Shown here: positions 1 through 64,000 of the stretch, piece by piece | Position numbering within the stretch: the first letter of the stretch is position 1 | Layout of the letters: each line of letters opens with the position of its first letter | Assembly (NCBI GenBank): GCA_037783545.1 | Contig: JBBELK010000453.1 | Coordinates: 1,426,001 to 1,490,000, forward strand | DNA from: Henricia sp. BOLD:AAB3569 | Taxonomy: Eukaryota; Echinodermata; Asteroidea; Spinulosida; Echinasteridae | Reading direction: 5' to 3' | DNA length: 64,000 bases | Program-made: the position numbers and the translations under genes | The notes under the pieces: model-generated | Told to the model about the DNA's origin: nothing | The model's input: the letters and a program-made list of their open reading frames with translations, nothing else | Database searches by the model: none

Positions 1-485
1 GTGTCAAAAACCATCAGACACCGTCAGACACGATCAAACTTGTCTGCCAAAAGATTGAACGTGCAGCTAAATTCAGACAAAGTCTGCAGTCTGGACAGAC
101 AACAGCCAATCAATGGACAGCTTGATAACATGTGACCTTTTTGTAGCCACATGATTGAACAAAATCATCAAACATCATCAGACTTGTCCGACAGTGTGGA
201 CGAAGTTTTCAAACAAAGTCAAACAACATCACACAATTGTCTGTCAGACAAAAATCTGATAGTATAGACAGAAGGTGCTGTATGATTAGCTCATTGAAAT
301 GCAAACTCACAAGCGAGTGCCCTAAGCCCCTTTACCGGTACAGTTGTATGCAATATACATACTACTTACCATCATCCAAACATGAAGCGAGAGAAAAATC
401 ATATGGGCTTTATCAGGATTCTAACCTGAGACCTCCGACTCCTCGGGCAGATCATCTACCAGCAATCAATGTGATCTATTCTCAC

Positions 486-17612
<17,127 letters not shown>

Positions 17613-17719
17613 GTTTATGTCCGCGGCATGAGTTCAATAACCACAACAATTGTCACTTTTTATACTGATTTCTCGGTTGTCCGTTTCCTCCACCGCGTGT
17701 TCTTTTGCTGCACGATTGA

Positions 17720-17740
17720 AGTTGCAAGATGGCCAATCGG
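17720..17740 (-). promoter_or_regulatory. Probable NAA15 promoter motifs (YY1-like and CCAAT)
   Basis: About 110-125 bp upstream of the NAA15 start codon, CAAGATGGC (17725-17733, a YY1-type core) overlaps CCAAT (17732-17736). This pair is common in housekeeping promoters. The motifs are seen directly; promoter function is inferred from position, and no start site can be read from sequence alone. Confidence 0.4.
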
Positions 17741-18429
17741 AATGCGCAAGCGCCGTAGTCAACCCAACTTTTGACTTCCTAATTTGGCAAGAGGGCGCCC
17801 TATGACAAGCACGTGCGTTTTGCTTCGCTCCAGGGCGCTGGGGCCGGGGATGGGCCGAGGTGCTTCATAAATTTCTATGAAGGAAATAAGTCACGCAAAG
17901 GTCACAAATACAGACGTGTGGAGCATTGTGGGTTGCTTGCTTCCAGACGAAAATTCAATAACTAGTACGCTAATGCTTATATATCCAGTGCAAAAATCAA
18001 ATTTACGAGAAAATCAACTTTACAAGAAAAAGAGGTGACCTCGTGGTCACGTGTCGTATACAATTTTGCCAATGAGGGCGCGAACAGATTAGCCCATCCC
18101 AGCGCCCTGTATGGTGGGTACGATCACTGAGCATAGCGTTTGGCAAGCTCGAGCCCACTGTAAACCCACATAAAAAAAAATAAAGGTACACAGTCAGTGT
18201 TCATGGCAAAAACGGTCTAATGGCCCAGTGAAGAGTAGATAATGGTTAATTCTTATATCGCGCACAAATCTACTAAACAAGGTGCTTAGGTGTTTTAAAC
18301 ATGTGTGGACATAACGCCCTTTGTAACAGTTTACCAATCATGTACACCGGCCTTTAAAAGGTGGAGTAGCCCAGGGATATGGAGGCAGCGCAGGTGCAAA
18401 TGCGTTTTTCTGCTTGATGTCTATCCAAG

Positions 18430-18600
18430 ACTTCCGTTACGCGGCGCAAGAGTTGTGCAGCCTTCAAAGACACTAATACAATGAGCCTCATCGGGATTCG
18501 AACCTGAGCCCTTTGATACCCGCTGCAGATGCTCTATCAGCTGAGCTATACGGCATAGTGGTAGGCCTAGCCTATATTCCCTCAGGTTTTCCTCGTGAAC
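18430..18600 (-). mobile_element. tRNA-derived SINE or tRNA relic (third family)
   Basis: The minus strand has TAGCTCAGCTGATAGAGC (A box) and GGTTCGAATCC (perfect B box). The anticodon arm does not pair properly, so it is not called a tRNA gene. Confidence 0.6.
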
Positions 18601-18649
18601 CAATCTTCTCTCAGCTAGTGATGCGTGTGCTGCAAATAGTAAATTGCCA

Positions 18650-18785
18650 GGGTAACTGGATCCATTACTAAAGTTTAGGGAAACAGTTCACTGGTTTTAG
18701 TGTGGACCATGGAGAAAGGGTGTTCCTAGACCCAGTAACCTTGGCAACACACAAAGAGTGACGTGCGTGTTCACTTCAGTACGGC
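18650..18785. mobile_element. MITE family C, diverged copy
   Basis: GGTAACTGGATCCATTACTA on the left pairs with AGTAACCTTGGCAACAC on the right, and the right end CGTGCGTGTTCACTTCAGTA resembles the family terminus. It lies in the NAA15 to zinc-finger spacer. Confidence 0.45.
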
Positions 18786-19924
18786 GCTTTGCCATATTTC
18801 TGGGGACTGTAGATCTTAAATAGCGCCCTCTGTAAATAAATAACACTTTGGTTGCGTTCGCTGAGCTTCTCTAGGTTGTCCCGAGATACCTTTATGCCCT
18901 CTCCTCTCTAGCTCTGAAGACATGATTATATGGTAAATCCCACTGGGCCGGCACTGGCCTTAAAATTAGATAAGCACTCGCCTTAGAGCTGTGATGGCTG
19001 ACCCGGGCCAATTTCATGGCGCTGTTTAGCACAAAAATTTGCAAACCACAGAGCAGTTTCTTTGCTTATTTTGCAAAACTTGGTTGCCAGCCAAAATCGT
19101 ATGTTATGTGTATTTACTGATATTTTGATCCTGTTTCTAAAAATAAAATTTGAAATAATTTTGGCTGCCCATTTTACAGAGCAAAATATTGAAAGAAATT
19201 CTGTAATACTAGTAAACAAAATGTTTGTGCTAAACAGAGTGTGCAGCGCAGAGCCGCAGACCCAGAGCGATCCTAAAAAGCTAATCGAACGCACCTATTA
19301 CAATTTCCCCTCATTTCACTGGTATCCGCGTTACGTCTGTACGCGCGTTTGGTTTTCAATGGTGTCGTTTACCAGCGAAAATGACGCAGTTTCGGGCCGA
19401 TATCCGCCTCTTCTCGGTTGATGGCGAAAAATTATCCAGCTGCTTACAAACTACAGCAAAAAAAACAGACCTTTTTGATGCAAATTCTTGTCTGTCACAC
19501 TTTGAAACATTCGCAGGAACGTTGTGAATTGTACAGCGTCAGTGATGGTAAGTATCGCCCAAAATCTTTGGTTTTAGTGGAAGTAACGTGACATTTTGAG
19601 TCGTCTTTTTCCCGCCTCGTCATTCCTACGTTGTACGTTGCTTTGTCCACTGTGTTTTGGGGTCGGGGCCGGTTCAAGACTGGTCAACGGATTGCACTGC
19701 GTCTTCTGCTCTTTTTCGTCTGCTTCAGTTTGGATTTTCAGATTTCGGTGCAGCATGCACAAATGATGCAGTGTTTTTCATTTCAGAGTTGAGAAGTTGA
19801 TCAGAAATTGTATTCAAAATTTTTCCTAGTAAATTCTTCATATTTTTTCCCCTCCAAATTTTGGTTTCTTCATTTAAGATTTTGACATTCTTTATGATGT
19901 TTTTGACCTGACACAGGGTTTCTC

Positions 19925-20066
19925 CAGATAAATTGAATATTCTTTTGAAAGCATCATCCTGTGTGAAAGTTTTTATCTGACGAGGAGCGGGTTGCGCTTG
20001 AAAATTTTTAAGAAATAAAAACTTTCACACAGGATGATGGCTTTCAAAAGAATATTCAATTTATCA
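19925..20066. repeat. ~140-bp foldback
   Basis: GATAAATTGAATATTCTTTT and CATCATCCTGTGTGAAAGTT in the left arm are repeated in reverse complement on the right. It is in the presumed 5' intron of the zinc-finger gene. Confidence 0.8.
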
Positions 20067-20904
20067 TTTAAGATTGATGTATAATAAATAATTTTAAGGC
20101 CAAATTAGTGACGTCCGAGTACTAAATTATTACCGGATTCCCTACTTTGTCTGTCGTATCTCGGTGGTGAACCACAAAGAAAGAAGAACGTCCAAATGAA
20201 ATTTTTTTGCACAAAAAGTCCGATCTCGACCAAATTTTGGGAAGATCTGCTTTGCACGTTCCTTAATATGCATCAAATACATGAACTCGAGTGCACCGGC
20301 GCGTGTTATTTATTTGACAGGTTCCCATATTCCATGATCCAACTCGCCGTTGAACCAACTTGACCACTGAGCCAGTTCAACCATTTTAATACCAACTCGA
20401 CCATTGTGCATTGAGTACACACAGCAGTCGAGTTGGTTCGAGTCGAGTTGGTAATGGTAGTGGACGAGGGCAGTGCACCACCTAACGTCCACGAAGGGTT
20501 AAGACTTAACCCTTCTGACAAAAATATCTCCTACGGAGAAAAAAAAGAAACTGTTTTTTTGACGGGCCCTTTGTACACAAGTTCTCACCTAAATGCCCAA
20601 ATGCCAAGATAGGAAATTCTTTCCAGTTTCTGGAAAGTAGCTTCTAAAACAAATACCATTATTGTGGCTGTGTCTCGTCACGTTGGGAAAAAAAAAAAAA
20701 AAATAAAAGAATAAATAAAAAATGTTGTTGGATTCTAAAAAAAAGTATAAAGTACAAAAGCTACATTTGCGATATTCATATGGTTTTGTTTGTTGAATCT
20801 TTTTGAGTGTTGAGTATTCGACAACCCTGTACTTTTGAATTTCAGATGGCATAAATACATCCCGATTAGTGTGATAAAACTGGTTTTAAGTTTTAAACAC
20901 AACC

Positions 20905-22914
20905 ATGGATGTGGAGGGAGAAACGACAGGTGTGGAGCAGCCAATGGAGCCCGAAGTTGACCCATCGTCTATAGCATACACCGTGGAGATCCGTTTAGTT
21001 GACGATGGCTATGCCGCGTGCCCTACGCAGGGGGATGTCATGGATCAACACATCACAGTGGTTGGACATGGCAGAGAGCAGGTGACTGCGGTTCCCATTG
21101 AGGTTATAACGCAACCCAGCGAAGAGATCACCATGCATGATCATCAGACCATAACCACAGCACAGATGGACTCCGGTATGATGGTGACTTTCTCAGACAC
21201 GACCCAGGAAGCTAATTTGCATAATATAACTGTAACCAATGATATGATGACGTACTTGCCCGAAGCAGGCGTTGCGCAGCCCATTACTGCTGCAGACCAG
21301 GCCCATCATCAGATCATAATGACACAGGCACCAAACATGCACGTTTCTGACCCCAGTCAGAATGTTCCGGTGTTGCTGTTACCGACAGTGGCGCAGGAGC
21401 AGGATTCAAACCAGCCTGGTCAAAGTGTCGACACTCAGGAAGATACCATCAAAGAAATGGAGATAGCCTTGGAAGCCCTGACTGGGCTGGCTTCTACGTT
21501 CAATGCTTGGGCCCAGCAAAACCCGCAGGCATTAGGGGAAACGTTACAGCAGCCACAGCCTGAAAAGGCTCATAAATTTAAGCTGGGAAAGCACAAGTCT
21601 GGCAAGCACAAGTCCAAAAAGCATAAGCCGGGAAAACACAAGAAAAAAGGTTCTTGGAAGAAGGCCAAAATGGAGGGTTTGTCTTTTGAAGTGGACAGCA
21701 CAGGAACGGATATGTTCACATGTAAGACTTGCGGGAAGGTTTTTGCTACTCGATTGAAACTAAGAAACCACATGATATCCCACTCTGACGAAAGACCCTA
21801 CACGTGTGAAGTGTGTGGCAGTGGTTTCAAGCGAGCTAGGTACCTTCAAATTCACAAGAAGAGTCACTTTTCAGACACGCTATTTGCCTGTCAGTACTGC
21901 GACAAGGCATATTTTGAGAAAAAGCGGCTACGTTCCCACGAAAAGTGCCACACCAATCCCCTAACGTGCCATATTTGTGGAAAGGCGTACGGTGATAGGC
22001 GAGGCCTTGTCATACATTACAGAACACACACCAATGAGAAACCATTCACATGTCGCATCTGCGGACGCGCATTCACATCAAAGGCCGGCGTCGCCAAGCA
22101 CGAACGTAGCCACTCGGGATTGAAACCCTACGCGTGTAAAATCTGCAACAAAGCGTACACGCAGCCCACCAATCTCTCTGATCACGAACGAACCCATATT
22201 AACGAGAGAACGTTTGCCTGCACGTCATGCCCAAAGGTCTTCCAAGCCAGAAGCAGCCTTAGAAGGCATCGCGTCAAGCACCATCCTGGAGAGAAGCCTA
22301 ATGTCGGCAAGCTTGAACCTCTGCATAGGAAGCGCATCATTAAAGTTGTGACGCCTCGAACTGATAGCATTAGCCATGTTAGCAGAGAAGAGACTGACAA
22401 TACACACTACAAATATGCATGCACTGTTTGCGAGAAAAGATTTAAAAAAGAAAAGTACCTCAGGAAACACAGCAAGTTACATACTGTGGGGACAAAGGTC
22501 TGCTCCTATTGCAACAAGAGTTTTCGAGACAAGCGAGACCTCTTGAACCACGAAAGACGACACACGGGTGAAAAGCCTTTTAAATGTTCCAAGTGTGGCA
22601 AGGCGTTCGTTTCCAGCTCAGCGATGCTGCGTCACGAAAAATGCCACTTGGGCATCAAGCCCTTCATTTGTTCCATGTGTGGCAAGTCTTTCACGCGTAC
22701 CACTGGTCTGCGCGATCACGAACTGATCCACATGGGAAAGAATAAACGATTTCCTTGCGTCACTTGTGACAAAATTTTTGCATCCCGTAGTGCCTTGAGG
22801 AGTCATGAGCGACTGAAGCACCAACAAGCCCAGGTTACAACGATGGAAGTCCCTGTAGAGAATGAGGAAGGAGACACTGTCAGCTTTATCAAATTAATGT
22901 TCACTGAGAGTTAG
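20905..22914 (+). CDS. C2H2 zinc-finger protein with 12 fingers, single coding exon (669 aa)
   Basis: The reading frame is uninterrupted from a well-placed ATG (context aaccATGg) to TAG. Residues 1 to about 215 are acidic and Gln/Thr/Met-rich with no recognised domain: no KRAB, BTB, ZAD or SCAN is visible. Residues about 222-255 form a Lys-rich run of short GKHK-type repeats, probably a nuclear localisation or nucleic-acid-binding tract. Twelve C2H2 fingers follow (about residues 270-640), in a block of seven and a block of five separated by a ~50-residue linker. Several finger linkers are of the TGEKP/NEKP type, such as HTGEKPFKC and HTNEKPFTC, typical of sequence-specific DNA binding. It is therefore probably a nuclear transcription regulator, target unknown. 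A 3' splice site at 20845 (TTTCAG) suggests a non-coding first exon, and GTAAGT after 19548 could be its donor. The leader contains a two-codon upstream ORF (ATGGCATAA). Confidence 0.92.
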   Translation: MDVEGETTGVEQPMEPEVDPSSIAYTVEIRLVDDGYAACPTQGDVMDQHITVVGHGREQVTAVPIEVITQPSEEITMHDHQTITTAQMDSGMMVTFSDTTQEANLHNITVTNDMMTYLPEAGVAQPITAADQAHHQIIMTQAPNMHVSDPSQNVPVLLLPTVAQEQDSNQPGQSVDTQEDTIKEMEIALEALTGLASTFNAWAQQNPQALGETLQQPQPEKAHKFKLGKHKSGKHKSKKHKPGKHKKKGSWKKAKMEGLSFEVDSTGTDMFTCKTCGKVFATRLKLRNHMISHSDERPYTCEVCGSGFKRARYLQIHKKSHFSDTLFACQYCDKAYFEKKRLRSHEKCHTNPLTCHICGKAYGDRRGLVIHYRTHTNEKPFTCRICGRAFTSKAGVAKHERSHSGLKPYACKICNKAYTQPTNLSDHERTHINERTFACTSCPKVFQARSSLRRHRVKHHPGEKPNVGKLEPLHRKRIIKVVTPRTDSISHVSREETDNTHYKYACTVCEKRFKKEKYLRKHSKLHTVGTKVCSYCNKSFRDKRDLLNHERRHTGEKPFKCSKCGKAFVSSSAMLRHEKCHLGIKPFICSMCGKSFTRTTGLRDHELIHMGKNKRFPCVTCDKIFASRSALRSHERLKHQQAQVTTMEVPVENEEGDTVSFIKLMFTES

Positions 22915-22938
22915 ACCAGGGATACCAGTAATCAGCAT

Positions 22939-23237
22939 TAAGGCCTGTCTAGACGAACCAACAAGTGTCTGACGATGTCGGCCGACCAAATGTTGGATGG
23001 TGTGGAGGTCACTCCAGACAGCGTCCAACAACATCCAACTAGTTGGAACATGTATGAACATGTTCCTATCACCCGACTTTGTTGGAGCTTGTTGGAGAAA
23101 CGGGCCAATAGCAGATTAGAATGCCCGTCACGTATATATTGACCAACTGCGGTCAAGATATGCTGAAACATGTTGGTTCGCCCAACAAGTTCTAACTTGT
23201 TGGGCGAACAAATGTTGGCTTGTGTAGACAGGCCTTA
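22939..23237. mobile_element. MITE family H in the zinc-finger gene's 3' flank
   Basis: TTAAGGCCTGTCTAGACGAA ... TTGTGTAGACAGGCCTTAA. It starts 25 bp after the zinc-finger stop codon and ends about 45 bp before the AATAAA, so it probably makes up most of the 3' UTR. Confidence 0.8.
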
Positions 23238-23280
23238 AGGCTTGGGCTTGGATTCCATTCGGATTTGATTCCATTTTCAA

Positions 23281-23286
23281 AATAAA
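23281..23286 (+). terminator. Candidate polyadenylation signal for the zinc-finger gene
   Basis: AATAAA lies 367 bp after the zinc-finger stop codon and just beyond a MITE at 22939-23237. It is the first canonical signal downstream. Use is inferred. Confidence 0.4.
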
Positions 23287-23449
23287 AGCTGCGCCTGACG
23301 AGTCATTTATACTATTCGTGCAAGTTGTTGAGAGTGATGACATTGAAGCATTATTTTGTCCCCCTTTCGTTTTCTGCTTGTAATCATGGTACTTAGGAAG
23401 TTTGTCACATCTACTATGTGTACATGTACTACGACATGATGACATCATG

Positions 23450-23592
23450 TTGAGGTTTCTGCTATTCACATGCGTCAAGTCGTCCCTCTCGTCCACTACC
23501 ACAATCGAGAATACCAAAACTGCAGTCGCCGCTTTCTTGATTGTGGTAATGGACAAGAGAAACGACTTGACGCATGCACAAAACCTCAACGT
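23450..23592. repeat. 143-bp foldback
   Basis: TTGAGGTTT, CATGCGTCAAGTCGT and CCACTACCACAATC in the left arm are mirrored by GATTGTGGTAATGG, ACGACTTGACGCATG and AAACCTCAA in the right arm. Confidence 0.8.
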
Positions 23593-23639
23593 CAACATAT
23601 CGCAGTCCACACAGTCGACATGACAATTGAAAACTCCCC

Positions 23640-24100
23640 ATTAAAGCCTGTACATCAGTTGCGTAGTGTGCACCCTTATCAACAGCAACTAATCAGTTAT
23701 GCAACTAGGAGTATCCAGCCATGTCTACATCGTGCACATCGACACGGCAACTCAGTAAAGCCTAAAGTACATTGACGTTGCAACTTGAAGCAAATGTTGC
23801 TTGCTGTTACGTGTTATGTACTGTCGATGTGTGCCCACATGATCAAATGCACGCATGCAACTGACGGCAACTAGTTGCAAGTACGCGTACATCGACGCAA
23901 CTGGGTACAACTACTTTGCCAGAAAGTAGAACATGAGCAACTCGCGGCGAACCATGGCAACTGGGATTTTTCCAGTTGCCAGAAGTTGCAAGTGCACGTA
24001 CATCGACATTTTTAAGCAACTGATCAGTTGCTTCCAGTTGCCGGAAACACCAGTTGCCATTATTAGTTGCTTCCAGTTGCAATGTCGATGTACGCTGGGC
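23640..24100. repeat. Region of repeated GCAACT/AGTTGC words
   Basis: At least 15 GCAACT or AGTTGC words occur in both orientations together with GTACATCGACG and its complement. It is probably an inverted-repeat transposon with an internally repetitive body. Confidence 0.55.
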
Positions 24101-24381
24101 ATAACAAACGAAATAGCATATTATTTTGCATGTTAAATTGCTTCTGCCAGCTAGCGCCATGTTATTGCACTGTCACTGTTGATAAAAATCTGTGCACGCT
24201 TCCACCAAGATTTCTGGGTAATGCAAAAACTGTTTGTGCACCACTTGATAAAGGGGGGGGGGCGGGTGTGTTGGGGGGAGAGGTGTGTTGGGGGAGATTG
24301 CATTATTCTTGAGCACTTTTACTGGTACCTTGGTATGTACATGTTCATCTAGAGACCAATTGGGAAGGGTACATGTAGGTA

Positions 24382-24832
24382 ATAGGGAGGTTTCGCACCG
24401 TCACGGATACCGATACGGATACGGATACGTCATGACTTTATGCGCTTCTCGTGACGCGTAACCGTAGTACACATGTTTTCATACGCGTAAATAACGGATA
24501 TCGGCCTCCATACGCGTAGCATAAAAACGGATACCAGTTATGCGGATTTTTCGCTTTTTCCGTGATGGATTAATAAGTTTTATGCATTTTGTTTCTTTGT
24601 GATGTATCCTCCATGAATACCGATCGAATTTAATGAGTCATTCCCACGTGAAAGTGAGGAAAATCAGCTGGAAACAAAGCCAAGCGCAGAGCAGATTTAG
24701 CAGATAAATGTACATGCGCGTAGTCACACAGTGCGAACTAAAACCCAGTTCAGTGAGCGCATCAACGTGAACGGTTACCGTTATCATATCCGTATTCGTA
24801 ACCGTATTCGTCACCTTGCGAAACCTCTCTAT
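24382..24832. mobile_element. 451-bp TIR element with GGATACGGATACG ends
   Basis: ATAGGGAGGTTTCGCA followed by GATACGGATACGGATACG; the right end reads TGCGAAACCTCTCTAT after CCGTATTCGTAACCGTATTC. Subterminal ATACGG repeats occur in both arms. Confidence 0.8.
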
Positions 24833-25359
24833 TGTCACTGTTATGCACTTAGTTTTTGATAAGTTTGGTGAGGAATGGTTGTACTTCTAATTGTTTCAGA
24901 AAGTTTCTTTTGTGAGTTTTTTTGCACTTTGCACTTCATTGTTTCCCTACAGATGAATTGAAAATCCATTTACTCTATAGTTGCTGTGCCATATCGTTCA
25001 GTTAAATTGGTAAATAATCTTTATGTTAAAACTATTTTTTCTCTGAAGGAATGTTAAAAATCCTCAGAACTACAACAGTACAATGATTTCTTTCAAAATG
25101 CTGGATATAAATGCATTTTGGCATTCAAAAAAGCATTAAATTTCTGAAGGTAATATGTTCATCTTTGAATGAAATGGGCACATTACATGTAAAATGTACC
25201 CAGAACTTCCCAGAAGTAATACCATTTGTTTGAAAATATGGTCTTGGTGTTTAAATTTACCCCTTTGCTGTGGAAAGACCCATTTTTAAATCAACACTAC
25301 TTTTAGTGCATCTTTTTGGCTTTTCTGCAGATCCTACGGAAAAGCCTTTATCCGTTTAA

Positions 25360-25760
25360 ACTTGATACGGTCATAGGTCATAGGTTAGGAATCTTGATGT
25401 TTGTGTGACATTACGATGACATCATCGGTTGCCTAATTATAATAATTTAAAATACCTTTAAAAAGTGGATTTTTTTGAGAAAAAAAGCAGCATATATGGA
25501 ATATGTGGACGGGAACTAGTCTAAGGGATCTTGATGTTTGTGCAACGTGACAATGACATCAGTTGCCTAATTATAATAATGTAAAATACCTTTAAAAAGT
25601 GGATTTTTAGGAAATAAGCAGCCTATCTAAAAAATGGAACAAAGTATGGACTTGAAACTTGGTACAGTCTTAAATCTTTAACTTAGAGTCGGGATCGTGA
25701 CATTTCTGTGACATCACGACGACAATGTTCTTGTTTATCTAATTTTAATACATGTAATTT
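25360..25760 (+). repeat. Tandem repeat, about three ~135-bp units
   Basis: Units share TCTTGATGTTTGTG, TGACATCA..GTTGCCTAATTA and ACCTTTAAAAAGTGGATTTT. They are successively diverged and lie in the spacer before malate synthase. Confidence 0.7.
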
Positions 25761-25769
25761 TAAAAAAGA

Positions 25770-26290
25770 AGACCTTTGCCCCCATTTCCTATTGGTCGAA
25801 CGGATGTTTGACCACTAATTTGAAAGTGATAAGAGATACCAGGATTGGGTCAATGGCATTATAGTTGGGTATGGTCAAGCTGTACAAAAATTAAGACGAT
25901 GATTTTTGACCTGGTTTCCTATTGGTGAAACAGATGTTGCCCTATAATTCGAAAGTGGTAACAGATACTAGAATATAGGGTCAATGGCATTATGGTTGGG
26001 TATACATAGTCAAGCTGTACAACAATTAGCACGATGACCGGCTTTGACCTCATTTCCTATTGGTCATATGTTAGCCTATAATTTGAAAGTGGTAAGATAT
26101 ACCAGGATAGGGTCAATGGCACTATGGTTAGATATGGTCAAGCAGTAACAAAAATAAGACGATGACCTTTGACCTCGTTTCCTATTGGCCAAACATGTTG
26201 GCCTATAATTTGAAAGTGGTAAGAGATACCAGGATGTGGTTAATGCTATTTATCTTAGATGTGGCAAAGAGTTCCAAAAAGGGGGTAATG
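25770..26290 (+). repeat. Tandem repeat, four ~130-bp units
   Basis: Units share TTTCCTATTGG, CTATAATTTGAAAGTGGTAA, GATACCAGGAT and GGTCAATGGCATTATGGTT. It directly follows a different tandem array at 25360. Confidence 0.8.
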
Positions 26291-26827
26291 ACCATTGATC
26301 CTAAATTTTATTTATCTTTTAATAATGTGGAAAAGCCCTGTGTCTATCTTTAAATAGCTTTTTAATATCCCAAATTATTAAATCAGAGGTCTTTTATTTA
26401 AGACCAAGACAGTATTTTGAAAATATTTGGTTTTCTGGTTTCGTTACGTCAAACGTTTTGTTAATTGATTTCACTTGACATGTGCAGTAATTTATTGTTA
26501 TTGAATATATTAAAAGTAAAAAAATTGTTTGCAGTTGTTTTAAATAATAGTTTATTTTTTTTCTATTGGTTCGGCTTTATTTTGTTAATTGAATAAAATA
26601 TTTGTAAATTGGATAATATTGGAATCGAATTAAAGTGTTTGTACGATATCTTATTTTCTAGCTCTTTGTATGCAAATTAGTTCAATCGTACTAAATATTT
26701 CAACAAGGCAAAGCTAAATTGAATGGAACATCCCATCTTTCAACGAATCATTTGTTTTATATAATGCCCAAGGACATCTGAGAATATGAAAAAGTACTTA
26801 TGGACCTTGAGGACTTAGTGTTAGTTA

Positions 26828-27330
26828 GGCGCGAGGTCAAAATAGAAACGGTCTGTAAACGATTCGAGTTAATCCCTTTTCAAATCGTTTCTCTGTTGAC
26901 AGAAAACCGTGTGCAGGTTTAAAGGGAACTGTTTCCAACTTGGTTGGTTGGTCGATGATTGACAGGTTTACAACTAGCCGCCTGCACGAAGGGAACAAAA
27001 GGCTGCTACTGGCCGACGACTTCAAAGGGAGCCGCCCGACCCTCTAGCTGGGCGCATCCTGGGGCATGAATGCGTTGTGGTTAAACACCCTTGTTCGGGC
27101 GGTCACGTGATAAACAGTGGCAGCGAGTACGCCAGTAGTCACACAATGGCCTGTAATTCGATAAGCTCACTATTGTTCAGCGAACAGGGGCCGGGTTGAA
27201 CATTGCCAATTATCTGTCGTCTGGCCAGACAAGTTGAATCGTTTGCTTGTTCACTGAAAACCGTGCAACGGTGTATCGTTAATGTACTGTTTCCTGGTAT
27301 ACAGACCGTTTCTATTTTGACCTCGCGCCT
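26828..27330. mobile_element. 503-bp TIR element (AGGCGCGAGGTCAAAATAGA)
   Basis: The left GGCGCGAGGTCAAAATAGAA plus ACGGTCTGTA is mirrored at the right by TACAGACCGT and TTCTATTTTGACCTCGCGCC, about 30 bp each. No transposase ORF is visible. Confidence 0.85.
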
Positions 27331-27467
27331 TACTCCAACGCTGAGTTTTACGTACCTGCAGTACTGAGAGATAATGTAGTAGAATGTTGCTACATGTACA
27401 TGTACACTATCGGTAAATTTTAGCGATGTGTTTCTCCAGGGTTATAACGAGTCTCCCTATAGAGCTG

Positions 27468-27706
27468 CTCGAGTCCCAAGTCAAGTCAAACTGCCTTCGA
27501 GTCCCAAGTCAAGTCAAACTGCCTTCGAGTCCCAAGTCAAGTCAAACTGCCTTCGAGTCCCAAGTCAAGTAAAACTGCCTTAGAGTCCCAAGTCAAGTCA
27601 AACTGCCTTGGAGTCCCAAGTCAAGTCAAACTGCCTTCGAGTCCCAAGTCAAGTCAAACTGCCTTCGAGTCCCAAGTCAAGTCAAACTGCCTTCGAGTCC
27701 CAAGTC
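27468..27706 (+). repeat. 28-bp minisatellite, 8.5 copies
   Basis: The unit is CGAGTCCCAAGTCAAGTCAA plus ACTGCCTT, with only three or four single-base variants across the array. Confidence 0.95.
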
Positions 27707-28544
27707 ACTCACTCATCACTCGTCAAGTTATTTGTGTCAGTAACTTGAGTTCAAGTCAAGTCATTTAAGGTTTGAGTCTTAAGTCTCGTCAGTGAAAATC
27801 GGTCATTACACTTGTCCGTTGGTACTTGGTTACTATATTATTAGTTGTAATATCTGCCTCTTGTGCCAGACATGTGGGGGTTCAATCCCTGTATGATTTT
27901 TTTCTCATCTCATGTCTGGTTACGAACGCAACATCTGGTATGGTGCCTAATCACCATTGAAATGAAACAACCAAACTTGGGATGAGACCTCATCACCATG
28001 AAAATCAAATCGATTTTTCTCAGTTTAGTTATCTGATTTCCATGGTGATGAGGTCTAATACCAAATGTTGTGTTCTTGGCATAGAAAAGTAAGCATTCAT
28101 CATTGAATTCTTCGGTTTTCCTTCAATCAAGAAGGGCCAGGTTGCAGTTGAATCCGGCCATCGCATCTCCAGTGATGATGAAATTAAGTTCAAGCTTACT
28201 GACTAGCAGCTGCACATGAAATGCTACTCGTGCCGTACAGGCACGGCCCCAGTTGCAAAGCGTACCTGAACTATAGCTCTGCCACTATGTGGGAAATCCC
28301 AATGATTTCTCCCGTTTGCTGCCTCTCTGTTTGGGGACTTGTTAGTCAGTGATACATGTATGCTTCAAAGAAAAAAATGCTAAAAAGATTGCCAGAACTC
28401 TTTTTGGTTTTTGTGAAAATGAGTAAAAAAGTTGCCGAATTAGCCTCCGCCTCGTAGGTTTATGCACACTTCGCTGGCTATGTTTGTTATCCAATCCCAT
28501 GAGCCTTCGCAAATGTGCATTCTCTTCCACAGAGTGTTGCTAGT

Positions 28545-31500
28545 ATGGAGCTGGCTGACCCCCCTCCTAGCCTGGAGGAAGCCTACCGTACCTTGTTCAC
28601 ACCTGGGGCACTGTCCTTCATTGGCCAGATTGCAGCCAATTTTGATCAACGAGTAGAACAAGTAAGTGTGAACTAGGCTTAGGACTTCAAACCAAATGTT
28701 TCAAATGTTTGGTTTAGATGTACAATGTATTTGATTTAAATGAGGTGTTGGGATTTTGATACCATATCATTTGTAAAATGTTAGTACATGTAGCATATCT
28801 ATTTTTACTATTTCCAACAATTTGTAATCCTTTTTATATTACCTAGATGCTAAATGACAGAGTTCTCAAGAAGGCACATCTGGACAAGTCTCGGAGTCTG
28901 CCTGATTTCTCTCCAGACACCAGCCACGTCAGGTCGGGATCATGGAAGGTAGAGCCTGCTCCACGAAGGCTTAGAAACAGACACGTAGACCTCGGCGATG
29001 TTTCCCCGGCTAATACCAGGCACTTCATTCAAGCACTGCAGTCTTGTGCTCAAGGCATACAGGTTAATATTTAATTCCTTTCAAAATAATAATGTGAATA
29101 TTTTTGTATGCACATATGCAAATTATACTGACCAAAGTGCTCCTGCACTTCTAGGGCATTTTGGGAGATGTGCGGATCCAGAGGTCAGCTAGCTCATATC
29201 CCATGCAGGTTCAATCAGGTACCAATAAAACAATACATGACAAGACTACGTAACTAGACTTAAAGACAGATTACATGATTGGAAAACTTTTTAAAACAGG
29301 AACAGCATTGCATAACTAAAGAATAATGTTGATAAACTTAACTGCCTTGTAGATATTTCAGTCACATCGATGCAGTAATACTTCAGAAAACCTGAAAAAT
29401 TCATGCATGTTTTTGTGTTGAATGAATGGTAAAAGATTGTCTGCAGCAATTTTTTTTTAAAAGCACCTTTGGCATTTTTTTTACAAAGGTACCATTTTAC
29501 ACTGGAAAAAAGATCACGTGGTGTTTGTTACCATTGCTATCAACACTTTTAGTCTGATGAAACGCAAATCCACCAGTTATTGTGTTTGAAGGAATAAACG
29601 GAACATTTGCTTTGCTATTCACCTTCCAGACAGATTTTGACGACGGCCATTGCCCAACATGGAGCACTCAGATCAGAGGCATGTTTAACATCTACCAGGC
29701 TGTTCATGGCAGGTTGTATAGGGACATGCCCTCCATTGAGAAGTTGCCGGTACTCATGCTGAGGCCCAGGGCGTGGAACATGGTTGAACACAATATGCTG
29801 GTTCGTTTCTCTGGTTGCTTTTGATAACTCTTTAGTCACTGTACCACCCCAAATTGTCCTGTCCATTAGTGTAAGTCACCTAAAATTGTTTCCCCTCAAA
29901 CCTCCCCCGGTCTACCCCACCTAAGAAGTGGGAATTGTCACTTTTTGAAGGTCAAAGTCCACAGCCCTAAAGCCCGCCGCACACCTTTGCGGACCATTGG
30001 ATCCGGCAAAATTAAACAAGTTTGATTTGCTATGGTCAGACTGGCCCAAATTGTTTCAGGGCACACCTTTCCGGTAAATGGTCCGGTTATCCGGTTATCC
30101 GGTAAATCGCAAAGGTGTGCGGTGGGCTTAGAGCAAGTGTATGATTTATCACAATCCCCACCCAAGGGTGCAAAACATGCGTGTTTGCTTCCATATGTGC
30201 TGACAATTTTTGTTGTTATGCTTCAAAATGTGGTAAAAAAATATGCGAGCTTCTGGCAGCGGCTTTTTGTCCGGAAGTACCATAGACATTTCTCAAGCAT
30301 TGTAGTGATGAGAGAGTTGACATGATTTTTGTGACTGATCTTTAGGTGAACGGCAAGGAGGTACCTGGCCCCATTTTTGACTTTGGGCTCCTCATGTTTC
30401 ACACTGCCAAAATTCTTCATTCCAAGGACAGTGGTCCATTCTTCTACTTGTCCAAGGTACTGTGCTCCTGTCAGAATAAAAACGAATTTACCCTAAATGA
30501 AGTTAAAGATGAATAAATTAAAAGTCAGTGTTGTTAGACTCAAACTCGAGACTCAAATTTTTCTAACTTGATTTGACTCGAGTATCCAACCTCAGTTGAC
30601 TTAAAGGAAGGGACAACACTTGCAAAGGGTTGCCTAACTTTGTACGCTTCATGTAAGTCATTATCTTTTGCAGTTCGGTGCTCGGAGTTGGAAGGCGTGA
30701 GTCGGGACACAATTAACAGATTTTACACACTTAATGTTGTGTGGGAGTCGGGAAACCAGGCAACCATCTCGATGTCATCCATGCAATCATTGCATGGTTG
30801 ACATCATCATCCCTTTCAAAATGTAAAATATGGCGCAGCACATAGTTGCATTAGTTGCAGAGTTTATCATCAAAATGAATTTGGTTGCCGACATTAAAAC
30901 AAGATTCTCTGATTCTCATAAAGGTTTATGCCCTGGGCAATACATCGGTAATGTTTTTGATTAAATTACCGATAACTTCAAACAAGTGTTGTCCCTTCCT
31001 TTAATTGTCACTGTTTCAAATGATTTAACAAACGACAAAGGATGGATGCACAAAAGAATGCCTTCGTTGCAGTTCATTTGAAAAACTTCTGACTTTGACT
31101 CAGGGCTTGTGATGGACTCGACAACAAGCTTGTGTGAGCAGTCTAAAATGAGCTTGGTTTTGCCTCCTTTTGCAGTTGGAGGGATACAAGGAGGCCAGAC
31201 TTTGGAGGGACATCTTTGTATTTACAGAGGAAAAGGTACTGTGATACTGGTTATGAGGTAAAACCATTCTAGGTTGCATTTCTGGACAACAGGGTTCGAT
31301 TTGGAAAAAAAAATATGCATGCACAAATGTGCTTTCTTCTTGAAAATTGGCTGAATTTTGCATGCACAGATAACATTTTGGGAATCACTTTAAACAGGTC
31401 CTCACTTCAAAAGGAAATCACTGAAGCAGAACAGCCTTGAAAGCGATTCCAACCTTGTTATCTACAAGTTCACTGTATTTAACAAACTTCTGTTATGATC

Positions 31501-34500
31501 AAGAATCAATACTTTAGGAAAATTACATTTCTTTTTTAATTGAACCGAATATACTTTTGAAAAATGCGTACTTGTACCTTGGTTAGCAATTTGTGATTAT
31601 ATTTAACCTGATTGTAGGACTTCTTTTATTGGTCGTTCAGCTTGGGTTAAGAACCGGCACCATCAAAGCGACTGTGCTGATTGAGAATGTGTTTGCAGCG
31701 TTTGAGATGCATGAAATACTGCATGAGCTCCGCTATCACTCCGCTGGCCTCAACTGTGGCATATGGGATTATTCAGCTTCATTCATCAATAAATTTGGTA
31801 AATAACACCCATCTGTCTTTACCAGGCTTCGATCTTTACAGCGGCCACCAGTGGCCATTGCCGCTATGCCCCAGTGAATTGCTGTGATGCCCTTTTAATC
31901 GCAACACTTCAGCTCTGAACACTACGCTTCAAATTTGCAGCAGAAATGTCTCCCGCACAAAAATAATTTGATCATTCTTCTGAATCGCACGGCCGGCCAT
32001 AAAGCTGCTCTCTATTCGGTCCACATGAGCCGGCCTGGTCCCGGTAGTAGTCCGCGGCACGGCCGCTTCGCTATCGCTACACATCGCGGCATGTGCTTGC
32101 ATGATGGTACTGTAGCTAGCCTTGTATAAGTTGTTCCAATACGTTCTCTGTGCAGCGGCACAAAAAGCCTGCGAAAAGCAATGCGCGTGAACACAGTAAA
32201 TCCAAGCGAGTGGCTTGATAAAAGGCCAACCCGTGCCAATCGCTGTTTTGCTAACTTAAACGTTATTGGCTAGAATTTAGTACCAACGTGTCATATTAGT
32301 TTTATCGACCAATCAGCATGCGTTTTACAACAAGGTCGCTACACGTTCTTGGAAAACATATGACATGTTTTTGTGTGTATGCGATATGCACTATACTATT
32401 GCATGCAGTTGATCAGTTATGGATTAAGTGTATGTATTTGAGAAATGAGAATACATGTATTTCGAAAGTGGAACGGTATTGTCAAACAAGCTAACGGCAA
32501 GGACTGGCCGTGGCCGTCTCGAGCCTGCCACCACATGCAGCGCACGCTGAGGGTATTGTCGGTATGCATATGTATTGTGCTATTGAACGCGCCCCTGATT
32601 TACACACAGGTTGGTTTTTGTCAATCACACATGGGACAATGCCATTTTTAAAGGTTTTCCACACATGTAATCTTTCTTTAAGATGCCTGACTTTTGATTT
32701 TTGATGCTTGAAACCGATGTGTGCTCAGGCCTTAAGTAGTATTGTTACAGTCATTTTAAATCTTTGCTGGAAGACAAAGTTTTCACCTTTGATTCTTAAT
32801 ACTGTTCTAGGAAATCGGCCAGAATTTGTGCTTCCAGATCGCAGCAAGTACGTCAACATGCAGCGCCATTTCCTAAAGAGTTACTTGGACCTAACGATCA
32901 AGACTTGTCACGGCCGCAACTGCCATGCCACAGGCGGAATGGGTGCGACACTGCTCCCTGATAGAGAAGGGGCGGAATATCAACGGAAGATGGATCTGGC
33001 ATTGCAGTATGTACAATTAGTGTCAAAAGTTTACGTACACCTTGGCAAAAAATATAAAACTGAAATTTTCTTTAAGTCTGCATAACCCATTTGACTGAAC
33101 TTTGTTGGTGATTAATCAGTAATAGTGTCTTTATAATTATTTTGGCCAGAGGTGCTTTACAAAAAATGGCCTTGAAACTGATTTCTTGTACATTTCATGC
33201 GTTATGTCAGAATTCCAATGGGTCAAAAGTAAATTAGAACTTTTCAAGTTCTTTTTAAGATAACGTCAAGATGATGTCATCTAATAAGCAACAGTTGCAT
33301 TACCGATGTCAAGATTAAACTCTTGTTTCCTGACTGTAGTACCGATTAATTAAAGTCGGTGGTAACATGACTCACTCGCTACTCAAGTCCAAAAGCTGAA
33401 CTACAAAACATTGTGTCGTACTGCGACTGTTAATTCTGCCTATTTGTTTTTAGCACAAAGGGCATCTGTTTTAACAAATTGAAACAAATGCAAATGTTTA
33501 ATAATACTTCAAATGTTGCATCCCACAGTGTTGAGTGTATTCAACTTTCTTTTTTTGTTTGTTTGTCACTTTGAAGGGCCAAGTTAAATGAGATCAAGGC
33601 TGGAGCTGATGGTTTCATGGTGTATGACATACGTCTTGTCAAACCAATGCAACAGGTAGAAAAGATTATGCAAAAATTTTGTCTGTCTGTCAGAATGCAC
33701 GGTTGTATTTTTTTTTTCTTAACCCAGTCAACACCTTAAATTAAAAATTCACATACAAAACAAAATTCTGCAGAAAAGAGTGCAATCATCTTCTTTTAAT
33801 ATAAACTTGGCTTGCATTTACGTTTTCTATTTTGCTTTGCAACAGGGAACTGGAGTATGTGAGTTGCTTGTACATTTCACAAACTAAATTTGTGCAAACT
33901 TTCACAAAATCTCTTGCCCACTGCTGTGCTAGTTGCACTATTTTTGGCTTTGTTGGTGTCCATTGCAAAAGCACAGGGAAACCTGGATTTTTAGAATAAA
34001 GCTATTGCCCAAGCAACTAACAAAAGGTGACATTGGCTTGCAGTTGTCAAGCTTTTCAGCCATTTTAAACATTTCTTTTCAGTTGTTTGAAATGTACGCT
34101 CCCTCTGATAACCAGTACTCCGTCTTGAGACCTGATGTCAACGTGACAAAAGATGATCTACTTATCATGCCATCGGTAAAGAAAAAGATTTTTCTGTCCT
34201 CCCACATTTGGTTACTTTATTTGTCGACAATGTATCCCCACCCTATAGCCAACTAATGTACATGTATTTCTTTGCTGTTATTTCTTTCCTTTATTAGGGT
34301 GGAGTAACATTGCCAGGACTGAAGCACAATATTGCTGTTTCCATCCTTTTCATTGATTCCTGGTTGAAAGGTACGATATTCAAGTCTTTATAGACTGTAT
34401 TGAATAGCTGCTATCTTGCCATTCTTTGTTCCTTGGGGGCATGCATGGTTGCACATAATACAAAATACATCTAAAACTGTTTTCTTTTTCTTTTATTTTT

Positions 34501-35716
34501 GCACAGAGCAAGGACACTTCTACTACAAAGGAGCAGTTGAAGACTCGGCAACAGCAGAAATATCCAGATCACAGGTGAGACAATTTGAACTGAAAGTTGG
34601 AATTTTCAAAAATTTGATATTGGTATTTTTTAATTGGCAGAAAAAAATGGTATATAACACGTACAGTAAAACTATTCCCCCAACGCAACATGGCTTGGAG
34701 AGGTGGTAGTGTTCGAACAAATCTTACAAAACTTCAAACGAAGAAAGCTATCGTCAAAATTGGTCTGAACATTTTTTAAATTGTTGGTTGACGCAAACAA
34801 TTTAAAATAATATAGAATAAGATTCCCTTTTTTTCAAATATTACAAAAACCCTTAAAGAGGAAGAATCCCCCTTGACGAAAATCCAGCATTTAGGCTTTT
34901 TTCGATAGTCCAAACATCCCTCTTGCCGACGTGGATTTTTATTATTTTTTAATTGTCGGTTTTAAGTGGATAAATTGCAAGCAAAAGTGCGCTTTTCAAA
35001 AATGAGATTTTCGCGATTTCTGAAACGCTCATTAGGTATTCATGATATGCGCGTGTCCCCGTGACGCAATCCTGAGAAAGAGAAGTGTATTTTCCATTCA
35101 ATACTGCACAGACCATTTTGTATGTTTCTCAGGATGACGTCAAAACTCTGTTGATAAACAAGCCAAGTGACCTCGAGCGTTTCAGAATCTCGGGTGAAGA
35201 GGGTCGGAACTGCTTTACGTTTTAAGCAAAAGCCTGTCGATTTTTTGTGAAAAACAAGTTGTGATGGTGTTGTAGACACATACACCTCCATGATAAACAG
35301 AAAAACCAAAAAAAATGTGGAAGGGGGGATTCTAGCTGTTTAAATTGACCTGTCCTTCAATTTTTGACTTTGAACCAGCGTTATAGGAAATAGTGGAGTG
35401 CGACTTTACGCTACAGCCCAATATATTTATCCTTACATGACAGATCTGGCAGTGGATCCGCCACAGAGCACGCCTCGAGGACAGAGGCGAACCCGTCACA
35501 TACACCTTAGTCAGAGACCTGAGCATCGAGTTCCTCCACCAACAAATCGACGAGAACGCTGACTTTGCCACAACTAAACAGCGGAAGCGTCTGCTTATGG
35601 CAGCGGACATCTTCAAGCAGCTTGTCGCCAAGAAAACCTTCCCAGAATTCATCACAACGTACTTGAGTTTCGAGAACAGCTTCCGGACCAGCGACTGGCA
35701 TGCAGCCAAGTTGTAG
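28545..35716 (+). CDS. Malate synthase (glyoxylate cycle), 537 aa, PTS1-type C-terminus
   Basis: The enzyme condenses glyoxylate with acetyl-CoA to give malate. Coding exons: 28545-28661, 28847-29062, 29630-29800, 30346-30456, 31176-31235, 31641-31797, 32811-33006, 33577-33655, 34083-34175, 34298-34370, 34507-34574, 35444-35716. All borders are GT-AG and phases agree. The 537-residue length matches A-type malate synthases. Key blocks are [10 protein letters not shown] (~143-152), [22 protein letters not shown] (231-240), [15 protein letters not shown] (255-269), LIKTCH-like TIKTCHGR, and [17 protein letters not shown], whose Asp437 corresponds to the family's catalytic base. The C-terminal AKL is a classic peroxisomal targeting tripeptide. 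An acceptor at 28532 precedes the ATG by 12 nt, so at least one non-coding 5' exon is likely. Oddities: the usual GHDGTW..HP segment reads [10 protein letters not shown], and the PROSITE-type signature deviates at RYH. A diverged activity is possible, but the family assignment is secure. Confidence 0.95.
29260..29560 (+). mobile_element. MITE subfamily B, 3'-truncated copy in malate synthase intron 2
   Basis: Begins TTAAAGACAGATTACATGAT and matches the 11418 copy through the GTGGTGTTTGTTACCATTGC block. The right terminus is missing. Confidence 0.6.
29971..30129. mobile_element. MITE in malate synthase intron 3
   Basis: AGCCCGCCGCACACCTTTGC is mirrored by GCAAAGGTGTGCGGTGGGCT over 20 bp with one mismatch. 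The interior repeats TCCGGTTA. Confidence 0.85.
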
Positions 35717-36179
35717 AGATTTGTTTGGGTTTAAATTGGTTTATGGGTCATTCCACGAGGCTGGGTACAAAAAGTGTGACATACAAGATCTTAAATATGA
35801 GTAACATTACGTACTTTAGTAAGTATATTAATTTCATAAAGAAACACATGTTACACTACAATAGAAGTATTTGTATCATATTGTAACAAAACTACAGACC
35901 TCCAAAATGTACTCGTAGTGTTAAACATATGTGGTGTCCATGTTGTGTAGGTAAGACAAATATTTCATGTTAGAGATTGGTCAGTGAAAACAACATGATT
36001 ATATTGGGACACCTAGCCATATTCAGTACAACTAATATTTCACCAGATAAATAATTCTCCAGTCTTTAAATAGAAGAACTTGTACCAACGCAACATGGAC
36101 ACCGCTTTTAAAAAATATACCCAACCTAATGGAATGACCCTTATGGAACTTTAATTCGCAGCTTGTGGGCAGAATTGCA

Positions 36180-36315
36180 TGAAGCTTACACTTGGAGCAA
36201 TTGTGGTTAAGTGCCTTGCTCAAGGGCACTGCTACCACGGCCAGGTGTCAAACCTGCAACACTAAAATTTGAGTGTTTTGAGTCTACGACCCAAACCACA
36301 CGGCCACAGTACCCC
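36180..36315 (-). mobile_element. SINE fragment related to 12344
   Basis: The minus strand begins GGGGTACTGTGGCCGTGTGG and carries GTGCCCTTGAGCAAGGCACT, as in the 12344 SINE. It is just downstream of malate synthase. A shorter relic of the same body is at 45180-45245. Confidence 0.7.
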
Positions 36316-37207
36316 GCACGATAAAAGTCAGAGCTGTCACACTTTGTATGAGCATGGGATGTTGAACTCACCAAAATACAACTTCTGGTATGGTGCCTGA
36401 TCACCATTGAAATGAAACAACTAAACTTGGAATGAGAGAAAAACCTGCTCCGATTAGGCCCTTTTTCTCTCATCCCAAGTTTGGTTACAGGATTAATAGG
36501 TATGGGAAATTGTCGCCAACTTAGGAGTTATGGGGGTATTTCTATGTATATATTGAACAAAGAATTGAAGAATTTACCTACTGTAATCAACGGCTTACTT
36601 AATTCTTAAGGTATACCAAATTGCCAATTACATGTATGATTCCATCCATTAAGAAAATGACAATTAAAGATGATTTTATATAAATTATGCATGTGCACAC
36701 GTACTATTTTACAAGGTCACTCTCACGTAACAAAACTAGATTACCATGGTATTATGGCTTTATTTTGCCTGCAGTGTAAACAGGGAACTAGCCTAAATAG
36801 GATGGAGGCTTTGCACGATTTCTTGAAAACAATTTTTCTTTTTCTCTGAATGTAGATGAGGTACTGAGTTGACATTATACACAGATTGACATGGAGATCA
36901 CATGTAATGCCATTTGTAACAGTTATCCAATCAATCTTTAAAAACCACTTAGTGTTACTGCTACACCAGGTAATTCTTGGAGGGGTAACTAAATTTGTGT
37001 AATGGAGGAATGCAGTTTCTAAAGTAAATTATACACTTAGAAAATTAAGTTCAACAAATGACTTGTTTCCAAAATAGTTTTATTTTATTCCTATTAATTA
37101 TTATGCCAAGACGAGGAATATTTAGTTGTATTTATGATCTTTGTAAATTACACTGTTCTGTCAAGACACTAAAAGGAAGAGCATGGTGTAATTGTATAAA
37201 CTTTGAA

Positions 37208-37213
37208 AATAAA
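37208..37213 (+). terminator. Possible polyadenylation signal for malate synthase
   Basis: AATAAA lies about 1.5 kb after the malate synthase stop and is the first canonical signal I noticed on this strand. The intervening sequence includes SINE and repeat fragments, so a shorter 3' end using a variant signal is equally possible. Confidence 0.2.
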
Positions 37214-37685
37214 ACCATCTGATTGTAAAACGGTGTATTTCACATGCAGTCTTACTACATTACCCCCAACTTTCTGAGAGCATTGTTAGATTGTACACAC
37301 CATTTACAGACAAATTTGAACCCACTATATCTGTAGATGTAACAAAGTTAAAGCAAAGAAACTGAAATCAAAACTGCTGCTTTATGTGAAGAAAATGCAA
37401 TGTTTTTGTACCTAAAACGGCAAATTCTACAAGCATTACAGGGAATCATTTGACACCTCGGCAGCATTATACACCTAGTTCATGCAGGCAATGTTCTCTA
37501 GGAAACCTTTACAGCAACACAGTATACACCTTGAGGTTTGCACAACTGTATGTACGTGTAAGCTGCTTTGCGTGCCCCGCCACCCTACCCCACTTTGAAA
37601 AGGGTCTTTCTACTATTAAATTAGGGGTCCATTTTTGGTGTTCCCTGTTACATCTGACATGTTTTTGTAAATTCAGGACCCACTT

Positions 37686-37943
37686 TTAAGGGGAGTTCAC
37701 ACTGCCATTAGTTTGTACACAAACTGGTTTTCCGCTTGTGCTGGGTCAAAGTTCAATTTTTTTAAAACTTTGACTGCGGTGCGCTGACCTTTCCAACACG
37801 CAGCCAATGAGGTATCAGAGAAGCCTCAAGTTACCAGAGTAGAATTTTCTATTTTGGAAAGATCGGCGATTGGGAGCACATGCAACGCGGTGAGCGCATC
37901 GCGGCAGTGTGATTATTCCTGCAATAGTGTGAACTCCCCTTAA
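37686..37943. mobile_element. MITE (TTAAGGGGAGTTCACACT termini)
   Basis: 258 bp between TTAAGGGGAGTTCACACT and AGTGTGAACTCCCCTTAA, an 18-bp perfect inverted repeat in the malate synthase to RAB33 spacer. Confidence 0.9.
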
Positions 37944-39263
37944 ATCTTTAAATACTTTCTATCTCAAAGAGTGAGTACATAAAGTACAAACAATAAAAAA
38001 ATTGTTTGAAGGCCATTAATGATTCTTGTATGAATTATAACATTTCAGGTGAAATGGGGACCACTAAATGTCACACGTTTGTACCCCTAATTTATAGAAA
38101 GACCCAGAAGTCTGGCAACGCCACTGCCCGTCATGATCAAATATATACTCTTCGAAAGACAATAGCACGTATACAACCACTGGCATAATATAAAAATATA
38201 TGCATTAATATTGATAAAGATATCTGCTTACATTCATGTATTTGTAAAGCGTTATGCACAAGACAATACAGAGATATACATGCAGACATTTGTTTCAAGG
38301 GATATTATGCAACTAATAATGCATTTTTGTCTAAAGAATTTAATTCACAACATTTATTTTATTGAAATGTTGGTAGTATTTTATTTTTAGCTTAATGGAT
38401 AAAGGCCCGTGGTTTATTTATTTATCATCAATTTCTCTGTGCAAATCTGAATAAATTTAAAACAAATTCAGGAAAATTTGTCCATGCATTGTTTTTACTA
38501 TAAAAAAAACTCCATAAAAGCATACAATGTTCTACAGATGCATTCAGACGAAGTACTGTACACAATCTCTTTGAAAAAAAAAAATGTATGTGCAACACTT
38601 CACTCGTCCCAGACACGCATAGCTTATTAATACAGTATGCATTTTGGAAAAGGTCAAACATGAAACATAATTGATGGCACGACACGATCTACTAAATTAA
38701 ATATAAAGAGTGGGGGAAAACTGATATGGCATGTTTCAAAATAACCGGCAGCATGCTCTACAACATCTGTTATTAAATGTGATCGACTCTGGCAAAACCC
38801 GACGCTTCTCGGCATTTCCCATTACGTGATATGGGCCCACAACTTGCAAATTTGGCAGAATCAACATCGGGATACATTCAAGATTTGTTTTGTTGTTTGA
38901 ACTGTCTCAAAATTCCCCATATTATTGACAAAAAATTAAATAATCAACTAGTTTGTCAAACTTTAAAGACCAATAGCTCCATTTCACTTTTTCTGATCCG
39001 TCACTTTAATTGGTCATAACTTCGCCAAAAATTATCAGAATTTCCTCAAACATGTTTTAAAAGATACCTTTTTGTATGCACACTAAGATGATACCAAAAC
39101 TTAAATTTTGAATTTTCATCACAAGTGTTGGGTTTTTGCTGGAGCCGGTCACAAATGTCTTGTGTGTTGGGCGTTGCCAAGTTTATGTGCACCCACAAAC
39201 ATGCCTATCTACACTGCTCACAAAAAATAAGACTCAAAATGTTCCCGAAATTTCCAATTTCTT

Positions 39264-39632
39264 TTAAAAGGCCCTATGTATCATTCGCAAGATACAACTT
39301 TTTGCAGATTCGTGGAATAAAAGTGTAAAATATCTGAGGAACAATGTTGGTAAACTACGGTAGCCTGAACATTTTGTAGCTACATAGATGCATCAGTGCT
39401 TCAGAAAACATTGAAAATCTATATGACAAGTGAATGGTAAAAAAGTCCCGTGCACGGGACTTTTTTAGAAACCCACCTTCGGTTGTCAATTTCCAACATG
39501 AAATACCTTTTTGATGGAAATAAATTCATGTGGTGTTTGTTACCATTGCTATCGACACTTTGAGTAAGGTTTTTCTTGTCAACTCATGAAAAACAAAATT
39601 GGGTCATTGCAAATGATACAATGGGCATTTAA
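39264..39632 (+). mobile_element. MITE family A, copy 4
   Basis: A full-length copy with both termini, in the malate synthase to RAB33 spacer. The internal palindrome AGTCCCGTGCACGGGACTTT is intact here. Confidence 0.85.
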
Positions 39633-39998
39633 CCTGAAATTTCTTTGTATTTTTGACAGTAAATGATATACCAGTGATAACAAACTCACTAGATATATCT
39701 AATTACTGCAGAAAAATTCAAGGCCGAAATCTTTTTTTGGAAAATGTTTGATATTTTGTTTATGAGCAGCGTAGTCTGCACGGAAATCGTTATGCACCGG
39801 ACATAAAAGCCAAGAAGTAGGCCTACAGTGCATTGCATGTCAGATTCAATTTGTGCATAGCGTGGGTTTAACGGCATGAACACTGATGTGTTTCGACATT
39901 GCACTTGCAATTTAAAGAACAAGCGACAGTCTAGCGAAGATTTTCTCCGTGTAAATTAAAGGTACATTCTGCCCCGACATCCCTGGATGTTTCGTACC

Positions 39999-40331
39999 TT
40001 AAAGCCCCATTACCGTACATCATTTGCAGTAACCCAAAATCTTACTCCATGAGTTGACAAGAAAAACCTTACTGAAAGTGTTGATAGCAATGGTAACAAA
40101 CACCACATGATTTTTTGTCTGTGTAAAATGGGAGAAATTGCCAACGGAAAGTGCTTTTTAAAAAAATACATAATTTGCAAACGATTTTTTTTTTACTATT
40201 AATTCATTCATGTGGCTGAAATTTCTACAAGGCAGTTTATCAACATTATTTTTTAGTTATGTAATGCCGTTGTTCCTGGAATTCGTAAAAATGTTTCATC
40301 TGCAAATGATATGCATGTAATGGGCCTTTAA
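39999..40331 (-). mobile_element. MITE subfamily B, full copy
   Basis: Inverted copy with both ends (TTAAAGCCCC and GGGCCTTTAA), carrying the ATCATTTGC terminal motif at each end. Confidence 0.75.
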
Positions 40332-40460
40332 ATGCACCAAGCCCCACCCATGTAGTGAAACCAATGTCCCTCGTTGACAGAGTTCACTTTATATAGGCTG
40401 TATTACAAGGCTGTAATATGTATGAGATAGGGAAAATGCACATTAACACTTTGCACATTA

Positions 40461-40587
40461 ATAGACCGTATCGCCGCCATTTCGTGGGGCACCTTTTGTT
40501 ACTTAAACCGTTCAACAATGGAAGCACAATATGTGCAACCATGCATGTCCTCAAGGAACAATGAAACTGCCCCACGATACGGTCTAT
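40461..40587. mobile_element. MITE family G (ATAGACCGTATCG), short full copy
   Basis: 127 bp from ATAGACCGTATCGCCGCCAT to CCCACGATACGGTCTAT. Fragments of the same family (ATAGACCGTATCGAATAGCT) occur at 4271, 34392 and 41302 and as the outer element at 59152. Confidence 0.8.
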
Positions 40588-40734
40588 AGATTATACCAGC
40601 ATAAATTTTTACTATGAAATGTACAGGCAGACCCATGCACTAATTATATGCATTGGTTTTACATGCATACAGTGAAAACCCGAATCAAACCAGTTAAAAC
40701 AGCCGAGATAGCAGTGTGTTATCACTGAGCTCTA

Positions 40735-41002
40735 TAGACCTTTATCACGGTGTGTCCCTTTTTGTCTTGTTCCCTATAGTACGTGTTGGGTACGATCAGT
40801 GCGTCTGCCCGTATCTTCCGTTGAGAATCACTGTCCATGCTACGCGCTCTCTTGATCGCGCAACATCTCTGCCATTGTGATGTGATGCACACAATGAACA
40901 ATTTCAAAAGGGGACCAAACTTTTTTTCTGCAAGCCTCGCTTTGGTCATGTTCATTTTAATAGGAGAAAAAGGAAGATGGCCGCACCGTGATAAAGGTCT
41001 AT
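40735..41002. mobile_element. MITE family F, full copy
   Basis: 268 bp bounded by TAGACCTTTATCACGGTG and CACCGTGATAAAGGTCTA, an 18-bp inverted repeat. Confidence 0.85.
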
Positions 41003-44000
41003 TATACTGTCAGTATAATAAAGCTCAGTGATTCTAATGTATTGCCAAAAAGCGTGTAAAAGCCCATTTTTTTCTATTTTCAGCAGAAAGGTCAAATTGG
41101 GCACTTCACAAATTGGGCAGTTTACTCAAGCATGTTGTGCTCAATTTCAGGTTACCAATAGGTAAAAATTAACATTTATGAATAGTCTGTTGTCATCCGT
41201 CATAAACGTTTTAACATTATAGATGCATACAAAAGAAAGTTTCTTTTAATGCTCAGTATATCATAAGCAGATGAAACATTTTATTAAATTTCTTTTGATG
41301 AATAGACCGTATCGAATAGCTGCCATCTTGTAGGGCAGTTTCTTTCTTCCATGAGGACATGCATGGTTGTGCATTTCGTATTTATAAACATGGTTGACGA
41401 ATTTAAACAACAAATTGAGCCCATTTTCTGTTGGAACACTTTAGTTACATGTACCTTGATAATGGGTAAAAATTTTCAATCTTCAATTGTTGAAATGCTT
41501 TCTTGATTGTGAAATCATCAATGTTTGGGGAATCCCTAAAGCCCCAAGTTGGTAAAATAACACAATTCTATGATCAGGTGGACATTTCCACAAAATTTGT
41601 AATTATATATTTTGATATAAACTGACTTTAAATATGAAAAAGAAAATCTGCAAAAACATGTTTGGTGTTGAATTGTTGTGGAAAATGTACTACAAATTTA
41701 TTTTCGTGGGAAATTTGTAGGCATGGGACCATTATTTTTCAATAGTTCTTAAAACTGGCAAGAGTAGGTGCGACTTGGCATTTACAAAAACACATGCCAG
41801 TAAACAAGCAATGAAAGAAATATGGTTTGTTTCAGTTGTGTCCCATTTGAGGAAACGTTTTGTTTCAAGACATGCATTTTTTTCCATGTCCTTTTTTTGT
41901 AACGTTACTAACCAAGATTAAAATCTTTATTACGATTCACAAAAAGGGGCTAAATGATTTTAGTTATTACATAACTGTCCAGTACATGTAGATGTTGGTG
42001 AGATGCATTGATAGTATACCAAAATGGAGAACGGACAGGCTTGCGTGTTGATATAACAGAGGATATAGAGCTCCAGTAAATTGCTAAATTTGTAACATTA
42101 CTAATAGTGGAATTTCCCTTGTACAATAAATGGAATGTCATGTGTCAAAGCTGTTTTCCTGACCGTCTGTGCACTGTGGGTATAAACAGGATGTGCTAGT
42201 TTCCGATTTTAGCATAAATAAGTTGACATCAAACTTCTGCCCCGTCGAATTCAAAATTTTATAGGTTTATTTTAATGAGACACGGCAATAGTTTGAAGCT
42301 TAAAGCAGGTCTAAATAAAGCCGCCCTTAGGTCGATCTGCGATTATCTTGTGCCGCAACGGAATACTGGGCATCAAGCAAAAAAGTACCCCTCAGGTCAC
42401 AAAACTGAACAAATCGTGTGAATATCGCTGAACATGTGGCAGCTCAACGTAAAATAATCGGAATCATTGCTCATGTCATGCACGATTCTATGTGACCAGG
42501 ATTCCATGGCGTGATTTTCCGCATGCTGATTGACTGAAGGAAAACGGGATCTGCATGAAACGTGCGCATCACGCGCGCATCTGGTTTTCTTCCATAGAAC
42601 TTGCCTGTGACAATCGGCATTACGTCATAAAAGTTGAACATGTTCTATTCATTATTTTTATCGCCGCTTGATGCCGATTGTCATAATGTCATCGGAACTG
42701 CACACAGGTCTCAAAACAATCACCAACTAATTTGATGCCGACAGGGAAAGCTCAGGCACAACTTGGTCCTAAAAAACAAAAATCGCCGACTGTTCTGTCG
42801 TCGCAATGTTGACCTGAGGGCAGCTTCACCTTTTCTTGCTCGTTTTCAGTTGTGTACGTATTCCCCAAATCACTCCAAAAAAAATTTAAACATTTTTAAA
42901 AAAAATTGAAAAACTGAAATACTAACCCTATTGCCTTTATACCCAAGATGCATATATTTGCACAGTAAATATTAAATTTATTATATTAATAGGCAAAGCT
43001 GCATGAAACTTCAGTTTTTTATAGAGAAAAATAAATTGGAAGAGCTTGTGTAGAGAAACAATATTCATGGCATAAAATTCTACAAGACACTTTAAATAAA
43101 ATTCTAAATACATTACTACATGTACCCTGCTGGAAAGTTTAACTTGGAAAAATAAAATAACCTACCGGTAATCTAGAATATAATAAATGCATTAAACAAT
43201 TAACATACTATGCCCGTATTAATAAAAAATATTTACCTTTATAAATAAAGTTATTGTGAAAGTAACGTTTTCTTAACTACCCTTCAACAGCCATGCATTA
43301 TAAGTGGAATACGTAACAAAAAATGCAAGAGTCTGGTAAAGTATCAACATACCGGACCGAGCAACAAAAAAAAATTTTTTTTAGTTTAATCAAAATTTTA
43401 ACATTTCTTTTCTAATTAAGTTCACATCGAAATAATCACACAACAGCTTCATTATATGCATGACTGCAATCTGCATAAAGCTTGTGTGTGCTGAAAATTC
43501 CCACTCTCTGATTGACTGCTTTTTTCAATTTAAAAAATGGAGATTTTGTGATTCGTTTGTTGCTCGGTATTGTAGGACTGGAAGGCTTGGTCTGTAGAAC
43601 ACACAGCCAGATGCTGGGGTTCAAATCTTGATTTGGCCAAAATTGTTTTGTTTGTTTGTTTGTTTTAATGAAATCCCCTGGATCTACAAATACACTTTTT
43701 GCATCGACAGCCATGTTGGGGACATATTTTCTTATTTAAATGTGACAATAGATCCACAAAGCACCTACTCATGCATGATACACTGTGACAATGTGATTGC
43801 CCAGCTATGGCCGCCATGCAAGGGGTCTATACAATTACCATTATTGGTTGCAATTTCATAGAGCTATTACAGTTTTCCATGATGTGACACCATATTACAT
43901 GTATCCACAAACAGTTAAATAGGGAGCATTATAATTTAATATACATGTATACATTCAATTTCCAAGGCACAATTTTAAGTTATTTCTACAGTAAAATAAA

Positions 44001-44110
44001 TCAAAAACACGGTGATTACGACAATGCATCAGTAGGCAGTTTAGGAAGATCAACAATGGGAAGTGGTTTTTAACCAAATTTGTTCAATACTAGCTTATAC
44101 GGGCCAGTAC
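41003..44110. other. Gene-poor AT-rich spacer
   Basis: Contains a family G fragment (41302), a probable TIR element (42312) and a repeat at 43355-43530 that also occurs, split by a MITE, around 54285 and 54734. No exon recognised. Confidence 0.4.
42312..42828. mobile_element. Probable TIR element (AAGCNGCCCTNAGGTC)
   Basis: The left end AAGCCGCCCTTAGGTC matches the reverse complement of the right end AAGCTGCCCTCAGGTC at 14 of 16 positions. The body includes TGCCGATTGTCA in both orientations. Confidence 0.6.
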
Positions 44111-44167
44111 TCATCTCCGGTTTTCATGGCATGGAGTGACTAGGAGCATTACTTCTCCCCCTGGTCG

Positions 44168-44500
44168 GGATGCCAGTCCATCGCAGGTTTACCCCCAGCA
44201 ATTGGTTGGGTTTCCCCAACAGGTTGTTAGTTTCCATGGTATGGAGTGACCTGGATTGGATGCCAGTCCATCGCAGGTTTACCCCCAGCAATTGGTTGGG
44301 TTTCCCCAACAGGTTGTTAGTTTTCATGGTATGGAGTGACCTGGATTGGATGCCAGTCCATCGCAGGTTTACCCCCAGCAATTGGTTGGGTTTCCCCAAC
44401 AGGTTGTTAGTTTTCATGCTATGGATGGGATGCCAGTCCACCGTGCAGTCCATCACAGGTTTACCCCTGCCCCAGTAGTTAATTGGGTTTCCTAACCAGT
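44168..44500. repeat. 90-bp minisatellite, ~3.6 copies
   Basis: Units begin at 44171, 44261, 44351 and 44431 with TGCCAGTCCATCGCAGGTTT. Because 90 is a multiple of three, long ORFs appear on both strands; these are not called as genes. Confidence 0.95.
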
Positions 44501-45528
44501 ATTTGATGGTACAATTATATACATGTACCTGGGTGGAGAGAGATAATGTGGAGTAAAGTGTCTTGTCTAAGGACACAAAACAGTTGCAGTGACCTAGTTC
44601 AAGTTCAATATAGCACAATACCGAAATACGGTTGGAGGCTTATTGAACAACTGCATTCCAAAACGTACAATCAAATATGGCCACCGTTTGTAAAGCACTA
44701 TGGCTACATGCTTAGCACGAAGATCTTAACAAAATTACATCGCAAATCAAAAATAAAGCTAACTGCTAACTCAGCTGGCAGTGGTGTTCCACAGCCAAAG
44801 AATAAGCAACTTGAAATTCTGCTCAGCACACTGAATGTTGCAACAGATTATGCATTTGAAATCCCGAGGTCATAGCCACAATTTATCCGTTCGCCATCTT
44901 GGTATGGTAGATGCACCACCTCTGAAGTAGGGATTGCTTGGGATGCAGTACATGCGCTCAATAATAATAATAATAATAATACAAGCATTTGTAAAGTGCC
45001 ATCTATCTATGTAGACATATTCCGAGGCGGCTGTTGCCATTATTACCGCTGCCATCAGGAAATCACCAGAACCATTTCGCTTCAACTAGCTAGTGGCAAC
45101 CCGGCCAAGGCGCACAACCCTATCAGCAGTTAGATTGTGGCATTCCCCATAACAGCTTCCCATATATCGCTTGGGTTGACAAGGCAACTAGGATTAAGTA
45201 CCTTGCCCAGGGACACAGACACGTTGGTCGAAGTGGGGCTCGATGACAACCTATCCACTATAATACCATTACACTTCCATAATACTAGGTATAGAATTCA
45301 TGTTTATGTAGTAAACCGAGAATTATTGTTCACTACGAAGAAAGTGGCAGCATAATGTTTGCATATAGTTATGCCTAGTTCGCATATAGTTATGCCATAT
45401 CACTTGCTGGTAGTGTATTAGCTGATAAAATTTGCAACAGCCACATGCACTATTCTAGAAATTTTACAAAGCGATGCATTAGTTTACAATTGTCAACAGG
45501 GCAGTATGTACGCAGCATACACTTGCCA

Positions 45529-45764
45529 ATTCACACCAAGCCTTTTCATGCATAAATTTGATGCACTTCGCTTTGGGAAAAAGCGACTTTGTGGACATTT
45601 TGAGTGAAATTATGCACCGAGAATCACAAAGGCACAAACAAGTTTTTCGCCCGAGTTGATTCAGTCTGTGGTTTCAGTGAGTCGTTTTCTGTGATTTTCT
45701 CCCCACGTCACTTTTTCTCAAAGTGACACGCGCCATATTTACGTGCGAAAAGGCTCAGTGTGAA
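45529..45764. mobile_element. Probable MITE (ATTCACACCAAGCCTTTTC)
   Basis: The left ATTCACACCAAGCCTTTTC and right GAAAAGGCTCAGTGTGAAT are inverted with two mismatches. It lies about 210 bp from the RAB33 stop codon. Confidence 0.65.
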
Positions 45765-45793
45765 TACACCCTATTTAATTAGACAGGAATGCA

Positions 45794-45799
45794 TTTATT
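45794..45799 (-). terminator. Candidate polyadenylation signal for RAB33
   Basis: AATAAA on the minus strand about 175 nt after the RAB33 stop codon. Position and motif fit; use is inferred. Confidence 0.35.
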
Positions 45800-45974
45800 A
45801 TTTATCACACATGCACACCGTCATGCGGTCATTTGGAAGAAAAATAATTATAATACAGACTACAGATTGTACGAATAAAATTGGTGCTTCGGTATTTCCG
45901 TAATATATTTATATTTACACGCCAATGAGAAGACAGTTTTGGTTGATATTTGCTGGATGTGCGAGGAAAAAGAT

Positions 45975-48900
45975 TCAGCTTGAACATGGACAGCAACCAT
46001 CTTTCTTTTTTTGCCGAATTGAGGACGACGATAGCCGAATTGGTGACCTGCTCGCGTCTTTCTCCTTTGCGTAATGAGCCGGCGATGGCAAAATGGGTCT
46101 AAAGTTCTTTAACTTGACGGCCAGATCCATGAAAATCTTCTCTACTTTTTGCGCGTCCTCGTCTAATTTAGCCGAAGTCTCGTAAAGCGGCATGCTGTTA
46201 GCGTCCGCAAATTTTTGCGCGATGCTGGTGGCGACGACTTTCCTGTCCTCGATGTCGCACTTGTTGCCGATCATAATCCTGGGAATGTCCGGCGACAGCG
46301 AGTGTCGGTCGCACTCGTCGATCCAGTTTGGTAGGCCCTCGAACGTGGACATTTTAGTGATGTCGTAAACGAAGACCACGGCGTGTACATTGCGATAGTA
46401 ATGCTGGACCATGCTCTTGCGGAAGCGCTCCTGGCCTGCTGTGTCCCATAGTTGAAGCTGTCGTAATGGGAAACGAAAATGACATTACTAAAGTCGCAAA
46501 ATCGATACAAATTTTAACAGTTTCATACAGCAGCCAATTGAAATGTTATACAAAATGTACGGGGTCTCCAGGACTCGCTTTTGTCATTACTTTTAGAAAT
46601 AGATGAATTGGGGGTGGGGGCGTGGGGGGGGGGGGGGGTGGGGGGGTCAGCCATGCCTTGTAGTGTATTTAAATTAACATTGGGCGATTCATTTCAGATA
46701 TGTGAGTCAATTATAAATGATTCCAGTCACAATTGCTTATATTTCAATACTGAATTACTGATCCTTCAATGTGCTGTAAATTGCAGGCCTTGTTTGGTCA
46801 GGGTACAGTTTTTGCCTTGGCCTTATCAGGTCACTTCCCACCTAATCCTTGCTAAATGGATTGGGGACTAATTGGATTAACTGGGTGCTAATCTGTTTAC
46901 AGCTTGGTAATTGAACTGCAAATTAGCAGTAAGTAGTTTGGGATCCTTGGTAAGCCTGTGTGTCCTTACCCACCCTAAAATACTAATAAACAAGTTTGAT
47001 CCAAAGACTGGGTGGGGTGTAATGGGGGGTCAAGAGAGTAAAAGGTGATTTTCAAAACCTGCATACTCCAAAGACCAAAAGGTCATACTTCTGCAGTCTC
47101 TGTGTGACTACGCTAGACTACACAATCATGCTACAATGTGGGGGATCTATACAAAAGGTGTAGTTTTAGCACTAAAAAAGGTAGAAGCACCACAGGTATG
47201 GTGAAAATACATTAGGAAGAAATGGGTTTGTGTATTTGAGCATTGGATTGCATGTTTTCAGCTGTACGTTTCAACATTACGCGAAGTTAATTGCTGAACA
47301 TCAATCGATAGAGGGCGCCTGTGCAGCTGCATGGCGGATGCACGATTGTACATGTATACATCGTGCTTGTGTAATGTGGCGCGTGCTATGTATGTGTGGG
47401 AAAAATAATAAGAATACTCCCCAAGGAGTTGAGAAGGATTAAGGAATGATATTACCGAGCCCAATGACCAGGGGTAATGATCATGTAAAGCGCATTGAGA
47501 CCTTTAAATGCGCTATATAAGAATTGGACATTCTGGACTACAACTAGAGGCGTTTTCACATTATTTCACCATGTGCTGAAATGTACATGTATGTTCGCCT
47601 GTTGGAAAAATTTACCCATGTACAGACTACAGTGTCAACGCGAGTCAACCATGCGTTGCTTTCAGATTATGTCCTCTATTTAAAGGTATTCAACAAATTT
47701 ATGTAGCCAATGTCACTGCATAAAACTGTAAAATAACACAAAACGAGACAATCAATAATCCAGGTTTATGGGATCAGACATGTAATGCGACCGCAGGCCA
47801 CATGAAGCAAAGTAGAGTACAGGCCAACATAGAATTCAACATTCAGCCGCTGTTGACAGATGGATCCTAATCAATAATGAATGCTTTTACACGGACATAA
47901 ATGGGCTTCACTGTGTGTACTAGTATGCCCGTCAGTGGCGGATCCAGCCTCATTAAAATACAGGAATACAATGGATTTCAGGGGGCTGTGGCACCCGCTT
48001 TTCCTTTCACAAGGCCATTCTTTTAAAATGCTAAAGGTAATCAGCACCCCACCCCCTTTCCCCCGTATTATACAAAATCAACTCCCTTTAAACATCACGT
48101 GTCACTATGAACATCTAACAATGGAAATTGGGCACACACCATTGTTACTAACAATGGGGTCACAATGAACATGTACATGTTTTTGCTCATAGTGTGTAAG
48201 GGTGATTGACCAAGTGATTGAAATTTTCAGAATCTTCACGGGGCCAAAACAATGTCTCAAATGTGGGTAGAATGAAAGACCGAACACATTTATAAATTAT
48301 GCTGAAAACTGAACCTTTATTGAGAATGACAAAAAATTATAAAATAATTAAAATGAACACCACCTACTTCGTTCAGATAAACTTAATACACTGATCTGTT
48401 ACACTAACACGATTTGTAACAGGAGCTGTTGAACTAACATGAGATGTAACACTAACACGTCCTAAATACCATGTTAACATCGAGTTAACATGGTGTTTCA
48501 ATTCTGATTAGGTTAACAGATCTGTTACACTAACATGTAACACAGAATTGTGACAGATACACAATGTAGTCTGCTATTACATGGTGTTAACCTGGACATT
48601 CAGTTAGAGGTTGAGATTAAACAGATCTGTTAAACTAACACTAACACACACACAGAATTGTGACCTTACCCACTTTGTCCCATTTTGACATCTATTCAGA
48701 TAGGCCTATTCACCAGAATGTGGTTTTTTTTGAAGAACAAATTTTACCTCATTTTAATCTCCACAATTACTGTTTCTTTGTAACTTGTACAAAAGGTCCC
48801 ATTTCAGCTGAGTATACCGGTAGGGTGCTTGCATGGGTGACTAACAATACTCTGCTAGAATTGCCTTCCGAGAATGCAGTTAAAATATGTTGACATGTAT

Positions 48901-50041
48901 CAATACTCTATCCTTGAACATTTCGGGTAGATTATCATGCCCGGACACCCATGATTTTCCTTGTTTAATACTGTGTTTAATAAGCCATGTAAGGAGGGAA
49001 AAGTTACATAAATTTACTAAGAAAAAGTTAAAATTGTTGAGAGTTGTCCTACAGATGTGTATGGGATCCCAGTATATGGGTGTCCGTGCATGGTAATCTT
49101 TCCGCCACAACCAACAACTCATTCTCAATTCTTTCCAATTTGGGTTTTTCTATCCAATTAGCTTGTGCATACCCTTGTCATGTAGTGGCCGTTTCTCATT
49201 TTGCCTCGAAATTGGAATCACACACAAAAAGTTCCAGGTGGTTTGGTGCTCTTGTGGTTAGATGTCCACGATTGGAAAATAATTAAAAAGGAATACTTAC
49301 AACACCGTTTTTGAAGCAAAGTTTTTCTCCCACGTGAAATGCTAATGATTCTTTTTGTCCGCGAGTTTTTTTCTGAATGGTGAGGGCGCTATAGCCGGCA
49401 ATCTAGAGCAAGTTCGATCAAGCGACTACAGTCGAATAGAGTCCCTCGAACAATGGAAATAACCCGTAAGGATAGAATAATTCTGTCTACTATCAAATCT
49501 GCACTGGAAAGAATTTACAACTAATACAAGTCCGTTGCACTAAACTACAACTCTATTGTAAGTTTTTCCTAGTAAAATCTTCATATTTTTTTCCTCCAAA
49601 TTTTGTTTTTTTCTTTTAATAATACTATAGTCCTAGATTTGGGAAAAAATGTATAGTGTGCATTATGAAGAATTAGTGCCGAGGCATACAGTATTTATAC
49701 CTAGATTTGCACTATTGATGCTTGATAAGTCATTCAAAAAAATAAATAAATGATCAACTTCCCAATTCTTATCAAAACCATGAAAGCGGAGAAAGCCCTA
49801 CCTTGATTGTCTCTCCTTCCACCGTCACATTCTTCTCTCTGAAATCAACACCAATCGTCGCCTCTGTTTTCTCCGGGAATTTGCCTCCACAGAATCGATA
49901 CGTTAAACACGTCTTGCCCACATTAGAATCCCCGATTACGATGATTTTGAAGATTCTGCGCTGCTTTTCGACTGCAACAAAACTGTCCATGTCGTCGGGA
50001 TCGGCCGCTGGTGGTTGCGCTTCCTTTTCATTCTGATCCAT
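45975..50041 (-). CDS. RAB33: RAB33-type small GTPase, two exons, 240 aa
   Basis: Rab GTPases cycle between GDP and GTP on membranes; RAB33 proteins act at the Golgi and in autophagosome formation. Exon 1 is 50041-49802 (80 codons) and exon 2 is 46457-45975, with a 3.3-kb GT-AG intron between ATCAAG and CTTCAACTATGG. All GTPase boxes are present: P-loop GDSNVGKT, switch [21 protein letters not shown] and ETSAK. RAB33-specific matches include [37 protein letters not shown] and [12 protein letters not shown]. The length is close to vertebrate RAB33A (about 237). The C-terminus is [10 protein letters not shown]: it has cysteines for geranylgeranylation but is extended by two serines relative to the usual CXC ending. 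It lies head-to-head with UCHL3, 1.65 kb apart. Confidence 0.95.
46602..46650 (+). repeat. G-rich tract in RAB33 intron
   Basis: Runs of G of 4 to about 15 with single-base interruptions about 145 bp upstream (in transcript direction) of exon 2. It could form G-quadruplex DNA; on the transcript it is a C-rich tract. Confidence 0.7.
48103..48196 (+). mobile_element. 94-bp short MITE, copy 1
   Basis: Starts CACTATGAACATC and ends TGCTCATAGTG with CCATTGTTACTAACAATGG in the middle. It lies inside the RAB33 intron, and an almost identical inverted copy is at 62105. Confidence 0.85.
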
Positions 50042-50325
50042 TTCTCCGGCCGTAGCTAGTGCAGTGGTTGGTGCGTGCGTGCGTGCGTACCCGGTACGTT
50101 CGGTATGGCTAGGCGGCCGCCGTCAGATAATTTTCCAGCCCGCGAGCAAACGCAATTGTTACAGCGGTGAAGGGAACATCGCCCGCCCAATGTCGAAATA
50201 CCTAGAATCGTTTCGCTGCTTATTTATAAACTCTTTTGGTAATTTTGTCTCAAATTTTCAGCAGAGAAAAAAACCAGCAACACTACAGTCTACAGCTAGC
50301 ATCAACGACGTACGTACAAGTGGTT

Positions 50326-50360
50326 TGTACTGTACTTGTACGTACGTACGTACGTACGCA
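50326..50360. repeat. (ACGT)n microsatellite
   Basis: A run of ACGT units about 300 bp upstream of the RAB33 start codon. Each unit is self-complementary. Confidence 0.85.
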
Positions 50361-50613
50361 GTATGAAGTTTAGTGATCATTTGAGCATGTTGTTGAGACC
50401 CCATTGTGAATTTGCCCATTTGCGAATTCTAGTATGCAGGAAGTAACTGTGGCACTTCTCAATTGGGAACTGAGTTCGGAGGTGACTAAGCTCTGAGGCT
50501 TGCTTTCAGCTCTTTTGGAAGCTAAGAGGGGCGGGGCCGTGTGGGGCGCCAATAGGAGTGGTGGGGTGCGGTATAGTATTGAGCCGAACTTTGCGTTTAA
50601 GGGAGAGGCTCGT

Positions 50614-50716
50614 CAACACGCGCGTGAGGCCAAATTCGTCCCACGAAATACGCAGCTCCGTGCCTTTGCTATGGAGCTGCGTATTTCGTGGCACGAATTT
50701 GGCCTCACGCGCGCAT
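50614..50716. repeat. ~100-bp hairpin between RAB33 and UCHL3
   Basis: Arms of about 43 bp (starting CACGCGCGTGAGGCCAAATT) around a 13-nt loop, with one or two mismatches. It is probably a small MITE. Confidence 0.85.
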
Positions 50717-50984
50717 TGACAAACCTGTGCCTTTCATTTAGCTTCTTTTTGGGGTTTGGGAATCCTAAAAACGTTATTTTATGTCATTCACCCAATGGTC
50801 AACATCAACGGTCAACAGCTTACTAAGCTTCTTGAACGGTCGAAGCATTTTGCCCCGGTGTTTCTTGTTTATGTAGCGCGCGGCGGCTCTGCATGGTTAC
50901 AGAATGCCTTCAGTACACGTCTCAACAGCTAAAAGACTTGGAAGTGACCCTGGGGAGTGACACTTGTGTGACTTATCCCCAGCG

Positions 50985-51155
50985 GCGTAACAGACATCCC
51001 AAGTGAGACGTCGGTTGCCATGGTAATTGACTCTAAACATCATGGCCTTCGGAAAAAGTACCATATAAGAGCACAGGGACGTGTTTAAGTGATTTTTAGT
51101 GTAGAGCCATTGCCTAGGCAACTAACAAAAGACAGTCAACTTCGGCAGTCAACTA
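50985..51155. mobile_element. MITE family C, diverged copy
   Basis: CAAGTGAGACGTCGGTTGCC at the left and GGCAACTAACAAAAGACAGT ... ACTTCGGCAGT at the right match the family C ends. It lies in the RAB33-UCHL3 spacer. Confidence 0.55.
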
Positions 51156-51694
51156 TAGGGGCAGTCTACATCTTAGGGGGCAACTGGGGGTGCACACATT
51201 TTTCCAGGGGGCACTAACCCTCTAAAATGTTGTGCAATAATTGTGAAAAATACCCATTTCCGAATTTCAAATGGGGGTGCATCGGCGGGGGAGGGGGTGG
51301 GGGTGCACGTGCACCCATGTTCATTTTTCATCGTGAGTCAAACGATAACAGCGTTTATAAAGCTCCACCAGGCAACAACCTTTGACATTGTGTTCCCAGA
51401 AACCCTGTGTCGGTTCGTTTTGCATCTTCTGGAGGCTTCCCCCGGTGTAAACCCCGTGTTACCCGGTGTAAGCATCTCGAACGCCCCTCGTGTGTGGCAG
51501 GCAGTGAGGGCGCAATTTGCTGTTAGCGGACACGTGCAGTGCAGTGCATGCTATATAGTGCATGATATAGGCGTGTGCACGTACGTGTCTGCATTAAATT
51601 AATGCAGCTGAAAAACGAACTTTATCACTGAAATCATTTGCGATCAGCAGCAAAATCTGGTGTGATATTGAGTAATCCCCCAAATCACTTCAAC

Positions 51695-52302
51695 ATGTCT
51701 ACAAATAAGCCTCGATGGGTTCCTCTGGAATCAAATCCTGATGTAAGTTGAGCCCTTTCTTGACGGTGTCGGTTGTCGTCGTTCTCGAATTTTCCACCGG
51801 CTGCGGCCTGCATGCATGCACTAGGCAGGGTACATGCATGGCCGGCTCATCAGATGGCCCATCACTTCATCAGATCAGATCACGACATGTGTGCAAACGG
51901 ACACAGACGAACCTCCATGCACCTACCAAGATCTTCACTGACGAATAAATATTCTAATTCTATTCTAGTGTTCATGACATTTTGACCTAGCTAGCCTGAA
52001 TGCCTCTGGCCGTCACACATTCTGGCCATCTCACATGACGGCCAGAGCAGTTAACATGGTTAATCTTAACCGCCCCTAATGCACCTATCAATTGTTTCCC
52101 CCACCCCTCCCCCCCCCCCCCCATAGGTGGGGGTTTGGTCACATTTTTCATGCCCCAGGGTGGGGCATTTGGCCCATTATCTGTGCATTTTTGTGCATGT
52201 TTTGCACCCGAGGGTGGGGATTTTTGTCACCTAAATGTTGCCCCAGGGGTGGGGATTTTGTCACGCAAAAAGTTACAATCCCCACCTCTTAGGTGGGGTA
52301 GC

Positions 52303-52337
<35 letters not shown>

Positions 52338-55300
52338 ACAATTGATAGGTGCATAACAACCAGAATTTTTTGTAGCGAATTTACTACAAGTTTGAGCGGT
52401 ATTACCCTCTCACCTAGGACAGATATTTTTTAATCCTCCTCTCATTGAGTGATGCTCCAGTTGGAGCTAATCAATTATTCTATCAAGATCAAGATCAAGA
52501 TATTGCTGGGAAATCTTAAGCAATGGGACCTGCATTGGTGTAGTTGGGGCGTAACAGAATCATTGTAAAGGGGCATCCTGTTCTTTCTTAAAACAGTAGG
52601 CCTAGTTTCTATAATTGCTGATTAAAGTTGGGTTTTTTTTTTATTCGCACAATGATTTCACAACCTTATGTAACCGTATCTTGTTTCTTTTTCTTTACAT
52701 TACAGGTTATGACCAAGGTAAGCAATTGACATTTTTGTGTACCAGTAGCTTTAGTTTGATCATGGAGCTACCTCCATGGTTTGATCGCCAGACGATTGTA
52801 AGCATGTGCACAAGTAGAGGGAAACTTGGGGGCGGATCCAGGAATTTTTCCAGGAGGGGGTTTTGCCACCAGGGAGGGGTTTTACCCATCAGATTTTTAT
52901 GTCTGCTTGTTTCGGACAGGCGGACACGCAAAAAATGCATTACATTATATTTTTTGGTGTCGGAGCAGGGGGGCATTTTGACCCCCAAAACCACCCCCTC
53001 TGGATCCGCGCCTGGAAAGAATTCCACGTCCAGCTACTGATTCCGACCCCTTGAACTGCCTTGTACAAAACTCATGGAGCAGCAAGTTGGATAAATTATT
53101 AAGTTCCAAAAACACTTTTGTCCTACTCTGCTTGTAATAGTAGTAATCACCCTCCAGCCCCAGACCTGCCCTTGTTCCCTTAATGCATAGTTCCGATTTT
53201 GGCCAGTTAACTCCGCCCCCTTGGATATTGTTGCTATGCCTCACACGCTATCATCAAAATGTCCACACACACTGCACAAACCAATGGGACTTTCAACGGA
53301 AAGCACAGATTCATTGGAGAAAACTCAAAGGTATTCATGTTTCAGGGTCAACAGTTGTCTTAGAACACACTGAGTAAAGGGCCAGTAATACAGGGATGTC
53401 ATATCATCATGAAATACGTGCTTTTTTACCTTTGAACAGGGAGTCGTCCGGCCTTGAAACCAAAATTTCACCCAGATCACCGCATACAACACTGTACAAA
53501 CTGTTGTTGTGTTGTTGCGAGGCAATGCACTTTGACCTATGTGGGCGCTGTCTGCTAGCTCTGTTGTGATTGGTCAGCAGGTTCGGCTTGATTGACAGGT
53601 CGGAACTAGGCATTGGCTCTTCACTCCAACCCATCTTTCTGCCTGACTGCTAGAAATGTTTGTGTTCCTCCTTGGTAGCCTCATGTTTTAATGTGCTCTT
53701 TCTGCATGTCCTATGTCATTTTGCCTGTCCTAGTCATTTTTCCTTTGAAAAAGACACCTTGGACACAAGGCCACAAATTTTCATGTGATTTTTAATTCCA
53801 TGTTTACATTGGTCCCGAGCTCGGGATCAAAATTGATGTGTCAGTGTTAACCGCAATGATCCTGAGTGCCACCTTTACATTCTGTAGTTGATCTCGAGCG
53901 CGGTGCCAGAAGTTGCATTCAAGATCATCCTCTATGTGTGTATGTACTGATCAATGTGTGTGTGTGTGTGTGTGTTGTGCATGTACATGTACAGTGGTAC
54001 AAGGCCACTTCAATTTCGCGGGCTTTTCCCCCGCTACGGCTGTGGAGCGGATGCGGCAGGATGCGGTAAAGATAAATTGCTTATCTAACCGCAAACTAAT
54101 CCCGAGCTTGGGATTGAACCCTCCACCAACGCGAGACCAAAATCTTGGGGTCTGATCCGGGGGCCAATTTGGTCCCGATGAGAGCATTTACACTCAGATT
54201 GTGATCTGGGATTGACCCTGAGCTTGGGATCAAGTGTAAACAAGGTGTTAGTATTCAGCTTTTGGTTGTAGTAGAAGTGTGTATACCAAGCAACAAAAGA
54301 AATGCAAATTTTCAGTTTAATCAAAATTTGACAAATTTCTTTTGTAATTAAGTTGACATCGAAATATTCACATAACACCGGTGTGAAGTTGGTTACTTAT
54401 TCGACGTTCGACGTTCAATATTTAATAAGGAGCTGTTACTTATTCAACATTAAATAAGGAGCTGTTAGTACTTATGCACCTATCAATTAGTCTCCCCCCC
54501 CCCCCCCCCCCCCCCCCCCCCCAGGGTGGGTCATTTGATCCTTTGAAATAAAATTTTCTCTGCATTTGTATGTCGAATAAGTAACAGCTCCTTATTGAAT
54601 GTCGAATAAGTGTAACAGCTCCTTATTGAATGTCGAATAAGTGTAACAGCTCCTTATTGAATGTTGAATAAGTAACGGCTCCTTATTGAATATTGAACGT
54701 CGAACGTCGAATAAGTAACCAACTTCACACCGGTTCACATAACAGCTTCATTATGCATGACTGCATGAAGCTTCTGTGTGCTGAAAATTTCCACTCTCAG
54801 ATTGACTGTTAATTTTTTTATCAAAAAGAGAAAAACAAATTTTTTTTTTTTTAATATAATTTTTGTACATATGTAAACATTTTCTCTTTGGTAACCTGTG
54901 ATATCTCATTTTTATGACATGTCTTTTTGGTGTACAGCTAATACAGTATTTGCATATACAAATGCATGGTCTTTAAAACAGTTAACTCCAAAATGTTTAC
55001 TGTATTTGTGTGCAGTACATCCACAATATGGGAGTCCCCGAAAAATGGATCTTTGTGGATGTTCTAGGATTGGACGATGAACTGCTAGGTATGATACCCC
55101 GACCCGTGTCAGCTCTCATTGTGCTCTTCCCAGAAGGAGAGAAGGTAAGAACTCTAGGGACTCGGACTGTATACGCATAAACCTTGTTTAAAGTACAGAA
55201 ATTGCTTCAATAAACCTTATTGACGTTCTCAATGCATCATGGGATTGGATGACAAATGTTGCCAGCGAAGTGCACGTAAACCTATGAGGCGGAGGCCAAC

Positions 55301-58215
55301 TCGGCAACTTTTTAACTCATTTTCAAGAAAGCCATGGAACTCCATTAAATTGTTAAATATGTAATGTTACTAACCATGGAGTTGCCCATCACTTTGTGTC
55401 CTTCGGTTAAAACCCATTATAAATGCCAAGTTTATTTATATTATTGTTATTATTACATATCATGATTGTCTGTAGATTAAAAGTGCCCAGGAAGAAATGT
55501 GTGCCCGCATTGAGAAAGAGGGCCAAGAGCTGAGCGATAAGGTGTACTTTATGAAGCAGACCATTGGCAATGCCTGCGGGACCATTGGAGTACTGCACGC
55601 TGTGCTTAACAACCAGGATGATACAGATTTCAAACTCGGTAAGAATTTAATATTATTTGAGATCAGTGGTGAATTTGGTATTTTTTTCGTATACATTGAA
55701 CAAATGTTTTAAGGAAATTACCTCCTGAAATCAATATATCATCCAATTCTAAGATATAATTCCCACTTGCACTTCTGTCAGAAATGTTGCATTTCTGAGA
55801 TAAAAAAAAAAAAAATTACTGCAGAGAGTAATGGACAAATTCACAGCGTGAGTGCTCCATGCGTAAGCGCGACAATATAGGGTGTTGCATGCAAGCATAA
55901 ACGGTTCATCTCGTGCACTAAGCGATTCCCCTGATGTTTCCGACAGGATTCGAACCTGGGCCACAGAGGCAGACAGTTAGGAATATCAAACTGATATCTT
56001 TGTTTATTTCAGGAGGTCTAGTTGCGGACTTTGCTGAGAAGACCAAAGGAATGGATGGAGCAGCCAGGGGTGCATATCTAGAAAATGATGCGGGTATCTG
56101 TGAGGCACACAGTTCCAGTGCACAGGAAGGACAGACACAGGTAACTATTATCTTGTTGACATCACCTTTCAAGGTCTTTCTCCTCCATAAAGGCAGCTTA
56201 AAGGCCCAGTGTGTCATTTGCAGATTGACTAATTTTAAATTAGGCAAAAAAAACAAAAAACTATGTTTAGCGTTAGCGCGCGTGTCACTTATAACCCTGC
56301 GCGTTGAAGCCTTTTAAAAAAAAAAAAGCAAAACCCTCCCCCTCTACAGATCTGCTATTGATGCGTGTGCACACATATTTATATAAATTCATCTTCGGCC
56401 TGTGCACGAAGTGATTTTGGGACGAAGTGGCATTTGGGCAAGGTAGTGTTTGGAGAAAGTGATTTGGGGCGAAATGGCACTTGGGCAAAGTGGTTTGAGG
56501 GCGAAATGGCACTTGGGCAAAATGGTTTTGGGGCGAATTGAATTTACGTCTCGCGAGATGAAAAATAATTGTTTGGCTCATTTCTCAAAGACTATAGCGC
56601 TTCAGACAAAAATATTTCAGGGGAAGTTTTCAGCCGTCGTCATGTTTATATCGTGTAAGTTATGTGTAAATTTGTGAACATTTCTGATTCTTCGAGAATA
56701 CCAATCATGTGTACTGCCTTTAATGCTTGTAACCAAGTAAAGTCACAAGTCCAAAAAAAATGGTCACTAAAGTCTGATTCAAGTCAGCAACTCGAGTCAA
56801 CATGCATTAGCAAATGTAACACTTATTCTACTCATTGATTTAGGCACCACGAGCCGAAGAGTCCGTAAAGCCTCATTTTGTAGCCCTGGTCCACATTGAT
56901 GGGTCCCTGTACGAACTCGATGGTTGCAAGCCATTCCCCGTTAACCATGGCAAAAGCAGTGATGATAATTTCCTTCAGGTAAGACTCCCCCAGATGCGTC
57001 TGATATCTTTTTTAAAATCGACAGGCACCTGCGGCCGAGGACAAGGCGAAAGCACATTTCATAGCTTTAGTTAGTGTTGACGGGTGCCTGTATGAGCTTG
57101 ATGGCCGAAAGTCGGTGCCGATCAACCATGGTAAAACGACTGCTGATGGTTTTGTAAAGGTAAGGTCGATGTGTGTTGTGATGGTGTCGTGGCGTTGTAA
57201 GTGACAAAATGTTTGCCATTTTTTGCCAAGCTGTTATCAAGTGTGTTGGCAGTTATCCATCGAACCAGGGGCATGCACTGGGGGAAATGCATACTGTAGA
57301 ATACATTTGACTTTCCATAAAAATATCCGCTAAAGGACAACATTTTTATGTTTTGGTAAAAATGGCTTTTTTAACTTGCAATTTGTTTTTTTTAGAAAGA
57401 TGTGAATTTGCAATTTCCAAATAGTGTAGAATTAATGTTTACAATACAGACATGTCTTGGTATCTTAGCTTTGATAATGAGATAAGGTAAATTAGCTTGC
57501 ATCAGGTAGAATGGATGTTAAGATTTATTTTGATAGTGTTGATAATTTTGATAATATTTTATTTGAGAAAATTGTTTAACGATTTCAAGTCTTTTTGACA
57601 AGTTTCTCTTTGAAAAAGCTAGCTGCTGGTTTTACCCTGTAGAACATGTACTCGAGTTCAAATTACACTGAGCAGAATTTCATTAAATCTTTCAATAAAA
57701 GTCTAACTTGCATTTAGAAGATGAATGTAACTTGAATTGATAAAGTATAGGTTCTATGTAGTACGTAATAACGGCAGCTTTCTTTTCCTAAAAGAAATGG
57801 TTCAAAATTTGAAATTTAATCGTAAAAGTTGAAAAATGCCTTGGTGTCCCCATTTACGTCATTAATTATTTTTCTCGAATATTATCAAAACGATTCTAAG
57901 ACATGTCCAACTGCTTGTAAAGTATTTTCAAAATGTACACCATTTAGAAATTGCACAGGAATCCCTTTTAAAAATTGGTAGCTTGGAAGGGCCATTTTTT
58001 TTACAAATGCATCAAAATGTTTCACTTTAGCTCCTGTTTTTATGGAAAGACCTGCATGCATGTTTGAGCAAAACACATCCTTCTAATTTCACATGTATTA
58101 AAAAATTTATGGTCTTCAGGATGCTGCCGAAGTGTGTAAGAAAATAATGGCGACGGACCCGAATGAATTGAACTTCAACATCATGGCTTTAACAGGAGGG
58201 AAACCCTTGTATTGA
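51695..58215 (+). CDS. UCHL3: UCHL3-type ubiquitin carboxyl-terminal hydrolase with duplicated alternative exon
   Basis: This is a peptidase C12 cysteine protease that removes small adducts from the C-terminus of ubiquitin (and NEDD8 for UCHL3). Exons: 51695-51742, 52706-52717 (12-nt microexon, VMTK), 55016-55144, 55476-55638, 56013-56140, 6A 56844-56978 or 6B 57025-57159, and 58120-58215. With one exon 6 the protein is 236 residues; human UCHL3 has 230. Catalytic Gln and Cys are in [12 protein letters not shown] (exon 4). Catalytic His and Asp are in exon 6 (HF...ELDG spacing of 15 residues), and both versions have them. The exon 6 borders match a 45-residue block of human UCHL3 with no gap. 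The C-terminus TGGKPLY is longer than the vertebrate one. UCHL1 and UCHL3 arose from one ancestral type; the sequence resembles UCHL3 more (FPEGEK, PRPVSA, VNHGK). The start is the only Met before the conserved [10 protein letters not shown]. Confidence 0.95.
52080..52353. mobile_element. MITE with long G tract (TGCACCTATCAATTG termini)
   Basis: TGCACCTATCAATTGTTTCC ... GGAACAATTGATAGGTGCA in UCHL3 intron 1. It includes poly-C near the left end and a ~39-nt G run near the right. A truncated relative is at 54474, with its own poly-C run. Confidence 0.85.
53183..53613 (-). mobile_element. MITE family D, copy 2
   Basis: Full-length inverted copy in UCHL3 intron 2. Ends are ATGCATAGTTCCGA and TCGGAACTAGGCAT. 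Most of its length aligns with the 15190 copy, including the TGTGTGTGGACATTTTGA region. Confidence 0.85.
53957..53974 (+). repeat. (TG)n microsatellite
   Basis: A pure TG run in UCHL3 intron 2. Confidence 0.9.
54378..54733. mobile_element. 356-bp MITE with 11-bp target duplication (CCGGTGTGAAGTTGG)
   Basis: Long inverted ends CCGGTGTGAAGTTGGTTACT / AGTAACCAACTTCACACCGG enclose several GAATGTCGAATAAGTGTAAC tandem units and a fragment of the 52080-type element. TTCACATAACA occurs on both sides (54367-54377 and 54734-54744). It is in UCHL3 intron 2. Confidence 0.92.
56844..56978 (+). CDS. UCHL3: UCHL3 exon 6A (alternative)
   Basis: 135 bp, 45 codons, phase 0 at both ends. The acceptor is gatttag and the donor is caggtaaga. 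It begins [12 protein letters not shown] and ends KSSDDNFLQ. Catalytic His (of HFVALV) and Asp (of YELDG) are present, 15 residues apart. The KPFPVNHG end is close to the vertebrate KPFPINHG, so this is the more conserved version. Confidence 0.9.
57025..57159 (+). CDS. UCHL3: UCHL3 exon 6B (alternative)
   Basis: 135 bp, phase 0 at both ends. The acceptor is tcgacag and the donor is aaggtaagg. It begins [12 protein letters not shown] and ends KTTADGFVK. It matches exon 6A at about 26 of 45 residues. Catalytic His and Asp are kept, while KPFP near the Asp is KSVP. It starts only 46 nt after exon 6A ends. Being open, equal in length, spliceable and yet quite diverged, it looks maintained by selection rather than decaying. 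Confidence 0.88.
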
Positions 58216-58353
58216 TGAACGTACATCTTTAGCAGCATAGTCGGTGCTTTCTGCAAACAAAAATTAATAGCAACAAAGTAAGAAAAAGCCCTCAAATTCA
58301 AAAAATACAACAACAAATAGTAAAAATCCATACATTTGCGTAACAGTGTCTGA

Positions 58354-58359
58354 AATAAA
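58354..58359 (+). terminator. Candidate polyadenylation signal for UCHL3
   Basis: AATAAA about 140 nt after the UCHL3 stop codon, the first canonical signal downstream. Use is inferred. Confidence 0.5.
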
Positions 58360-58684
58360 GTGAATCGTAAAATGTGCAAAATAATAAATATAGGACCAAA
58401 AAAAAGTCAGTTTCCAAAGTACTTAAATTTGCCTAAATTTGCCAGATGTTTATAAATGAGAAAGTAAATTGCAGAATACCCATTGTTTAAAACAAAACAT
58501 TCAAGCCAGTATTAAAACAAAATTCAGCTGAGACAATGTAATTATGTGCTAGTATTCATGGAGCCATTCAAAATTTAAAAAATGCAAAAGTGTTGAAAGT
58601 TGTCAAGATTTAGAATGTGTGATCTTACAAATGAGTTAAACAATTGTTAAATTTGCCCATACACGTGGTGTATACACTATATAC

Positions 58685-58805
58685 TAAGTGCTTTTCTCAA
58701 GAATATGCTTAAAGCTCATAGCGAGCTCAGATGGGACTCGAACCCACAACACCCTGCATACCAGTCGGATGTCTTTGGGTACTTGACCACCGAGCTTGGG
58801 TTCGT
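58685..58805 (-). mobile_element. tRNA-derived SINE (second family), copy 2
   Basis: The minus strand has CTCGGTGGTCAAGTACCC and a perfect B box GGTTCGAGTCC. The acceptor stem does not pair as in a functional tRNA. It shares its tail with the 7961 copy. Confidence 0.7.
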
Positions 58806-59151
58806 TTGTCCAACATCCGGCGACTGCCTGTATTTATATGAAGTTTGAGAAATTGTTGTGCCAGTAAAATGAGGAATAACCCCATGTTTCATGGCCTTGT
58901 CATTGGTACCAAATCGTCAGGTTTTCTCTGAAAACCCAACTTTGCTCTTAGTGTTGCATGGATATGCAAAGCAACGAAGATGGGAATTGCGGACATGGGA
59001 TTTTTATAAATGTATATTGTTGCACTATTTGTTGCCTCTCTTGAACAACTTAAAGCTATGTTTGGTTTTTTTAAGACAAGACAAAGGTATATGTATTTGT
59101 GCGAAAATACGGTCTTGGATGGCAAATGTTTCCCTTCAAAAATACATTTTA

Positions 59152-59652
59152 ATAGACCATATCGAAGAGCTGCCATATTGTAGGGCAGTTTCTTTGTTTC
59201 TTGAGGAAATGCATGGTTGCACATTTTGTGCTTACACTGTTGACTAAAGGCCCGTCTACACGAGCCAACATTTCTTGGCCAACAAGGACCAACATGAAGT
59301 TGGAACATGTTTGGCAGTACATGGATGTGCTCGACCGTGCGAACCAACATGTTCCAGCATATCTCGACTGCAGTTTGTTGCTGCCTTCACGTGACTGGCA
59401 TTCTAATCTGCTATTGGCCCGTTTATCCAACAAGCTCCAACAAAGTCTGGCGATAGGAACATGTTCATGCATGCTCTAACTAGTTGGATGTTGTTGGACG
59501 CTGTCTGGAGTGACGTCCACACCAATCGACTTTTGGTCCTCCGACATCGTCAGACACGTGTTGGACCTTGTTGGCCAACAAATGTTGGTTCGTGTAGACG
59601 AACTTAATTAAAACAACAAAAGTTGCCCTACAAGATGGCAACTATTCAAGTG
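59152..59652. mobile_element. MITE family G copy interrupted by family H
   Basis: The left part (59152-59244, ATAGACCATATCGAAGAGCT) and right part (59610-59652, CTACAAGATGGCAACTATTC) are the two ends of one family G element, split by a 363-bp family H MITE. Confidence 0.75.
59245..59607. mobile_element. MITE family H (AAGGCC.GTCTACACGA..CCAACA)
   Basis: Bounded by TAAAGGCCCGTCTACACGAG and TTCGTGTAGACG. The body is rich in CCAACA/TGTTGG. It is the opposite orientation of the copy at 22939. A truncated copy is at ~6590-6780. Confidence 0.8.
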
Positions 59653-60399
59653 TGCTGAATAAGTGAATATAAATTTTAAGAAATTGTTTATTTTTATATC
59701 ATTGCTGAAATCATTCTTCATATTGAAGGATCTGTTCCTGTTTTGTATGTTTACATATTTTACGTTGAGATTTTGATTGTGGAGTTAAAGCTGATAAAAC
59801 TTGCACAATAAAATTTGTCGAGCCTTGCTTGCATGATGTGAAATTTTGGCTAAAATCATTTAAGTTATTTAAGATCAAAAGTAGGACACGTTTTTTTTGA
59901 CACGTAATAGAATCCCCAACCTCTGCGCTGCAACTTTTTCTGTATTTTAAAAAAAACATTTTTCTAGGAAATTTTTATTTGGTAATTCCTTGCTAAATCA
60001 ACAAATTTCCCAAAAGGTTCCATCTGATTGTGGCATAAGCTTGACCAGACATACATTAAAGGCTGTACTGAAAACCCCCAAAATTTCAGCGGAAAAATTT
60101 AAGCGGTTTCGGAGTTATAACCTTTATGGGTGTCGCAGCGTTTTTTGCCACAAATTTGTGAGGGTTTTTAAAATCTCATAACTTACTTTCTAAACATGAT
60201 AGAAAGCTACAAATTTTTACCCATATTTTCAGAATTGGGCTTTGATAAAGTATAAAATGTGTCGACTTTCAAGAAAAATCTGAACAGACATAATCTGAAC
60301 TGACTAATTAGTCTTGTTCATACTATGCTTGTTCTGTTAATTTTGTGGTTCCCTTTGTGTTGGCTATTAAATATTAATTTAGCACTCCATGGTTGTTTT

Positions 60400-60675
60400 A
60401 GCCTTGTCCAAGGGCTATGAAATTGTGTGAATCCGTGAAGAATTTGCATGTATGCTATGCAGTGAAAGTGCGCCATCGCGCGGTGAATTGTAGCCAACTG
60501 CAAAATAGTCTGGTTACCAAAATATCTTGGTCTGAGGCTGGCGCGTGAAGTCGGGATTCAGACCAAGATATTTTGGTAACCAGACTATTTTGCAGTTGGC
60601 TACTACTTTCCCTGCATAGCATACAGGAAAATTCTTCAAGGATTCACACAATTTCACACCCTTGGACAAGGCTAC
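60400..60675. mobile_element. 276-bp palindromic MITE with 9-bp target duplication
   Basis: AGCCTTGTCCAAGGGCTATG ... CCCTTGGACAAGGCTAC forms a near-complete foldback. The 9-mer GGTTGTTTT flanks it on both sides (60391-60399 and 60676-60684). A 9-bp duplication suits Mutator-like elements; that label is inference. It is the same family as the 16313-17436 foldback. Confidence 0.9.
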
Positions 60676-61140
60676 GGTTGTTTTGGTGTATGAGATTATT
60701 TAAATTTTATCATCTACAAGCAAAATACAGAGCTGCCAACCTTCCCGGAATTTGCAACAGATTCTTCGGAGTCTTGAAATCTGTGGTCCCGACATGGATA
60801 AAAACCCTCCTGGATTGTCAAGTCAATTAACAACCTTGGGGATTTTTAGATGTGTTTGGAGTCGCGGAATGACCCTGTTTTCCCAGATGTCCTCCCCAAA
60901 ATGTGGGAGGGCTGACAGCTTCTGGCATTTCTGAAATTAATTTGTTTCATGTTTGTTAGTTAACTGATATATTTTCCTTGTTAAAAAAAGTTATTGTGCT
61001 CAGACAAATACAAGATTATAGAAATACAGGGGTATGTTGAATTGTGTAAAACACAATGTTAAATCTGTTTATTTTATTGGTTGTTAAAATTTCACCGTTG
61101 ATAACATTTCAAAAATGTAAAAGATATTAAGATATTACAG

Positions 61141-61256
61141 TGGCGGATCCAGCCGCATTAAAATACAGGAATACAACTTCAATGGATTTCAGGGGTCTGA
61201 CCCCCTGAATTCCATTGTATTCCTGTATTTTAATGAGGCTGGATCCGCCACTGTAT
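61141..61256. mobile_element. 116-bp palindromic MITE (CAGTGGCGGATCCAGC)
   Basis: An almost perfect palindrome: CAGTGGCGGATCCAGCCGCA ... GCTGGATCCGCCACTG, flanked by TATTA on both sides. One arm recurs at 47935-47990 in the RAB33 intron. The termini resemble hAT-type ends. Confidence 0.85.
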
Positions 61257-62104
61257 TACAATTTGAGGAACAAACAACTCTGTACAAGTGTTTAGGTTTT
61301 AAAAAACTGATTTTAAAAAGCAACATTGTAATCATATTCAAAATCAATAGTTCAAGAAAAAAGCTGTTGTCTTGCCTTGCAATAGAAACAAAAGGAGGAC
61401 TTTACTTTAGATAAAAATCGGTAAAGAACTTGTGTATAGAGCCTTTGCACCAGTGGTCATGACAGGGGGTAGGTTTTCATATTTAAATGATGTGACAATA
61501 GATCCACAAAGTGCCTACTTGTGCATGATGCATGGTGACAATGTGACTGTCCCCTGTCATGGCCGCCCATGCATGAGGTCCATTATTGCGTCATCTGTCC
61601 AAAGAATTCTGTGAATTCCAAGTAGGCAATTAATGTGAAGTTGTTCTGTCTGTCTTGTGGCATGGAAATCTTATGAATGTTTAAGAGGAATAAATATTGA
61701 TGCAGCTTTGAAAACATTACATATTTGACATCTGTACTCATTTCTGTGAAGAAAAAAAAGATAACTTTTTTTTATATTCATTTTGCATTGAAATATACAC
61801 GTAGTCGTACATAATCATGTTAATGATGAGCATACGGTTACTTTAGCATCTCAGGGGCCTTGGGCCAATATGGACAATGCGGTGACACTGAAATGTTACT
61901 CGTAAAAATAAAAATAAAAGAATTTCCATTTGTTTAATACAGTTAATTTGTAGATAATGTAGCAAGGCACTGATCGACCAATCACTTTGGAATCACTTTC
62001 AAGACTGTTCTGCTTCAGTGATTTCGTCCAGGTCCAAGTGGACCTGTTTGAACAAAATGATCCCCAGTTTCCCCATCTGACCCATGAAATGTGATAATTC
62101 TGTA

Positions 62105-62196
62105 CACTATGAGCAAAAACATGTACATGTTCATTGTGACCCCATTGTTAGTAACAATGGTGTGTGCCCAATTTCCATTGTTAGATGTTCATAGTG
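62105..62196 (-). mobile_element. 94-bp short MITE, copy 2
   Basis: Reverse complement of 48103-48196 with hardly any differences, implying recent movement. Confidence 0.85.
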
Positions 62197-62548
62197 GTAG
62201 CTTATGGCTCCAAGAAAACTGATTTGTTTGTGTGTTGGTTTTCACCCTGAATAATTATGTGTGGGATGAGCCAAAACGGCATTGAAAGTGCATGTTTTCA
62301 GGAAGCACTTCAAGCAGAGTGGCGCACCCTGCCTCAGCGAATCTTTAATACGGAGGCTACAGGTGCATATATGCAGATGCCTTGCCATAAGGTGTGTATA
62401 CATGTAGGCCTATGTGTGAGAGATAACAAGACAATTTGGACACTTTTTTCCGCCAGCATTCTCCTTTCCTTATTAATAACTCCCTACCCCGTATGAAACA
62501 AAACTGATCGATCAACTGTCTGTAGGTCTACACGTGTAGGACTATAGT

Positions 62549-63150
62549 GATGTCCCCTAACTTGGCGCACTTCGACAACTCACTGGAAATCCGCTCACCT
62601 TATAGCAAAACCCCCTAGCAGAATTAGTTGAAACTTACACACCTTGTAGTATAATTTATAGGCTCCAAGAAAAAGTAATACTTTAATATTTTGACTCATC
62701 AACAAGTACAAAATAACACAAACAATCAGGACAAAACGATGAACACTTTTTTCCCGAAATCGCCCGGACTGTCCCCTAACGTGGAGCGCGTCGCCGATTG
62801 GCTGAAACGGTTTGATGCCTCACTACGATGGCCCACAAAGACCACTTGCACGCACACACCGTGACACTGTACACAACGCCAGTATGCCTGGTTTTATTCA
62901 CGTGAAATGCCTATTACAGGCTTCCGTGTATGGTGTCATGACAACCTGAAGCGAACGGCGATGCCTTCACATTCCGGTGAATTTCTAGTAACTGAATGAT
63001 TCTTCTCCGTATTTTAGTTTTGGAATTTATGAAGGTACTTGAGAACTTTATTTCCATTTAATGTCAAGTGCAACAGATTGTTTATTGCGCCAAGAGAGAA
63101 CGGAAAGTAAAGCCCGCCACGTTAGGGGCCGCGCCACGTTGGGGGACATC
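62549..63150. mobile_element. ~600-bp element with ~20-bp terminal inverted repeats, abutting the 63211 exon
   Basis: The left end GATGTCCCCTAACTTGGCGC (62549) and the reverse complement of the right end (63131-63150) match at 18 of 20 positions. Internally, at ~62769, the motif CTGTCCCCTAACGTGG recurs. The left 42 bp (from 62544) reappear identically at 63958-64000, so a second copy begins at the window edge. No transposase ORF is visible, so it is probably non-autonomous. Confidence 0.6.
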
Positions 63151-63210
63151 AACAATACGTATGGACGACTGAAGGAAGTCTAATTCAATCACTAAGCAAA
63201 CGTAAACAAT

Positions 63211-63414
63211 ATGGCGGCCGACACTGGGAGTTCGCTGCGATCTCGAGCGACCATTTCTTTGGATCAGACCCCTCTTATCATCAACGAAGAAGAGGAGAAG
63301 AAAGTATCCAGTGATGGTGATAATCGTGGCGAGGACCCAACTCTTCCCTATGGAGGCAAAGTATACTTGGCAAGACGCAAGAAACCGGACACTTGGTTCG
63401 TCGTTGGTTTGGAG
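63211..63414 (+). CDS. First coding exon of an unrecognised gene (partial)
   Basis: 68 codons from ATGGCGGCC to a GGAG|GTAAAA donor; the gene continues past the right edge. I do not recognise the family. The predicted N-terminus MAADTGSSLRSRATISLDQT is Ser/Thr-rich, then has PLI and a run of acidic residues, and ends with a basic stretch followed by WFVVGLE, which could be the approach to a first membrane segment. DQTPLI (residues 18-23) fits the [DE]xxxL[LI] acidic dileucine sorting motif seen at the N-termini of many lysosomal membrane proteins, so an endolysosomal transporter or membrane protein is one guess. An alternative is a chance ORF, but the start context, codon pattern and donor support a real exon. 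Confidence 0.6.
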
Positions 63415-63957
63415 GTAAAAATCGATAGCGATACACTGTACGTACATCACAATGCATGACAATGCATCGTACACTAACACTGCATGCAATAATCTGATGA
63501 TGTAGGCTGCAGCTGCTGTTGCACGGCCGGCTGTGGGCATTGGGCAAGCCATTTGCCACGCATGCGGCTAGCACACCGGCGAAAAAGATTCCTGAACAAA
63601 ATTATGATTAGGCCAAACAAAATTAATGGTGCGTTTACGGTAACGACCTAAAACAAATCCAGGTAGGTAGGTAGGAAAATAATTTTATTTTGTCTTTTTT
63701 TTTTTACACTACAGTTCATGCATTTGCGTGTTGTTTTGCAATCTTTGAAACTCACTATTAACAATATTAAACATGTTCATGTACAAGTGTACAAAATGTT
63801 AAGTTCGTTGGAAATTATTGCAAATAGTGCTCATTTAAAATTATCAACTTGAAAATTGGCAATAAAAAGTTTGAGGTCGGCAATTTGGCCTTAAAAAATT
63901 CCAGGTAGGTCGGGTTACCGTAAACACACCATTTATTTTGTTTGGCCTTAGGCCCTA

Positions 63958-64000
63958 TATAGTGATGTCCCCTAACTTGGCGCACTTCGACAACTCACTG
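63958..64000 (+). mobile_element. Start of a second copy of the 62549 element
   Basis: The last ~42 bases of the window repeat 62544-62585 exactly. The element continues beyond the window. Confidence 0.7.

What the first reader, a model, noticed from the sequence alone, without database searches (positions are those of the whole stretch)
56844..57159. UCHL3 has two tandem, probably mutually exclusive, catalytic exons
Exons 6A and 6B are both exactly 135 bp, phase 0, open and bordered by good splice sites, and both align without gaps to the same 45-residue block of UCHL3. Both keep the catalytic His and Asp, yet they differ at about 19 of 45 residues, so they are old and apparently selected. 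The intron between them is 46 nt, shorter than animal introns usually tolerate, which would physically prevent joining 6A to 6B. Splicing either one gives two deubiquitinases with different residues beside the active-site Asp (KPFPVNHG against KSVPINHG). I know of no UCH family member described with an alternative active-site exon, though I could not search.
Basis: partly seen in the sequence, partly recalled or inferred. Interest (0 to 1): 0.87.

Follow-up and report, generated by a model that had tools for sequence, protein, structure and literature searches.

The report
Alternative active-site exons in starfish UCHL3
In what looks like a starfish, the gene for a ubiquitin-trimming enzyme carries two old, different versions of the exon that holds half of its active site, set so close together that probably only one can be used at a time, so the animal can probably make two forms of the enzyme.

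Summary
A UCHL3 gene lies on the + strand (exons 51695-58215). Its sixth exon is present twice in tandem: 6A 56844-56978 and 6B 57025-57159, each 135 nt, phase 0, open, with good splice sites, 46 nt apart, sharing 26 of 45 residues. Both keep the residues aligned to human UCHL3 His169 and Asp184. 6A-6B, 6A-human and 6B-human share 26, 28 and 26 of 45 residues; synonymous sites are saturated; neutral simulations reject a copy dead since the duplication. 6B is closer to human (26/45) than the constitutive exons are (88/180). The only YTNAY branch point in the 46-nt intron has its A at nucleotide 25, below the ~50-nt spacing that published work uses as the steric limit; 53 introns sampled in this genome are all over 200 nt. 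This is the classic steric type of mutually exclusive exon pair, here swapping a catalytic His/Asp block. No transcript or related species could be examined, so use of both exons is inferred. Mitochondrial code and gene order point to a starfish. My text searches found no such exons reported in a UCH enzyme. New member of a known kind.

The parts
51695..51742 (+). UCHL3 exon 1 coding part, starts ATG ([16 protein letters not shown])
   Evidence: aligned to human UCHL3 from residue 6 of the protein on
52706..52717 (+). UCHL3 exon 2, a 12-nt microexon (VMTK)
   Evidence: fills the gap-free alignment to human UCHL3; splice sites AG/GTAAGC
55016..55144 (+). UCHL3 exon 3
   Evidence: Pfam PF01088 match at G000:C453:1481013-1481144
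55476..55638 (+). UCHL3 exon 4, holds the oxyanion Gln and catalytic Cys ([13 protein letters not shown])
   Evidence: Q91 and C97 invariant; PF01088 match
56013..56140 (+). UCHL3 exon 5, ends phase 0; first part of the crossover loop
   Evidence: loop limits recalled
56844..56978 (+). Exon 6A: second half of the crossover loop, catalytic His and Asp ([13 protein letters not shown])
56979..57024 (+). 46-nt intron between 6A and 6B, GTAAGA...ACAG; only YTNAY site is CTGAT with its A at nt 25 (57003); no AG between that A and the 3' splice site
57025..57159 (+). Exon 6B: alternative version of the same block ([13 protein letters not shown])
58120..58215 (+). UCHL3 exon 7 (last coding exon), phase 0 start, stop TGA

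Best explanation
6A and 6B are a tandem-duplicated, mutually exclusive exon pair in a single-copy UCHL3 gene. Exon 5 is spliced either to 6A or to 6B, and either one to exon 7, giving two 236-residue UCH enzymes that share Cys97 and Gln91 but carry different versions of the block with the second half of the crossover loop, the catalytic His171 and Asp186, and the loop after the Asp. Joining 6A to 6B is blocked because the branch point of the 46-nt intron lies about 24 nt from the 6A donor, too close for U1 and U2 to assemble together; retaining the intron shifts the frame and meets a stop. The duplication is old and both versions have been kept by selection. Shown by computation: the two exons, phase, splice consensus, constraint, branch-point geometry. 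Inferred: that both are used, that choice is regulated (by tissue or stage), and that the isoforms differ in ubiquitin/NEDD8 handling or crossover-loop gating (net charge of the block -3 in A, 0 in B).
For: Gene and exon anatomy. Differences at codon positions 1/2/3 = 14/9/27 (chi-square 10.36, p 0.0056); pS 0.818 against pN 0.236 with dS saturated. 6A and 6B keep 28 and 26 of 45 residues of human UCHL3, against 88 of 180 for the constitutive exons. Neutral drift of one copy by 25 changes leaves it as human-like as 6B with P 0.0006 starting from 6A, or 0.0176 from the most favourable hybrid ancestor. Single YTNAY branch point at nt 25, 21 nt from the 3' splice site, no AG between. Steric limit <50 nt as used in PMC5740500 (57 of its human clusters, 9%) and in PMC7969005 for OGDH exons 4a/4b with branch points 25-41 nt from the donor (passages). 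Frame 1 read-through of 6A into the intron ends at a stop inside 6B. Genome intron sample: 35 CCT and 18 myosin introns, shortest gap 219 nt, six of these pairs checked for stops in all frames; the other six UCHL3 introns are 331-2298 nt.
Against: No RNA data and no second species: use of both exons is not shown. 6B has lost Pro188 and Phe189 (human numbering), which 6A, human UCHL3 and UCHL1 keep, and the B protein scores a little lower against human UCHL3 (251.6 against 263.6 bits). Open frame plus kept His and Asp are weak evidence alone (P 0.18 after 25 neutral changes). With only 20 neutral changes from the hybrid ancestor the relic model is not rejected (P 0.095). 45 codons in one genome is little data.
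Confidence: 0.85

Rival explanations
1. Both exons are spliced into one mRNA, giving a 281-residue protein with the His/Asp block twice.
For: 270 nt keeps the frame, so the reading frame does not forbid it; donor and acceptor of the 46-nt intron both fit the consensus.
Against: Branch point about 24 nt from the donor, below the ~50-nt limit; 46 nt is far below the 53 sampled introns; a second copy of two catalytic strands would have to be fitted into a compact fold (inference).
Confidence: 0.05
2. Only 6A is used; 6B is a relic of an exon duplication that is decaying.
For: 6B has lost two residues that UCHL1, UCHL3 and 6A share. A recent loss of use would leave no mark yet.
Against: Open frame, intact splice sites and branch point, 26 of 45 identity to human, near-symmetric change (8 positions changed only in 6B, 6 only in 6A, relative to human), and neutral simulations.
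Confidence: 0.07
3. Exon choice is set mainly by competing RNA structures or a splicing factor, the short intron being secondary.
For: Two overlapping TGCATG sites (58053, 58057) in the downstream intron; pairing of the 46-nt intron with the downstream intron at -29.9 kcal/mol, reached by 3 of 400 shuffles.
Against: 3 of 58 other 960-nt pieces of the window pair equally well; four of the five pairings tested that did not involve the first 300 nt of the downstream intron, or covered it whole, gave 34, 38, 3 and 37 of 100 shuffles; no comparative data. It could act together with the steric block.
Confidence: 0.1
4. Assembly artefact: two alleles or two genes placed side by side.
For: The assembly does keep both haplotypes as separate contigs in places (UCHL5 on C116 and C697).
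Against: The exons differ at 50 of 135 bases, whereas the two UCHL5 copies align at 87-96% identity including introns; flanking introns of the two exons are unrelated (8 and 12 of 40 bases match); exons 3 and 4 of UCHL3 match PF01088 only on C453.
Confidence: 0.01

Closest known systems
Human tandem duplicated exon substitution events next to active sites: KHK, ACOX1, CAMK2D, PKM (PMC9741552, section 10 read)
   Same: Tandem homologous exons swapped in an enzyme near the active site; catalytic or ligand residues kept in both (KHK Arg108; all five FAD residues of ACOX1 with 28 of 55 residues kept). 26 of 45 here with both catalytic residues kept fits that pattern.
   Different: Different, unrelated enzymes; supported there by transcripts and peptides. 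Here two of the three triad residues lie in the swapped block, and there is no transcript evidence yet.
Steric mutually exclusive pairs: alpha-tropomyosin (named in a reference seen) and OGDH exons 4a/4b (PMC7969005, abstract and passages)
   Same: Joining is blocked by a branch point under ~50 nt from the upstream donor (OGDH 25-41 nt; here about 24 nt).
   Different: In OGDH the intron is 118-131 nt in birds and mammals with distant branch points; here the whole intron is 46 nt and the branch point is at an ordinary distance (21 nt) from the 3' splice site.
UCHL3 (peptidase family C12), human PDB 1UCH/1XD3
   Same: Full-length match, E 1.5e-77 (A) and 6.7e-74 (B) to the best human UCHL3 chain; Q, C, H, D kept.
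   Different: An alternative catalytic exon, which I found in no listed paper for this family.
Lineage-specific mutually exclusive exon duplications in deuterostome G-alpha genes (PMC5896119, passages)
   Same: Local single-exon duplications in non-vertebrate deuterostomes giving mutually exclusive isoforms.
   Different: Other gene family; reported for lancelets, not starfish.

Membership tests
UCH deubiquitinase family (Pfam PF01088, C12), UCHL3 subfamily | Match to the family profile above its curated cut-off | tested here: met
   233.1 bits (A) and 230.8 bits (B) against 27
UCH deubiquitinase family (Pfam PF01088, C12), UCHL3 subfamily | Cys/His/Asp triad and oxyanion Gln in both isoforms | tested here: met
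   Q91, C97, H171, D186 invariant in the alignment with human UCHL3 and UCHL1; role of the residues as in PMC12409989 (passages)
UCH deubiquitinase family (Pfam PF01088, C12), UCHL3 subfamily | Closest to UCHL3/UCHL1 rather than UCHL5/BAP1 | tested here: met
   251-264 bits to UCHL3, 195-204 to UCHL1, at most 89 to UCHL5 and 59 to BAP1; the genome's other PF01088 loci look like UCHL5 (two haplotype contigs) and BAP1
UCH deubiquitinase family (Pfam PF01088, C12), UCHL3 subfamily | Deubiquitinating activity of each isoform | not testable with these tools
   needs an enzyme assay
Mutually exclusive tandem-duplicated exons | Adjacent homologous exons of the same length and phase coding for the same part of the protein | tested here: met
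Mutually exclusive tandem-duplicated exons | Both copies under constraint | tested here: met
   with the limits told under evidence against
Mutually exclusive tandem-duplicated exons | Transcripts include exactly one of the two | not testable with these tools
   no RNA data held
Steric class of mutually exclusive exons | Donor to branch point under 50 nt in the intervening intron | tested here: met
   one YTNAY, A at nt 25 of 46; the branch point is predicted, not mapped; in a 46-nt intron any branch point is under 50 nt
Competing-RNA-structure class | Significant selector/docking pairing | tested here: inconclusive

The most novel reading that the evidence does not exclude
A starfish makes two UCHL3 enzymes by swapping the exon with the catalytic His/Asp and half of the crossover loop, so one gene gives two deubiquitinases with different substrate gating (for example ubiquitin against NEDD8, or different leaving-group size), chosen by tissue or stage; the switch is old in echinoderms and is the first alternative active-site exon in the UCH family.
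Probability: 0.3. Interest if true: 0.7.

Novelty: new member of a known kind. Interest (0 to 1): 0.5.

Why it matters
UCHL3 cleaves ubiquitin and NEDD8 adducts, and its crossover loop and triad alignment are much-discussed controls of substrate size and activation. A natural pair of versions of just that block, on an otherwise identical enzyme, would be a ready-made experiment: 19 changes kept by selection, one shared scaffold. It would also show that evolution can tune a deubiquitinase by splicing in the catalytic block itself rather than by gene duplication (vertebrates instead have UCHL1 and UCHL3).

Tried and rejected
Neutral relic, double inclusion, assembly artefact and RNA-structure control were tested as rivals (see there). 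Third copy of the exon or copies of other UCHL3 exons in the window: none at E < 0.09 beyond the known exons. Relatives in viral contigs and in prokaryote genomes: 43 and 103 pattern matches, none encoding a relative. The USP family search was run for intron sizes and not used. Papers PMC9013439, PMC8773573 and PMC6017914 (passages) gave nothing decisive. In one search the His position in one side test was off by one; that number was dropped and redone. In one search, 1 of 36 exon pairs (C139) was dropped because it is one open frame, checked (0 stops in 581 codons). Intron counts treat haplotype contigs as separate, and very short introns could be read through by the search and missed. Structure prediction was not used: the spliced proteins are not letter for letter in the window's DNA, which the tool asks for. 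Which exon is ancestral could not be settled: too few invertebrate UCHL3 sequences here.

Full report
The gene. Six coding exons with consensus splice sites plus the two versions of the sixth give a UCHL3 gene on the + strand: 51695-51742, 52706-52717 (12 nt), 55016-55144, 55476-55638, 56013-56140, 6A 56844-56978 or 6B 57025-57159, 58120-58215. With 6A or 6B the product has 236 residues. Best PDB match of both is human UCHL3 (E 1.5e-77 and 6.7e-74); both pass PF01088 with over 230 bits.

The pair. 6A and 6B are each 135 nt, phase 0, open in frame 0 only, 46 nt apart; 85 of 135 bases and 26 of 45 residues agree. With human numbering (exon residue i = 158 + i, recalled catalytic numbers His169 and Asp184), both keep His and Asp. 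The 19 differing positions are 161, 164-166, 168, 171, 175, 176, 179, 186, 188, 189, 191, 196-198, 200, 202, 203, that is the end of the crossover loop, the strand pair, the loop after the Asp and the following stretch. Net K+R minus D+E is -3 for 6A and 0 for 6B.

Age and selection. pS is 0.818 (dS saturated) against pN 0.236. Third positions carry 27 of 50 differences. 6A and 6B are as far from each other (26/45) as from human (28/45, 26/45), and both are closer to human than the constitutive exons (88/180). Neutral change to 50 differences gave 26 or more identical residues in 1 of 20,000 and 0 of 20,000 runs. Asymmetric relic models: 25 neutral changes on one copy leave it as human-like as 6B with P 0.0006 from 6A and 0.0176 from a hybrid ancestor made to be as human-like as possible; with 20 changes the latter is 0.095. 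The open frame with His and Asp kept is weak evidence alone (P 0.18 at 25 changes). 8 positions changed only in 6B and 6 only in 6A relative to human, so neither copy looks abandoned. Intron flanks of the two exons show no likeness (8 and 12 of 40), again an old duplication.

Why one at a time. The 46-nt intron has one YTNAY site, CTGAT, its A at nt 25, 21 nt from the 3' splice site with no AG between: a normal acceptor for exon 5 to 6B, but only about 24 nt from the 6A donor. Published surveys take under 50 nt as sterically blocked (PMC5740500; PMC7969005; passages). Retention shifts the frame and meets a stop within 6B. Double inclusion would keep the frame, so the barrier is spliceosomal, not nonsense decay. 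In this genome, 35 introns of CCT genes and 18 of myosin genes are 219 nt or more between profile matches; the six pairs looked at directly have stops in all frames and the shortest reads as about 210 nt from donor to acceptor. Haplotype copies are counted separately and very short introns could be missed. The other UCHL3 introns are 331-2298 nt.

Genome context. The genome held has 740,731,340 bases in 2104 contigs. The exon 6 peptide matches only 6A and 6B. PF01088 gives 11 matches on four contigs: C453 (this gene), C116 and C697 (UCHL5-like, two haplotypes) and C1266 (BAP1-like); in the listed matches their His/Asp block appears once each. So there is one UCHL3 gene and no retrocopy with exon 6. 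The mitochondrial contig reads as an echinoderm: frames are open with AGR as Ser, the COX1 motif STNHKDIG needs AAA = Asn, ND1 and ND2 lie on the minus strand and COX1-ND4L-COX2 follow each other; that this order marks starfish is recalled, not tested.

Control of choice. Two overlapping TGCATG sites lie in the downstream intron, a lead for Rbfox (recalled). Pairing of the short intron with the downstream intron is stronger than most shuffles (3 of 400) but 3 of 58 other window pieces do as well. Neither is evidence yet.

Known relatives. Tandem duplicated exon swaps are a known class; a survey of human cases says they tend to avoid ligand sites, and where they overlap them the residues are usually kept, as in KHK and ACOX1 (PMC9741552, section 10). 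The pair here fits that class and its steric subclass. I found no listed paper that describes it for a UCH enzyme (open-licence papers only; long listings seen in part).

Verdict. What is missing is a transcript and a second species.

Noticed in passing
window 52706-52717: Exon 2 of UCHL3 is a 12-nt microexon (VMTK) needed for the gap-free match to human UCHL3.
   Followed up: partly
window 58053-58062: TGCATGCATG, two overlapping TGCATG sites about 60 nt upstream of UCHL3 exon 7.
   Followed up: no
window 20890-22914: A 674-codon open frame that reads as a C2H2 zinc-finger protein, without introns in that stretch (name from the visible finger motifs, not searched).
   Followed up: no
window 45975-46484, minus strand: Open frame that reads as the end of a Rab-type small GTPase ([13 protein letters not shown]-terminal CCPCSS); name recalled.
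   Followed up: no
window 8006-8078 and 58723-58796, minus strand: Two tRNA matches in Rfam (48.1 and 36.9 bits against 29), possibly tRNA-derived repeats.
   Followed up: no
G000 contig C955: Three copies of COX1 at equal spacing of 16,221 bases, the length of mitochondrial contig C2104, suggesting a tandem mis-assembly of the mitochondrial genome.
   Followed up: no
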